This document shows positions 1 to 64,000 of a stretch of DNA of 64,000 bases, piece by piece. Both the position numbers and the translations under genes were made by a program. Numbering within the stretch: position 1 is the first letter of the stretch; every line of letters starts with the position of its first letter. The DNA is from Dactylellina haptotyla (Eukaryota > Ascomycota > Orbiliomycetes > Orbiliales > Orbiliaceae), in the NCBI GenBank assembly GCA_031310005.1, contig CM062380.1, positions 1,426,001 to 1,490,000 of the forward strand, given 5' to 3'. The notes beneath the pieces are model-generated. The model had not been told where the DNA came from and made no database searches. It saw nothing but the letters and a program-made list of their open reading frames with translations.

Positions 1-1660
1 CGCCTCTTACCCGTTTGTCTAACCGCTGTTGGTCTATTGCCTCGAATGCGATCTGTGATATGTGGAGGGCAAGAGTGATTTATCCCTCCAGAGATAAGTA
101 GTATTATGTAGCTTGAACTCTTCGCTGGCCATAGTCACCTAACTTCAACCGCCAGAAAAACAATCACATTTTCAGACTCTCGTCACATTTTATCCAGCGA
201 AGGCCTGCCGGTTGTGGAAGTTGATTTGCCGCTGTCTTATGCATACCAACACTGAGGAGACAGAAATCCGGAAGTAAGTAACTGTACCAGCTCAGCTAGG
301 TGGATACAGTCTGAGCACTGTTGCATCTGAGATAAGTTAACTATCTCCCTTGTAAAGTAGGAAATTGCGGAATAGTTAATCATCCATATTTCGAATATGA
401 ACGTAAATTTATAAAAGGATCCGTCTAATATATATGTGCAATTTGGTTCTAGAAAGTTAGTGCTTCATAATATTATAAGAGGTCTTTTCGGCCGCGGGGT
501 TGAACCTAAAATATCATCTTATATCGCTTCATGACATTCAATCTTGGGACTTTGGGCTAACGAATGTTATCTACCTTAGGGTACTCTCAGTCGCCACTGT
601 TAATCTCCTCACCGACTGGCTAGTGTTTCTATTTACTCGCTCATGTGCACTGTACTAGCTGTGGGTTAGATGGATTATGCATTGCTTCAAACTTGGTGTA
701 CATGAACCCCCCAATTCTGGAGAGCAATCGATCTAACTCTGCATTACGAACACGAGCAGCGCGGGGGCGCACAACAGAGCCAATAGCATTCTCATTCGAA
801 ACCATTTTCTGCCTTCAGGTGATAGGTGAACTATCACACGAATTTTCAACATATTATTAACTTCAAAAAACATGAAAATGTGATCTCACTTTTTTTTTGG
901 CATTTTTTAATTATTCTACACCTATGCTCGAAATGCAAACTCGAGGCGAACCCATAGACAGCCAGCGTAGGCAATATCTCGACGAATCGGATAAGAGTGG
1001 CTCTACCCAGGCGTCTTGACTGGCTTGAACGATCAAAGCCTTGTTTGCATGCTTCCTTTCCATTTTTCAGTCGATGCGTATGATTTAAATCATTTCGTCA
1101 CATCGGGTCCGCTATTATAAAACTATATAGGTTCCTGTCCTACCATCAAACATGTTCGAGTTTAGCTGAAAATTTCAAAAAATATATTTGACGCTGTCTT
1201 TACCGTATACATTGGTTTCGTATATCAGGTTTATCTATTCTATTTCTCAAGGGACACATTATCAGATTATTCGTAGAATTCTCGTCTTGTCGGTATATCT
1301 CTATTCTTCCAACTTGCATACAATATGCTGTGGAACATCCTCATGCTCAAATTAAAGTATCGCTAACGTTCAAAGTCAGTGGAAACGTGTTCTCGAAGCG
1401 GATAGTCACATATAGCAGCACATTTAAGCCCGGTACATCGGATTAGGAGGAACAGTTCTCCGTTGATATCGTAAGTGCACCGGTTATTTGATGCGAGCTC
1501 CTCCATTCTTACTTTGTATTATGCGAGGACCCGGATGGTTCTTATGACCCTACAAGGCTGTGCATGTAACTTTGATGGAATTCACTGACGCTCTCTGGGA
1601 GATAGATTACCATATCCTTCCAAAGCTCCAAACTCATATATTTCGAGGAGCTCAGAAAAT
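1..1660. other. Gene-free stretch, moderately AT-rich
   Basis: No frame on either strand gives a recognisable protein, and no tRNA box pattern was seen. Short frames here have no family resemblance and no clear splice partners. It may include the upstream region of the small Cys-rich gene that follows. Confidence 0.5.
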
Positions 1661-1867
1661 ATGTGCTGGTATGAACGCATGAACTTCCCAGCCTGTGGCC
1701 ATACTGCAGACAGGCTCATCAAATACTGCCATTTCGCTCGAAATGACCCTTACCATCAATGTTGGAGTCCAAAAAATGTAGCCCGCGAACGCACTATTGA
1801 AACGGGTGCTAAATGCCCTGCTAAAACCTGCGGCGGTCCGCCAATTAACGGCTCGTTCGACGAGTAA
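1661..1867 (+). CDS. Small Cys-rich conserved hypothetical protein (68 aa)
   Basis: A single-exon frame from ATG to stop encodes 68 residues with a dense Cys/His pattern: MC near the start, then CGH, then a YCHFARNDP-type core followed by HQC, and two further cysteines (CP and TCG) near the end. This layout matches, from memory of fungal proteomes, a family of small uncharacterised proteins that share the CGH...YCHFARNDP..C core, so I think it is a real gene and not chance. No signal peptide or membrane segment is visible. The spaced Cys/His residues could bind zinc, but that is inference. The function is unknown. The gene stands alone in a gene-poor region. A further exon at either end cannot be excluded. 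The overlapping frame at 1797-1979 is a shadow. Confidence 0.55.
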   Translation: MCWYERMNFPACGHTADRLIKYCHFARNDPYHQCWSPKNVARERTIETGAKCPAKTCGGPPINGSFDE

Positions 1868-2967
1868 ACTTTCGTTGACCCGCAGCCCTTGCGTGGTCGT
1901 TCCTGAGACTAGTGGCAGTTTCGCACTTCTCTATTGGGCCGATGGCACCAGGGGTCTGTTACAACCTTTCTTATTGTAGCAGCAATCGGTATCTACAAAA
2001 CTTTGTGTTCTTTTAATTTGCCTGTCTTATGAAATATCCTTTATTATTGGTTTGTGGTATTGAGGTTGAGTTTTTCTCGCAAAATAATCTCTTGCCATTT
2101 CCTTCACTGAAATTTGCTTTCAAATTTGCTTTCGCTTGTGCGACTTTTTATCGTAATTATTATTTATTCGATTACAGCATGAATTTCCTGATGCTACAGA
2201 CTGAGGTACTTACTTCCTATCACCTCAGCATCTGCCCAACCGGTCAAGCCGTTTGCACCGAACTTTCTGTTACTCTACTACCGCATGCTCGTTTGGACGA
2301 CTCTTAATGGAGGATTAGATATCTGGCGCATCGCGTTGTTCTTGTTGTATTCTTTATAGATCTACGACCGCCTTCCGGGGCGAAACGTCTGGATTGAGAC
2401 AAATAAAATTGACCATTTCCATCTCTTCGCTTGAAACTGTTACCAATAATGTAGAGTTCCACATTGGGCGATCCTTCTGCATCACTGCCTGCCGAATGTT
2501 ATTCAAAACCGGTCTAGCTCAAACTCTTCAGACCCGAATTGGATTTGGCGTGACTCAATTGTATTGGGCGGGCACAAAAGTCCGAGCTGCGCGTCGATTC
2601 AGATTGTGGGGGTCTCACAGATTGTCTCGGAGATCGTCGCGTACCAGCTTGTACCTAGGTTTTTAAGGGTGGTTCGATACAAAATTTGTGTAACACGAGT
2701 GAATTAATTGGATTCTCAATTGATCACAAACGTAGAGATCTTTCAAAAGAAAAAGCATCAGGACTGGGCCAAAGATATTACCAAAAAGCTGGCGCGCACG
2801 GATAGCAAGTGGCCGATGATGCTGTTTGGGTAGGTCTAGACTGACAAGATATACCATGCTTCAAAAAATATGCGCACATGACCCATCGGCTTGTCTCTGG
2901 AGGCTGAGTGACCAAGGCCAAGCATATGCGGATGTCCCCACTACCGAAACCATGAAGTGATCCTTGG
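1868..2967. other. Intergenic, no gene seen
   Basis: Lies between the Cys-rich ORF and the 3' end of the MAPR gene. The frames present (for example one of 90 codons at 2394-2666) have no recognisable domain. The right-hand end probably holds the 3' UTR of the minus-strand MAPR gene. Confidence 0.45.
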
Positions 2968-3566
2968 TTACGCGCTCTCAACTTTGCCCACAATGTTATA
3001 CCGCTTGCTAAAAAAGGTATACCAATTGTTCAGAGTTTCCATCTCTGATTCATTCAGTCCTGAGAAGTCCGAGTGAGCATCTTCTGGCTTCAATGAAGAT
3101 TTACCTAACCCGGCCGAAGCATCTTTCCCAGTGAAAACTGTATTTGTTTTCGTTAGCTTACTGTCTTGAATATATATCAAAGCCAAAATATAGTGTTCAA
3201 AGAAGATGACATACCGTGATAGGAGCCCCCGGGCCCATACGTATCCTTCTTGTTGGTCACATCAAAAACCGTACCCTATGTTGACCATGATTAGAGAGTA
3301 ACTCAAGAATATGTATGAAGTACCTTACCTTAATAGCTACTAAGATGGGAAATCCCTCTTGAGTGCCTATTTGAAAGATGGGATTTAAGAAAATCGATCA
3401 GCGGATGCATGGCAATCTTATAGACGTTGATTTTGGCGACTAGGATCCTGGGTTAATTAGATAGAATCCACTTACCGTCACACTTGGAAAGATATTCCTT
3501 GGTAATGATGTCGTCCTTGGGAGGATCCAAGTTGACCGGCTCTTTGGGTTCAAATTTTCCCGCCAT
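2968..3566 (-). CDS. Cytochrome b5-like heme/steroid-binding protein (MAPR/DAP1 family), 119 aa
   Basis: Four exons on the complement: 3566-3476, 3366-3329, 3275-3215 and 3137-2968. The introns have GT..AG ends, and the frame closes at 119 residues. The spliced protein has the MAPR (PGRMC1/Dap1) signature: a TVFDVT strand (45-50), the heme-pocket loop YGPGGSYHVF (56-65), GKDAS (67-71), and a C-terminal YTFFSKRYNIVGKV. Tyr56 and Tyr62 are the candidate heme-ligand positions. It lacks the N-terminal membrane anchor of PGRMC1, so it is probably soluble or peripheral. MAPR proteins bind heme and in yeast (Dap1) support cytochrome P450 steps of sterol synthesis; that role is inferred here. All residues of the core appear intact although the surroundings are gene-poor. 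The start is the ATG that begins MAGKFEP. Confidence 0.9.
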
Positions 3567-6500
3567 TTTGCTGCAGTAGTCTAAATTGCTAAAATGACGG
3601 CAGTCTTAGCTCAGGCACTCGGGGAAGCCACAGCTGCAGAGGCGATCCCACAGATGCATCTGACGGGCCGCCGGCCAATAGGTTCGATATGCTTACCTTG
3701 AGAATAGATTAACAAGCTAAAGTCGCCTCTGGTCAGATGGTGTCAAGATGGTTTCCCTTCCGAGCTTCCGTTCAGGCAGTAAAGAGACTTCTGACTGATA
3801 GTCTGGTGGGGGAATGCACAAGTTCCCGGGCTGCGTTGTGCTTGTCGGAATTGCACCCGATTTTCACGTGGGTTGCACACCAAGGCAAACCCCATTCGAA
3901 TTGATTCGCCGAACTAGCAAACGTGATTGAGGACCCTTGATATTCAGATGAATTCATCCGATGTCGCTGGCGCCGGGAAATCCATTCCCTGGATATGCCG
4001 TGCGTTCTTAAAATAACACGTTCTAAGTACATTTTATAACCATGAAATCGCGAGAGCGATGATAGTTTGCCAGCACTGGAGGATCTTTTGAAAGGTATCG
4101 ACCCTGGTTATTGATGTGATCTCAGGGATTGCATGCATTGATGAGAATCAATCCAATGCATGAAAATTAGTCGAAATTTTGTATCGAGATATCATGATTA
4201 CAATCACATAGTCTGCATTTGCAGACTCGCTGCACATTTCTACCCTGATACATGGCAACCTTCTCTGGATCTTAAATTTTAACCGCCATCGAGGACTTTG
4301 ATAGCTGCAATCCGCTCTTTGCATCGGAACGCGAGGCTGGCTAGCTAGTGGAGAGCTGTAAGCGAGCTCGAGGAAGGCCAGGAAACCTGTTTCGGCACGA
4401 TGCGGCCCCTGCTGCCCGCAGAATCAAGTTATCACATCCACAAAAGATAAATTATTGAGTTGTAATTGTACGTTTCCTGGAAGCTATATTGATTTTTATC
4501 AGCTGTTGACTCGTCGATCGCACCAAGCTTGCCTTGTTTCACAAGATGTACTGCGAATGGCGGCTACGTGCAAAAGAACTGGATGCGTATTAGCGCCAGT
4601 TAATGCATCCGAGAATGAAAATGCAGACAAAATATTTCCAACCGCACTTACTGAAACCTATGTATTTCTAAGGGAACAAAAAATAGAACAGTCTCGACCT
4701 TGAGCCGTCGGCTGGTCTCGAACAGTCTGGGTCCAATAGTCAGCAGTTCTTACATTGAAGACAACTCTGATGAGCATCATGGCCGCTCCCGGATTTTTGG
4801 TTACTCTCCTTTAGCTTTCGAAGTTTTTCTAATGTGGTCATTTTTTCAGACAGGAAGGATTAGATCAAATATCCCCTGTACCACGTCATCTGTTTCTCCA
4901 GGTCTAAATTTGCAAATACACCTGAGGTGCGGATTTTCAATTCCAATCTTAAGCACAGCCGCGTGATCGGGCAGGAAACGGCCGGCCATGAACCGCATCG
5001 GCCCCTCCCCTCCTTGGTGCGCCAAGCTATCAAGTTCAAATGGACCTCACCAAAACCTTCAGCAAATTCTTCAATCAAGTGTAGCATAGTGCCAATTGGA
5101 ATACAAGCCGCGAAGGTGCTGCCTGCTCTCTGAATTCCATAGTGGGTCTCTTAGATCCAGGTTCTCCAGGCCGCTACGTAGCATATGCATGGATACTCTG
5201 AATTCAGGAAACATCTCGTATCGCTTCATCAAAACTGATTAACTATTGGACATCATTTTCATCGGCCTCTAGGTGCATGCAACTTCGTAGTGAGACGGCA
5301 AACGGGTTTGTCATAAAACTTTCGATACGAACTAAGTATATTCATGTATCATCACCATTAATCGACCCTCGTTTCTTCAACCTATCGGGACAGCTTACAT
5401 CGTTCCGGCATGTCGTGATTGCTTTCTAGAGTACGCGGCATGAGGTCTGCAGATATTTCTTCGCAAAGAGATTCTCTTTGTACCGAGTAGCTGATGTCTG
5501 TTTTGTGTCTTTCCGTGAGTAAAAGCGAGATAGAGGAAAAATAATTCCTATGGTGTGATGCAAAGCTTGCCTTCAGAGCCCTGCTGACTCCTTCCGCCGC
5601 AGTCATATCGAATTAGCTTAGACAAACCGCCTTCGCTGTTGTTCCCCAGTGATGCGGATAGAGCGAGATAGGATGGTCGGAAGCTGATCCTTCTGCAGCT
5701 CCTCGAAGCTACTATTGAAGTATAAAAGTTCCTGGACACGACTGATAGTAACCCGAAGCTACTGTCGCGTCGGCATTGCATATTCCGCATGCATGGATTT
5801 AAAATGAAACTGCTTGCTTGAGCTCGAGGATACCTGGACAAGCGGAGGCTTTCCGAGGATCCAAGAAGCGGGACGGTTATTAATGCAGCAGCTTGATTAG
5901 TTGACAAATTTTGCCATCCGTCCGGATTAATTTGGATTGAGTTTAATTTAGGACAAACGGCGAACAGTTCCTCAACAGCCTATGATCGCCTCTTGCATAT
6001 TGCCGTTGAAGCTACGGGTTATCCCGAGTGGATCGATTTATTAATACGCGAAATTTAACTGTAATTTGTACATTCGAGATATTGTTCTATTTGACATTTT
6101 GGGGTCTGTTAAACGGCCCCTTAGAACTTTTTGATCTACTAGAAAAGCTGTAGACTTGAACAAGACTAACCGACGTTCAACTTGACGGCCATGATATTTA
6201 AATTTAATGAAATAATGAGATATCACCTAGTATATATATATTGATATTAAGTATGCATTCAACATTTTCAACAGCAAGACCTGAGCTACTTTGTTGTATT
6301 TTTTAGGCTGGGAGTTTTGGTAGAACTCTGCCCCTCGATGCACTGATCCACCTCTGGTTACTTTTAGCCTCGAGGCTAGGTTACTTTATGGTTGGGTGGG
6401 GTGCACTAATGCATGCAGCCAGCCAGTTTCAGGGTCTTTTCGGTCACAAGCCAGCATAATTGTGGGAAATAGCAATTTGCATGTAGGACAGATGTCCCGT

Positions 6501-8730
6501 CAGGGCTGAGCCTCCTACCTGAATGACATCTTTGGCGTTTGTAGATCTACTCGCGCAATGCATTCTCGACCTTCTGATCGGTTAACGGATGTTAAAATGT
6601 TTAGAGCCAGCATATCTAGCCGCCGGATCTGACGTGCCGTGAAAGGGAGTCGTGTTTCATGCGTGTCGGCATGCTGCCCTTAAGCCCAGCCAATTTTTCT
6701 GATTTGTATCTTTTTCTGTGACACCGTTCTTCAGCTGACTTACTCAATAAAGTACCTATATCGCCAAGGTGCTTGAAGTTTATCATCTGTCACATTCTTG
6801 TAATTTGGATCATGAAGAAATAAGAAGCCACTCATGATCACTCTCTAATGAAGGCTTATCTCCCAATTTACTTAACATAGTGCTAGCTGATGACAAATGT
6901 AACATGACCAAACTAGAATTCACTTCCAACCGCAATAGCAATTTTGTTCGATCGATGTAGAAAAGCTCGCACGATGACAACAAGGTCAAGTAGAAGCCCC
7001 GCCCCTTCGATCAGACGGCGAATCCCGAGCTTATAAGCTGCCAGAGGAGTTCTAGACCTTTCATGCAATGCCACTGCAAATGCATTGCGATTTACTCGGA
7101 TCCACTACGCCATGCATTTAAAGCACATCCAATCAATTTCACGACAAATGTTGCCTGAAAATGAGAACTTTCCCTAGGATCTCACAGGGTGATTGTGCTG
7201 GATGACGAAGTACTCTCGATGACCCATTTCAAACATCAACGAAATGTAGCCGGCTTGTCAGGAATGTGCGCATCTAACTTCTGCTTCTAGCCTGGTAGTC
7301 ACAACAGACTAGAAGGATCATTCTCCAAACGCTACACGTTACCATCATCCGCACGTTTCCTCTCGACCTCTTGTCATTTTGAACTTTTCGTAGCGGAGCT
7401 CGCGGAGTAGTTATCAGAGTATTGTAAGTTTTGAATTTCACAAATGGAGAGATAGCAGTCACAGCTGATGCTTGTACTGAATGAAGACCTTCGACCGACT
7501 GTTTTCTCTGGCTTCTGCTTGACAGTATTCTGTCTCCTTTGCTCAACTTCATTCGGTTTGGTACTCGAGACCTGAAAGTGTTGCATTTTGTCCACAATTT
7601 TGAGTTGTGTGTAGTTCGCAACCCTGTCTACCGCAAGTCCCTTCGAACCTCGGTCTTCAGAAATCTGTCTCCAGCATTTAAATCGTATTCATAGAATATT
7701 AATGGTCTCATAGAGCCAGCAAATCTGCTTTAGCTCCAGGATTAGGATGGCACGTCTAATTTACGAGACAATTCCGTCTTTGGCGGTATCCATGTTAAAG
7801 CCCGGAAGTTGGAAATGCACCAACTCTGGCTTCCAGACCCGTCTGACATTTCGTGGGTATAAACCCGATCGGGCGGGTGCGATCATAGCATTGATTCGCT
7901 GTCGAAAGATAGTTATTTAACCGTCTAGGTATTTACACAACTAGAGCTTGGGTACTACGGGTTTGGGGCAATGTAGGCTGCCAAATTATTTAGAGCATCA
8001 ACTTGGAACGTCTCTGTTCATTGAAAATAGCATCCACTAATGTAATTGTTCTAGGGCCATTTATCTTCTCTTGCATACGCATATATACAGATAAAAAATT
8101 ATATAACCAACTCTTTCGTGTTCGTCAGCGCGGATGATAGACATTGCCATATGTCATAACGCCATCAACATGCGCCCATAAACACCCGGAAAACGCCTTA
8201 ACCCTGTTCTATGATAGAAAGCCCAGCTTGATATCGACGAAACTTTTAGAAAGAAAGAAAAAAAATCGAGTCTTTTCTACTCTACACTCCTATGTAAGCC
8301 CTAACAAAAAAGAGAAGATATGAAAGCCCAAAATTCTTAGGTAGCTGATTAGAAGCTACGGACATCGCACCATAGTTGAAAAAGCAACTAGAGATTCCCA
8401 AACCATTACGGCGGAATCCCTCGGAATAGTCTCCCCAACCCGAAAACGACCAATGCAAAGCCATCCGAGTCATATGTACCATCGCAGTTATCCATATATA
8501 CTGCTGCCCTGCCGAAAGCCTAGAAAGGAGATGAGGGATAACAAAAAAAAAAAAAAAGAGGTAAGAGAAGGATTCATCGAAACAGGAACTTTTGATTTTC
8601 TTTATCCCTAAAACCGGCCTGCCACCCTGACGAAACGGAAATATAGGAGAGATATATAAGTATATGAGAGAGGTAAAGGAATGGGGAAATAAGATCGGAT
8701 GAAGATCTTATGAGAGAGGCAGAGGATTTT
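3567..8730. other. Long gene-poor stretch (5.2 kb)
   Basis: The first few hundred bases are the upstream region of the MAPR gene and include a CACGTG at 3865-3870. The rest has only short frames with no family resemblance (the longest is 119 codons at 5548-5907, minus), scattered TA-rich runs, and no transposase, reverse transcriptase or terminal repeats that I can recognise. The right-hand end (about 8.2-8.7 kb) includes an A-run at about 8540 and probably the 3' UTR of the bHLH gene. Confidence 0.5.
4132..4162. repeat. Inverted repeat, 9-bp perfect arms
   Basis: Arms CATGCATTG (4132-4140) and CAATGCATG (4154-4162) flank a 13-nt spacer that itself contains ATTGAT/ATCAAT-like complementarity. 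It lies in non-coding DNA. It could form a small hairpin or be a binding site; nothing around it decides which. Confidence 0.5.
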
Positions 8731-9779
8731 CTACAACAGTAAGTCCTTCACAGAAATTGGCTTGGATTTACTGCTAAAACTCATCATACGTTCCATAGGT
8801 ACGTGCTGAGATTGATGATCAGCAAGGAGGAGAAGTGCGTGAGTGGCCTCGGTATCTGTGATCTCGAGGATGGGTTGGTGGGACGGCATGGCTTCTAAAG
8901 CGGGCGAGTTGTCTGCGGTGACAATAGCGATATCGTCGGCATCTTCATCTTCATAATCGTCGTAATCGAGCATCTCGTCTCCCGGGCCGCTTTCGGAGGC
9001 GGAAAAAGTCGGGGGGCTGTTTATTGCGCTTTCAGAGCCGGCATTTCGGTAGACTTTGATGGCCTCCTCTAAATATGCAAGGTATTCGGTGGTTGCCTGC
9101 AGTTATTTCAACACATGTTAGAAAACCCATCCCGTGGTGGTATAAAGATAAAATAAAACAAATATAGGTAAATTCTTACCTCCAGGATGGCGAGTTTATG
9201 CATATCCTGATTTTTACACGCAGGAACCATGTTCTTCAACTTGGCGAACTGGTCGTTCATTTTTGACCGCCGTCTTCGTTCGATTTCAGAATGTGCGGTC
9301 TTGCGAGCAATTTTCCTTTTTGCTGCAGAGACACCAGTTGCTTTCCGCTTCGACCCGGCCACAGCCTTGCTGGTGATATCCTCGCTGATTGCTGGGACAA
9401 CTTCTCGAGGCTTCATCTGAATGATTGGGTGTTGTCTAGTGGGTGGGGGTCCAATGACCACATCTTTGCGTTTGCTAGCATTGGTGCCAGCGCTAGACGA
9501 AGTTCTTCGTCGTTGCTGTGACTTCGGGATTTCGGAGGGATTAATTGGGGTAAGCGAGAAAGGTGAAGTTGGCGATAACGGTGGAACCTGTGTTTGGCTT
9601 GTGACAGTTGCGGCGTGTGCAGAAGATGCTACTTTGAGTATTTCGGGTGAGAGGGTGATAGCGGCGGGGCCCAAGTTGAAGGACCCATCAATTGAGAGCC
9701 GGGGAGTTCGTCTAGGAGCCAACTCTGTTGAAGGCTTCGGGGTTGGCGGTAATCGGGGGGATATTTTCGTGTGTTGCAT
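8731..9779 (-). CDS. bHLH transcription factor, E-box (CACGTG) class, 321 aa
   Basis: Two exons on the complement: 9779-9180 and 9096-8731. The 83-nt intron falls inside the second helix of the bHLH domain. Residues 1-150 are Ser/Pro/Thr-rich and low in order. Residues about 157-218 form the domain: a basic region RKTAHSEIERRRRSK, helix 1, a loop with VPAC, and helix 2 completed by exon 2 (ATTEYLAYLEEAIKVY). His163, Glu167 and Arg171 form the H-E-R triad of class B bHLH proteins, which bind CACGTG. The tail is acidic (DYDDYEDEDADD) and ends in a short conserved-looking ISVKDLLL. It acts in the nucleus; target genes are unknown. It is clearly different from the Pho4/NUC-1 type basic region. 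The long upstream region carries two CACGTG motifs (separate entry). Confidence 0.9.
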
Positions 9780-11418
9780 CTTTGCGGCTTACAGGATTAT
9801 CGGACTCGGTGGGAGCCCAACTTCTTGCAGAATACTAATTCTGGGGAAAATACCAAAAATGTATACTACGAATATTTACTGGTAGTGTGTTAACCTTAAT
9901 CTTCTTTTCTTCTATTTAAGAGAAGTGTCGTATGTTCACGGCCGGGGAGTCGGAATATTAATACGAGAGGTATAAGGAGTAAAAGGGTATATGATTGCGA
10001 GATGAGGGATCGTGAGTTATCAGATAACGGATTATTGCACCGCTTCACAGCGGAACAAGGCTGTCGGTGTAAAGTTCGAGGAACTTCAAGCGGACAGAGT
10101 GTGAAAACGGGGACGGTTGGTTTGCAGACTCCTGTCTCCATTGCAATATTTCTTGAAAAGAAACGAAAAGGTGGAAGTACAGGACATGCGCAGATAGCCG
10201 TCTATATATTGGAAGGGGGTGCGGAAATATGGGCGAGGCAAGGCGAGGCAAGGCACTGGCATGACAGGGCTAGTTGGGAAACATGGAGGACGTCCGGCTT
10301 CGTATAATTCTTGTGAACGGTGGAAGGAACCACCTTATCGCTATGTCCCACCTTTTTCGCAGCCCGACGGACGAGAAATTTCGAAAACGATCACCCAAAA
10401 AAAGACTCTTTCACACTGCCACCGGGCCTGCTGGAGCTTCTTCTCACACGCTCGAATGTCGCGTGCTTACACCCGTGGGAAAATCTTGACAGTTGATAGG
10501 ACGGGTAATTGGGGGGAGGAGCACGCAGGCGTTTTCTGCTTTTCTGCTGGACCCTGAGCGGGAGCCCGAGAGTTGTTGCGTGGGCTGGCTGACATTCCGA
10601 AACGAGCACACGTGTGGCGATTGGGCGCCTGCCATTGGCCCAAACTGCTCGCCCGACTCAAGTAACGCTTCAATTCAGGAAAGACCACACGTGCTCGCAT
10701 TCCTCTATCGTTATGTTGCAATTCTTCTGCTGCTAATTGCTGCTGCTGGGAGCGGCGGCCCCTTTGCTGCGCTCTGCTTGACCTTTGGGGGTCGCACTTC
10801 GCCGGCAAAAGGGCCTCTGCTTGCACAATGCATCCGATTCGAGTGCTTTTTCTTCCTTCTCGTTCCTCCATCCTCGGGATTCCGGCGGTGCCATAAGTCC
10901 TTGCTTTCTCGCACGGTTTGCGTCTGGGTGTTTGCGAAACGCTGTCTTTCTATTTTAATCTGGAGATGCAGATATGAAACTCTTCAGAACTTTTCAGGAT
11001 TATATAGTACATGTATCATTTCAAAAATCTAGCATATATATAGAGATATGGAACAATCAAAATGCACAAAAAAAAAGTCGAACGACTTACTCCGCAAAAG
11101 ACTCCCCGAGGCTGACAAAGCGCGAACGAATATTTAAAAAGGATGCAATGCTCGGTAGTTACGGGGAAAATAAAATCGATAAGTGGGTTGATGTAACCAG
11201 CTCTTCGAAACCACGGAGATCGCCCCACTAGCACACACAAAATGAAGGAAAAGAGAATGTTGTGCGCGTTGAGAGAAGCTGACTTCCCGTATATAATTTG
11301 CCTAGACTAGCCTTTTTTCGACGGCTTCAGAAGTTCCGACAGCTGCCCCCCATTGTGGTGTGTGACATGAAGGGTAAACAACCAGCAGGAGCAGAAAATA
11401 TGGGTCCCCGAAATTTGC
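9780..11418. promoter_or_regulatory. Upstream region of the bHLH gene / downstream of ERB1
   Basis: 1.6 kb between a minus-strand start (9779) and a minus-strand stop (11419), so it can only serve as the bHLH promoter and leader plus the ERB1 3' end. It contains a short tandem repeat of a GGCAA/GGCGA unit at about 10234-10256, two CACGTG boxes and two CCAAT boxes (separate entry), and CT-rich stretches. Frames here are short and unconvincing. Confidence 0.6.
10609..10693 (-). promoter_or_regulatory. Pair of CACGTG E-boxes with CCAAT boxes upstream of the bHLH gene
   Basis: CACGTG occurs at 10609-10614 (inside the larger palindrome CACACGTGTG) and again at 10688-10693. CCAAT is read on the minus strand at 10620-10624 and 10634-10638, between the two E-boxes. 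The group lies about 830-910 bp upstream of the start of a gene whose product has the class B bHLH residues that recognise CACGTG. Autoregulation is an inference from this match. Confidence 0.45.
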
Positions 11419-13907
11419 TTAGTTCCAGAGTCTCGCCGTTCCATCAGCACCAGCACTGAACAACCAAGGTTGTTTCGGATGCCAATCAACGTCGAGCACA
11501 CCCAAATGAGAAACAATTTTGTGGCCCTTGAGTACCTTCAGGGGAACAATGAGTGCATTTTCCATCAGGTCACTGTATATTCTGCCGTGGAAAACCTGAA
11601 CGGTGCCGTCGTCGCTCGACGAACAGAAAAGCGGGAATCCGCCACGATGGAAGGATACCGCCCTAATACCCTTGTCGTGGTACCGTAAGGTCCGATAAGG
11701 CTTGGTACTCAAGTCGAGGTCATGCCACAACAGTCGCTTATCATAAGACCCGACAATAAGGTTATCACCCTGAGGATGAATATCAATTGACGAAATCCAG
11801 CGGGCCCCGGGCTTTAAAGTTTTGCTCAACTCGGCCTTCGCTAAATCGTAGATCCGAATATATCTTTTCGTCGCAACAAAAAGCAAAGGCTTCGATGGAT
11901 GGAACTGCACCCTTTGAGGGATACCCTTGGTCACACTCTTTTCTTTAAATGGTGTTTGTGACAGATGCGTTGAAACACGATGTATGCAGACAGCTCTTCG
12001 GACGTCTAAACTCAGAAGGTTAATTTTTTCTAAACTTCGAGATGTTGCCCCAATACGACAGGAGGGAGCGAAATAATTTTTTACGAACCTTCAGGCGATA
12101 CCGTAACGAGATAGTCTCCCCGCCTATGCCAGGCGATATATTTCACCGTCTTTCGTACCGTGATAGTGACCACAACACCCTCCTCTTCGAATCCAGAGTC
12201 TGGCTTCGCCCATGTGCCAGGTGCTTCCTTCGTCCCCTGCTTATTTGCCGCATACCCAAATCCTGCACTTAAGATCTCCTTGCCGCGGCTTTCCTCCTCG
12301 GAATCGAATATTGGGGGTACCACCAGCAAGATTTCATTCCCGCTAGAAAAGCAATTAGTCACCGAAACTTCCAAGTGCTCCGCAAAGTCCGAAGGTGGGG
12401 CCTTACCAGGCGGCTGCTAATATCCTTCCTTCTGGTGTTGGACGCCATGTGACAGAATCAACTGCTTCATCGGAAGACACCTTCAATTTCCAGACCTGTC
12501 TTCCTGTTAGAATTTCCCAGACTCGAACCGTTCCATCGTCTCCACCGGTCGCCACCCAGACGCCAGTGGGGTCTGCGGCTACTGATCTAACCCTGCCTTC
12601 GTGCCCTCGATACACTGTGGCGCAGGTAGTCGGGAACGGTTTGAGATCATCCGGTGATGGAAGTTTGGGTAGCAATGAAGCTGGGTCGATGTTTAACTTG
12701 TTCCGGCGCACACGTGGGGCTAAATACAAGTCTAGACAACGCTCAAATCTCTCATTCACAAATCCGTTATATCCTGGCACATAGCGGAGAGCCTTGTGAG
12801 ACCGCGGTAGATAATTCTTCTCGCGATCTTCAGGGTCTTGCTCCTCCCAGTCTTTCTTCTCTGACTCGTTCGGAAGATACTCCTGTGGGGGGTTGTAGCT
12901 CTCGTCGTGGGTTGGAGGTGGTAATTTCGGTGCCGGAATGTTCATGACATGGTCTGCTTTCGGTGGAGCATCGTCTGCCCAGATATCGTAGAAAGCAGGC
13001 ACATCCGCTGCCTCAGGCTGTGGCTTGTGTGGGAGGATTCGTCCTTCACGAATGCCCTTTACGATCTTCATCACCCGTTTCTGTTCGTGTTTCGAAGGAA
13101 TGAAGCGGCGTTTCGGTTCTGGGGCACTGCTCAACGGCATTTGTTCTGTCGTCTTTGTAAAATATCCGAGTATGTCCTATGTCATATATTAGCGAATGAT
13201 ATTCGAGCCTAGCCATAGCGAAGAGCATATACTTGGTATGGGTCGAAGCCATCCTCCGTGATTTCAGATCTCTGCAACTTCTTGAGAATATCCAGCTCGT
13301 CTTCCGTGAGGTTCAAAGCAGCTCCGCTATTCTTGTCTATTAAACCCGTCCAACCCTTGGGTAGTTCAATGCTATCCAACAGTGTATCCAGAGCCTTCCC
13401 AGCAGCAGGTCTCATGATTCGTTTTCCGTTGATGTCGTAACCAACGTGAGGGTAGTTCTCATAATATTCCAGCGGAATATTACCAATGGTATTGACATCT
13501 TCGACGTCTGTATCGTCACTATCGTAAACGGGGTTTATTTCGCGGTATATGTATCGCGGTTTGCCGTCTGCACCGGTGACGACCTTGAAATCATCTGCAG
13601 GGTCCGCATCTTCATAATCGGCGCCTGTTGTAGAGTCGCCATTGGTGGTTCCGTTCGTCTTTGGTGAAGCCTCATCCTCTGACGGTATTTCATCAGAATC
13701 TAAATCCTCATCATCCTCGAGTTCCTCCTCGCTCGAGAGCTCCTCATCGTCCTCGCTGTCTTCATCGCCGGGCGAGAAGTCCTCTTCGTCACTGGAATCG
13801 TCGCCATTGATCTCGGGGATCTCGAATTCGTCTTCTGAAGACAGAACAAGCTTCTCTTCTTCTGCCGCTGCGCGCGATCGCTTTCGTGTTCCGGCCTTAG
13901 CGGACAT
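11419..13907 (-). CDS. ERB1: Ribosome biogenesis protein ERB1 (BOP1), 761 aa
   Basis: Four exons on the complement: 13907-13233, 13176-12407, 12342-12089 and 12005-11419. All junctions keep frame. The N-terminus (1-120) is basic and then strongly acidic (runs of E/D/S). Next comes the BOP1 N-terminal domain, with [25 protein letters not shown], and [20 protein letters not shown]. The C-terminal half is a WD40 propeller (for example [19 protein letters not shown] and [19 protein letters not shown]), ending [12 protein letters not shown]1 forms the PeBoW-type complex with Nop7 and Ytm1 in the nucleolus and is needed for 27S pre-rRNA processing and 60S maturation. Length is as usual for fungi. 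The start is the ATG of [12 protein letters not shown]; in-frame codons upstream are leader. The short second and third introns break the WD40 part, so an unspliced reading looks truncated. Confidence 0.95.
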
Positions 13908-14321
13908 GGTGCGTGGTGGGATGAGCTTGACGGCCGCACGTGGGTTGGAGATGTTTGGTGTTGAAGTCGTTCCAGTCGCAAAACTTTTTTTTTTTCGCCT
14001 GAAACTCGCGAAAATAGACTTTTTAAGCCGCATTGCCGCAAAGCCGCCTGATGGCGTACCTCACAAAAACCTCACTAGTCTTGACCTTAACCGCCCCAGG
14101 GCCCTCAAGAAGGCGTATGACTGGACAGGGAAATAGATTGGTAAGCTATTTACTGTATTATACGGTATTAAATTAATATGAAGCTATATATGCTAAGATA
14201 TGGAGCAAAGAGATATACAAATATAGCAGAAATAAGATTGAAAGAAATTAAAACAGACCCGTGGACGCCGCATCTTCCAGAGAATGATATCATGACATGA
14301 AGAATACAAAGAAAGCACACA
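13908..14321. promoter_or_regulatory. ERB1 upstream region / Zn2Cys6 gene 3' end
   Basis: About 0.4 kb between the ERB1 start and the stop of the next minus-strand gene. A CACGTG lies at 13937-13942, 30 bp upstream of the ERB1 ATG, and a T-run at 13985-13994. AT-rich toward 14160-14230. No gene seen. Confidence 0.5.
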
Positions 14322-16492
14322 TTAATAACCGGGCATCCCTCCCTGGTGGACCCACTGTGGAGACATTTCGCGTGTGACACTGTCTTCTAAGCCTCTGAGC
14401 ATTGCCTGTGGGCTTTGGTGAGGGGACGCATACGCTTCAGTCAAGTCTCGGAGCTGGGTTATCAGCGGCTCGGAGTCCTGATAGAACCGCTCCTTGAACT
14501 TCTCAATCTCAACCCATCTTTGGCCGAGCATATCTAGCAAGGTGCGGATACCGTGAAGGGCAGTCTTAGCCTTGTAACCTGTCGACCCGGATAAGAAGGT
14601 ATTGCCCGGCCATTGCAGGATATCTGTGAGTTTCTGACCTAGGTTGTATGCTCTAATCGCGTCGCAGTATGTATAGTGAAACCTTGGCCCGCCTTCCAAA
14701 AGCAGTTTCTGGAATAGTCTGACGTATTCGAAACTGTTTTCTACTATACATATTCTGATCGATTCACTGAGATCATTCACCCTGGGATTTGGCAAGTCGA
14801 GGTATATCCTCATATAGAAATATTCCAGTTTGAGCATCTCCAATTGGGTCTGTTCGATGGAGGGGGGCAAGTTGTTGAGCCATTCTCTGAGGTCCTGCCT
14901 CCTGGCGTCGCAATAGTCTCGGGGCGTGCTTAGTTTAACTCGTTCTGAGTGCCAGAGGTATTGATACCACCCGGAATTTAATTTGCTGAATTTGAATAGC
15001 TCTGTAGCCAGTGTTAGGGAGATCGGTTGACCGCTCCAGTTGGCGATCTTGGTTGCAACACCCTCCGGATGGGGTAGGCGGACGTTGATCGCTTCGTCGG
15101 AGAAGGAATACGGTCTTTCGTATGTCATGCTAATATATCTATATAGAATATAGTGTAAGTGACATGATGATGACCGGCTATTATTTACGCATAGAATTTA
15201 CCTGTCATAAGTATAAACTGAATAAAATATCCTTCGTCGGAGCTCAGCTTCATTAGCAGTTTGTTTAGCAGATGATTGGAGGTCTTGGTGTAACCCAAGA
15301 TCAATCAGTATTCTGGAAGCTACACCGATTAGATACCAAGGGTTGTATGTACTGGGTTCCAGCAAGGCGTATTGGATCATTAGGAGAGTGGCTTGTATTC
15401 CAATTGTAGAATACGGCACGAGAATCTGACGGGAGTGGCCGACTGCCGTGGTCACATATCCGGCGGCCCTTAGTTTTGCAGTTGCATCCGCGCCTTTTGA
15501 TATAGAAACCGTGGCAATGGCTAGTACCATGTAACAGATATACAGATCTCGAGCTGACGCTGTCGTTTCATCTCTGAATACAGCATTTACTGACATGAAT
15601 AGAGAGGTCTCGTCGAAAAAGGGGTAGTGGGAGAATACGGTATCGAGGTAGTGTTGTATCAGGCGAAGGGCAGTATGACGGTCTGGGAGGGGGCAAGGCG
15701 CGAGCGATGGGACGATATCTTGCTGGAGGGATGCGGCCCGCAGCACAAGCTTGGAGAACGACATGTCTTCGGTGAAGTCGTAGAGGCCTTTACTTGTAGC
15801 ATTGACAGTGCTGTTTCGAACATCCTCCCGTTAGTATTCTTATTGTTCTATGCCATGAGCGAGCGAGTTAACTAGGAGCGTCTTACATGAAACCCAAATC
15901 CGATATCAACTCTTCAACCTGAGCGCCTTCAGCTCGCTTCCTAGCCGAACCGGCCATTCCCATCGCGCTCGCAGGCTCTCCTGTAGGATACACAATGATT
16001 AGACTGGGATTCGTAACCCTATAGACTTCGGGGCATATCGGTACCGTTTGCATCTGGCCCGCCAATGCCGGTGAATTGGTCAACCTGGTTCGACGGACGG
16101 AAAGGCTTCCCAGTCAATTGTGCCTTCTTCTGCTCAAGTCGCTCGATCTTTGCCTCCAGAGACGCAACATAGCTAGAGAAAGGTCAGCTTTTAACGATTC
16201 ATAGTGAGTTCGCACTCCGCTTGATGGGTCGTACCTCCGTTCTTTCCCTCTCGCGAACTGGTCGCTACTACTCGAGCACTCCGCTGACTTGCCGTGCTTC
16301 TCACACGCCGAACAAGCGGGCAGCTTGCCATCACACTACTCCCCCGGATGACCACCAGTCAGTCGGAATGGATCCCCGAGAAATTTAAGTTAGATTGGGG
16401 GTGCTCACCTTGATTTTGGCTCTTCGACATGCGGAGCAGGCACTCACTGGCCGACTCACACGCAACGGCGGGGTTTGGAACTCACCCGACAT
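14322..16492 (-). CDS. Zn2Cys6 transcription factor with fungal-specific middle homology region, 607 aa
   Basis: Six exons on the complement: 16492-16409, 16335-16235, 16172-16045, 15980-15887, 15810-15202 and 15129-14322, giving 607 residues in frame. The binuclear cluster is C19-x2-C22-x6-C29-x6-C36-x2-C39-x8-C48, and intron 1 cuts just before C29. A short coiled-coil-like segment follows (SLEAKIERLEQKKAQ). The middle region reads as the fungal_trans domain, with HYLDTVFSHYPFFDET, a membrane-like helix, SRILIDLGLHQDL, RRRIFYSVYTYD and ERPYSFSDEAINVRLP. Such proteins bind CGG-containing sites in promoters and often control carbon, nitrogen or secondary metabolism; the target here is unknown. 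The fourth intron has a perfect TACTAAC branch site. It is divergent from a second Zn2Cys6 gene 2.26 kb away. Confidence 0.9.
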
Positions 16493-18750
16493 CCTTGAAT
16501 TGCGGCAACACTAAACCCTGAACGAGCGGAGAAATAAAAATAAATAAAAACAAGATATAAACTAAAGGCTCGCCTAGTCTAACGAGATATCGTGCGAACT
16601 TCCGTTGAGATTAAGTTGGAATCAGATCAGCGGTTCCGGCTTGGTTTTGTCTCAAGAAACGGATGTGTTTCGAGGTTCGAGGGAGCCCTATGAGGCGGGC
16701 GATCGTATTCGTTGAAAAAGCCAAGGCCTGACCCAGCTCACGGCGTGCCCGAGTGTTCATGCCCTCTTTGGCAGGCTTGCAAACATCCCAGCTGGTGTTG
16801 GTTTAAGGATTCTGTAGGCGCGCGGGCAGGCACTCTCCGGTCTGTGTACGACTTCAGATATCCTTCTAGAATCCTTTGAACGGGGGCTTATTAATTATTA
16901 TACATAGAAACACCCGCTCGAAGATCTCAAAGTCACACAATCACGTTGAACCTCGGATCTATCTAGTTCTTTGCCAATTTAGGGCAGTTATGTTGAGATA
17001 ATCGAGACACCCTCCCATGCAGGCGTTCCGCAGCACGTACTGTGAGTCCCACAACTCAGCCCCCCCAATGCCTCGATACATCGGCAATGGAGGTGTCGCT
17101 ACCAGAGCAGCAAACTCTAGGCAGGAAGCTTCCTCAGCTCGAGATGGACAGAAATCTAACCTTGGGCTTACCCGTCGGAAGCATACGGACATTGGATAAG
17201 AATAAACAAAGAGCAAATGGGAGTCTGTCCTGGACGGATGCCCCACCGTAGACAGACGATGACATGTCGTTTAGAGATGCCTCTACGGTGATCCAAGCGT
17301 TTTCTCTTGGGCGAGGGTTGGAGTGACTTTCATTGGCCAGTGTTGGCATCCTGCGAAAGTGATGTCGAGGGTTTGCTGGGCACTGTAATCTTCGCCGTCA
17401 TACATTTGCGATCCCCGGTACTCGTGACGATTCTTCCCTGCCCAATCCCAATATCGATATATAGGCCAATTGAAACCGATGGCTTGCAGAAATAATAATA
17501 ATGGGTGCGAACATCACGATCCGGGATCTGGGGACCGATGCAGATTTCATCCCAATCATGGCCATTTATCACCTGCACACCTGCAAATAAGACGAAGTCC
17601 CTAAATCCAGGCACCAAACAGCAGGGATAAGCTGCTCGTCAGCGTGGGACCTGCACTCTAGAACTTCTCATTACGAGAGTCGGAACTTGGAGAAAGGCTA
17701 GCCTGAGTGGCTATCGGATTATTCAGATTTTTTTATTAAAAAAATTCGAATCTGACAGGCCGTCATGCCTGACCATGACCATGTTACTTCCGACTCTTTC
17801 TGAGTCCTCAACTTCTGCTTTCCCACCCCAACCTGTTATCACTATAAGCCACAGTACTGTGGTTGCGCTATCGAGTTAGCTTCGCCTAATGTTGCCGGCA
17901 GCATTGGCCAGAGAATGCCCGAGTGTTCTCAATTCTGCCTGGCTTCGGGCAACCCTTCAAACCCCTTCCCAATTCCTACGCTTGACGACGCTCGCCCCGA
18001 GTCGAAACATCCTAAATATATAACTGGCACGGTTATACAAAACCATCACCCGTTTGCCCAAGAGAGCCCAGCCCGTTACAAGTGTCCGAGCATCTATTTA
18101 GCTTCAGTGCCGTCCCCTTGAGCCGGAAGAGTAGCCATCGTGACACTTATCGTTTACTAGCTAGTGGGTCGGGAGAAGTCCATTCGCCCCGTCGCTGCCT
18201 ACCAATCCTATCCACTCTGCTGCACTGACAGGTCCCTCAACAAGCCCCACTTTCGATGCGATATGCGACGAACACCCAGACCGCAACTGCAGTAACAAAA
18301 ACCCGCACTCAACCCTTCGACTCCGTAACCCAGGTTCGTTACTAATACAGAAAGGATATTCGATGCGAAATAAGTTTCTACGGCGAAAGACATCAGCTTG
18401 TGTGTACCAGTTCCATGCATGAAAAGGCACAAGGGTGGACCTTCTATCAATATCGATTAATTGCCCAGCGAGGTTTTTAACTTAGCCCAGTTCAAGGTTC
18501 CCGTTTCCTAGCTTCCCGCCATCTTGTAACTCCGAGATCACGAGCTTCCTATACTCGCATTACATAACCTTACTCCCTGGATTCGATTTCGAGCGTTATC
18601 GATAAACCCCGACGATACCAAATTTTTCATATTCCTTCAGATTTTTATCTTTTTCGAGCGGAAAATAGCATTGGCGTTTGTCTTGACATCTTAGTTGTGG
18701 ATTCTCCGCTGTGATCCTTTTTTTTTTTTGACTCCCTATAACCTCCCCGC
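16493..18750. promoter_or_regulatory. Shared upstream region of two divergent Zn2Cys6 genes
   Basis: 2.26 kb between two starts pointing away from each other. It contains only short frames without family resemblance. A CT-rich stretch with a T-run at about 18718-18729 lies just before the right-hand start, as is common in fungal core promoters. No RNA gene seen. Confidence 0.55.
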
Positions 18751-21697
18751 ATGGCGACCTTTGGAGCTGGTATTCCGACGGGCCACGCCCCACAGTCCTC
18801 GCCGCCCACCTACCGCCGGCAATCGGTCGCTTCATTACTACCCAGAAAACCGACGTCGAATGGGTCTAAGACCGGTGACGGGCAGAGCTCGGAGCATGCT
18901 GGTGCTAAAATCCATACCCTCACAGCTTGCAACCGCTGTCGAAGCCGAAAAAGCCGCTGCGATGCTTCGCTACCCAAATGCGAGCCTTGCCAACGCAGTG
19001 GATCGCAATGTGATTTTTGGGACGCGTCCAAAGGTATAACACTATCCCGGAGCTATGTAATCTTCCTACAAGACCGGGTGAAGGCGTTAGATCAGGAAAT
19101 CAAGCAACTCGAAAAGGAGATCCCACCGAGTAGCGGACTGGATGAGGAAGATCTCGTTCGTAGTATGGGTATGGTGTCGCTGTCGGATGAGGAGCCGGAG
19201 AGACACTTCCTCGGCTCATCCGCTGGACTACAGCTGGCTAGACTGGTCGTCGAATTTGCGAAAAGAAACACAGTTACTCATTCCGTGAGGGAAATCGTCC
19301 CACCCACGGAACACGAACCTGCGCGGTTGCAAGGGAAGGAACGTCGACCGAGCGCTTTCGCTTTAAGTTCGGCGCCCATCGATAAGCTACCGAAACGTGA
19401 ATTGACGGACAAACTGGTATCTGAATTTATTTTCAAACGAGGTAAAACTTGACTATTTTCCCTTATATATATATGGTTACAATGTTGATTTGATTTTTTA
19501 TTAGCGCAATTCATGCTCCCTACGCTTCACGAGGATACCTTTATGAGGGATGCAGACGAAGTCTACGCCGGATCGAACGATCCCCATAAGAATTTTATGA
19601 TCAAAATGGTTCTTGCAATTAGCATGCAGAAAATTGGAAGTCAATATTCCGGGTTAGCGGATGGGTTCTATCTCTCGGCGCTTACACATCTCGAAGCTGT
19701 TGTGGGCGCGATGAACTTGTCCACCCTCCAATGCTTTTGCCTAATGGGACAATATTCGCTTCTCACACCAACTCGAACGGGAATCTACCATATAATCGGT
19801 CTGGCGACGAGATTATGTATTGATCTTGGTCTTAACCAAGAAAGCACCATCACAAAGGATATCTTTGGAAACCCGCTAGATCCGCTGACGGTCGATATGA
19901 GAAGGCGTTTATTCTGGGTGACATCGTCTATGGAATCAGGGCTTTCTCACATTCTAGGTCGTCCATCTGGTTTTTGCACTGGAGATACATTTACCGATGT
20001 CCAGTTCTTCCAACCATATGACGACAGCCTGATTACAAAGGATGGAATTCTGCCTGGGCCCATATCCACTAAGAAGTTGGTATCAATGCATTTCTTTAGA
20101 ATGCGTAGAATACAGTCCGAAATTAGACTTGGAATCTATCAGAACTTAAAAGAGACGCCAAAAGATGACCAAGATCCATGGTTCAAGCATATGCGTTCCA
20201 AACTGGACGAATGGGTAGAATCAAGCCCTGGAAATGGAGAAGGAAGTGGCCTTTCCCAAGAATGGTATGCCAATCTCAATCTTCTAGCCGTTGAATCTCT
20301 CTTATGCTAACATATTTTAGGTTCCGACATCGGTATATTTTAAACTTCTACTCTTTGGCTCTTAGTTACGTCGTTCGCTAACTTTGTCTAGATATAACAA
20401 CATGCTCATATTTTTATACCGGCCCAGCCCCCAAATCCCGAAGCCATCTTTTAGTGCAACCCAGCTCTGCTATGACTGCGCGATTAAAAATATCACCATA
20501 CAAAAGAAGATGTTCGACGAGCGCACAGTCGACATGACATGGGTTCTTGTGCACCAAGTGTATATGACTTGCATCATTATGATGTGGTGTCTCTCATACG
20601 AAGAGATCCGGAAGCTGCATCCGCGAAGCGAAGTAGCAAAGCACATTCAAACTGGCCTGGAGTGTATGGACATGATGGTGGAGAGGTGGCCAGGTGTCGG
20701 GTCCGCCCGTGAGATCTTTTGGCGTTTGTCAATTGTTGCTCTTCAGAGCTACGAATCAGCTTCCCAAGTTGGAGATACACCTAGCTCCCTGCCTCCGTCG
20801 ACTGGTAGCCTTCCACAGGCTAGCCAGGCTGGAGCTACACGGCCTACACAGGCTGCTACAACTCCAACCCGCAATTCGTCAGCAACGCCCCCGCATACTC
20901 GCTCGCCGCCTCATACCCCGCCTTCATACTCCCCTGCAAGTTTCCACACAACTCCTTCATCGAGGATTAGCCCGTCCATACATAGTTCCTCATCAATCGG
21001 GTCGCACCACGCGTCGATGGATGCCCAGATAAACGGAAGCTTCAACAATTCGGCACCAATACTACAATATCTGAACCAATCCTACGATAATCCTAGTTAT
21101 GGGCTCATTTCTCAGTCGCCCCCACCGCGCATGCACTCACAAAGTCCTTCTGCTTCGAGTGGTTACTACGGTAGCAACAGCCCTTCGAGCGATTTCAACA
21201 ACCCGCCTACCCCAAATACTCATACTACCGACGATATTACCCCACGACCTTCGGTTTCAGGGTACAATTTTGAGCCGTATAGCATGAATCAGCCATCTCT
21301 TCTGGGAAATGCAACGACTCTTCCCGAAGACATTGGAATATCACCACAAACGATCCTACCCTCGGCTTATCCTGTTGGACTGCCAGATATGGGCTACCAA
21401 ACCACAGCTGCTCCCGGTGCTCTTCCAACAATCAGCGAAACTGGACCTTTCGGTGGTTCCTTCCCCGGCTCGGAACAAATGTTCAACTTCTATCCTTCTT
21501 CCGAAGTTTCGAATATCCTAAACTGGACGACCTCAGGACAGATGGATGTTTTGTCCGGAAACCCGTATGCAAGCAACACTTACAGGATGGATGTTATAGA
21601 TCAGCAACAGGCAAATGCACTGATGATGTCTCTGGAGAACGATAGTCAAGGTGATATATTTTCTGGGATTCCTTTCTCTGCAGGTTCTTACCTTTGA
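18751..21697 (+). CDS. Zn2Cys6 transcription factor, 922 aa, with a 12-nt microexon
   Basis: Four exons: 18751-19441, 19505-20264, 20321-20332 and 20392-21697. The total is 922 residues in frame. The cluster is C60-x2-C63-x6-C70-x6-C77-x2-C80-x6-C87, followed by a linker and a coiled coil (FLQDRVKALDQEIKQLEKE). The middle region is a fungal_trans domain: LPTLHEDTF, GLATRLCIDLGLNQ, MRRRLFWVTSSMESGLSHILGRPSGF. The third exon is only 12 nt and restores the join WF-RH-RYNNMLIFLYRPSPQIP, a motif expected at this place in the family; without it the frame meets a stop. The C-terminal 250 residues are Ser/Pro/Thr/Asn-rich and probably an activation region. DNA-binding regulator in the nucleus; target unknown. 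Start chosen at the first ATG of the frame, after a CT-rich leader. Confidence 0.9.
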
Positions 21698-23017
21698 TTT
21701 ATAGTTAAAAGTAGTGATATAAACTACCAACGGCGGCCGTCGGTGTACGATTATTAAAGTTTTTGCAAAAAGGCGGCCTTTTTCAGCATTTATTCTTTTA
21801 CAAACAAAAATACAATATCTGAGATATAATTTTATGAGTGGAGGAAGTTTTTTCTTTGTTTCTTTCGGTAATATATATTTTTCTCACGATCATGATCAGG
21901 GGTATCATTTCTTCTAAGGGGTTGTCGCTTGCATTTCCTTTTTTTTCCGTTTCTTTTCCTTGGTTTTTTACATTAGACTTGATGTCAGAATAGCCTTCTC
22001 AGCATTTATACCATTTCCTGTCGCATCGCTACTATACGAATACGACTCCTCGTGGAATACCCTTGAAAATTGATCAAAACCCGGTCATTTGCTTTTGCTG
22101 TATTTTCCGTCCTCATGGTTCTTTCTCTCCGAGGATTAATTGCCTGCGGCATGGGCTGGTGAACGTTTCTCGCAGGTGAGTTTGCTAACCGAGCGGATCC
22201 AGAAAATGGCATTGAAGATCCGGCTGCACAAATTTTAATACGGTCTAACATGAGGAATCCAGGCACAAAACCTCCTTCTGCCAGCCTTTATTTCTCGGAT
22301 GTTATCTATGCCGTTTAATGCCAAACCCCCCATGCATGCACGCAAAAACTTGAAACTGTTTCTTCTCTGTCAAAATGCAAGAGCAAAAGTTCCAAGAAGT
22401 TTTGGTTTTGGTTTGACTAATTTTCCCCTCCGTTATTATGACAGGTACCCGCCACTATGCAACGAAGCTTGCCAGCTCCTTCCCAAAACTCGAGCCTTGG
22501 CAAGGGTAGGACGACATATAATCTTACCACGCAATTACATGTGGGCCTTGCGGGAAGTTTCCTAAAAGAAAAAAATGATCCAGGACAGGGATTCAGGCGC
22601 ATGTCTGAGCTATCCATGCTTGGCTCTTGTCTCAGTTCCAGAACCCGGGGAAGGCATCGTAAGGTTCCGCTCTAGGTGATCACACAGCGGAAATCGGCTG
22701 GGGCGCGGGCGACTTTGAATATGGGGGAGAGAAATCTTGGAAATGTAAACGAAAGCGAGCTAATTGGAGGAGGGGAAGAGCGCCGAGACTAACAGAGATA
22801 GACAGATGTGGAGTGGGAGCGAGATTTGGCATGTTCTCTTAACTTCCCGCTACAGGAAGTTCATAATGATTCTGATGGGTAATGCGAAACATGTCGTAAT
22901 TGTATATAATGGTCGTGGAGCCTCCTGCTCTCAAAGTCAATGGAAGGAAGCTCTTTCTTCACTGGCGTTTAAACCCTCCCATCCATTCTATAATTTTAAT
23001 TTCACCGTTTCATTACG
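21698..23017. other. Intergenic: Zn2Cys6 3' end and phosphatase promoter
   Basis: 1.3 kb between two plus-strand genes. T-rich at 21780-21970 (probable 3' UTR and terminator area of the regulator). The remainder has short, unconvincing frames. The last 200 bp are the upstream region of the phosphatase gene. Confidence 0.5.
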
Positions 23018-25314
23018 ATGTTTGGTCGAGTGAGCGTAAGTGCTACGGCAGCGGCGGCGATGCTGCTCGCAGCAGGCCTCGTGACGGCAGCTGCTGGTCC
23101 AGCCTTTGGAAGAAATATCGCCTTCGACTCGCCCTCAATTAACCACCCCTTCCTCGCAGTTCCTCGACGAGGCCCAGTAGATAGACGAACGGTGTACGCC
23201 GGTGGGCTACAATTTACTCACGGTGTCGCAAGCGGTGATCCGTATGCGGACTCTGTCATTCTCTGGACACGAGCGGTTCCGTTGGATGTCAACGAAACAA
23301 CACATTTGTACGAGGACAGGACACCAGTCTGTGTAGCCTGGGAGGTTTGGCAGGACTATGCTTGCGACGACCGCCCGAGGAAGGTTTTCAGCAGCGGAAA
23401 GACCGAGACTTCTGGTGACGTTGACTTTACGGTCAAGGTTGAGGCTACTGGACTGTTGCCATTCCAAACTTTCTATTACAAATTCACAGATTGCGACGAG
23501 GGCCGCACAGAGAGTCCAACGGGGAGAACGAAGACTATCCCTGAGTCGGAGGCCTGGATCGATAAGGTCACATTCGCTGTTTATTCTTGTGCCAATTTTG
23601 CGGAGGTTAGTGTTCTTTTCTCCTTTCACTATCGATATTATTCGGCTAGGTTTCCTTTCGGGAAGTTGAGAAGCTTACCAATTTACCTACTCTCAAGGGA
23701 TTCTACAATGCTTATGGAACCCCAGCAAGGAAGGACAAAATGGACTATGTGATCTTCTTGGGAGGTAAGAACAACTTTAACATACCGGAATATTGAATGC
23801 ATATTCCCCGACCCGCCTATCGATTAATATGCCATATCTAACCTAACAAATCTAGACTACTCGTATGAGTACCAGGAACCGTCTTTTCTGCCTGGGCGAA
23901 CGCCCATGCCGTTCAAGGAGACCATCCAGTTGGTCGACTACAGAACAAGAATTGCCATGCAAAGACTTGACCCAGACCTCTCACTCAACCATGCCAACTT
24001 CCCCTGGTTTAGCGTCTGGGATGACCATGTACGACCACAACCCCCAAAATCTCATTTTCGAGTTGCTAGTTTGAAATAACCTCCTCTCCACTTGCGAGAT
24101 AAGCTAACAGTTGCCACAGGAGGTCGCAAACAACGGCTGGAAGGACGGCAGCGGCGATGAGACGGCCATGATCAAAGAAGGAGTTACCTGGGACCAGCGC
24201 AAGCACAATGGCCTCAGAGCACACTTTGAGGTAAGCTAATTTCTCTTGGATGTCCAATTGCCCTGCGCGATTCCCGGTCCAACTATTGGACAGAGTAGCG
24301 GATGTCTGGGGTCTAGAAAGGCTCAATTTCAAGTTTTCGCTAACCCCGCGATTTTATGAATTTTACAGTGGATGCCAATCCGCCAGGTCGACTCGGACGA
24401 TTACTTCCGTATCTGGCGCAATTTCAAGATTGGAAAGTTGGTTGATCTCAGCATGCTTGACACTCGATACTATGCGCGTGATAAGGGTGATGATATTCCT
24501 GGTGCTGCTTCCACAAAGAGAACCATGCTTGGTGCCAATCAGGAAAAGTGGTTGTTCGATCAATTCGATCAAAGCCAGAAGCGAGGTGCCATTTGGAATG
24601 TCCTTGGTAACCAAGTCCAGTTCTCCAACATGAACGAAACCGCTGTTAGCGGAGAAGCTCTCTACTATGACGGTTGGATGGACTATCAGGCACAGAGGAA
24701 CCGGGTTATGGATAATATCATCGATAGAAAACTCATGAATACCGTCATCCTCACCGGGGACTACCACGCTTTGTGGGCGGCTGAGCTTACCTACCCAGAG
24801 AAGATGAAATACAACCATGAGAACGGAAATGGCGCTTTCGGTATCGAACTCGCAACCACTGCTGTATCCAGCTATAGCGGCTACGGAATCTTGAAGTCTC
24901 TTGAGAGTTGCCAGAAAATTTCGCAAAGGGTTGTTGCTGACAACGACCAGGTCAAGTAAGTCAAACCCGTCGTTACCCCATCTTCGGAGATCGACCCTAG
25001 TGTGTTTACCAACATCGATGTCTACGCGTGATGCATGCACACATCCCATCTAATCTTCCACGCTAACCATATATTTTACACAAACGAATAGGTGGGCTGA
25101 GGGTTACTACCGTGGGTATTTCGTCGTCGAATTTACACCTTCGGAAATGAAAGCCGATTTCTTCAGCTTGGATGTAGGAACTAGGAATGATAAAGAGATT
25201 CTTGCAGCCACGTGGGTCTCTGAGGTGAACACTAACAAGTTCAAGAGACCATTCGGAGAGGTTAAGACCGGGGTTCTGCAGGACAAGTTGAACCCGTGGG
25301 CACATAGGAGCTAA
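23018..25314 (+). CDS. Secreted PhoD-family alkaline phosphatase/phosphodiesterase, 582 aa
   Basis: Six exons: 23018-23605, 23698-23764, 23856-24028, 24120-24230, 24369-24955 and 25092-25314, in frame for 582 residues. The N-terminus has a classic signal peptide (basic MFGR then an Ala/Val/Leu-rich core to about residue 25). The PhoD N-terminal domain follows with LQFTHGVASGDPYADSVILWTR. Metallophosphatase motifs are FLGDYSYEY (Asp219), SVWDDHEVANNGW (Asp274, Asp275, His276) and TGDYHALWAAEL (Asp444, His446). PhoD enzymes hydrolyse phosphate mono- and diesters using Ca/Fe outside the cell or in the wall, and their genes often respond to phosphate starvation. The substrate here is not determined. 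All metal-site motifs look intact. Exons 2 and 4 are small and each carries part of the active site, so a wrong splice would destroy the enzyme. Confidence 0.93.
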
Positions 25315-27852
25315 ATACATCTTCTTGAATGGGGGATTGTGATCTGGCAAAGAAATGTCTGAGCCTTCGAGAAAATTCGAATATACGCCATTCCAACAAG
25401 GCAAGAAGAAGCAAAAGAATAGAAGAAACCCAATCTTGCAAATAGAAGGAATGATGTTTGCATGAAGAGTATCTATTCAGATACGGGTCAGAATATACCC
25501 TCTAGAACTGTTGACTCAGGGCCAGCGACGGCCATTTTCCACAGATATTGTTGTGTTTTTTGTTTCTGTATATATTTACGATACCTAGCTAAACGTGATA
25601 AAATATTAACTAACGGAATGTTTAATTAATCTTTTTTTTTTTTAAGAAAAAAAAAAAAAATACCCCGAAAAACCCTTTATTGGCCGTGTTTACATTGTGA
25701 TCCAGATACGAAATTAGCCTGCGGGGATTTTGCTTTGACAACTCGAACTGTGCTAATCCGATTTGGTGGTGCATGTCTACAGGGTTGCATCGCGTGCTCT
25801 TTGCGTTTTGTCAAACTGACTTACTCGTTCGAGAATAATCAATTCAAGCACTACCATTGGAGGAGAGTTAGCTTGAGTATTTCAAGTGGTTGTTGTAGTC
25901 AAAGGGACAGCTTGCCGGATAGATATGATAACCCTCCATGTGATGAAGAGCCCCAAAAATCCAACATTCTAAGCCTGGTGGCGAGTGATTAAAGTGCATC
26001 AAACAAAGACATGAAACTTGGCTAAGACGACAATCTACCATGGCGTAGATGGCTTTAACATGGTTTCCACCCCACAATAATTCTAGCGCGCAACAGCCTA
26101 GTCGGAATATTGGTACGGACTGTCATTGAGAACACATTGATATTCTAGGTTTTCTTTTGACGGTTTGATCGGTTGAGCGACTTACCGAGTCAGGTTAAGG
26201 CAACTTCCGTCCCCAGGATCTGGGAAGATAGCAGATAATCTTGTTTCTTGGGTGGGTTTGATCTGTTGGATGTATGTATTGACGTATATTAAGTGCTATT
26301 TACTGAGCCGAGTTTTCAAAGATCTTAAGACCTGTGTGTGTGTATGCGTGTGACAGTCCACGTTTAGAGCTTCAGTACTAAATGCGCGGCCATTGTACAA
26401 TTGTCACGATGAAAGGACTAAGATGGCAGGCAAAGTAAAAGACCATGTCTAAGCTATTTCAGTCTCGTTATATTGATAGATTACTATATTATGCCTTTGA
26501 GGACGGCTCTTTAAGAGCCATAATCTATTGGTTTAAATCTGGGGAACAAGAATGGACGGAATAGCCACCTCCGGCCTCCTATAGTATACAACACAAAACC
26601 TCAAAGTCTAACCTTGCAAGATCCAACACTGCACAAGGCCAGGGAACTATACAATAGAAACCCATTCAGATGCTCCCACCCCCAGTAGTCAAAATATACG
26701 CAATAGAACCGAAGCTTGTAGGGTATGAGTGGCCAAATAGGTGGAGAAATCCTAGGCAACATTGAAACAATATACATTTCGTGGAAACGAGACTGTACTT
26801 GAATTATATAACCCCTCTACATCCCCCCTCATATTTGCTATTCTCTAGCTCGCTTTCTTTTCTCCCTTTGGACTTTGACCTATCCTATACATTGATATAT
26901 CTAAAAATCGTGACCTAATCTTTTGTTTTCTGTTTTCCCTATTTTTCGGATCCCGGTTTCTTTGCAATAACATTTTACCTATACGGCGGTTCGCTTCCGT
27001 CCTGTGTCACCTGAGTGCAAGCCCTGCCCTGCTGTAATACCCACTCTACGTGTCTTGACAGCCTGCCGATACAGCTTCACTGCAACACGGCAGCTTGAGG
27101 TCCTGCTGGCAATTTTTGAATTAGCCGTAATCTTTCTGCGATATATATTTCTCTAACCTATACGAAAGATCGTTATATACCCTTGCCTTGGTCTTTTACT
27201 ATAAAGACTCAAGACAGATTTCGACAGTTACGACGCCCCAGAGAGCCCGCTCCTAGTTAGCTCAGAATATCTAAAAGACAACATTTAGTTTCTTTTGACC
27301 TCGTGATCTCGTCGACATCAGAGATACATATAATTTCTGATACAAGGATTCAGCCGCCGACACTGCCTCACGATTCTCCTCCCGGTGATAGATCTTTTAC
27401 CCACTTGTATAAATATAAACCCAGCATACTTGACTTGATACTTTAGCTCAGACTACGGAAACTCAACACTGAGCCCACTCGCCCAAAACGACAAAGCCAA
27501 TCGGTGTAGAAAGAAACCCTCGTTTACCTTCACGCCCAACACCTAACCCCGAGGATTCCCTTAGTATCGAAGAGACGGAAGATACTTAAAGCTGGGACAC
27601 CCTGCCCAGGTTCTCTTCTTCTTAGCTACTTCACATATCTTCACCACAAATCTGAAATTCTCGCAACGACAAAGTCACCAGGAAGATCTTACATTCTGCT
27701 GGCAGCCTCCTGCTGATCTTACTCTCTTATCTCATTTGATTGTACTCATATCTGACATCTACCCCTTTATCAACTCTTGGATCTCTTTTTTCTTGTCTCT
27801 GAAGACTCTTTTGCCTTTGATCTCACCCGTTTTCACACTGAATATCTACGCT
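25315..27852. other. Long intergenic region upstream of the CCCH gene
   Basis: 2.5 kb. The first part is the phosphatase 3' region. Between about 26.8 and 27.85 kb the plus strand is CT-rich, with no convincing frame, and looks like a promoter and long 5' leader of the CCCH gene. A frame continues upstream of the chosen ATG to 27736, but only from a non-ATG codon. A 15-nt palindrome (arms GGCTCTT/AAGAGCC, one-base centre) is at 26505-26519. Confidence 0.5.
25632..25660. repeat. Poly(T)/poly(A) inverted repeat
   Basis: Twelve T followed by AAG and then fourteen A, so the two runs can pair as a perfect hairpin of about 12 bp. It sits about 320 nt downstream of the phosphatase stop. It may mark a transcript end or be a slippage-prone tract; function not shown. 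Confidence 0.6.
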
Positions 27853-29260
27853 ATGACTCGTCCTCATCGCGCTCAGCCTAACCCTAGGGCCTCGGGCAAA
27901 AATGAACTTTCAATCCCCACAAATAGCAAGCTTTATAGCTACTGTTCTCGCATGAAACAAACTCCTGTCCGTTCCATGTTGTAAGTATTCAATTTCCCAA
28001 TATCCCGATTTCATTAGAAGTCCGTTACTGATCCCTAACCGTTTATTTACCAGGATGGCACATGGGTAAGTTAAATCTTTAGCAGTAAATTCTCAAGTAT
28101 CTTCTTTCCTAACGTAAGTATCACCATAGCTGCTGCTTCGATTATTTCGAAAAAGGATACTGCAAGGCAGGAAATGATTGCAAGTACTCTCACTTGAGAC
28201 CTGGTGACGAGCGAAACTTGATCATGGACTCCGAGCAAGGACTCCGCAGAAAGAAGTATTACCGTCCGGAGACTCTCCAGACCTATCTTCCAGGTAAGAA
28301 AAGCCCCTTCGCGAGACTCTTTTGATGCATATAACTTGTTGGAGCATCTGTCATTCTTCGGAATACAGGCTATCCACAGTTAATGCGTGGTGAATTGTGC
28401 AGTTCTCTGACAGAATTATTCGACGAATAGGAAGTCAAGATGTCATCTGCTTCACCTTTGCTCGGAAGGGCTGGTGTATCCATGGAGACAAATGCTGGAA
28501 TCAGCACATTTCGCCACCTCCAGAGCTTCTCGACGAAATGTCACCCCAAAGTAATGGTTTGGTCATCTCCGATACTCCCTCTCCGGTTCTGGACGACTTG
28601 CCAACTCTGGACACAGGATACAATCTACCCCAGCAACAGCATATGGTTTTGCAACAGACTCAACACCCGTCTCCCACAGTGTTCGTTCCCCAATGGTCTT
28701 CCACCACCATGATTCCTGTTCAAGCTGGACCCCAGGCGCAAAAGGTCAATCCTCGCATCAAGGAGAAGGTTCACTCTGCTCAAGCTTCACAAGGCAAGTT
28801 GTTTTGTCGACCCGACCCCAAGCGCAGCGACGCTTCCAACTGGCGTGTCCCTACAAAGCCACAGTTGCAGTTGCAGACCATCAAGTCCCAGTTGCAGACC
28901 AACCCTCAGTTGCAGACCTCTCCTGTCGAGACGGCTTCTCAAACTGTCCGCTCTGTTCTCAACTTCAACTGGCGTCCAGTCATCGACGAACCTACCATTC
29001 AGGACCAAGAGCAGAGATGGGCTAGGAACACGCCATCTCCTCCTCCTGTCCCAACCACGATCGGGTGCGGGCCCTCGCTTCCTATGTTGAAAATTCCCAC
29101 CGGGTCCATGTACCCCATTGGCAACGTTCAGACCCCAGTTGACTATAACATCAACTTTGACATTCTTGGCTACAACGACGAGATGCGACACCACCAAAAC
29201 TATCGAAACTACGGGCGCGAGATCGCTTTTGGACGATCCGGAATCCCATATTTGCACTAA
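27853..29260 (+). CDS. Tandem CCCH zinc-finger RNA-binding-type protein, about 384 aa
   Basis: Best model has five exons: 27853-27980, 28054-28065, 28130-28293, 28369-28389 and 28431-29260 (384 residues). Two fingers of the form CX8CX5CX3H are visible. The first starts at CFDYFEKGYC in exon 3 and the second at CFTFARKGWC in the last exon. Between them is a basic stretch (RRKKYYRPETLQTYLP). The rest is Pro/Gln/Ser/Thr-rich, with a repeated LQLQT-type segment, and ends GRSGIPYLH. CCCH proteins of this sort usually bind RNA and control its stability or processing; the target is unknown. Exons 2 (12 nt) and 4 (21 nt) both keep frame if skipped, so they may be alternative or may be my over-splicing. 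Intron 4 in this model is only 41 nt. The start is the ATG of MTRPHRAQ. Confidence 0.75.
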
Positions 29261-31245
29261 ACGACCAACATATTCTATTTTTTGGTACCTTTCGTGGACC
29301 CATATACATACAATTACTCAAATGCGACAACAAACAAAATTCGACGGCATGATACTCTCCACTTTTTACTTCTGACTTTTCTTGCTTTCTACCTTTATCA
29401 CATTCGGGAACATATTTCTTTCTTTTCTATCTATTTTTGTTATTGATGCCCATATGATTCTTTCTCCTTTCTCTTTCTCTTGCTTTTTTCTATCTTGGGA
29501 CCCAAAAAGGGAGTTTTTAATTTCGTGCTCTCGCTCTTGTTCTTAATTATCCCCCACTTATCTTTATCCTTCCTATCTCATATAGGTTTTTTTTTCACTC
29601 TTCGAGGGACTTTTCTCTTTCGGAGACTGGTTTTTTTTACTTTTACTATTCTTCGATGTCACCTTGCCCATTATCTACGACCCATTACTACCGTCTTTTC
29701 ACTATCATATACCCCACTTTATTCCCCCTCTTTATACCCTGAAGGAACACAATTGATCTCTTCCTTCAGCCTTTTTCAGATGCATGTAACTTTTGATGTA
29801 TCTAACAGATTCGATGTGACTTCGAAGAATTTCTTTTTTCAAAATTCTCGAAGCTGCACGACAGCTTCTTCCTCTGCTCTAGATGAGCCCGTTTCCATGT
29901 TCTTGCTGATTTTACTTCCAACTTTCCTCTGCTTTTGTTTCTGCTGATTTGGCCATTACTTTTGCTTTTGCTTTTTACATACTTCCATCTCTGCTGATAT
30001 ATGACGAGATTGTTTCATCTCTTCATCGAAGGCCTAACAGATTTTTTACAGAAATCGGACGCTAGAGCTAATTTTGCTCATCGACGTCTGATTTATCCTG
30101 CTATCCTATTCTACGAATATCGAACATGCGATCTTACCCTCGTTTTACTCAAAAATCCGGAGAATGTTACTTTGAACGATCTGCTTTGTCTTTTTTTCCC
30201 TTTTTTTCTCGCTGGTTCATACATTTGATATATGCGGCGTTTTCTGATGGATCGCTTACTTATTTTATAACGGTTTGAAATTGCGATTAACCGGTGCTCT
30301 ATCCTTTAAACTGCAAACTTTGCTAGTCATTCAGCAGGCATTTTTCAATTGCTATATCTACTAAAGTTGCGGGATTCATTCATGTATCTTAATTCTTTCA
30401 AATTGCGGTTTGTGCCACGCCTGACTCTGCGGCTTTGTTGTCTCTGACCACAATCAAATCGATACGTCTCCAGACAGTTTCCCAGTTCGCATTCTCCCAA
30501 TCCAGCAGCCAACATGCGTATGTGCCAATTGCAATCCAGAATACAAGTAATCTACTTCCGTAAGCCGTCAAATGCGGCGAGAGGAATGTGTTGCTCTGAC
30601 GTTGGGCAGCTGAGGAAGCTGCTGCATCCGGCGTATTGAAACATGTGGATCAACTTCAGCAGGACCCACCCGGACTAACCCCAGTCGACAGTCTCCCCCG
30701 CAACCTCCAGCGAAGTCGATGGTCCAAAAAGGCTGAAGTGAAGCCGCATTCAGCCGTGGGCGGCAGTCGAAGGGACTGCGTCAGGGTTATCGCAGAATAG
30801 CATGCCCAATCCCAGGCCGGTGCTGGCGGGGAGGTACGCGCACCTGCGCAGTAATCATCGCCCGCCGTGCGATCCATCTCGCTTTGAGCTTATCCTTCCT
30901 GTTTATTATATAGCAGTTCCTCCGGGTTTCTGGGGAACCTCGGATCTGGGGGTCTTTTATTCCCTGTAGCCCTCCTCTTGCACTTCCGCTCTGTCACTAC
31001 ACCTTCCTTTTGCATTTCCACGTGCGATTTCCCAGCAGGCCTGTCCGCCAGATATAAAGTCCTGAACCTCGGGCGCGCGAATTCGAACTTCGATATCCGA
31101 ATCACCGCCCTTCCTCACACAAGTAATCAGTCCAGGTAGTTTGGTTGTGCTGACCGTCTCTGCAACACGTAAAATCCAACAAATCCCGTAATTTTAACTG
31201 GGCCTGTTGAAATTGAGATATTGTTATATCTAAAATATCACAACC
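29261..31245. other. T-rich intergenic region between CCCH and acyl-CoA dehydrogenase genes
   Basis: About 2 kb. From 29261 to about 30230 the plus strand is strikingly T- and CT-rich, suggesting a long U-rich 3' UTR of the CCCH gene or a pyrimidine tract. The frame at 29480-29947 is a by-product of this composition (Phe/Leu/Ser-rich). The right-hand part is the promoter of the acyl-CoA dehydrogenase gene, with a CACGTG at 31019-31024. Confidence 0.5.
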
Positions 31246-32752
31246 ATGGCGTCCTCAGCGCTGAATAAGCCCACGATCCCCTTCTCCGAGCCCCCGTATC
31301 TATCCGGTCTCCCATCGCCCTACTATAATGACTCCCACTACGCCTGGCAGAAGACATGCCGCGAGTTTATATCCGCCGAGTTCAGCGAGGCTCTCGCCTG
31401 GGAAGCCAACGGCTCCGTCCCTTCGAGCTTATTCAAAAACTTCGCAAAAGGGAATATGCTTATTCCTGCTCTACCGTTCCCACTGCCCATCAAGCAATTA
31501 AAGGAAGCTGGAATTCACGAGTTACCCGGTGGGTTGAAACTTGAAGATTTCGATGCGTTTCATCGATTAATCTACGGTGATGAGGTGCGCCATTTCCCAC
31601 ACTTGACAAAATGTTCTATATCCACCACATTACTATATATAGAGAGATATATATTAACAAGGTGTAAATATAAATGTAGATGCTCCGTGTCGGTCTCGGC
31701 GGTGTTCCCGCGGCAATAACCACAGGCATCAACTTTGCCATCCCCCCAATCTACGGCTACGGTTCCCCGGCTCTCCAAAAGAAATGGCTCGGGCCCCTCT
31801 TCCGCGGTGAAATCACCTCCTGCTTGGCAATCACGGAGCCGGACACAGGCTCCGATGTGGCCAACATCACCACGACGGCGCGGAAATCCTCCTGCGGCAA
31901 ATTCTACATCGTCACGGGCCAGAAGAAATGGATCACAAACGGCATCTGGGCGGAATACGCCACCATGGCCGTCCGCACCGGTGGACCCGGGCCCACGGGA
32001 CTCTCGCTCCTCTGGGTGCCACTTACGGAGAACGACGGGAAGGGACTCGAGAGGCGGAGGATATATATCTCCGGTGGCAGCACCAGCGGCACTTCGTTTT
32101 TGGATTTGGATGAAGTCAAGGTGCCCGTGGAGAATTTAATCGGCGAAGAGGGGATGGGCATGAGGTACATCATGAACAACTTCAACGCCGAACGGTTGAG
32201 CGTCGCGATTGGCGCAACGAGGACCGCGAGGGTCGCCCTGTCGTCTGCGGTGGAGTATGTGATGAAGCGGGAGGCATTCGGGAAGCCATTGATCGATCAG
32301 CCCGTTGTGAGGCACAGGCTTGCCAAGGCCGGCGTGATGTTGGAGAGCCAGTGGGCGTGGATCGAGCAAGTCATGTACCAGATTGGGAAGTTGGGGAAGA
32401 AAGCCGGTGATAGAGAGTTGGGAGGCGTGACGGCGATGGTGAAGGCGAATTCAGGCATGGTTTTGAATGAGTGTGCGCAGTGCGCGGTCCTGCTGTTTGG
32501 CGGGAAGGGTTTGACCAAGGGCGGTGAAGGAGAGACTGTTGAACGTAAGTTTTCACCTTTCCTGAGAAATAGCTTTATGAACTGGAAGAGTTGCTAAGGA
32601 ATAATGATATAGATATTCTGAGAGAGGTTGTTGTCACTCGGATCCCGGGTGGCGCTGAAGATGTCCTCTTGGATCTCGGTGTCCGACAGCTTGTCAAGAT
32701 ATTCAAGACCAAGACCGCAGAGCTGGAAGCCACAAGAGGATCAAAGCTGTAA
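31246..32752 (+). CDS. Acyl-CoA dehydrogenase, 447 aa
   Basis: Three exons: 31246-31584, 31680-32544 and 32613-32752, in frame for 447 residues. The order is that of the family: an N-terminal helical domain (1-150), the flavin signature CLAITEPDTGSDVANI (about 162-177) and a WITNG strand in the beta domain, then the C-terminal helical domain (NAERLSVAIGATRTAR, YVMKREAFGKPL, LLFGGKGLTKGG). Near the end, RIPGGAEDVLLDLGVRQ places a Glu where many relatives have the GG(S/A)E catalytic base. The enzyme oxidises an acyl-CoA to the 2,3-enoyl-CoA using FAD and passes electrons to ETF or oxygen. Chain preference cannot be told. There is no obvious mitochondrial presequence and no clear C-terminal SKL (the end is GSKL), although this SKL-like end may act as a peroxisomal signal (PTS1): the last three residues are indeed S-K-L. 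That suggests peroxisomal beta-oxidation or amino-acid/branched-chain catabolism. Confidence 0.92.
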
Positions 32753-33294
32753 ACCAAAAGATTATATGTACTACTAGTTTCAACTGATAGGGAGGATCTT
32801 CGTGGATCGATACCATCATGAGGACAATTGATTCTGGGCCTCCCTAATTATTTCTATTAAAACCACATGATCCATCTGAGCAATAACCGAGACCGTGTAG
32901 ATTCTGTGCATCATAAAGGGGAAAAAGCTCTCGAAAAGTAATAGTCGACAATCAAAAACACCACCCCATCTAAAATACAGACGAGGTAAATACCTGCGTC
33001 TCATGTTGGCGTGTCCTTCACATACATTATTGACATCTGGATGAAAAAAGCCCTTTGAAGGGGAAAGAAAAAAAAAGAAGAAAAACCGATATAGAATACA
33101 CCATGAGAATAGAACTGATAGTTCGCACACGACTACCATACTTCACTTATTTCCGCAGCACACATATCCCCTGCCTTATAACCCCGTAGTTGGAAAAAAA
33201 AAAAAAAAAAACAGCAACGAAGAGAAGAAGAAAAATCCTATCCATATGTTTGGCCTTTTCACTATCCCCAAAAATGATCATCCATTGGAACATC
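32753..33294. other. Convergent intergenic region
   Basis: 0.54 kb between two stops that face each other. It has an A-run at about 33193-33211 and other A/T tracts suited to 3' ends on both strands. No gene seen. Confidence 0.55.
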
Positions 33295-34833
33295 CTAAGA
33301 ATCCAATGACAATGGTGCTCTATCAGGGATGAGGTCTAAATCATAATCGAATAACCCCTTCCTCCAATGCGGTAGCTTTCGGTCCTCGTAGTAAACAAGC
33401 CCGCAGACAGCGCAGAGCGTGAATCTTCCGTCAGGACCATCTCTGACACCCCATGTATTTCCAGCTAATATCTTGCAATGCGAACACTTCCAACTTCCCA
33501 TCATAGATTCCGGAAGAGGGACTGGGGTTGTCGCGAGTGTTGTGCCCGCAGCTCCATTTTGACCACCAGCAGGTATACTGCCTCTGCGCATCGGGGAGTC
33601 ATCGCGAATCATCGGTGCACGCTTACGTCGGGATAGCGAGTCCGTGGCGGGTGTAGCGGGTGTGCCAGGTGTGTCAACCCCGGTGCCGTACAAGAATGCA
33701 GCAGCGGTGTTGACCGGGTTTAGCCTTGTGGTTTCACGACGTAATCGTCTCGTCTCTCGCTCGCGGTCGATTTCCTTGCGTTCGACCTCCTCTCTGGTCA
33801 ACTTTTCGATGTTGGGGCTCCAATCACGACCAAAATTCTCAGGATCGTACCTGATACCCGGGTGGTTTGGATGTGCGTCCGCTTTCCAGTTGTATGGAGG
33901 TGGATTTTGGCCGGACGGGAAAAACATTTCTTTCTTCGCTTTCAAAAGTTCCTCACGGATTGCGCTGGCGACCGCGTTCTGGTACTCCCCGTGATACCCA
34001 ATATCATGGCAAATCTGGAGGGCAAAGTCTTCTGGGGTGATATCCTCCTCGTAGAGATTGTACATGAATTGGTCGGTCAGGGTGTCGACGCCGCACTGGA
34101 CGTTTAGCTTGATATTGACGAGATAGTACCCCACGCTACCACTTATCGGGTCGACAAAGTTTTCTGGCAGAGGAAGCGTTGCGATGGGAGCCCATTCTTG
34201 ACAGGCGGTTCGGATAGTATTTACAATGTCGTCTACAAAGTTGCGCGGGTCTAGATCGAGGTCTATGCAGAGTTGACGAGCGAACCGTTCAAATGTGATA
34301 TCACCTTCGTAGAGGTTCCAGGTGAACCTTTCGCGGATTTTCTTCGTAGCATCGATATCGCGCTCGTAGTTGACGGGGATGAGAACCTCGGGGAGCTCGG
34401 ATAATCTTTGCTGCTGCTCCGGGGTCCTTCGCCAAGGTAGTGCTTTCGAAGGTGGTTTTCCTTGAACACTGACGGGTTCGGTGACTTCCTCAGGGATGAT
34501 AGGCGCAGCGGTGCCGCCGCCCCTGTCCCTAGAACCTCTATCCCCGTACTCGTCATCATCATCTTCCGCGTAATTAACTGTAGTTTGTCCTCTCCTAGCA
34601 GATCGCGGGGGTAGCGTGGATGTAGATGCCTGTACCGCGGGAACGACGAGCATAGTCCCATAGCTGCTCTTAATCCGAATTGGGTAGTTCGTCGTCGACG
34701 CCGGCAAGACTATCCATGGCTTGTTCTCTGGAGTTGGGATTACGACGGGAATTGGAGCGATGCCATTGGGCTGGGGAGTGGAGGATGCTCCGCGGATAGC
34801 AGAGTTACTACGCGAGAGGTGAGGTGTCGACAT
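33295..34833 (-). CDS. SNF5/SMARCB1 (Sfh1-type) chromatin-remodelling subunit with C-terminal GATA-type finger, 512 aa
   Basis: Single exon. The start is the ATG of MSTPHLSRSNSAIRG; the frame continues 39 nt upstream only from a TTG. Residues about 150-217 and 235-300 are the two SNF5 repeats. Repeat 1 has LIPVNYERDID and FTWNLYEGDITFERFARQLC. Repeat 2 has LNVQCGVDTLTDQFMYNLYE and EDFALQICHDIG. After a charged helical segment (about 345-385) rich in E/R comes a Pro/Thr-rich linker. A zinc finger CX2CX20CX2C follows (CSHC...CAVCGLVYYEDRKLPHW), which resembles GATA fingers. The family forms the core of SWI/SNF and RSC remodellers in the nucleus. Yeast Snf5 and Sfh1 as I know them lack such a finger; it appears to be a feature of filamentous fungal members. 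SWI/SNF versus RSC assignment is not certain. Confidence 0.9.
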   Translation of the reverse strand: MSTPHLSRSNSAIRGASSTPQPNGIAPIPVVIPTPENKPWIVLPASTTNYPIRIKSSYGTMLVVPAVQASTSTLPPRSARRGQTTVNYAEDDDDEYGDRGSRDRGGGTAAPIIPEEVTEPVSVQGKPPSKALPWRRTPEQQQRLSELPEVLIPVNYERDIDATKKIRERFTWNLYEGDITFERFARQLCIDLDLDPRNFVDDIVNTIRTACQEWAPIATLPLPENFVDPISGSVGYYLVNIKLNVQCGVDTLTDQFMYNLYEEDITPEDFALQICHDIGYHGEYQNAVASAIREELLKAKKEMFFPSGQNPPPYNWKADAHPNHPGIRYDPENFGRDWSPNIEKLTREEVERKEIDRERETRRLRRETTRLNPVNTAAAFLYGTGVDTPGTPATPATDSLSRRKRAPMIRDDSPMRRGSIPAGGQNGAAGTTLATTPVPLPESMMGSWKCSHCKILAGNTWGVRDGPDGRFTLCAVCGLVYYEDRKLPHWRKGLFDYDLDLIPDRAPLSLDS

Positions 34834-35499
34834 ATTGTTGAAAAGGTTCTGGCACTGGAGCTTCCCTTGCAACTACGAATTTGACCAGTGCCTCCCCCCT
34901 CAACAGTGAAAGAAAGTGGCGCCTATTTATCGCAGAAACGCCCGGGATAGTAGCGAGAATTGGGGGGTTTCGAGCCCGCGGCGCGTTTGTTGTCGATAGC
35001 TTGTTGCAACGGCTCGAATTTGAATCGCAGGTTTCCGTTGCTGCGGTTGTTTCGGAGTCGGGAGGAGCCAATTGGGAGTTTCGAGCTAGTTTGGAGATAA
35101 GGGCACGCGCTAGGAGCCTCTATGCGAATATCTTCCAGTTGATTTGAAGGCGCTGGGAGCCGGAGTCGGAGTTGGTGGTGGTGGGTGATGAGGAGGCAGA
35201 AGGGCTGGCGGAAGGTGATGAGGTTGTCGACATGTTGCTTCTTTCGGGCGCGTTTCTTTCATCTGTCGCACCAGCCACAACGCAAATTCAACCACACACA
35301 CAAGCCTCTCCCAATTTGCTAGCTTCCTCACCACTATATGCACTTGGCTATCTTGTCGCATCTGGCAATTCAATCTCTAGGCTGTTGGTGAAGAAATTAC
35401 AGGTTCGATGTATTTTAGTACTGTACAATGCTTTTATTATAGGTATAGTCTACAGTGGTATCAAATAGCCACATATAACATCAATAATCGAGGAGCCGT
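34834..35499. promoter_or_regulatory. SNF5-type gene upstream region / NOP4 3' end
   Basis: 0.67 kb between a minus-strand start and a minus-strand stop. Purine-rich on the plus strand around 35150-35230. The frames present (such as 34881-35147) are composition artefacts without domain support. Confidence 0.5.
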
Positions 35500-37680
35500 T
35501 CAAGCTTCGTTCCTCATACGTCTCTTCTGCCTCTTCCTGGCAATGATACGGGAGGCTCTCTTCTGCTTGTCCCACTTCTCAGGATTATCACCACCCTTCT
35601 TCGGCTCACTCTTGTCCTCCATCTTGGTTTCCTTCTCAGCATCTGGCTGTGCCCACTTCCTCTTCCCGTCTCTCCTTCTGCCTTTGAAGTCCTGTTTCTC
35701 CTCATCGGTCCTAACCCGAGGCGCCCTTCCCTTCGATGCCTTCTCTCTCTCCTGTCTTCGTTGCACAACCTGTACATTTTCCAATGCGAATTCTGCAATC
35801 AATCTCCTCTTCTTATCCTCCGCTGATACCTCCAGCAATTCCTTCTTCTCTCCGTCCTTCGCCTCAACGGCCGGTAAATGGGCTACCTCCCGTCCATTCA
35901 ACCACCTGAGACCCATCAACGCCCAACGATGACCAATGTACTCGATGAAACCGTAACCCATACTTCTTCCCGATCCGCTCTTCTCTCGCACAATCTTCGC
36001 CTGGCGGACGATACCCTTCCCTTTAGCCCTCCTATTCGCTTCCTCCTCTTTAGCTTCCGCACCACCTCTTTGCGATTCTTCCTTTGAGATTGCGCTCCTC
36101 TTGCCTGCTTTGACTTCAGTCGCGAATTCAACGATGGCTTTCCTTGCCAGCATTTTGAGGTCTTTCTCTGTGATATTTCTAGGAATATTCCTAACGCTCA
36201 ACCGGACAAGACTCAAATGTAAACTGGTATTTTTCTCCAAAAACCCTTTACGCTGTTTAAAGCTGTCTTCTCGCATCTTGATTTCTCCCTGCGATAGTTT
36301 ACTAAACATGGGGTTCTGTGGTGTGATTTGACCTTCGTTGAGGAGATATAACCTCCTCTTCTCGTCCTTCACTTTCTCTCGACTAGCCGTGCCGACGGCG
36401 GTAAGTCGCCCGGCTTCTTCCTTCGACACTGCTTTGGAGACGGCGAGGATACGTCCGTCGAGGGTATATTTACCCGTAGGATCTAGGTTCTCAGATTGTA
36501 ATACCGACTGTTTTGTGCCGCCCTTTCCGGATGTCTGGATGGACTGCACTGTATTCCTCGGTGCGGAGGCGATGCATTCTTCAAAATCCGTTTCGTTGTA
36601 GAATGAGACGAAGGCAGTACCGCGGGGACGCCCAGTGTCAGGTTCGAGGACGACGCGGGCGTATCGAATAGGGCCGAAGTTTTCTTTGAAATGCTCGTAG
36701 AGACCGTCTTCGTCGGTGGTGAAGGCGATGTTTCGAATGAATACAACGGTGTCGTTCGTAGAGGTGTGTTGGGTGGTGTCTTCTTCGTCATCATCGACAT
36801 CAGCCATGGACACATCGGAGGGTAGGTCCTCGTCGTCAGAATTGTTTTCAGAATCAGAATCGTCCTCGGAATCATTAGCGGCGTTGGCTTCAGCGTCGAG
36901 GTCCATTGTATCTTGCTCTTCATCGTCACTATCTTGGTCTTCATCTGCGACCTTTTGCCGCCATTCGTCCTTCTCAACCGCCCAATCTACCGCGACGGTT
37001 CTCCCATCGATCTCGGTACCATTGACGGCTTCAATCGCTTTCCTGGCGCTCTCTTCCTTCCGCAGAGTGACAAACGCAAACCCGGCCATAGGCCCGTGCT
37101 TGCTACCATCCTTTCGGGGTATAATGATCTCCTTGACCTTGCCGAACTTTGTAAAGTACTTTGTCAACTGTTCCGGCTTTTTGACGGACCACGGCAAGTT
37201 TCGAACGATCAAGCGCGGATTCCGCTTCTTCACATCCGTTTCCTTGACTGGCTTCGAGGCCTGGTGGAGAGACGAAGACGTAGCATCGCCGCCGTCTCGG
37301 TGTCTGGCTTGCGCGATCTCGACTTTGATGTGTCGCCCTTCGAAGACTTTGCTGTTAAATTCTTTCACTGCCTTCAAGGCGTCTGCGGGGTCTGTGAACG
37401 TGACGAAACCGAAGCCTCGAGAGGCCTTCGTAGCCGGGTCGATAACAACAGTGGCATGCTTTAAGGGCGCAATGAAGGAGAAGTGCGCGGAGAGAGATTC
37501 TGTGGTGGTGGAGTAGTTGAGGGAGCGGACAAAGACTGTTCGTTGGCCGGAGATGTCGGTGTCATCGGCAGGCTTTTTGGCGGATTTGGTGGTTTCCGAG
37601 GTGGATTCGGCGTCGCCGGCAGCCGGCGGGTCGGAATGGAGGACCTTGAGCTTTTTGGAGGGCGGCGCCATGGCTGGCAT
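35500..37680 (-). CDS. NOP4: Nucleolar RNA-binding protein NOP4 (RBM28-like), four RRMs, 726 aa
   Basis: Uninterrupted frame of 726 residues. RRM1 spans about 48-125 (RNP2 TVFVRSLNY, RNP1 SRGFGFVTF). RRM2 spans about 156-235 (LIVRNLPWSV, AGFAFVTL). An acidic stretch follows at 245-305, then RRM3 from 311 (VVFIRNIAF, RGTAFVSF) and RRM4 at about 500-620, with a charged insertion before its RNP1 (MGYGFIEYIGHRWALMGLRWLNG). The C-terminus is highly basic (ending RIIARKRQKRRMRNEA), fitting nucleolar localisation. NOP4 is needed for 27S pre-rRNA processing and 60S subunit assembly. It is the second 60S factor in the window after ERB1. The start is the first ATG (MPAM); the second ATG three codons later is an alternative. 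Divergent from the Zn2Cys6 gene at 38224. Confidence 0.93.
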   Translation of the reverse strand: MPAMAPPSKKLKVLHSDPPAAGDAESTSETTKSAKKPADDTDISGQRTVFVRSLNYSTTTESLSAHFSFIAPLKHATVVIDPATKASRGFGFVTFTDPADALKAVKEFNSKVFEGRHIKVEIAQARHRDGGDATSSSLHQASKPVKETDVKKRNPRLIVRNLPWSVKKPEQLTKYFTKFGKVKEIIIPRKDGSKHGPMAGFAFVTLRKEESARKAIEAVNGTEIDGRTVAVDWAVEKDEWRQKVADEDQDSDDEEQDTMDLDAEANAANDSEDDSDSENNSDDEDLPSDVSMADVDDDEEDTTQHTSTNDTVVFIRNIAFTTDEDGLYEHFKENFGPIRYARVVLEPDTGRPRGTAFVSFYNETDFEECIASAPRNTVQSIQTSGKGGTKQSVLQSENLDPTGKYTLDGRILAVSKAVSKEEAGRLTAVGTASREKVKDEKRRLYLLNEGQITPQNPMFSKLSQGEIKMREDSFKQRKGFLEKNTSLHLSLVRLSVRNIPRNITEKDLKMLARKAIVEFATEVKAGKRSAISKEESQRGGAEAKEEEANRRAKGKGIVRQAKIVREKSGSGRSMGYGFIEYIGHRWALMGLRWLNGREVAHLPAVEAKDGEKKELLEVSAEDKKRRLIAEFALENVQVVQRRQEREKASKGRAPRVRTDEEKQDFKGRRRDGKRKWAQPDAEKETKMEDKSEPKKGGDNPEKWDKQKRASRIIARKRQKRRMRNEA

Positions 37681-38223
37681 CTGGTGATAACTGTCGATTG
37701 AGTGAGGTTCCTCAAGAGCAAGGTTGAAGTTTGAGGTTTCTGGGCGACTGAAAATTTTCTAAGCGAGACTGGTCCCTGCCGAGTGGACCCACCGCAGAGC
37801 CAACCTTCGTGACGAGCTGCACATCCACCACATGAAACCACCCCGGCACGCAACACCTACCGGCTGGGCCGTGTTATCCCAAGGCCAAGGATGAAGGGGA
37901 AAGAAATCTCGAATTCTTCTTTAACGATAAACGAGCCCGGATTGGGAGTTCTTAGGTAGTTAGGCTACGGTCAAAGCGGGGTGGCGACTCGGTGAAAGTA
38001 CCTTATTCGCTACCCCGTGGGGATCCTTAGGCCAGGATAGTTATAAGAACCCTCAGGTGTCCAGTGAATAACATCCTCCGAATGCATCTTAAGGTCCGGT
38101 CAAGGTTTCCGTCGCAACTATGAGCACCGCAGTTATTCCGAATAGCTCCCGAAATACTATCCTCAGAGAACCCATGTCGTACGTTCCTATAGATCAATAT
38201 TACATAATATTCCAGAGTGGAAA
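37681..38223. promoter_or_regulatory. Divergent promoter between NOP4 and the catabolic-type regulator
   Basis: 0.54 kb separating two starts that point away from each other. No frame of interest; the frame at 37461-37856 is a shadow of NOP4. Confidence 0.55.
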
Positions 38224-40171
38224 ATGGAACAGCTAATTATAACGGAACGTAAACGCAGATGCGAGCGATGCAAGTCGCGAAAGCTAAAGTGTAATCGCCA
38301 AAGGCCATCGTGCCATGGTTGCTCAAAAAGCAATGTTACTTGTACATACACAGCCCGCAAAAAGCCTGGTTTTCCAGCTGGCGAGCGCCAATCTTTAGAG
38401 GACAAGATCGGTAAATTTTCTTTTCTTAGCCTTTCCACTTCTATTGCTAAGTTGATGCATAGCACGATTGGAGGGAGAATTACGGAGATCTCGTGAGGGT
38501 ACAAACAAATCCGCAGAATCTGGACAGAGCGAGGATGTATCCAGTGTTGCTCGAAGTTTACCACCACAGGAGCTTCCTGCGAGCCAGAATCCCGAAGTCC
38601 AGCCAGTTGCAACCTTGCAGAGAACTCGAAGCCTTACAGAGAGAGACCCGCCTAAAGACCTGGTATTCTCTGCGGCTTCTTTGTTCTTCCACCATGTGCA
38701 TTCGTGGATCCCATTCCTCGATATTCAGCGAGTCTTCTCAGACTTGGGCTCGATGAGTAGCACCAGCGTACCGCTCCTGTACTACGCCCTATTCGGGGTC
38801 TCGATACCATATTCGTATGATCCGCGGCTCGACCAGATATCTAGCGACTCTTTCTGGGCGTTCTCAAAGAGAAGGATATTCATTGACATTTTGGAAGAGC
38901 CGTCATTAAAGTCTCTAGAAGCCCTTACTATATTAGTTCTCGATCTGTCGGGGATGACAAACGGACCTCAAGTATGGGGCGCTCTATCCATAGCCGTAAA
39001 ATTCTCAGCTCAGCTCAAATCTGTGGGGGATCGTACACTCAGGATTTCGGCAGAGGAATTTGGAGAAAAAATGTTGGATAGCACGGACCAGATATACCGA
39101 CGCAAGCTCTTCTGGGCAATATATGCGCTCGATTCATATATCACCATAACCACCGGCCATACCTCAGACATGGATCCAGACTATATAAAATATTTCCTAC
39201 CATCCAGAAATACAACTTGGAGAGGTTTAGAAGGGAACCTTGAATCGAGCTTAACCCCAGCTTTTGTGTTCAATTTTCAGCTCGAACTTCTCGACATATC
39301 TCGTAAAGTACACAGCCTCACCACGTCTCTCGATTTTTATGAACCGGAAACATTTATCTCCTGCTCCACTGAACTTTCAGCATGGTTTCAGAATCTTCCT
39401 CCCTGTTTGGCCTTGACCTGCGAATCAAACCAGCGATCACTCTTCAGTCATACAACACCACCCGCACTGCTAATGCTTCATGCCTATTACCACGCCATAG
39501 TAATCCATCTACATGGGTCTTTAGTATACCCCGGAGACCGAACCGCGGACTCACCCCCAATTGCCCAACAAGAAAATGAATCCCGCTGGCGCTGTGCCCA
39601 AAGCTTTGATGCCCTCTCCGCAATCGCCTCTCAAGTCAGTAAACCTTTACACGACCGTCTCGGCTGGCCCTTCGGCTGGGCGCTTTGGGTTGCCTGCCGT
39701 TATATCCTTATTCGTAATTATAATGACGAACTCCGTGATATGACCACATTCTACACCTTACTCGAATGTTTAAAGTCATCAAGTCGATATTGGCAGATTA
39801 GCGGAAAGTACTGGCGGTTGTTAAACCAAGCTGCCGCCGAGTATGTCAGCGGACATCAAGCTAGACCAGGTCGTACTTCCAACTCGCAGAACCTTCTGCT
39901 CGCAGTGGTGGATCAACGGATCCCAACCTCGGATCTCGAAGATAGATCGAGGCCTGATCCAGTTATATCTACAACGACAGTTGCGGCTGGAGAACCCAAT
40001 CTTTTCGAAATCAAAGAGATCATGTCGAATTTTGAGAGTGTAGATGCGGAAGAACGGATGGAGTCTGAGTTTAGGAATTCCAGTATACCAGAGACTTTTG
40101 ATATGTCGCAGCTCACGTCCGATAACTGGTTTACTACGTCTTTGTTTGCATCCTCGGGTTATCAGCATTAA
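38224..40171 (+). CDS. Zn2Cys6 transcription factor, 631 aa
   Basis: Two exons, 38224-38410 and 38463-40171, in frame for 631 residues; the 52-nt intron has a TGCTAAG branch site. The cluster lies at the very N-terminus: C13-x2-C16-x6-C23-x6-C30-x2-C33-x6-C40. The splice joins LEDKI to ARLEGELRRSREG, a coiled-coil dimerisation helix. The middle part is a fungal_trans domain (SLFFHHVHSWIPFLDIQRVF, RRKLFWAIYALDSYITITTGHTSDMDPD). The C-terminal part holds many Leu/Trp-rich helices and ends with an acidic tail. Its stop lies only 104 nt from the stop of the facing rhamnosidase gene, and a sugar transporter follows, so it is a good candidate for the pathway regulator of that set (inference). Confidence 0.88.
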
Positions 40172-40275
40172 ATTATAACGCAAGTTGAAACAATCATATT
40201 TAATCATTCTGCCTGTTGCATCTTATTTAGCTATATGACACGCCCAAATTTAGCAATTTATAAAATTCTAGTTTC

Positions 40276-42891
40276 TTAGTCGTGAATCTCCGCTATAGTC
40301 TTCTTGTTCCCCCCCTCAACCACAGACCACAGCTCAGAGCCACTCTCCGATCCACTGTCGCCCGCAGACTTCACCATTGTCTGACCCATGAGAACAAAGC
40401 GTAGCTCTTTTCCACCCCAAGCAACCTTCATTGACACCAATGGTAGCTCTACCAACAATGGCATCTCAGCTCCACTTGTGCCCGTGTCCATCTTCTCCCT
40501 ATTCAAACTAACGGATATGTTCCCGCTACTCTCTTCCGTCTGCCACTTAACACATATCACTCCCCATTTCCCCACTGGCACCTTAGCTTCAACTTGACCA
40601 AACAACCCCAATCGTGGTCGAAATCTCACGACAGCCCAGCCCGGTTCGGCGGGCTGCACGCCCGCGACCTCACCTAGGAACTCGTAGATGGGAGAAGAGC
40701 CCCAAGCATGACAATCGGAGCGTTGGGAGACTGCGTCTTCTTCCCAGGTCGTCAGGTTGAGCGCAAGTTGAGCTCGCCATGGAGCAAAGAAAGGTTGGAA
40801 GTAGGCGTCATAAAGGTTAGTTGGTTGGGAAAGAGATAATGCACGAAGGGTATAAAATGACATTGCGAGTGAAGGTTGCACGAACTTCAGGGTTGTTCTC
40901 AGCTGGCCGGAGTTACCAAAATAGTCTGAGGGAAATGCGGATGTCGAAGAGGAAAGGGATTGTGCAAGAATATAGTTGATTTGAGAGCCGGCGGCGGCGC
41001 CACAGAGAACAGCAAAAACTTGCGAGGTAACACTGTAATCCTCTTCTGGATGTGCGGTCTTTGCGAGCCCGTCGGTGAAGAAGTTGCCATCAAAGCAATG
41101 CTCCCGAATAGCTTTAACAACTACGTTGGTACGACTGGTGTATTCGTCGGCTAGGGATGGACGCTCAAGTGCTCGTAATAGAACAGATGCATTTTTGAGA
41201 GTATACGCGTAGAGTGCATTGGTATATGTTGAGAAGCCAGTGCGTTCTGCCGCGGGCGGAATCCCATGAGGGCGCCACTCCTCGGTCCAGTCTGTGAAAT
41301 CCCACATTCCAGCTGGATAGTTTGCAGAGGTTAATTCGAGATCTGGATCGATTCGAGAGTTGAAAAACTCAAAAATGCCGTCAATTACAGCGACGAATTG
41401 ACGAATGAAGGCCTTGTCGCCAAAGAAAGTGTAATGGTCGAAGACAGCACAAATCCAGTAGAGTGAGAAATTTGGTATAATCTGCGGTTGATGGCAGGGG
41501 CTTCGGCTAGCTGTAAGGCCGATGCTTGCATCGAAGGAATTGTGTATTTGGATCAAAGCTTGTCGTGCTAGTCGGTCATCGCCTGAAGCGTAGTATGTGA
41601 ACAGAACTGAGCTACGCATATCCATGCAATATTGAAGTTGCTCGTAGAACGGACAATCCTCGTAGCAGTCGTGCATGCAATTGTTGAGTGTCCGAATACT
41701 AGTTTCCCATAACTTCTCTGTAATTTTGTCGTCATCACCGCTAGACGTTTTCACGTTGAAACTAGCCCGGGTATCAAGCGGGTAGTTTGCGGTGGAGATG
41801 CTGATATTCCACAGACGCAAATCGGCCGGCCCGACATCGATCTGAAGCCCAATAAACCGAAAGGTTCGAAAATGGAATGGCGCGAATACTTCATGCCTTC
41901 CTTCGTTTTCATAGTATCCAAGACTCGATATGCCTTCGAAATCCCGGAATTCATAAACGTCATGCGGCCCGTACAACGCTTTAGAGTAATCTCGACGGTC
42001 GTCTTTCGAACGAAGATAAGGTATAAGGGGCGGTAGATCCTCGTAACTTTCAGCATATGTTACTTTTATGAGACTGCCTCCAACATTCGGCCGCTGAAAC
42101 CAAAATTCTAAAAATGCAGTCGTATGATGATCGACTTCCAGCTCTAGATAGTGTTTCGTGTTAGCCCCCAGATTTAGGCCCACGACGGGGTCATCACTAG
42201 AGACCCCAATTAGAGCATCTTTCCAATCCTCTTGCGGGATTGGACTATTTATATTATGAATGCCTGTGAAGCATAAACCTTCGGATCTGAAACTGGGGAT
42301 CATGCGTGGAGATAATTTCCAGGGTGCTCTTAGCCCCGTCGCGGCCTGGAACTCATGAACTTTGGCATGAGTCCATTCTAATTCCTTGATGCCGTGGTGC
42401 TTCTCGTAGATATGGAGAAAATCATCTTCCTCCAAGTCTGTCACGAGAAGAGCGCAAGAATCGACTGCGGTTTCCCAAGATGCGCTACTTTGGAACTCAG
42501 AGTGCCAAAAATTGTCGCAGCCGATAGGTCGAATCATCAGTCCGCCGACTGGTAATCGGGGAAAGCTGGAAGCATATTGTGTAGCATAGAAGAAACGTAG
42601 AACGTGGACAGCAATCTTATTCTCTCCAGATCTAAGAAAAGGCTGGATATCAAGCTCGTCGTAGAACCATAGTTTCTGGTCGCCTTTAACTGGGCCTGTT
42701 GCGACCAGCTTATGGTTCACGTATAGTTTATATCTGGTATCTGCCGTGATTTGTACTCTTAAAGGGTCCGTAGGAATGTTTTCGACCACAATGCTTTTTC
42801 GAAAGTGCACGAAGAGACCTGCGGTTCCTTGATGCTCCTCGCTGAAGTTTGGATGCCACATCCAGTCGCGGTTGACTTCTGGGGCAGCCAT
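40276..42891 (-). CDS. GH78-like alpha-L-rhamnosidase (six-hairpin glycosidase), intracellular, 871 aa
   Basis: One uninterrupted exon of 871 residues, a usual length for the family. The N-terminal part (about 1-380) is beta-rich: a jelly-roll with RVQITADTRYKLYVNHKLVATGPVKGD-like text (43-71, read in pieces), SGENKIAVHVLRF and FHFRTFRFIGLQI. From about 385 the (alpha/alpha)6 barrel begins. The key stretch YEDCPFYEQLQY (410-421) corresponds to the DCPxRDER motif of GH78; Glu417 is the candidate general acid. SQRSDCHAWGSSPIYEFL marks the C-terminal end of the barrel, followed by a small beta domain. No signal peptide is visible, so it probably acts inside the cell on imported rhamnosides. Divergent from the sugar transporter (820 bp between starts) and tail-to-tail with the regulator. 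Other six-hairpin activities cannot be excluded. Confidence 0.85.
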   Translation of the reverse strand: MAAPEVNRDWMWHPNFSEEHQGTAGLFVHFRKSIVVENIPTDPLRVQITADTRYKLYVNHKLVATGPVKGDQKLWFYDELDIQPFLRSGENKIAVHVLRFFYATQYASSFPRLPVGGLMIRPIGCDNFWHSEFQSSASWETAVDSCALLVTDLEEDDFLHIYEKHHGIKELEWTHAKVHEFQAATGLRAPWKLSPRMIPSFRSEGLCFTGIHNINSPIPQEDWKDALIGVSSDDPVVGLNLGANTKHYLELEVDHHTTAFLEFWFQRPNVGGSLIKVTYAESYEDLPPLIPYLRSKDDRRDYSKALYGPHDVYEFRDFEGISSLGYYENEGRHEVFAPFHFRTFRFIGLQIDVGPADLRLWNISISTANYPLDTRASFNVKTSSGDDDKITEKLWETSIRTLNNCMHDCYEDCPFYEQLQYCMDMRSSVLFTYYASGDDRLARQALIQIHNSFDASIGLTASRSPCHQPQIIPNFSLYWICAVFDHYTFFGDKAFIRQFVAVIDGIFEFFNSRIDPDLELTSANYPAGMWDFTDWTEEWRPHGIPPAAERTGFSTYTNALYAYTLKNASVLLRALERPSLADEYTSRTNVVVKAIREHCFDGNFFTDGLAKTAHPEEDYSVTSQVFAVLCGAAAGSQINYILAQSLSSSTSAFPSDYFGNSGQLRTTLKFVQPSLAMSFYTLRALSLSQPTNLYDAYFQPFFAPWRAQLALNLTTWEEDAVSQRSDCHAWGSSPIYEFLGEVAGVQPAEPGWAVVRFRPRLGLFGQVEAKVPVGKWGVICVKWQTEESSGNISVSLNREKMDTGTSGAEMPLLVELPLVSMKVAWGGKELRFVLMGQTMVKSAGDSGSESGSELWSVVEGGNKKTIAEIHD

Positions 42892-43711
42892 CTTGCCAGT
42901 CGCGGTTTAGCTCTGGTCTCCACTCACACGTATTCGGATGCCAAGGAACAAAATACAACAGCAACGACAAGAGAAGGCGGACGAAAAGGTAACGTGAGGT
43001 GAGAATTGCCGATACTGCAGATGGCATAATCAGCTCCAGCTCTGGCAAATGATATTTATGAGCAGGAGGTAGATAAGAAACGATAGAGCCTTGCAATCTT
43101 GATCTATTCCACCCAGCACTTTTTCTACGGAAACTACCCTCACACTTTCTGTCCGTGTGCGCACATGTCCGTTTGTTCAACGAATGCCGACAAGATAATC
43201 CGATGGCGTGCATGTTACCCCGGCACTCCCACCCAACATGCTCCGAGCCAACACCCAATCCGGGGCTTCTTATGCCATATGTTCGCAAGTTTTGGAGACG
43301 CTATGGCGCGCCACCACATTTTTATATCACAACAACCATACAAGCTGAGACAAGAAGTATCTCAACCATGGGAATCTCGACTGCCAATATGCCCCACGAT
43401 CTCACGACACCTGTGCCGTCTGTCACGCGTCGCGGAGAGATAACGGAAACGGTTTTGCCTCCACAGCTCGCTGATGGGCAGCGACCTCGCACAGCATATC
43501 GTCTCGTTTCTTCCCCACAAACCCGTCTCGGATCTCCAATCTCCCCGCAAATCACTTCGTAACGAGTTTCTAGATGGGATTTGTATAAATGAGATCAATA
43601 AACCCACCTAGAGTGCTCTTAATCAAACATCATCTTCAAAGTTCGCGAAAAATATATCCAATTATTTGCACCTAAACAACTCAGACGCGATCACCCATTG
43701 AAGTCGCAATC
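42892..43711. promoter_or_regulatory. Shared promoter of the rhamnosidase and sugar transporter genes
   Basis: 0.82 kb between divergent starts. Hexamers fitting the CreA consensus SYGGRG are at 43218-43223 (minus strand), 43260-43265 (plus strand) and 43392-43397 (minus strand). Glucose repression through CreA would suit a sugar-use module, but such hexamers are common, so this is inference. Confidence 0.45.
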
Positions 43712-45376
43712 ATGACTGGCGCGGCTGTAGCAGCTCCTTTTATGCCAGCAGGCAACATAGATACTTCCAAATGGTGGAGATACAAGGAGCTTCGAAACCT
43801 CAACTTCTTGTTGCTTGTACCTCTCTTGTCCATCTTCTCCCAAGGGTATGTGATAGCTCACAATATTATATCAAAAACCAAGCAGAATAACTAACAAGCT
43901 CATTAGGTTCGATGGCTCTATGATGAATGGTCTCCAGGCCGTCAGCCAATGGCGCCTGTACTTTGGAACACCCACCGGTGCCGTTCTTGGCCTTTTCAAT
44001 GCAGCCTACCCTCTGGGCGGTATTGTCGGTGTTTTTCTGTTCCAGATTGTCAGTGACCGCTTTGGCCGCAAGATTGGGCTCGCACTCGGCGCAGCAATCT
44101 CAGTCTTCGGAGGTGCTCTGCAAGCAGGTGCCATCAACCTCGCCATGTTTGTGATGGCCCGTGTTCTTTTAGGCGTCGGTTGCGTAGTTACCGCTGGTGT
44201 TGGCTCTCCTTTCATTACAGAGATCGCCCATCCTCACCAGCGTACAACAGCAACTGCCTTGTTTTTAACATTTTACTCTTTCGGTTCTATCATTGCCGGT
44301 TGGTCTACCTTTGGGACATTCCGTATTTCAAATAGTGCCGCGTGGCGTATTCCATCTGGTCTTCAAGCTTTGCCTTCATTAATTCAACTTATTGGTGTCT
44401 GGTGGTAAGTGGTCTACCCTCTTCGGGTATGAATAATAGAAATTGACTTTCTATCTAGGGTGCCTGAGAGTCCTCGATGGCTTGTTTCCAACGGCCGAAG
44501 CGATGAAGCCTGGGCCATGATCTGCAAGTATCACGCCAATGGAGTTGAAGATGACGAACTCGCGGTCTTTGAGTTTGAAGAGATCAAAGCAGCTGTAAAC
44601 AGCTTAGGCGAAAGCAAGCGCCCAGGATTCAAAAACGACCTACGCAACCTGACCGCCCTAGTCAAAACACCAGGAAACCGAAAGAGAACTGCCATCCTAA
44701 TCTGGGCTGCCATCATCTCCCAGCTTTCCAGCAATGCCTTCGTGTCATACTATTTATCCCCAATTTGACATCGGTGGGCTTAAAAACCGACCTCCAGCAA
44801 ACACTTATCAATGCCACTTCTCAGATGTTGTCATGGTTCAGCGCCATATATTTCGCTACACTCCCAGCAAAAGTCGGACGCCGTACTTTATTCCTCTGGT
44901 CTCTGGTTGCCATTTGGATCTGCGATATCTGTATTACCATTGGCAGCGCACTTTTCCAAAAGAACGGCAACAAGGTTGCCGGGTATGTCACTGTCGTCTT
45001 CTTGTATCTTTTCTCCCCAGCTTATAACCTTGGACTTAACGGCAACCTTGGCCTATACATCCCCGAGATCTTGCCATACGAGTCGCGTACCACTGGTTTG
45101 GCCGTGTTCTATTTCACACAAGGTTGCTTTAGCATTCTATCTTCGTTTACTACTCCGATCGGACTAGAGGCCATCGCCTGGAAGTTTTATATTGTCTTCG
45201 TGGGCTGGGTTGTAGTCGAATTTGTGGTCGTCTATTTATTATTTCCTGAGACTAAGGGTCCTTCGCTTGAAGATATCGCAATATTGTTTGATGGTGATAT
45301 CCATGTCCGTGGGAAACTCGCTCCGGAGGGCTTTGGTTCTAAGTCTGCTGTCGCCGAAGAAGTGGAGAAGGTGTAG
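43712..45376 (+). pseudogene. MFS sugar porter (lactose/rhamnose-permease type) with a one-base frameshift
   Basis: Exons 43712-43845, 43907-44404 and 44459-45376 encode a 12-TM sugar transporter. Family marks are DRFGRKIG in the loop between TM2 and TM3, VPESPRWL after TM6, the Gly-rich TM segments, and PETKGPSLEDIA near the end. In exon 3 the first frame ends at a TGA at 44766-44768, just after SYYLSPI. The homology continues at once in the next frame (TSVGLKTDLQQTL) to the normal C-terminus. The spliced length is 1550 nt, one short of a multiple of three, so one base appears to be missing at about 44762-44766. As written, translation gives 313 residues, about half the protein. This may be a true inactivating mutation or a sequencing error at the short C/T runs. 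Function if intact: proton-coupled sugar import; the neighbour rhamnosidase suggests a rhamnoside or rhamnose. Confidence 0.8.
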
Positions 45377-46738
45377 ATTGTGTTATAGAGTGTAAGGTAA
45401 ATTAGTTTTCTTGTTGAAATTATTGATATATTCTTATTTTTATTCAAAATGGTGATTAATTTGTGGAGTAGTATCAACCCTGTAAAGGTATAGCTACTAA
45501 ATTTGTCTAATTGTGCCACTTATAAGTTTGATAGAATTGAGAGTATAGGGAGAGCCGGACCGAACAGCACAGGGTTCCAGTTCCTCGTTTATATATAGCA
45601 AAGAGCGACTCCAAAACCACCGAGGGCTTCCTGCGCGCCACCACGAAGTTAAATTTAAGCCCACCAATAGGCCGTTTGCTAGGATACACCGACCGAATGT
45701 TTGAGCAGATGACAAGGGCTGACAAAAATATTTACCCTCATGGACCTAATTTACTGCGTATTGCCACCACGGATGTTTCATGCAATCGTTCCTCGAGTGA
45801 CACCCTTGACAGCATGCCTTTGGGTTATATGTGGTCGACAGGCTTCGATACAGTTATATGGGATGCAGTAACGTTGGCAGTTAAGCTTCTTGCTCAGCTG
45901 GCAACACGGAGCACGAGCCGAGCTCGGTATTTGTGCCTGAGTTCAAAATCCAGTTGACTTTTTGCACAAAGAAATTTTTAGCGGGCACCCAATACACCAA
46001 ACCGAACACGCGACATGGACTTGAAGTTGCGAAACTATGGAATATTCGTAGTCTCGTTGCCAGATGCTGATTTGGCTGCAGGTGAACAGTGTTGAGCCGG
46101 TTCGCAAGATGATTCTCGAGTATTGATTGCGATAATCAAATTCAAAGATTATTATTTCCTACCATCACAGGCAAGCGTCTGACCATCTTCCGGCGTCCAC
46201 GTTCAACCAGGGCCTTTTTTGTGATAGAACCCAATCGGAATCTTGAGTATGACCCTAGTGGACCCTCCCACACGGGATATCCACATATATGCAAGGTTTG
46301 TTATTTTCAGTCCAGAACCTGTAATCGAGTGACTATTTTGCGCAATTCCTGTTTGAAGCTGAGATATGAATATGCAACGCCCGCCTTGGGTGCAGATGAG
46401 CATATCTTCAATTGGGGTTTGAACCGACTGGATCCTTTTGCGAGGGAGAGGCGACTGGACCCATGTCGACAAGGTAGCCTGGTCGAATTTGTGGTGAGGC
46501 CCACCCACAATGTCCCCCCAGTTCCGAAATATCTGTCTGCTGAGGTTCTACATCAAAATGAGGGGTTGAGAGTCAGATATAATGGCGCCGCTGTAGCTTA
46601 GTCAATTAGGTCTGACATGGCTTGGGGGACGAACATGTTAACGTTGCCAAGTCATAAATAGTCGTAACATCATCGTGGCATCCTTAAATACTTCGTATCC
46701 TTTCCTTTTATATTTGTGGAACCAGATTGCAGATCAGA
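45377..46738. other. Intergenic region upstream of the NLR-like gene
   Basis: 1.36 kb. The left part is the transporter 3' end. A frame at 46221-46601 (126 codons) starts from GTG, has no ATG near its start and no recognisable domain, so it is not called. Just before the NLR start is a TTGCAG that could end a 5' UTR intron. Confidence 0.45.
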
Positions 46739-49700
46739 ATGGCGACGCTCATTGTACAGAAAGAAGTTTCTCTTCGCGTTGCTGTGAACCAATTGCCCCT
46801 TCATGGCGAAATCCCCCTAACTCCTGCAACTCCTGCGACTCCTGCAACACCGTTTCGCCAGACATTCCCAGAAGCAGCTAATCCCGTTTCCTGTTGGCAG
46901 GACGCCAAAAAGGCGTTCCGTGACGAGCTAATAGCTGAAAATGCAAAGGTCGACAAAGACGATCAAAAAATTGATAATAGGTATGGTAGGAAAGAAGTAA
47001 AGAAGCCCAAAAACGAAGAGGAGCTGCAAAAGCTTCAAAAGGACATAGATGTGTTTCTGGCCCAAAAAAAATCCATAACGTCAGTCATTCTATCGGCAGA
47101 GAAATTGACTTCAAGTGTTGATAAACGCTACCCGGAGGCTCTCACAAAATGCCTCCATATTATGCAAAAGACAAGAGAGGTGGGAGACGCGGTCCTCTCC
47201 AACGCACCTGAAATTGCCGCCGCAGTTTGGTACGGGATAAGCTTGTTCTTAGACGTGAGTACACCGCGATACCTGTCCATGCCATATTTCGCGAAATTAG
47301 CGTAATGAATGAATCTTTAACACGACAATCAATTTTCAAAATATAGTTAGTAGCCATAGACGTAAAGCGATGCGAGCTCATATCAAATATTTGCTATAAA
47401 TTTTCGAAGATCGTATTAAATTGTCGAGTTTTCGAACATAAATGCCGCGACACGGAGCTTACTGCTGATGCAGAAGTAATCAAAACAACTCTCGACAGCA
47501 TCACAAGTGTTCTGTCACAAATTCTTCGTTTCATCTGGTTCGCAGACCGGAAATTTCAGTTCGGAGAGGATAAAGTCAAAGGCAAAACAAGTATCCTTGA
47601 GAAAGCCAAAGCAGCTGCAAACATCGCCAGTGAGTCTCGGTTCATACCAGATATCTGTGGAAAGACGTATCGATATCAAGGTTCTATGACATGCTAACCT
47701 CAAAGATGAATGATAGAGACCCATGTGAAAAGCATTTTCGATGATCACACCGGCGAGAATTATGAGCGAGTGACGCAAAGATACCAGGAACTACTCGACA
47801 TGCAAACCATGAGCTTCAATGAAATAGTACTTTCATCTCTACGAGGTAAACTCCGTGTAGAAGTGGTGGAACACGATATTTAAAAAAAATCAAATCAACA
47901 GTTTTACTAAAGCGAATATAGAGACCAAAATGGGGACCGCGAAGACAAATGAATATCTCGAAGAAGTCCTATTTCCTAAGGCTAAAGGTACGTTACTCAT
48001 AGGTTCCTCTTAGTTTCACTATCCTGGTTATATCTAATAAGTTGACGATTACCTGGTAAATAGAAACATACGAAGTAGTCGCCAATATTAAATTGGTTTT
48101 GAGTACTATGTACGAAGAATTTCAAGAGGGGTTCGATAAGGTGGCGGTTACCAAAGATGTGGTGGAGAAAATGCAGGCAGGCATGGATGACGCCGAAAAG
48201 AAACGACAAATCGAAGAATATTACAAGAGCAATCTTCGATCGCGACAAACAGAGGCCCACAAACGACTTCTGGAGACAACTCTTGAGCCGTTACGCCGAG
48301 ATGATATCCACGACAGTGATTTTGGTGTCTGGTTATTCAAAGATCCGATGTATGAAACTTGGAAGCACGATATCTCAACTTTGTCCACTACAGATGGCAA
48401 TGAACAGGCAGCTCCAGATGAGGATCTTGCTTCTCAGGAGAAGGTCAACAGTTCGGGCAGCAAAAGCTCTAATGAGTCCTCCCAAACGATTCTATATCTC
48501 ACTGGCGAGGCAGGATTCGGGAAATCAGTCATCATGGGGCTTGCGATTGAAAAACTTCAAAGAGAGATGGAACCAAATGTCTTCTTTGGTCCCGTACAAA
48601 AGAAGCAGGAGCAGAACTTGCCGGTGCACCCAGAGAGTGAAAGTCTGAATCCGGTTGTTATCTTCTTCTTCTTCAAGAAAGGTGATAGCTCTACACAACT
48701 TGCAACGGCAGCAGCTCGGAGTCTCCTAGCTCAAGTTTTTCAACCAGAGCACCACAAGGAAGCTAGAATGCTGAACCCGATGTTGCGAGCGATAGACCGG
48801 TTGAAGGCGCCACAGTCAACATCAGAAAGCGAGGATTCAACTACAGTGCAGTCTGAAGAGTCGTTCTCTTATATAATTGGACAGCTAGAGACTGCAGTGA
48901 AAACGATCGGTAGGAAAGTATACCTGGTCATCGACGGTTTAGATGAATGCATTGATAGGCTGGAGCAAAACGTCGTCCCACGCCTCGCCCAATTAGCCAA
49001 ATTGAATACCGACATTTTCAGAATTCTGATATCGAGCAGAGTTGATCCAACTATCAAGAATGAACTTATCAACAATATGCAAGCCATTTCGGTAAAAATG
49101 ACAGAATCAACTCTAGAAGAAGAAGCAAAGATTCAAGATCCCTCAATACAAGAATCTGCCCCCAAAGACTCCACGCCTGAGACTACGAATAACGAGGAAA
49201 CAACAGAATCGCCTGCCTCAAACGAGACCCCCAAAGTTACTGTTCCTAATTCAAAAGGATACGAGTACCATGATGGTGCAATCATACTAAATATCAGCCG
49301 CGATACAAACTCAAAGGATATGTTAGCATTCCTCAACATATCTCTACGTGGTCTCATGCAACGTGGAAGACTAAAGGAATATTTCGTCAAAGAAGAGGAG
49401 AGGTACACACTCAAGATTAAGCCAGAATTTACGAAGTTTGAGGCCGTAATCGAAAATATGGCCAGACACATCCAAGAGAGGTCACACGGAATGTTTACCT
49501 ATAGTGCTATGACAATCACAAGTCTTCGCCAACCATCTGAACTGCGTCTGTCTCAGAGAATAAAGGGACTCCCAACAGGGATGAACCAGATTTACTCTTC
49601 GCAATTGAAATCGCTGACCGATGCGGAACGGAAGCTTGTCATGCTAGCTCTCACCCGGATCTATTGGAGCAATGTATGCGGTGTGGAAATGCACACGCTA

Positions 49701-52700
49701 GAAATTGTTGAACAATTCAAGAAACATTATGAGCATAGCTCCGGTATAGAGAACGCCGAACAGCATGAGGATGAATTCGAGTATGACCACCTCATGGATA
49801 ATACACCTACACAAAACTGCGATAACACGCATGATAACGCTATCGCAGATTCCCCAACCAGTGAAAAAGGTGTTAATATCATAGTACCAGAGCAGAGCCA
49901 AGCTCAAAAGAAACGGATCGGCCTCCATCGTCGCTCCAGCTCCTTCCACCACGAAGTCTACATGACAACTCAAATGAATAACCCAGAGGTAGCCGATGTT
50001 ATCTACCATTTGAGCAACGCGGGTCGTGATTTCTTCAAGTTCTCTAATGAAGACCGGAACATCGAATTCATTCATACTTCTGTGCGTGAATGGATGGATA
50101 GCCAAACCTCGGAGTCGGAGAAAACACTGCCGCAGACTATTCACGGTGCTCCCATGCTTTATAAACAGAACGATGAGTTTAAGATCTTACTTGCCGTTTC
50201 TAGTAAGTCAGATTTAACGAAATTCAATCACTGGCAATAATTTAAACTAATTACTGGTTAATGAAAAGGGGCCGAGTTTATGAGTGTCAGTGGCTCTACA
50301 TTTGACAGCGCACGCGACGCACATCTCGCTATATTAACGCATATTTGTGAGGACCTTTACCGCTTGAATTTGATTTAATTTTACTTTGACTGATTAGGAA
50401 ATCTACATCGATAGTGCAAGTTCTCACCCACCCGAAGTTTCAGGACATATACATGCCAGTCTGCGGTCTTCCTGATAAGATTATCAACATGTTTCCCGGC
50501 AAACATCAGTCTGATGATAATGATAGCGATGAAGAAAGCGATAACAAGAATGAGAACAGTAATAAAGAGGAGACTAAAAATGATAATAATGAGGACGAAA
50601 ACAGCAATCACAATACCGAGAACAAAGGTAACGAGGGTGGCGAGGGTGGTGAAGGTGAGAATATTGATACCGAGTGTAAGGGTGACGATGAAGAAAATAA
50701 TAAAGCGGAAGAGAAGGACACCGCCGACGATGAAGATGCGGCGACGGAAGACGAACTTCCGTACCCCTTAGGACCGAGGGAAGTTGCTGATGCAGAACAA
50801 GATACAGCTGTCGTTCCTCAACCGCATGAGCATGGAGAGCGGAAATCCCCATGGCGAGGCGAAATCCACCACTGGATCCACCATATGAGGGAGCTTGGTA
50901 AACTGCGATTAGATGAAGCGCGAAATTCTCCAGAATGGAATAAACTGCTGGAGCTTCTTCAAAATTTTACCAACTTGACCATATTTTGGAGATGGATCGT
51001 TCAATACAAACAGGTGACAGACGAGATTTCGTACGAGGAAGCTAAAGCCGAGTGGAGTTTCTGGGGCCCGGCACATCTGTCGGCGTGCTTAGATCTCACA
51101 ATTTACGAAGATTTCTTGCAGGACAACAGTCTATGCCTCTACTCTTTCTACCAACAACTCGGCGTTACCAATCGTTTACATTATGAGGATATATACTACT
51201 GTCCTAAACACATCGAAACTATAATACGGGAGCAGAATGATGTATCATCTCCAAGGGAGAGCGATGGTCTTATACCTTTCTTGATATGTCTTTCTTTACT
51301 CTATCCCGAACTTGAGAACAAAACTGGCGGCGCCTATACCAAGACACTAGAGTCATTGAAGCTTCTTGCTGGAAGTAAAGCGGACATGGGGTTAGACAAG
51401 TTTTTCCTAGAACAACCTTATACTCTTGCTTTACACCGAATCATCAAGATTGGAGATGAAGAACTTTTCGAGCTTGTTGCCAAAAACCCTACATTTAACC
51501 TGACTTGCCGCACCGAGAGTCAAGCTACAATTCTTCATACTATATTCTCAGTTGACGAAGACCTTCGAATACCCGTGGATTCACAACTTAAATTTGGAAA
51601 GAGGCTACTGGAGCTTGGCGCAGACCCTAATGCCGAGGATATGTCAAGCCGGATGCCTTTGTTCTGGGCAGTTCAAGCTCACAATGTGGAAGCCGTCAAG
51701 ATGATACTCGAATTCGAGTATCCTGAGGATACCAAAGTTATAATTGACGATACCGATGATAGTGGAGAAACCGCCCTCACATATATAACTTCGTTGTTCC
51801 AGGATGATATGATCACCGAGGGACTGGCTATAATCGATACGTTAGTTAAGCACGGGGCTTCTTTGGAATCCCCACCGAATTCTCGAACGCTGTCTCCTTG
51901 GGTAGGATCTCTTTGGATGGAAAATTGGCAGTACACTGCCAGACTCCTAGAGCATCACGCAGAGAAGTCGCCAGATAATCGAGATTATTTCAAGCACCTC
52001 GATGGAGATGGAGATGGAGTCATGCAACGCGCTCTTTTCGACTACAAGGAATCCAATACAATAAGAATGATGAAAACAGTTCTTGACCATCCACTCCTCA
52101 CTGAGGACGAACGAAAATCACTTATTGAAACACCACGAGGTTCTGCACCAGCAGGAGATACACCCTTACACCAAGCAATAGATAAGTGGGCACTTCAATG
52201 CGCACAATACCTCCTAGACCAAAACGCGAACTCTCAGGCTAAGAACTGGGCAGGCCGAACGGCGTGGGAGTTGTTCCTTTCCGGGCTCCTTGATAGCAAA
52301 TTCAAAAAAGACCAGGATTATAACGAAATAGAAGATACCGATTTAGCTGAGGTCCCCGCCCTTCGTATTTTGATTGACAGACTTCTCATCCCCGATATCT
52401 CCAAGATCGAATTTCCAACCCTGCTATCTGAAATACTCAGCATCAACTCACCAGTAATTCTCAAATATATCTGCACTAAGAAACTGGATTTCGAATCCGT
52501 CGACACTGGCGGTTGGGATTTCCACGATTGGGCATACGCTTGTGGTAAAACTGAATTGATATCGGGAGTCGAGAACTTTAATGTTGTCGATTACAACGTC
52601 CGTAAATCGAAATTCCAGGAAATAGGAAACACGCACATGAAGTGGAGTCCAGAAATTAAGCATCCAAAGATTCAAATTTCGGAAGACGGCCTAAGTATAT

Positions 52701-53541
52701 CTTTTGACAAGAGTGAACTAGAAGAAGGTAAGTGCTTCTATGCCCTAAAAAGTTTCTTCTTCCGTATTACTTACTCTCATATGTACAGGCGAGAAAACAG
52801 TCGCAGTATCCACCACTTCTCCTGTTTCTCCATACGCAGGTCTCTTCTACTTCGAAGTGACAATTTTAACGTGCGCCATGGAAAAAGAGTTAGTACAAAC
52901 ACTTATACCTTCGCGAATTCCGCTTTTTGGCCCTAAAAAAATCTGACTTGTGCTCGAAATTTAAAAGTGTGTTAATAGGAATTGGATTCGCATCCAATAA
53001 GCCACTGGTTGACCATATGCCCGGATGGCCGTTCCAGTCCTTTCTTGGCCCAGGTAAAAGCTATGGACTCCATGGCGACGATGGACGCTTGTATTCGCCA
53101 AGTATCGATACAGACGAAGAATCTACGAGTTGCCCATCTAAGACATTTCCAAACGGACCGGTCAAGTACCAGCTTGGAGATACCATTGGATGTGGTTACG
53201 ACCAAGATGACCATAACATATTTTGGACTCGTAATGGCAAGTTTTTGGGAGTTGCGTTTGAGGATGTTCGGGGTCAGTTATTCCCAGTTGTAGCAACAGA
53301 AGTTTCTTTTACCGCCAAAGCAAACTTTGGTTTGGAGCCTTGGATGTGGGATCAGCAGAGAGTAGTGGAGCCTATTCCTGAAGCAAATGAGGATACCACC
53401 GCTCTCAGTGAGGGTCCCGAGCCCGAGCCAGAGACCAACGTTGTCGACGATGGGACTGAAGGCGGCGAGAAGGAACCAGATGTACCTAACTTAGGCACTT
53501 CTGAGAAGGACGAAGATGGAGAGAAGGTGGTTGAGGAGTAG
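46739..53541 (+). CDS. NLR-like STAND protein: helical N-domain, NACHT NTPase, ankyrin-like repeats, C-terminal SPRY; 2065 aa
   Basis: Nine exons: 46739-47254, 47347-47629, 47717-47845, 47922-47987, 48064-50202, 50269-50346, 50415-52727, 52789-52888 and 52968-53541, all in frame. Residues 1-330 form a helical N-terminal domain typical of fungal STAND proteins (SNAPEIAAAVWYGISLFLD). The NACHT part has Walker A GEAGFGKS (479-486) and Walker B VYLVIDGLDECID (about 617-628), then a helical arm. Residues about 1099-1186 are an acidic Asn/Asp/Glu/Lys-rich linker. Ankyrin-like repeats lie at about 1438-1696 (LLELGADPNAEDMSSRMPLF, GDTPLHQAIDKWALQCAQYLLDQNAN). The end (about 1819-2003) is a SPRY domain: GLFYFEVTILTCAMEKD, VLIGIGFA, YGLHGDDGRLY, LGDTIGCGYDQDDHNIFWTRNGK. 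Fungal NLRs act in non-self recognition and programmed cell death; this role is inferred. Splitting into two genes near 50.3 kb is the main alternative. Confidence 0.83.
46819..46849 (+). repeat. 9-nt coding minisatellite (Thr-Pro-Ala)
   Basis: About three and a half copies of a CTCCTGCAA-type unit in the first exon of the NLR-like gene encode TPATPATPATP. Copies differ by single bases. It is a likely length-variable site between strains. Confidence 0.7.
50505..50760 (+). repeat. Low-complexity acidic coding tract in the NLR-like gene
   Basis: Repeated GAT/AAT/GAA/GAG codons give a run of Asp, Asn, Glu and Lys, including a short GGEGGEGE repeat. It links the NTPase half to the ankyrin half and is probably disordered. 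Confidence 0.7.
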
Positions 53542-54661
53542 CATATATGCCCTTCCAGTTAAAAAAAAACAGGCACAATCAATTCGCCAGCTCGAGCTAC
53601 TTTGTAATACATGATATATGGCAGGGCGCAATATATGGGATAGATGGATTTCTATGATCAATATTATTATGTCTCGACGATTCCCTAGGAACTATTTTAG
53701 TATTTCATACAAGAACAAATCGGCTAGCCCATGTTTTGACTCGAATACAAATGCGCAATACCCGTTTGACCTGATTTTAATTGTCGAGAATTGGAATCGG
53801 ATGCAGGCACACGTTGCTGTGGGTCCAATCCAGGCGCCTCGCTTAATGGCATTGGTTGGTAGCTTTCGAGGAACCTGCGGGAACAGGACCAATTAAAGAG
53901 AGCCCAGCGAAATGACAGCTGGGGACAAGCAGAACCGTTGACCGCATGTATAAAACAAGACAATATATCCGTTGACAGTAATGTGGCATGTAATAATGGG
54001 TACTTAGTATTCAAGTGTCGATGATATATATCAGAGAGGCCCCGAGGATTGCTCCGGGCCACAGACAACTCTCATCTGATACGACTTATCAAACAGACAC
54101 ACCGGTCCATGCAGTATCTGTTAGAGGTGCTGTGTATGATAGATTGCTTGCTTGCCCGCCTTCATCAAACAAGGACGGACCAGCGGTCAACTGACTCGGT
54201 CGCTAAAGCCGGCCTGACCAGGTCCCACCCCGCTGGCAGCAAACTACAGCCACCATCTCGACTTTCCGACGGTCGTCTCCCAGAATCGACGTCGGAGGGA
54301 ACCCGCGTACTCCTCAGACCCCCTTGCGGTGCTATTCCTACCTTCTCGTTGTTGCCATCGTCGTTACTTGCCGTTGTGGTTGAAGATTCCCGTTGGGTGC
54401 GCCGACTCAAGGATCAATAGCGCTGCTGGTTGAGGGTAACCAGCCAACCCAACGCCTCGCCACCAAGTCCAACCTCAACTTCAACGCATCCTCTTCGTTC
54501 GCTGCCCCGTCCTCCCAAAGCAACAGAGCCCTCCACCAAAGAACAGGCCGGAGCCCGGCTTCACCACCTTCCTTCCAGCTTCATCAGGCATCTCACCCTC
54601 TGGAGAGCCTCGCCACCTTCTTGCCACTGCTTGCCGGCTACCTCGGGTAGCTTCCACGAGC
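53542..54661. promoter_or_regulatory. NLR 3' end and VPS9 upstream region
   Basis: 1.1 kb between two plus-strand genes. From about 54170 the sequence becomes CT-rich and continues into the VPS9 start, as in long fungal leaders. The frame at 54049-54420 and others here have no domain support. Confidence 0.5.
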
Positions 54662-57312
54662 ATGCAAAACCACATCGAGGCATCCTCACTCACCCAACGA
54701 CAGCATGCCCAACAACTCCCAGAGCCCCCCTCGCCTGCGATGACGATAACCGACGCCAAAGAATGGGTAGAATCTCCCACCAACCCGGCCGCGATGCCAG
54801 CGGCTACCGGCCCAGCTAGCGACCCCGTCTCCACGGATGCAGGGACACCTATCGCTACCGCCGGTAACACCGAATCAGATCTCTCCACATCACTCGGCAA
54901 GCTTGACATCTCGTCTACCACCCCAAAACCGCTGCAGCAGTCCCTGTCGCAGACTCTCCCCAGCTCGCCTCCAGCTCCAGCTCCTCCTCCTAAGGACAGG
55001 CCGCTACCCGCTCCTGAGGACGTGCTGTCAAAAGCAGAAACAGCTCATCAGAAGCAGCCTTCTTCCACTCCTTCGGCTCTACCTGCCCTACCGCACACCG
55101 AAAATGGCAGGCTACACCCCGGCTTTTCCAAATCCCATACACGTTCGATGTCTGGATCGTCGATACTCGACGGCGAAGAGGAAGACAATCAGGATACGAA
55201 GGGCGAGATTAGAAGTATAATGTCCCAATTCTCTCCAAAGTTGCAACCTCAGCCCGACATCAAAGACGAGAAATCAGCCGAAGCTTCCAATACGTCCCTC
55301 GAAAATCCGCCTCTCTCTCCTATCCCACCTCGTACATCCAGCCTCGAAAACTTAATGACTGTCGACCGAATCCCTGAGTCGAATCGCTCACCGGTTAATG
55401 AAAAGCCTCTGCCTACCCCCCAACTCAACCGTCGCTTCTCTACAACTCTCGACCCTCACTCCCCTTCAGAACCCGCACCACCTCCCCCGGGACCTGACCC
55501 AGAGCCGCCTCAACCCTTCGACTTTCACCGCTTCCTCGAACAACTTCGTCACCGCACTGCTGACCCCGTTGCCCGCTTCCTCCGCTCTTTCCTGAACGAA
55601 TTCAGCAAGCGTCAATGGCTTGTCCACGAACAAGTGAAAATCATTGCCGATTTTCTAGATTTCATCCACGGCAAAATGGCACTCTGCGAGGTCTGGCGTG
55701 AGGTCTCAGACGCAGAATTCGATAATGCCAAGGAAGGCATGGAAAAGCTCGTCATGAATAGATTATACACACAGACATTTTCCCCATCAATCAACCCACC
55801 CGCGTCACCTTCAAATAAACGAGGGAAAGGCCGACAGAATCCTAATATGCCAGGCAGACGAGGGCAGCATCAGGAGGACATCGAGCGGGATGAAATCCTA
55901 GCACAGAAAGTTGCCATATACGGATGGGTACGGGAAGAGCACCTGGATATACAGCCAGTAGGGGACAGTGGGAGAAAGTTTTTGAGCTTAGCTTGTCAGG
56001 AGCTACTGAAGATCAATAACTACAGGGCGCCGAGGGATAAAGTCATATGTGTGCTTAACTGCTGTAAAGTCATATTTGGTATGAGCCTAGTTGATCTAAG
56101 CACTTCAAAGTAATAATGCTAACCATAGGTTGCTCTTATATAATAGGACTGTTACGCCACGCAAACTCTACGCAATCTGCCGACGAATTCGTCCCGTTAT
56201 TGATTTACGTTGTCCTCCGTGCCAACCCAGAACACCTTGTTAGCAATATCCAATATATTCTACGATTCCGGAATCCGGATAAGTTGGGTGGTGAAGCAGG
56301 TTATTATCTATCGTCGTTGAGCGGGGCTATACAGTTTATAGAAGGGCTGGATAGGAGTAGTTTAACAATCAATGACGAAGAATTCGAAAAAAACGTAGAA
56401 GAGGCGGTTCGGAAGATTGCAGAGAAGAAGGAGCCGTTTAGCCCAGTCGTGAGCTTAACGAAGGGAGCTGTCAGCAACGAAGCCGCCGTGCAGCAGAGAA
56501 GCATGTCGCTATCCGCTGCAGTAGCCAGCGGGCCGAGCACGGGATCAGGAGATGAAAGCGGAGGTACTAGCAGGCGGAAGAGTATGGATTCTCGAGTAGA
56601 CGGGCCTCCTGCACCGGCAGACGAAGAAAAGGCTGCGGTTGCGGGATTATTAAGAACGATACAGAAGCCTTTGAGCACAATCGGCCGAATCTTCGGGGAT
56701 GATTCGGCATCGCAATATCAGCAGCAGCAGCAGCAGTTGCACGCGGCCACCACGGATGCCAGGCCGGTTAGTACGCCATTACCGGGTAATACACCGAGAA
56801 CCAGTCCTGGGCCAACTGGTGATACACAGGAAGGGCAACCAGGAGAACAAACACCAGCGAATGGATTCCCTGGTGCGAAATATCGGCAGCAGGAAGCCGC
56901 GCTGGAGGCCGCGGAAAGTGCGGCTAGACAGGCGAGTGCGGAGACCGCAGAAGCAATAAGGATACAGAGGGCGGAGCATGAGAATACTGTTGGGTTAGTC
57001 TGACTTTCAAAAACACCTACCCTTGTGGAATGGACCGAGCTAACAACCTCTAGAATATTATCATCCATGTTCCCAGACCTAGATAAGGATATCATCGATG
57101 ACGTGGTGAGGATGAAGGAAGGGAGGTTAGTAAGCTTTTTCGATCCCATTACCTTCTGGTTCACATAAATGTATGAAATGGATACTTTTCATTTGTCGTG
57201 TCTCGAAGACGTTGGTTTCCTTCCTTGCTAAAGAATAGCGATGCTAATGGATTGGCGATTATGGTATAGGGTCGGTTTAGCGGTTGATGCATGTCTGGCG
57301 TTGAGTTCTTGA
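54662..57312 (+). CDS. VPS9: Vacuolar sorting protein VPS9: Rab5/Vps21 guanine exchange factor, 792 aa
   Basis: Four exons: 54662-56078, 56147-56993, 57054-57125 and 57270-57312. The frame closes at 792 residues. Residues 1-284 are Pro/Ser/Thr-rich and probably disordered. A helical bundle lies at about 285-370 (PFDFHRFLEQLRHRTADPVA, WLVHEQVKIIADFLDFIHGK). The VPS9 domain is at about 410-560: DKVICVLNCCKVIFG joins across intron 1 to LLRHANSTQSADEFVPLLIY, with Asp485 as the conserved catalytic-site acid, then NPEHLVSNIQYILRF and GGEAGYYLSSLSGAIQFIE. After a linker with coiled-coil character, the last two small exons complete a CUE domain (SSMFPDLDKDIIDDVVRMKEGR, then VGLAVDACLALSS), which binds ubiquitin. 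VPS9 activates Rab5-type GTPases on endosomes for transport to the vacuole. An alternative acceptor at 56129 would insert six residues but is not needed. The ATG at M27 is another possible start. Confidence 0.92.
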
Positions 57313-60300
57313 ATTGCAAAAAATTGGGCAGTTTTTAATCGGGAAGGGGCTATCTTGTTATTCTGCTCGTTATTGAAGTTTTATTTTTATTTTTCGTTTA
57401 TTTTCCACCTCTCCCTCTTTACCCCTTACGTTTAGATGCAGTCGTTTGAGCAGAAATTTGCTTCATTGTAAAAACTGTCATTTAATACGTATATCCCCTC
57501 ATCGTCTCATGTGATGATATCTAATAGTGGGGAAGTATTTCTCAGCAAATCGAATTTAGACCTGGTTAAGGTACGATGCTTCTATTTCTCTTGGCCGTTG
57601 ATATAGCCTGTAACGATTCCTTCTCATCGTGTGATAAATCCGTAATTCAGAACGCCGGTTCCGTGTGCTGAGGATGTGCCTCGGCTCAACAAGATATGCG
57701 TGTTGCTGAGGGCGGAACATGTCATCATGTAGCATTGAGAATTCGCAGATGGAGAGTAGGACCCACTCTTAGAACGTTTTAAGAGACGAGAGCTAATCTT
57801 GGACTCTCGATTGCTAAATAATCCGTTCGGAACATACCGAATTGAGAGGATCTTGGCCGTTAAAGATCTGTGGTGTGCCGGAGTAGGAAGGTATCCAGGG
57901 TCAACGATTATCGGAGAGCTAGGGCTAAGGCGGACACGAACGTCTACGACCGGATTTCTCAACGGAACGAACTTGGGATGAAAAAAATGATGACTCCATC
58001 GCGGTTGCGATCTGCGACTGGGCAAAACGGTTCAGGATTCTGAAATTTAGAAAATTTGCAAAAGCGCACACGAGCTCACTCGATGCCGAGAACGTCCTGA
58101 CAACTCTTCGGTTTTCTTGGTGAAATCTCGTGGAGACATGAGATTCGCTGGAGCTGCTTACTCGAGGATAGATGAAGGAGCACCCAAGCTTGGAAGGCTG
58201 GCAGGTACTTTTTTCTTTCTTTCTTTCTCTCACTTTCCTTTGGGGCTTTGATGCCTACCGTGTTTCCGTTAGTCTTCTTACCCTCTAAACCAACTCCAGT
58301 GAGCGGAGTGTCCTTAATTCAAGACCCATCTTGCTTTCTTTTTTAGTTTTTGGGCTGGGGTACGTTTCTCGGGTACATCTTAGTCACCAAACGGAAATCA
58401 ATAAATGGCCTTGAGACATCGATGGAGTCCGACTGGAAGTGGTACCGGTACGAGCCAAACGATCGTTGACGACCAGCCTCTAGCATTACAACGCAGGGAT
58501 CTAGCATATTCGAAGGCAGGTCCGCGGCGAGATGAATACATTTCTTGTACATAAAATAATTGGTCTAGTCTCGGTTGAGATAAAGGCCAAAAAAGATTCA
58601 TCTGGTCTTTTTCGCCGTTGTCGCATCTCAACGTCTGCTGGCTTGCTGTTTCCGCCGACATCGTGCAGTTCAATCAAACCACCTGCTATTATTAGTGGTG
58701 ATTGGCCACAGCGGCTGGGAAATCCATCGAACGGACCCAGCACAGTAGATCTCAGCTGATCTCCCACGGGGAGCCCTGTTTGCCACTCGCTTCGCTTGAG
58801 CACGCGAAAGGATCTTGAAAGAATCTAGTGCCTGGCGATGAAAGAGTGGGAAGAGCTAACTTTACTCTTACGCTTGTGTGACCTGCTGATCGAGTGAGGT
58901 CGACATCACAGAGCTTGCAAGGGAACGAAATGTATTCTTAACTCCAGGCTAGGCTTGGTTTTTCCTGGCGCGAATGTCAGCAGACCTAAAACCTTTGTGG
59001 TTTGTGGTTTGCGTCTGGCTTGCATGTTTTACGTAGATAAAGTAGAGCTACATGCTTCCTGTGGATTTCACGAAAGAGGCAAATGTAGATAGACATCGAA
59101 CAAGCGTTTTTAGGGAGAGTAATCTTATCTGTGCCGCAAGCAACGCAAGCAGCGCATGTGGTTTGGGCCCTTAGGATCCAGAACGCTGGGGATGCGTGGA
59201 AAGGAGTGCATTTTACAGGGTATTTTCGTGGAATGTGAATGGCGAGATTTTCGAAATTGGATGGTTTTAGATGAAGCGGGTAGTTTTTGAATTTTCCTCT
59301 TTTCGTCAGCCGCACGTACTGTGACTTCGATCTCTTTTGGAGATGGCGAGACAAAGACCTCCAGACTGGGATGGTTCTTACATCGCAATCACAAAGAGAA
59401 AAAAAAACAAAAGAAAAAGCCTCCCACTCTCACCACTTCCGCCCGCCTGCCCAGCTGGTCAAGTGTTGCCACTGACGGCGCGGCGGGCTTGCGGTGCCCA
59501 GAAAAGAGGGGCGTTCAAGGTGGTGAGAATATCGTGTCAGGATAGATACTCCGAAATGCTGGGTCAAAATGGCAAGTGAACTTTTTTAGAATTTTGGAAG
59601 GATCAGCAGTAATATCGTGAACCCAGCAGCTTAAGGTTGCAGTTAAGGGGCGGAATACGCGCGCGGGGGGTGGAGCGATTGCACGGTGTGCGAGATGCAA
59701 TAACGCAATAGACTATTATGATATTTCTGAAGCAGATATTGACACAAGCTTTCGTGTGGTAAACTGTGGAGATTCTATGCATCGAGGCGTCGGGTTTTCG
59801 GCACTCTCTCTTCAAAATCGCAGGATTTTTATTTTATTGTCGATGGGAGTGATTTTTTTCGCTGAGCCGAAAACATTAAGCGGATGTGCCGTAACAGAGG
59901 AGAAGGGTTCAGGATAAGGATTCTAGGTGGGCCTGGATGATTGCCATAATCGAATTTCGGGTAGAAAATTTTTACTTGTTAAATTGATTGAAGGGTTGGA
60001 TTGTGCTGGGATTAACGTTACGCAGCGGACTTGCTGGGTTCGGACTTTTTGTTAATCTTTCGCTTTTGTTGCGCAAAGCTGGGAAGATGCTCACAACATT
60101 TTTTCCTGGTGAGGCTCCAAAATGCAACCGCAAAACTGTGTCTCGGACGACAGCTGGGTGGTAGCTGCAGCTCGTAGTTCGGAGTCCAATGTTAGAGCGC
60201 TCGTGATGAGGAAATATACTTCATTGCAAAAAAATGCGTTACTCGAGTTATTCAGTGGAAAGGAAGTTTTTGAAATATAAACAGAGAGAAAGCAAGCTCC

Positions 60301-60536
60301 CCGTGTTAGATTTTTTTAAGAATCAGACCCTAGATACTCCTGCAATAAGAGGTATACAAAAACGCCCTGCGAAGCAATAAGGACAGAGATTATTTCATCC
60401 ACAGACGATGATAGCCAAAGAAAAGCTTTATACAAAGGAAAGAGGTATATAAAATTTGTGAACCCAAAGAAAACTCGTATAAGACGATCGTCCTCCCCTG
60501 ATAATCATTCCGCGATTAAGTTTCAAATCCGTCAAT
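57313..60536. other. Long convergent intergenic region (3.2 kb)
   Basis: Lies between two genes whose 3' ends face each other, where fungal genomes usually leave a few hundred bases. Frames are short (133 codons at most) and show no domain. There is a TTTC tract at about 58207-58229 and a Lys-rich purine run at about 59397-59420. No tRNA or rRNA seen. It could hold a non-coding transcript or a gene of many tiny exons that I cannot resolve. Confidence 0.45.
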
Positions 60537-61291
60537 TTAAGAGTGATATCCTTGCGAAGGAGCTGGAGTTGGGACGGTTGGGTATTGCTGCTCGCCCTGG
60601 TAGTATGGGGTCTGCTGAGCATTTGGGTCGTAGGTAGCTGGCTGCGAGGCACCGGTATGCTGAACGCCAATTGGGCCCATAGATGCAGCACCGGCTTCGA
60701 CACCACCGTTCCAGCTAGACTTCTGGACACGGTGACGGTGGCAGCCGAGAGAGTAGAAGACGAGGGTGACGCAGAAAGCGATCCAGTTGAAAGCACCGAA
60801 GGCGGCACCGGCTGCGCAAGCGCCATAAACAGTTCGGCCGTCGGAGTATCCAGAGGTCCAGAGAGAGAGCCAAGCAGCCCAAGAAGCAAGACCTGCGAAG
60901 GAGCAGAGCCACCAGAGGACGCAGAAGGCCTCAGCACCGAGGCAGAACCATTTGAAGTAGAATTGTGGGGCGAACTTGGGGACGAGCATGACACCCGCGA
61001 GGAAGATTGCAGTGTAGATGGACTACATTTTATATGTTAGCACAAGTAACTTCGAGTAGGATTGCAATGTTGGGTTGAACATACAGTGAAGAGAGAGAAG
61101 CCAGCACCCCATCCAAGGTAGTAACCTCGAACTTGCGAAAGGGCGACGCAAGAGCAGACGAAGACGATGAGGGTCAAGACGATCTGCGCATATCTGACAA
61201 AGATGAACCAGGATGGGACCTGTGGGACTTCATTTCCCATTCCTCCAACGCCTCTCGAAACGGGGGCGGAACCAGCTTGTTTGTTCTCCAT
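60537..61291 (-). CDS. Four-TM MARVEL-type membrane protein, 230 aa
   Basis: Two exons on the complement, 61291-61085 and 61022-60537, in frame for 230 residues. Four hydrophobic segments are at about 28-52, 60-83, 93-118 and 134-162, with a conserved Arg in the first (FVRYAQIVLTLIVF). The short N-terminus is polar. The fourth segment is followed by a cytoplasmic tail starting CHRHR and rich in Gly, Gln, Pro and Tyr (TPYYQGEQQYPTVPTPAPSQ). This is the layout of the MARVEL superfamily, which occurs at plasma-membrane or vesicle domains. Its partners and exact role are unknown. The intron cuts between segments 1-2 and the rest of the second segment. The antisense frame over it is a shadow. Confidence 0.85.
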
Positions 61292-64000
61292 TGCTTCTGT
61301 TTTGTATGTTGGTCGACTTTGATCCTTATAACAATGGAATATAGATTCTCGAAGAGAGAAGTTGGTCCTTGCTTTTCAAATGCGCGGATACCAGTTTAAT
61401 ATTATTGGTATATTGAAACGCTGCTTATGTGATGAAGATGCGAAAGATAATTCGGAACTATGAAGACGGATGGCGCATCTTTTATATATTTCTGCTGAGA
61501 CCGCCTTTCTCTTTGTTTCCGTACACACCTCGCAGGTGCTATCGCTACATTCTGCCTTTCTTTACTTTTTCTTTCAGCTCCACGACGGGATTAATTTTGT
61601 TGGTAGCCGCTTGGGCCCCAAAACGCTATGAAGGGATCTCAAAGAAAACCAAGCAAAATCCCAAGAAGCCCCCAAGGCCCTAGTCTCAAGTTGAACAGAT
61701 CCCATGCATGGATGCAGTTCTCAAGAACGAGAAATCTTTGAAAAAAGCAAACTTCGAAGTCTCGACCCCTACAATCCCAAGAAAGGGTTTATGATCCTTC
61801 GAAAAAAATTTGGGTAAATCTGGTTGGCTGGCAAGCGACGAAAAGAGACAACCGAGGAAAATCCAGCGGAACAGAAAGGTGCAGGGGTTTGCTCAAGGGT
61901 CTAGCGTGCGAAGCGTTTCTGCTTGTTGTGGTGTTGTTAATTTTGACAAATCTTCGGGAGCTCAGCCGCAAGCCTAGAAATGTGGTGTGGTCTTGAGATC
62001 TTGGGAGGGTGTTTGTTGAAAGTATTTTGCCTGCATCCGGGTAAGGGCTGGTACCGTGACTCTTTTCGTCCAAGAATTACCTTATCGCTATCGTGGCGAA
62101 CTTTTCGTGAGGGTGCTCATGGGATTGGGTGAATTGGGAGAGTGGAAGTGAGGAATGCAGGGTCGGGCTGCACGGTTCGCCCTATTGGTTCACCAGCCAA
62201 GCAAGCGTCTTTTTGCCGTTTGTGTAACTCCCATGTGGTTTCATTAATACTTTTCGAAAGCAAGAATGAGGGGACCTGCGAAGTAGTGGGATCAAAGCCG
62301 CCTTGCTGTGGGCCCTTTCCACCCAAGCGGATAGTTTCTTGGCTGCCTTAGTCACCCAAACGTCTCGCTGCTATCCTTTTTATTCGGCGACGAGTTCCCG
62401 ACCTAAACGAACTGGGGTAGGTGCCTCATGATTTGAGATATCTTTTCAGGGTTAAGCGGGAGACCGAAGCATGTGAGAGGCTGAGTAATGCATGCGAGGG
62501 AGGTTTGGTTGCAACAAGTTTAACCGTTGGCTTGTAAACCAAGTTTTTTGACACAATTGTTGGCTGGAGCCTCACAATATCTGGGGAATAGGCAACAAAG
62601 CCATCATGTCCAAGTCACCTTTTCGAGCCGAACGAATTCGGTAAAAAATACCGTCGACAGAACCAAGAAGCTTGGGAGACGGAGGGTGTCTACCAAAATA
62701 GAACAAAAAGGTTTCATGACCCGTGTCTTCTTTCCCCAACAAACTTGTGCATATACGAGATCAGGACTTTCCTTTCGTCGTCTTCGTCGTCGTCATCTAG
62801 ATCTCGTCTGAGCCCTCTGATGCATACTATTTTCGGCAAGCTGAATCCGAGAAGACAAGCTTTTTGTGCATGAGACGCCTTTCCAGAAATGTGATCTGAG
62901 AATGGAAATCCTTCGGAAATTCTGAAATCGACGAATCAAGGACTGGCGGATGTAAGACATAACAGCGACCCAAATCCTTTGGTGGCTTGAGCTTTCCCGT
63001 CGGTATGCGTCTTGACCTGGGAGTTTAGGGCAGCAACTTGGAGCTTGTCTTCACCTTGTAGGGATAGCAGCAACAGCCCTATGGCTAGTCGCGCATGTTA
63101 AAAGTGAACATCCAGGAGATTGGTTCGGTCCGTGTAGTGGGCCTGAAACTTTGTGGTGTCTTCATTCCCCCAGTTGGGACGGGTCAGGGCTGTGAAGTCT
63201 GATATTGCACGGATTTCCAGGCCTCCAAGCTTTGTCCAAGGGGGGCTGCGCAGAACGGATATATGAACGAGACCCACCTTATTGAATTCGACGAAATAAT
63301 CCCAGATGACGCAAACTCATGATAACCATGCCACTTCGCCCGTGCAGCGCGCTTTCCTCGGCTCTGCGGCTTGGTGCATAGCCACGAGAGTGGCACCTTT
63401 GTGCGGCTGTTTGAACATCTTGAAATCCCTGGAGATAGAGTATCATGTAGGCAGACATATCCAAACTCCCAGAAGAACGCAAAGTTTCTTATTTGATTCC
63501 CGAGGTTTAAAATATTCTACAGCTGGTGATCGAATCCGGTAGCATTAGAAACCTATCGTCCCAGAGATTGCCCAGCCCTCCGACGCCTGCTTGGCCATAA
63601 ATATAAACCTGCTGCCCACGGTCCGGGAAACCGACAGCCTGTCGCCAATGCCGTCCCGATGTCAAAACAAAAGGTGCCGAATATCGAATGTGCGTTGCCG
63701 TCGGATTGCAACAGAAATGGATCCTGCCCGGGCACGTGACTTAAGCGCTTGCCCGCATGCAGGCTGATTATGAAATAATGCAACATGGTCAACGACAGCC
63801 TCGTCGTCGATTAGTAGCCTTACGACCGGGGATTGAAGGACTGCTTGGTGCGTAGTCGAGGACGAGACGGCATCTGAGAATGTGAGTATCCAATCGCGAT
63901 CCTAAACGCGGAGAGACCGGTTCCACAGAAGGCCAAAAAGAGAGCATGATAGTGGGACACGAGCTTTGGAGTCGACTCAGACGCAGAACTTGTTCAAACG
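61292..64000. other. Gene-free upstream region of the MARVEL gene to window end
   Basis: 2.7 kb. The first several hundred bases are the promoter and leader of the minus-strand MARVEL gene. Beyond that only short frames without family resemblance occur; a CACGTG is at about 63733. A gene may begin beyond the window edge. Confidence 0.45.

Follow-up and report, generated by a model that had tools for sequence, protein, structure and literature searches.

The locus at positions 46739-53541 (forward strand) of the window, a stretch of 64,000 nucleotides from contig CM062380.1 of Dactylellina haptotyla, raises the question whether a single fungal receptor gene can carry a NACHT-type NTPase and a C-terminal SPRY domain, and from where such a SPRY domain could have come. 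The initial annotation had read the locus as an NLR with NACHT-ANK-SPRY order and a length of about 2065 residues, and the same length was obtained with our spliced model, in which nine exons encode one protein of 2065 residues without an internal stop. The order of the domains in this product is an N-terminal region, a NACHT-type STAND NTPase, ankyrin repeats and the SPRY domain, as listed in Table 1, and judged from its sequence the locus is one gene of intact appearance.

Table 1. Coordinates of the exons, introns and encoded features of the SPRY-NLR gene in the window.
Feature	Position	Strand	Description
Exon 1	46739..47254	+	residues 1-172: start codon, TPATP low-complexity stretch, beginning of the N-terminal region
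Exon 2	47347..47629	+	continuation of the N-terminal region; gene finder and paralogues
Exon 3	47717..47845	+	spliced model and gene finder
Exon 4	47922..47987	+	spliced model and gene finder
Exon 5	48064..50202	+	end of the N-terminal region, then STAND NTPase and winged-helix-like region
NPHP3_N / NACHT-type NTPase	48468..49040	+	P-loop GEAGFGKS at 48504-48527
NIEFIHTSVREWM	50058..50096	+	motif 3' of the NTPase; alignable in 18 paralogues
Exon 6	50269..50346	+	78-nt mini-exon
Exon 7	50415..52727	+	acidic insert, helical part, ankyrin repeats, first SPRY strand
Acidic low-complexity insert	50486..50842	+	low confidence in the predicted structure (pLDDT under 50)
Ankyrin repeats, Pfam-detected span	51596..52246	+	predicted helix pairs extend beyond both ends
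Intron A	52728..52788	+	phase 1; agrees with the RanBPM gene in phase and loop
Exon 8	52789..52888	+	second part of the SPRY domain (..AGLFYFEVTIL..)
Intron B	52889..52967	+	phase 2, directly 5' of IGIGF; at most one alignment column from the RanBPM intron; splice score 3.9
Exon 9	52968..53541	+	remaining SPRY domain (up to about 53334), acidic C-terminal tail, stop codon

A purpose-written Viterbi gene finder, whose training set took in the long open frames of this very gene, reproduced the first eight exons exactly and mis-modelled the 3' end, and when its exon rules were tightened for a repeat run, exons 7 and 8 were fused and exon 9 was broken in two. Since the gene finder missed the 3' end, the boundaries of the SPRY exons are supported by open frames, splice-site scores and the paralogues. 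The phase-0 intron behind the ..SLFLD-like motif at the end of exon 1 is also present in paralogues, and the shortest intron measures 61 nt. Eight models that skip the mini-exon, with proteins of 2028-2042 residues, were rejected, as 15 of the 19 paralogue models contain a counterpart of 57-87 nt. An NLR-ankyrin gene and a separate, adjoining SPRY gene might have been fused only in our model, considering that the joins are predicted from the sequence, that the last join was missed by the gene finder, and that the final intron has a modest splice score. However, the first SPRY strand (ISEDGLSISF, 52676-52705) is encoded by the same exon as the ankyrin repeats, an arrangement that recurs in the paralogues and argues for one gene, and the SPRY domain is found at the same place in 20 of 20 loci. 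For these two reasons we rejected the two-gene model, which is very improbable. An Rfam scan of the window gave no matches, and the pairs obtained in a repeat search look like chance.

On the spliced protein, the Pfam model NPHP3_N matched residues 467-657 (E = 4e-21). The P-loop GEAGFGKS, the Walker B motif VYLVIDGLDECID and the SSR sensor align in 20 rows, comprising the window gene, 18 paralogues and one outgroup (L017 was left out), and the motif IHTSVREW is aligned in the 18 paralogues and falls into a gap in the outgroup row. The NACHT model that had been expected here, PF05729, fared differently: it did not match the spliced protein up to an E-value of 1, and the window gene was absent from the 49 rows of a genome search with this model. 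The fitting model is thus NPHP3_N, and the assignment to the fungal NLRs (STAND, NACHT type) is based on this sister model and the motifs, with PF05729 itself giving no match. A comparison of the NTPase exon with solved structures in the PDB returned just two weak matches, both to a designed repeat protein.

The ankyrin part was confirmed on the spliced protein by Pfam (Ank_2, E = 3.8e-11; Ank, E = 1.8e-7), with Ank_4 also matching. With its predicted fold, 462 matches at E ≤ 0.001 were obtained in the PDB, the best at 5e-11, and ankyrins and DARPins form the majority among the matches listed (50 of 462). An ankyrin-type consensus is visible in 16 aligned sequences, an alignment that does not include L017, L018, L020 and L024. 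Fungal HET/NWD-type and ankyrin NLRs likewise combine a STAND NTPase with a repeat domain, but the tandem arrays in the region 46500-54000 are limited to two short ones, and repeat units of near identity are absent.

The N-terminal region of the window gene gave no Pfam match, and a genome search with PF24809 produced 8 rows, none of them at the window gene. Of eight paralogue N-termini scanned, three (L010, L011 and L020) matched DUF7708 above its cut-off. The predicted structure of the family N-terminus was poor (pTM 0.28), at least one row, L010:2711-3100, being clearly out of place in the underlying alignment, and it matched nothing in the PDB at E ≤ 0.001. As part of our best explanation, the N-terminal region is probably of the helical DUF7708/NACHT_N/Goodbye kind, as in its relatives; given the missing Pfam match and the poor model without PDB match, any signalling output is a guess.

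The presence of a SPRY domain on the spliced tail was borne out by Pfam, which found it in a single stretch (residues 1861-1997, E = 8e-14, score 52.2 against a cut-off of 26.3). In a PDB sequence search this domain resembled RanBP9 and RanBP10, with an E-value of 5.4e-18 for RanBP10, whereas other solved SPRY domains reached 1.4e-5 at best; yeast Vid30, which is a Gid1, reached only 1.8e-5. RanBPM/RanBP9/RanBP10 and Gid1/Vid30 are scaffold proteins of the GID/CTLH E3 ubiquitin ligase. The window SPRY domain is 38% identical to that of RanBPM across the matched part, and the motif YG.HGDDG is common to the NLR and the RanBPM-type SPRY domains. In the genome's own RanBPM/Gid1 gene (L001), LisH and CTLH follow the SPRY domain (CTLH, E = 1.1e-27; LisH, E = 2.5e-4, slightly below its cut-off), whereas neither scores with Pfam in the NLR protein, where the SPRY domain stands behind ankyrin repeats. 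No TRIM/B30.2 chain was present among the 23 PDB sequences matching the SPRY domain up to E = 0.01, and no PRY family matched the spliced protein in Pfam up to E = 1. The parallel with fish NLR-B30.2 that had been drawn for this gene therefore holds in so far as, in published accounts, these fish proteins are also NLRs with a SPRY-fold C-terminus, but it is a loose one: the fish tail is B30.2, i.e. PRY-SPRY, and here the domain is of the RanBPM type, has no PRY match and shares introns with the RanBPM gene.

These introns were compared between loci. Intron A has phase 1 in all seven NLR loci that were testable, out of 20; in L011 and L021 a lower-scoring acceptor was chosen that keeps more of the domain, and the phase is unchanged by this. 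Phase and loop agree with RanBPM, the exact column in just one of the seven NLRs. Intron B has phase 2 in 11 of 12 testable NLR loci (the other eight of the 20 gave no anchor) and is absent from L027. Its column is identical to that of RanBPM in five of ten NLRs, at most one column off in three, and 10-11 columns away in L014 and L016. The other stand-alone SPRY genes found, L002 and L031, are without either intron. The introns in common suggest that the domain and the fungal RanBPM gene have a common ancestor, and the SPRY exons, introns included, look like a copy from the RanBPM/Gid1 ubiquitin-ligase gene of the same fungus. If so, the capture is an old event, given the 38% identity.

The gene belongs to a family. 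At least 20 NTPase loci of the genome have a SPRY domain downstream, 19 of which are found with one NTPase query; the counts from the genome searches are lower bounds. The idea that SPRY is rare in this genome is contradicted by 17 Pfam matches, 14 of which follow an NPHP3_N match on the same strand at a distance of about 3.5-5 kb. Six more NTPase relatives, lacking a Pfam SPRY match, were detected (E = 4.6e-16 to 2.7e-10) with a SPRY profile whose construction had left them out. This profile recovered the RanBPM and L002 SPRY genes, as expected, and gave no match in the remainder of the window or in three control NLR loci (L028, L029 and L030, the sole negative NLR controls). In automatic gene models, at least 90% of the SPRY piece is in frame in just 6 of the 20 loci, so that in the others position and strand are what links the SPRY domain to the NLR.

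The NTPase and SPRY trees have an eight-gene group in common, as well as the pairs L019/L027, L024/L025, L014/L016 and L013/L015. They conflict on L012, which joins L009 by its NTPase and L017 by its SPRY domain, and on L018/L022, a pair in the NTPase tree that is absent from the SPRY tree. The branch of L017 is too long for placement in the NTPase tree, and in the SPRY tree 3 of 19 inner branches have good support. The SPRY and NTPase domains have descended largely in common. In the NTPase tree the branch of the window gene itself is long (2.16, compared with a median of 0.57), although its row included part of the acidic insert. Such a branch and insert could indicate a STAND switch outside immunity, acting for instance in development, secretion or the control of organelles, or else a locus heading to decay. 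Large and diverse paralogue families, as found here, are typical of recognition proteins, and this, together with 2065 open codons and retained NTPase motifs, makes either possibility doubtful, even if the fungal NACHT protein Ncp is described as having another role, in secretion (PMC13311144).

To compare divergence between domains, 13 paralogue pairs were chosen inside subgroups of 19 genes, with L017 and the outgroup left out. Using crude domain windows and HMM-trimmed, partly incomplete SPRY pieces, the most divergent domain was the ankyrin part in 11 pairs and the SPRY domain in 2. In the four pairs that include the window gene, the SPRY domain was conserved more than the N-terminus and the NTPase; in the nine pairs without it, the SPRY domain was conserved less than the N-terminus in all nine. 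The latter nine pairs and the two in which SPRY is the least conserved domain would suit a generic binding module that bears a general likeness only to RanBPM and is itself the non-self sensor, comparable to fish NLR-B30.2. Also, RanBPM is not recovered as the closest relative in the SPRY tree, where L001 (RanBPM) and L002 both fall inside a 14-row group without resolved placement, and SPRY as a sensor, together with the comparison with fish, has already been put forward in the text of PMC12258605. We nevertheless consider this somewhat unlikely, because of the two intron phases and loops that are shared with RanBPM and missing from L002 and L031, the far better E-value of RanBP10, and the greater divergence of the ankyrin part in most pairs.

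The reading that we prefer, and find probable, is that of an intact-looking fungal NLR of a family of at least 20 loci, which took its SPRY exons from RanBPM/Gid1 and whose NACHT switch would sense through the ankyrin-SPRY end. It builds on the established architecture, intact NTPase motifs, family membership, mostly common descent of SPRY and NTPase, and intron phases in common. The resting protein may be kept off by its ankyrin-SPRY end, until a partner or a foreign protein binds there, which would allow the nucleotide to be exchanged and the protein to oligomerise. Brought together in this way, the N-termini would evoke a response of the cell, for which regulated cell death or a reaction to non-self is most likely. 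Ligand specificity is probably set by the fast-diverging ankyrin stack, and the more conserved SPRY domain probably binds a steadier partner, perhaps one that is also bound by RanBPM/Gid1. A sub-case, whose probability overlaps with that of the preferred reading, is an integrated decoy in which the SPRY domain mimics Gid1/RanBPM, and the NLR thereby traps proteins with which parasites or viruses attack this GID/CTLH ligase component. The probable origin from RanBPM exons and the transfer of SPRY alone, without CTLH and LisH, are in line with this, and the same idea has been raised for kinase domains of fungal NLRs in the text of PMC12258605. However, effector and binding side are both putative, and after so old a capture the SPRY domain may have lost its original binding face, so that we regard the decoy as unlikely.

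The locus had also been put forward as an undescribed system, which was not upheld, as the same layout is in print: in Sordariales, according to the text of PMC12258605, 82 genomes contain 4613 NLRs, of which 46 end in SPRY, all of them with ankyrin repeats. These NLRs resemble the window gene in having ankyrin repeats and a single C-terminal SPRY domain, a likeness of layout, and their 46 genes are spread over 82 genomes, whereas here a single genome has at least 20 such loci. The origin of the SPRY domain in such NLRs was not found in print within our literature searches, and the RanBPM/Gid1 terms looked for do not occur in the main text of PMC12258605. The architecture is thus ordinary and the probable RanBPM/Gid1 origin mildly new; the useful additions are the family size in one genome and a testable origin of the SPRY domain.

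A more far-reaching scenario, which we put forward as speculative and improbable as it stands, is that an NLR lineage took the RanBPM/Gid1 SPRY exons with their introns and grew to about 20 genes, in which the SPRY domain would serve as bait or anchor for GID/CTLH partners, so that these NLRs watch the ubiquitin ligase while the ankyrin stack diversifies. If one domain of these NLRs is indeed copied from a ubiquitin-ligase scaffold, the proteins that bind GID/CTLH would become candidate partners for these receptors, and if true, this would be a fungal case comparable to the integrated domains of plant NLRs.

The initial annotation described a NACHT-ankyrin-SPRY protein of about 2065 residues, and this layout was confirmed: the forward-strand frames of the NLR gene join into 2065 codons through eight GT-AG introns of 61-92 nt each, and Pfam returned NPHP3_N (4e-21), ankyrin repeats (Ank_2, 3.8e-11; Ank, 1.8e-7) and SPRY (8e-14), all over the cut-off. 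Among the families proposed for checking, SPRY and ankyrin scored as anticipated but the NACHT family PF05729 gave no score in the Pfam scan of this protein, the NTPase being detected as NPHP3_N. A custom gene finder, which had learned from long open frames in the window and the other loci, the gene's own included, returned exons 1-8 of the nine-exon model unaltered and did not recover the last join; a run with a stricter exon rule fused exons 7 and 8 and divided exon 9. For the last joins the evidence is therefore splice scores, open frames and comparison with paralogues. Features are listed in the table.

Coordinates of the window, of the NLR gene and its neighbours, and of two other NLR loci
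Feature	Location	Strand	Remark
Window	C2:1426001-1490000
NLR gene	window 46739-53541	+
Intron A	window 52728-52788	+	within SPRY
Intron B	window 52889-52967	+	within SPRY
Acidic insert	window 50486-50842	+	about 119 residues; exon residues 24-142
Downstream neighbour	window 54440-57003	+	VPS9-domain protein; DUF5601 1.3e-17, VPS9 1.5e-21
Upstream frame	window 44579-45376	+	by eye, resembles end of major-facilitator sugar transporter
Open frame, 876 residues	window 40279-42906	-	alpha-L-rhamnosidase-type glycosidase match, 9.3e-15
L017, SPRY-ended NLR	C1:6461400-6470200
L028, outgroup NLR	C1:1862790

In the alignment, the P-loop, Walker B and sensor of the NTPase are common to 18 paralogues and the outgroup, and an HxSVREW-like motif is common to the window gene and the 18 paralogues. 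The AlphaFold model of exon 7, built with 16 sequences (pTM 0.63), is a helical stack that matched PDB ankyrins in a structure search (best 5e-11). Near the start of this exon lies an Asp/Glu/Asn-rich insert, modelled with low confidence. The N-terminus had no Pfam match; among eight paralogue N-termini, DUF7708 was over the cut-off in three, and NACHT_N and Goodbye matched below threshold in some.

The genome (39.8 Mb, 11 contigs) has 17 Pfam SPRY matches, 14 of which lie about 3.5-5 kb downstream of an NPHP3_N match on the same strand. The family has at least 20 loci: the window gene, 13 others with a Pfam SPRY match and six NTPase relatives without one. An iterated SPRY profile detected the domain in all 20, and a profile built without the six relatives still detected all six (4.6e-16 to 2.7e-10) and both positive controls, the SPRY genes RanBPM and L002; it matched neither the remaining window nor any of three control NLR loci. 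Automatic gene models kept the SPRY piece in frame over at least 90% of its length in just 6 of these 20 loci, so that SPRY is tied to the NLR in the others by position and strand. Searching with the NTPase of family member L022 recovered, to 1e-5, 19 family genes, L017 not being among them, and one weak outgroup, L028, which had no SPRY within the 5.4 kb read. NPHP3_N matching pieces numbered 121, several belonging to one gene. Contig C2 carries five members, namely the window gene and the four that matched it best in the NTPase search, dispersed and not clustered, at about 0.19, 1.18, 1.48, 3.62 and 4.04 Mb.

When the window SPRY was compared with solved structures, RanBP10/RanBP9 chains scored 5e-18 to 2e-16, and all other SPRY proteins among the matches listed 1e-5 or worse (yeast Vid30, 1.8e-5). 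Outside the NLRs, three genes have a Pfam SPRY match: the RanBPM/Gid1 gene (SPRY, LisH and CTLH); L002, in which SPRY shares a frame with a hydrophobic stretch and which we take to be Ssh4/Ear1-like; and L031, presumably Ash2/Bre2-like. Two introns interrupt the RanBPM SPRY, one of phase 1 behind the first strand (SQDGLDVQFL) and one of phase 2 immediately preceding IGVGF. Among the NLRs, intron A (phase 1) lies in the first SPRY loop in all seven testable loci, and in 11 of the 12 loci testable for intron B (phase 2) it precedes the I/V-G motif, L027 reading through; L002 and L031 have no intron at either site and read through both. Aligned with RanBPM, intron A occupies the exact column in L009 and the same length-variable loop in six others, and intron B falls in the same column in five of ten NLRs, at most one column off in three, including the window gene, and 10-11 columns away in two. 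The SPRY tree lacks resolution, with RanBPM and L002 both inside a mixed group of 14 rows. We regard the introns and the structure ranking as good evidence that the SPRY domains of the NLRs and RanBPM share exons by descent. RanBPM is ancient and widespread, which would make the NLR the receiver of the domain. The domain might also serve as an integrated decoy, mimicking Gid1/RanBPM and catching a parasite or viral protein that attacks the GID/CTLH ligase, a reading that shares part of its odds with the favoured explanation.

SPRY had been proposed as a possible recognition module. Over 13 paralogue pairs, the lowest identity was found in the ankyrin part in 11 and in SPRY in two, with mean identities of 49.9% (N-terminus), 44.8% (NTPase), 53.8% (winged-helix region), 33.5% (ankyrin) and 45.0% (SPRY). 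SPRY was better kept than the N-terminus and NTPase, encoded within window 46739-50202, in all four pairs of the window gene with L010, L011, L014 and L016, and the N-terminus better kept than SPRY in all nine remaining pairs, a pattern that does not single out SPRY as a fast recognition part.

The NTPase and SPRY trees have an eight-gene group and four pairs in common, indicating that SPRY descended mostly with the NTPase. L012 is discordant, its partner being L009 in the NTPase tree and L017 in the SPRY tree (99/95 in the latter), and the pair L018/L022 is present in the NTPase tree only; an exchange involving L017 is possible beside the mostly joint descent. L017 has a highly diverged NTPase. 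Its N-terminus is of another type, reminiscent of SesB-type NLRs: it carries a GYGLGG motif and matches a serine-esterase family weakly (DUF676, E 0.12, below the cut-off). In L017 a different N-terminus may have been joined to the common C-terminal layout by domain shuffling.

At the sequence level, the parts and their order, intact NTPase motifs, the family, mostly shared descent and shared intron phases are established. STAND proteins undergo nucleotide-controlled oligomerisation driven by their sensor end. In the explanation we favour, the ankyrin part would set specificity, SPRY would hold a more constant partner, and the N-terminus would set off the response, the output presumably being cell death or a non-self response.

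The gene was put forward as a candidate for an undescribed system, a reading that is not upheld, as NLRs with SPRY and ankyrin have been reported in Sordariales. In that study, SPRY occurs in 46 of 4613 NLRs from 82 genomes, always C-terminal and with ankyrin, as in the window gene, and a sensor role is suggested, with mention of fish NLR-B30.2 (PMC12258605). RanBP, Ran-binding, VID30 and GID complex have zero occurrences in its main text. NACHT and SPRY genes appear in a table of another study among the highly expressed ones in two nematode-trapping fungi (PMC3828140). A RanBPM/Gid1 origin of the NLR SPRY was not found in titles and abstract beginnings among the matches listed, with most subscription journals outside the coverage. 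The window gene thus adds to a known kind of NLR, and the origin of its SPRY domain, which we did not find in print, is testable.
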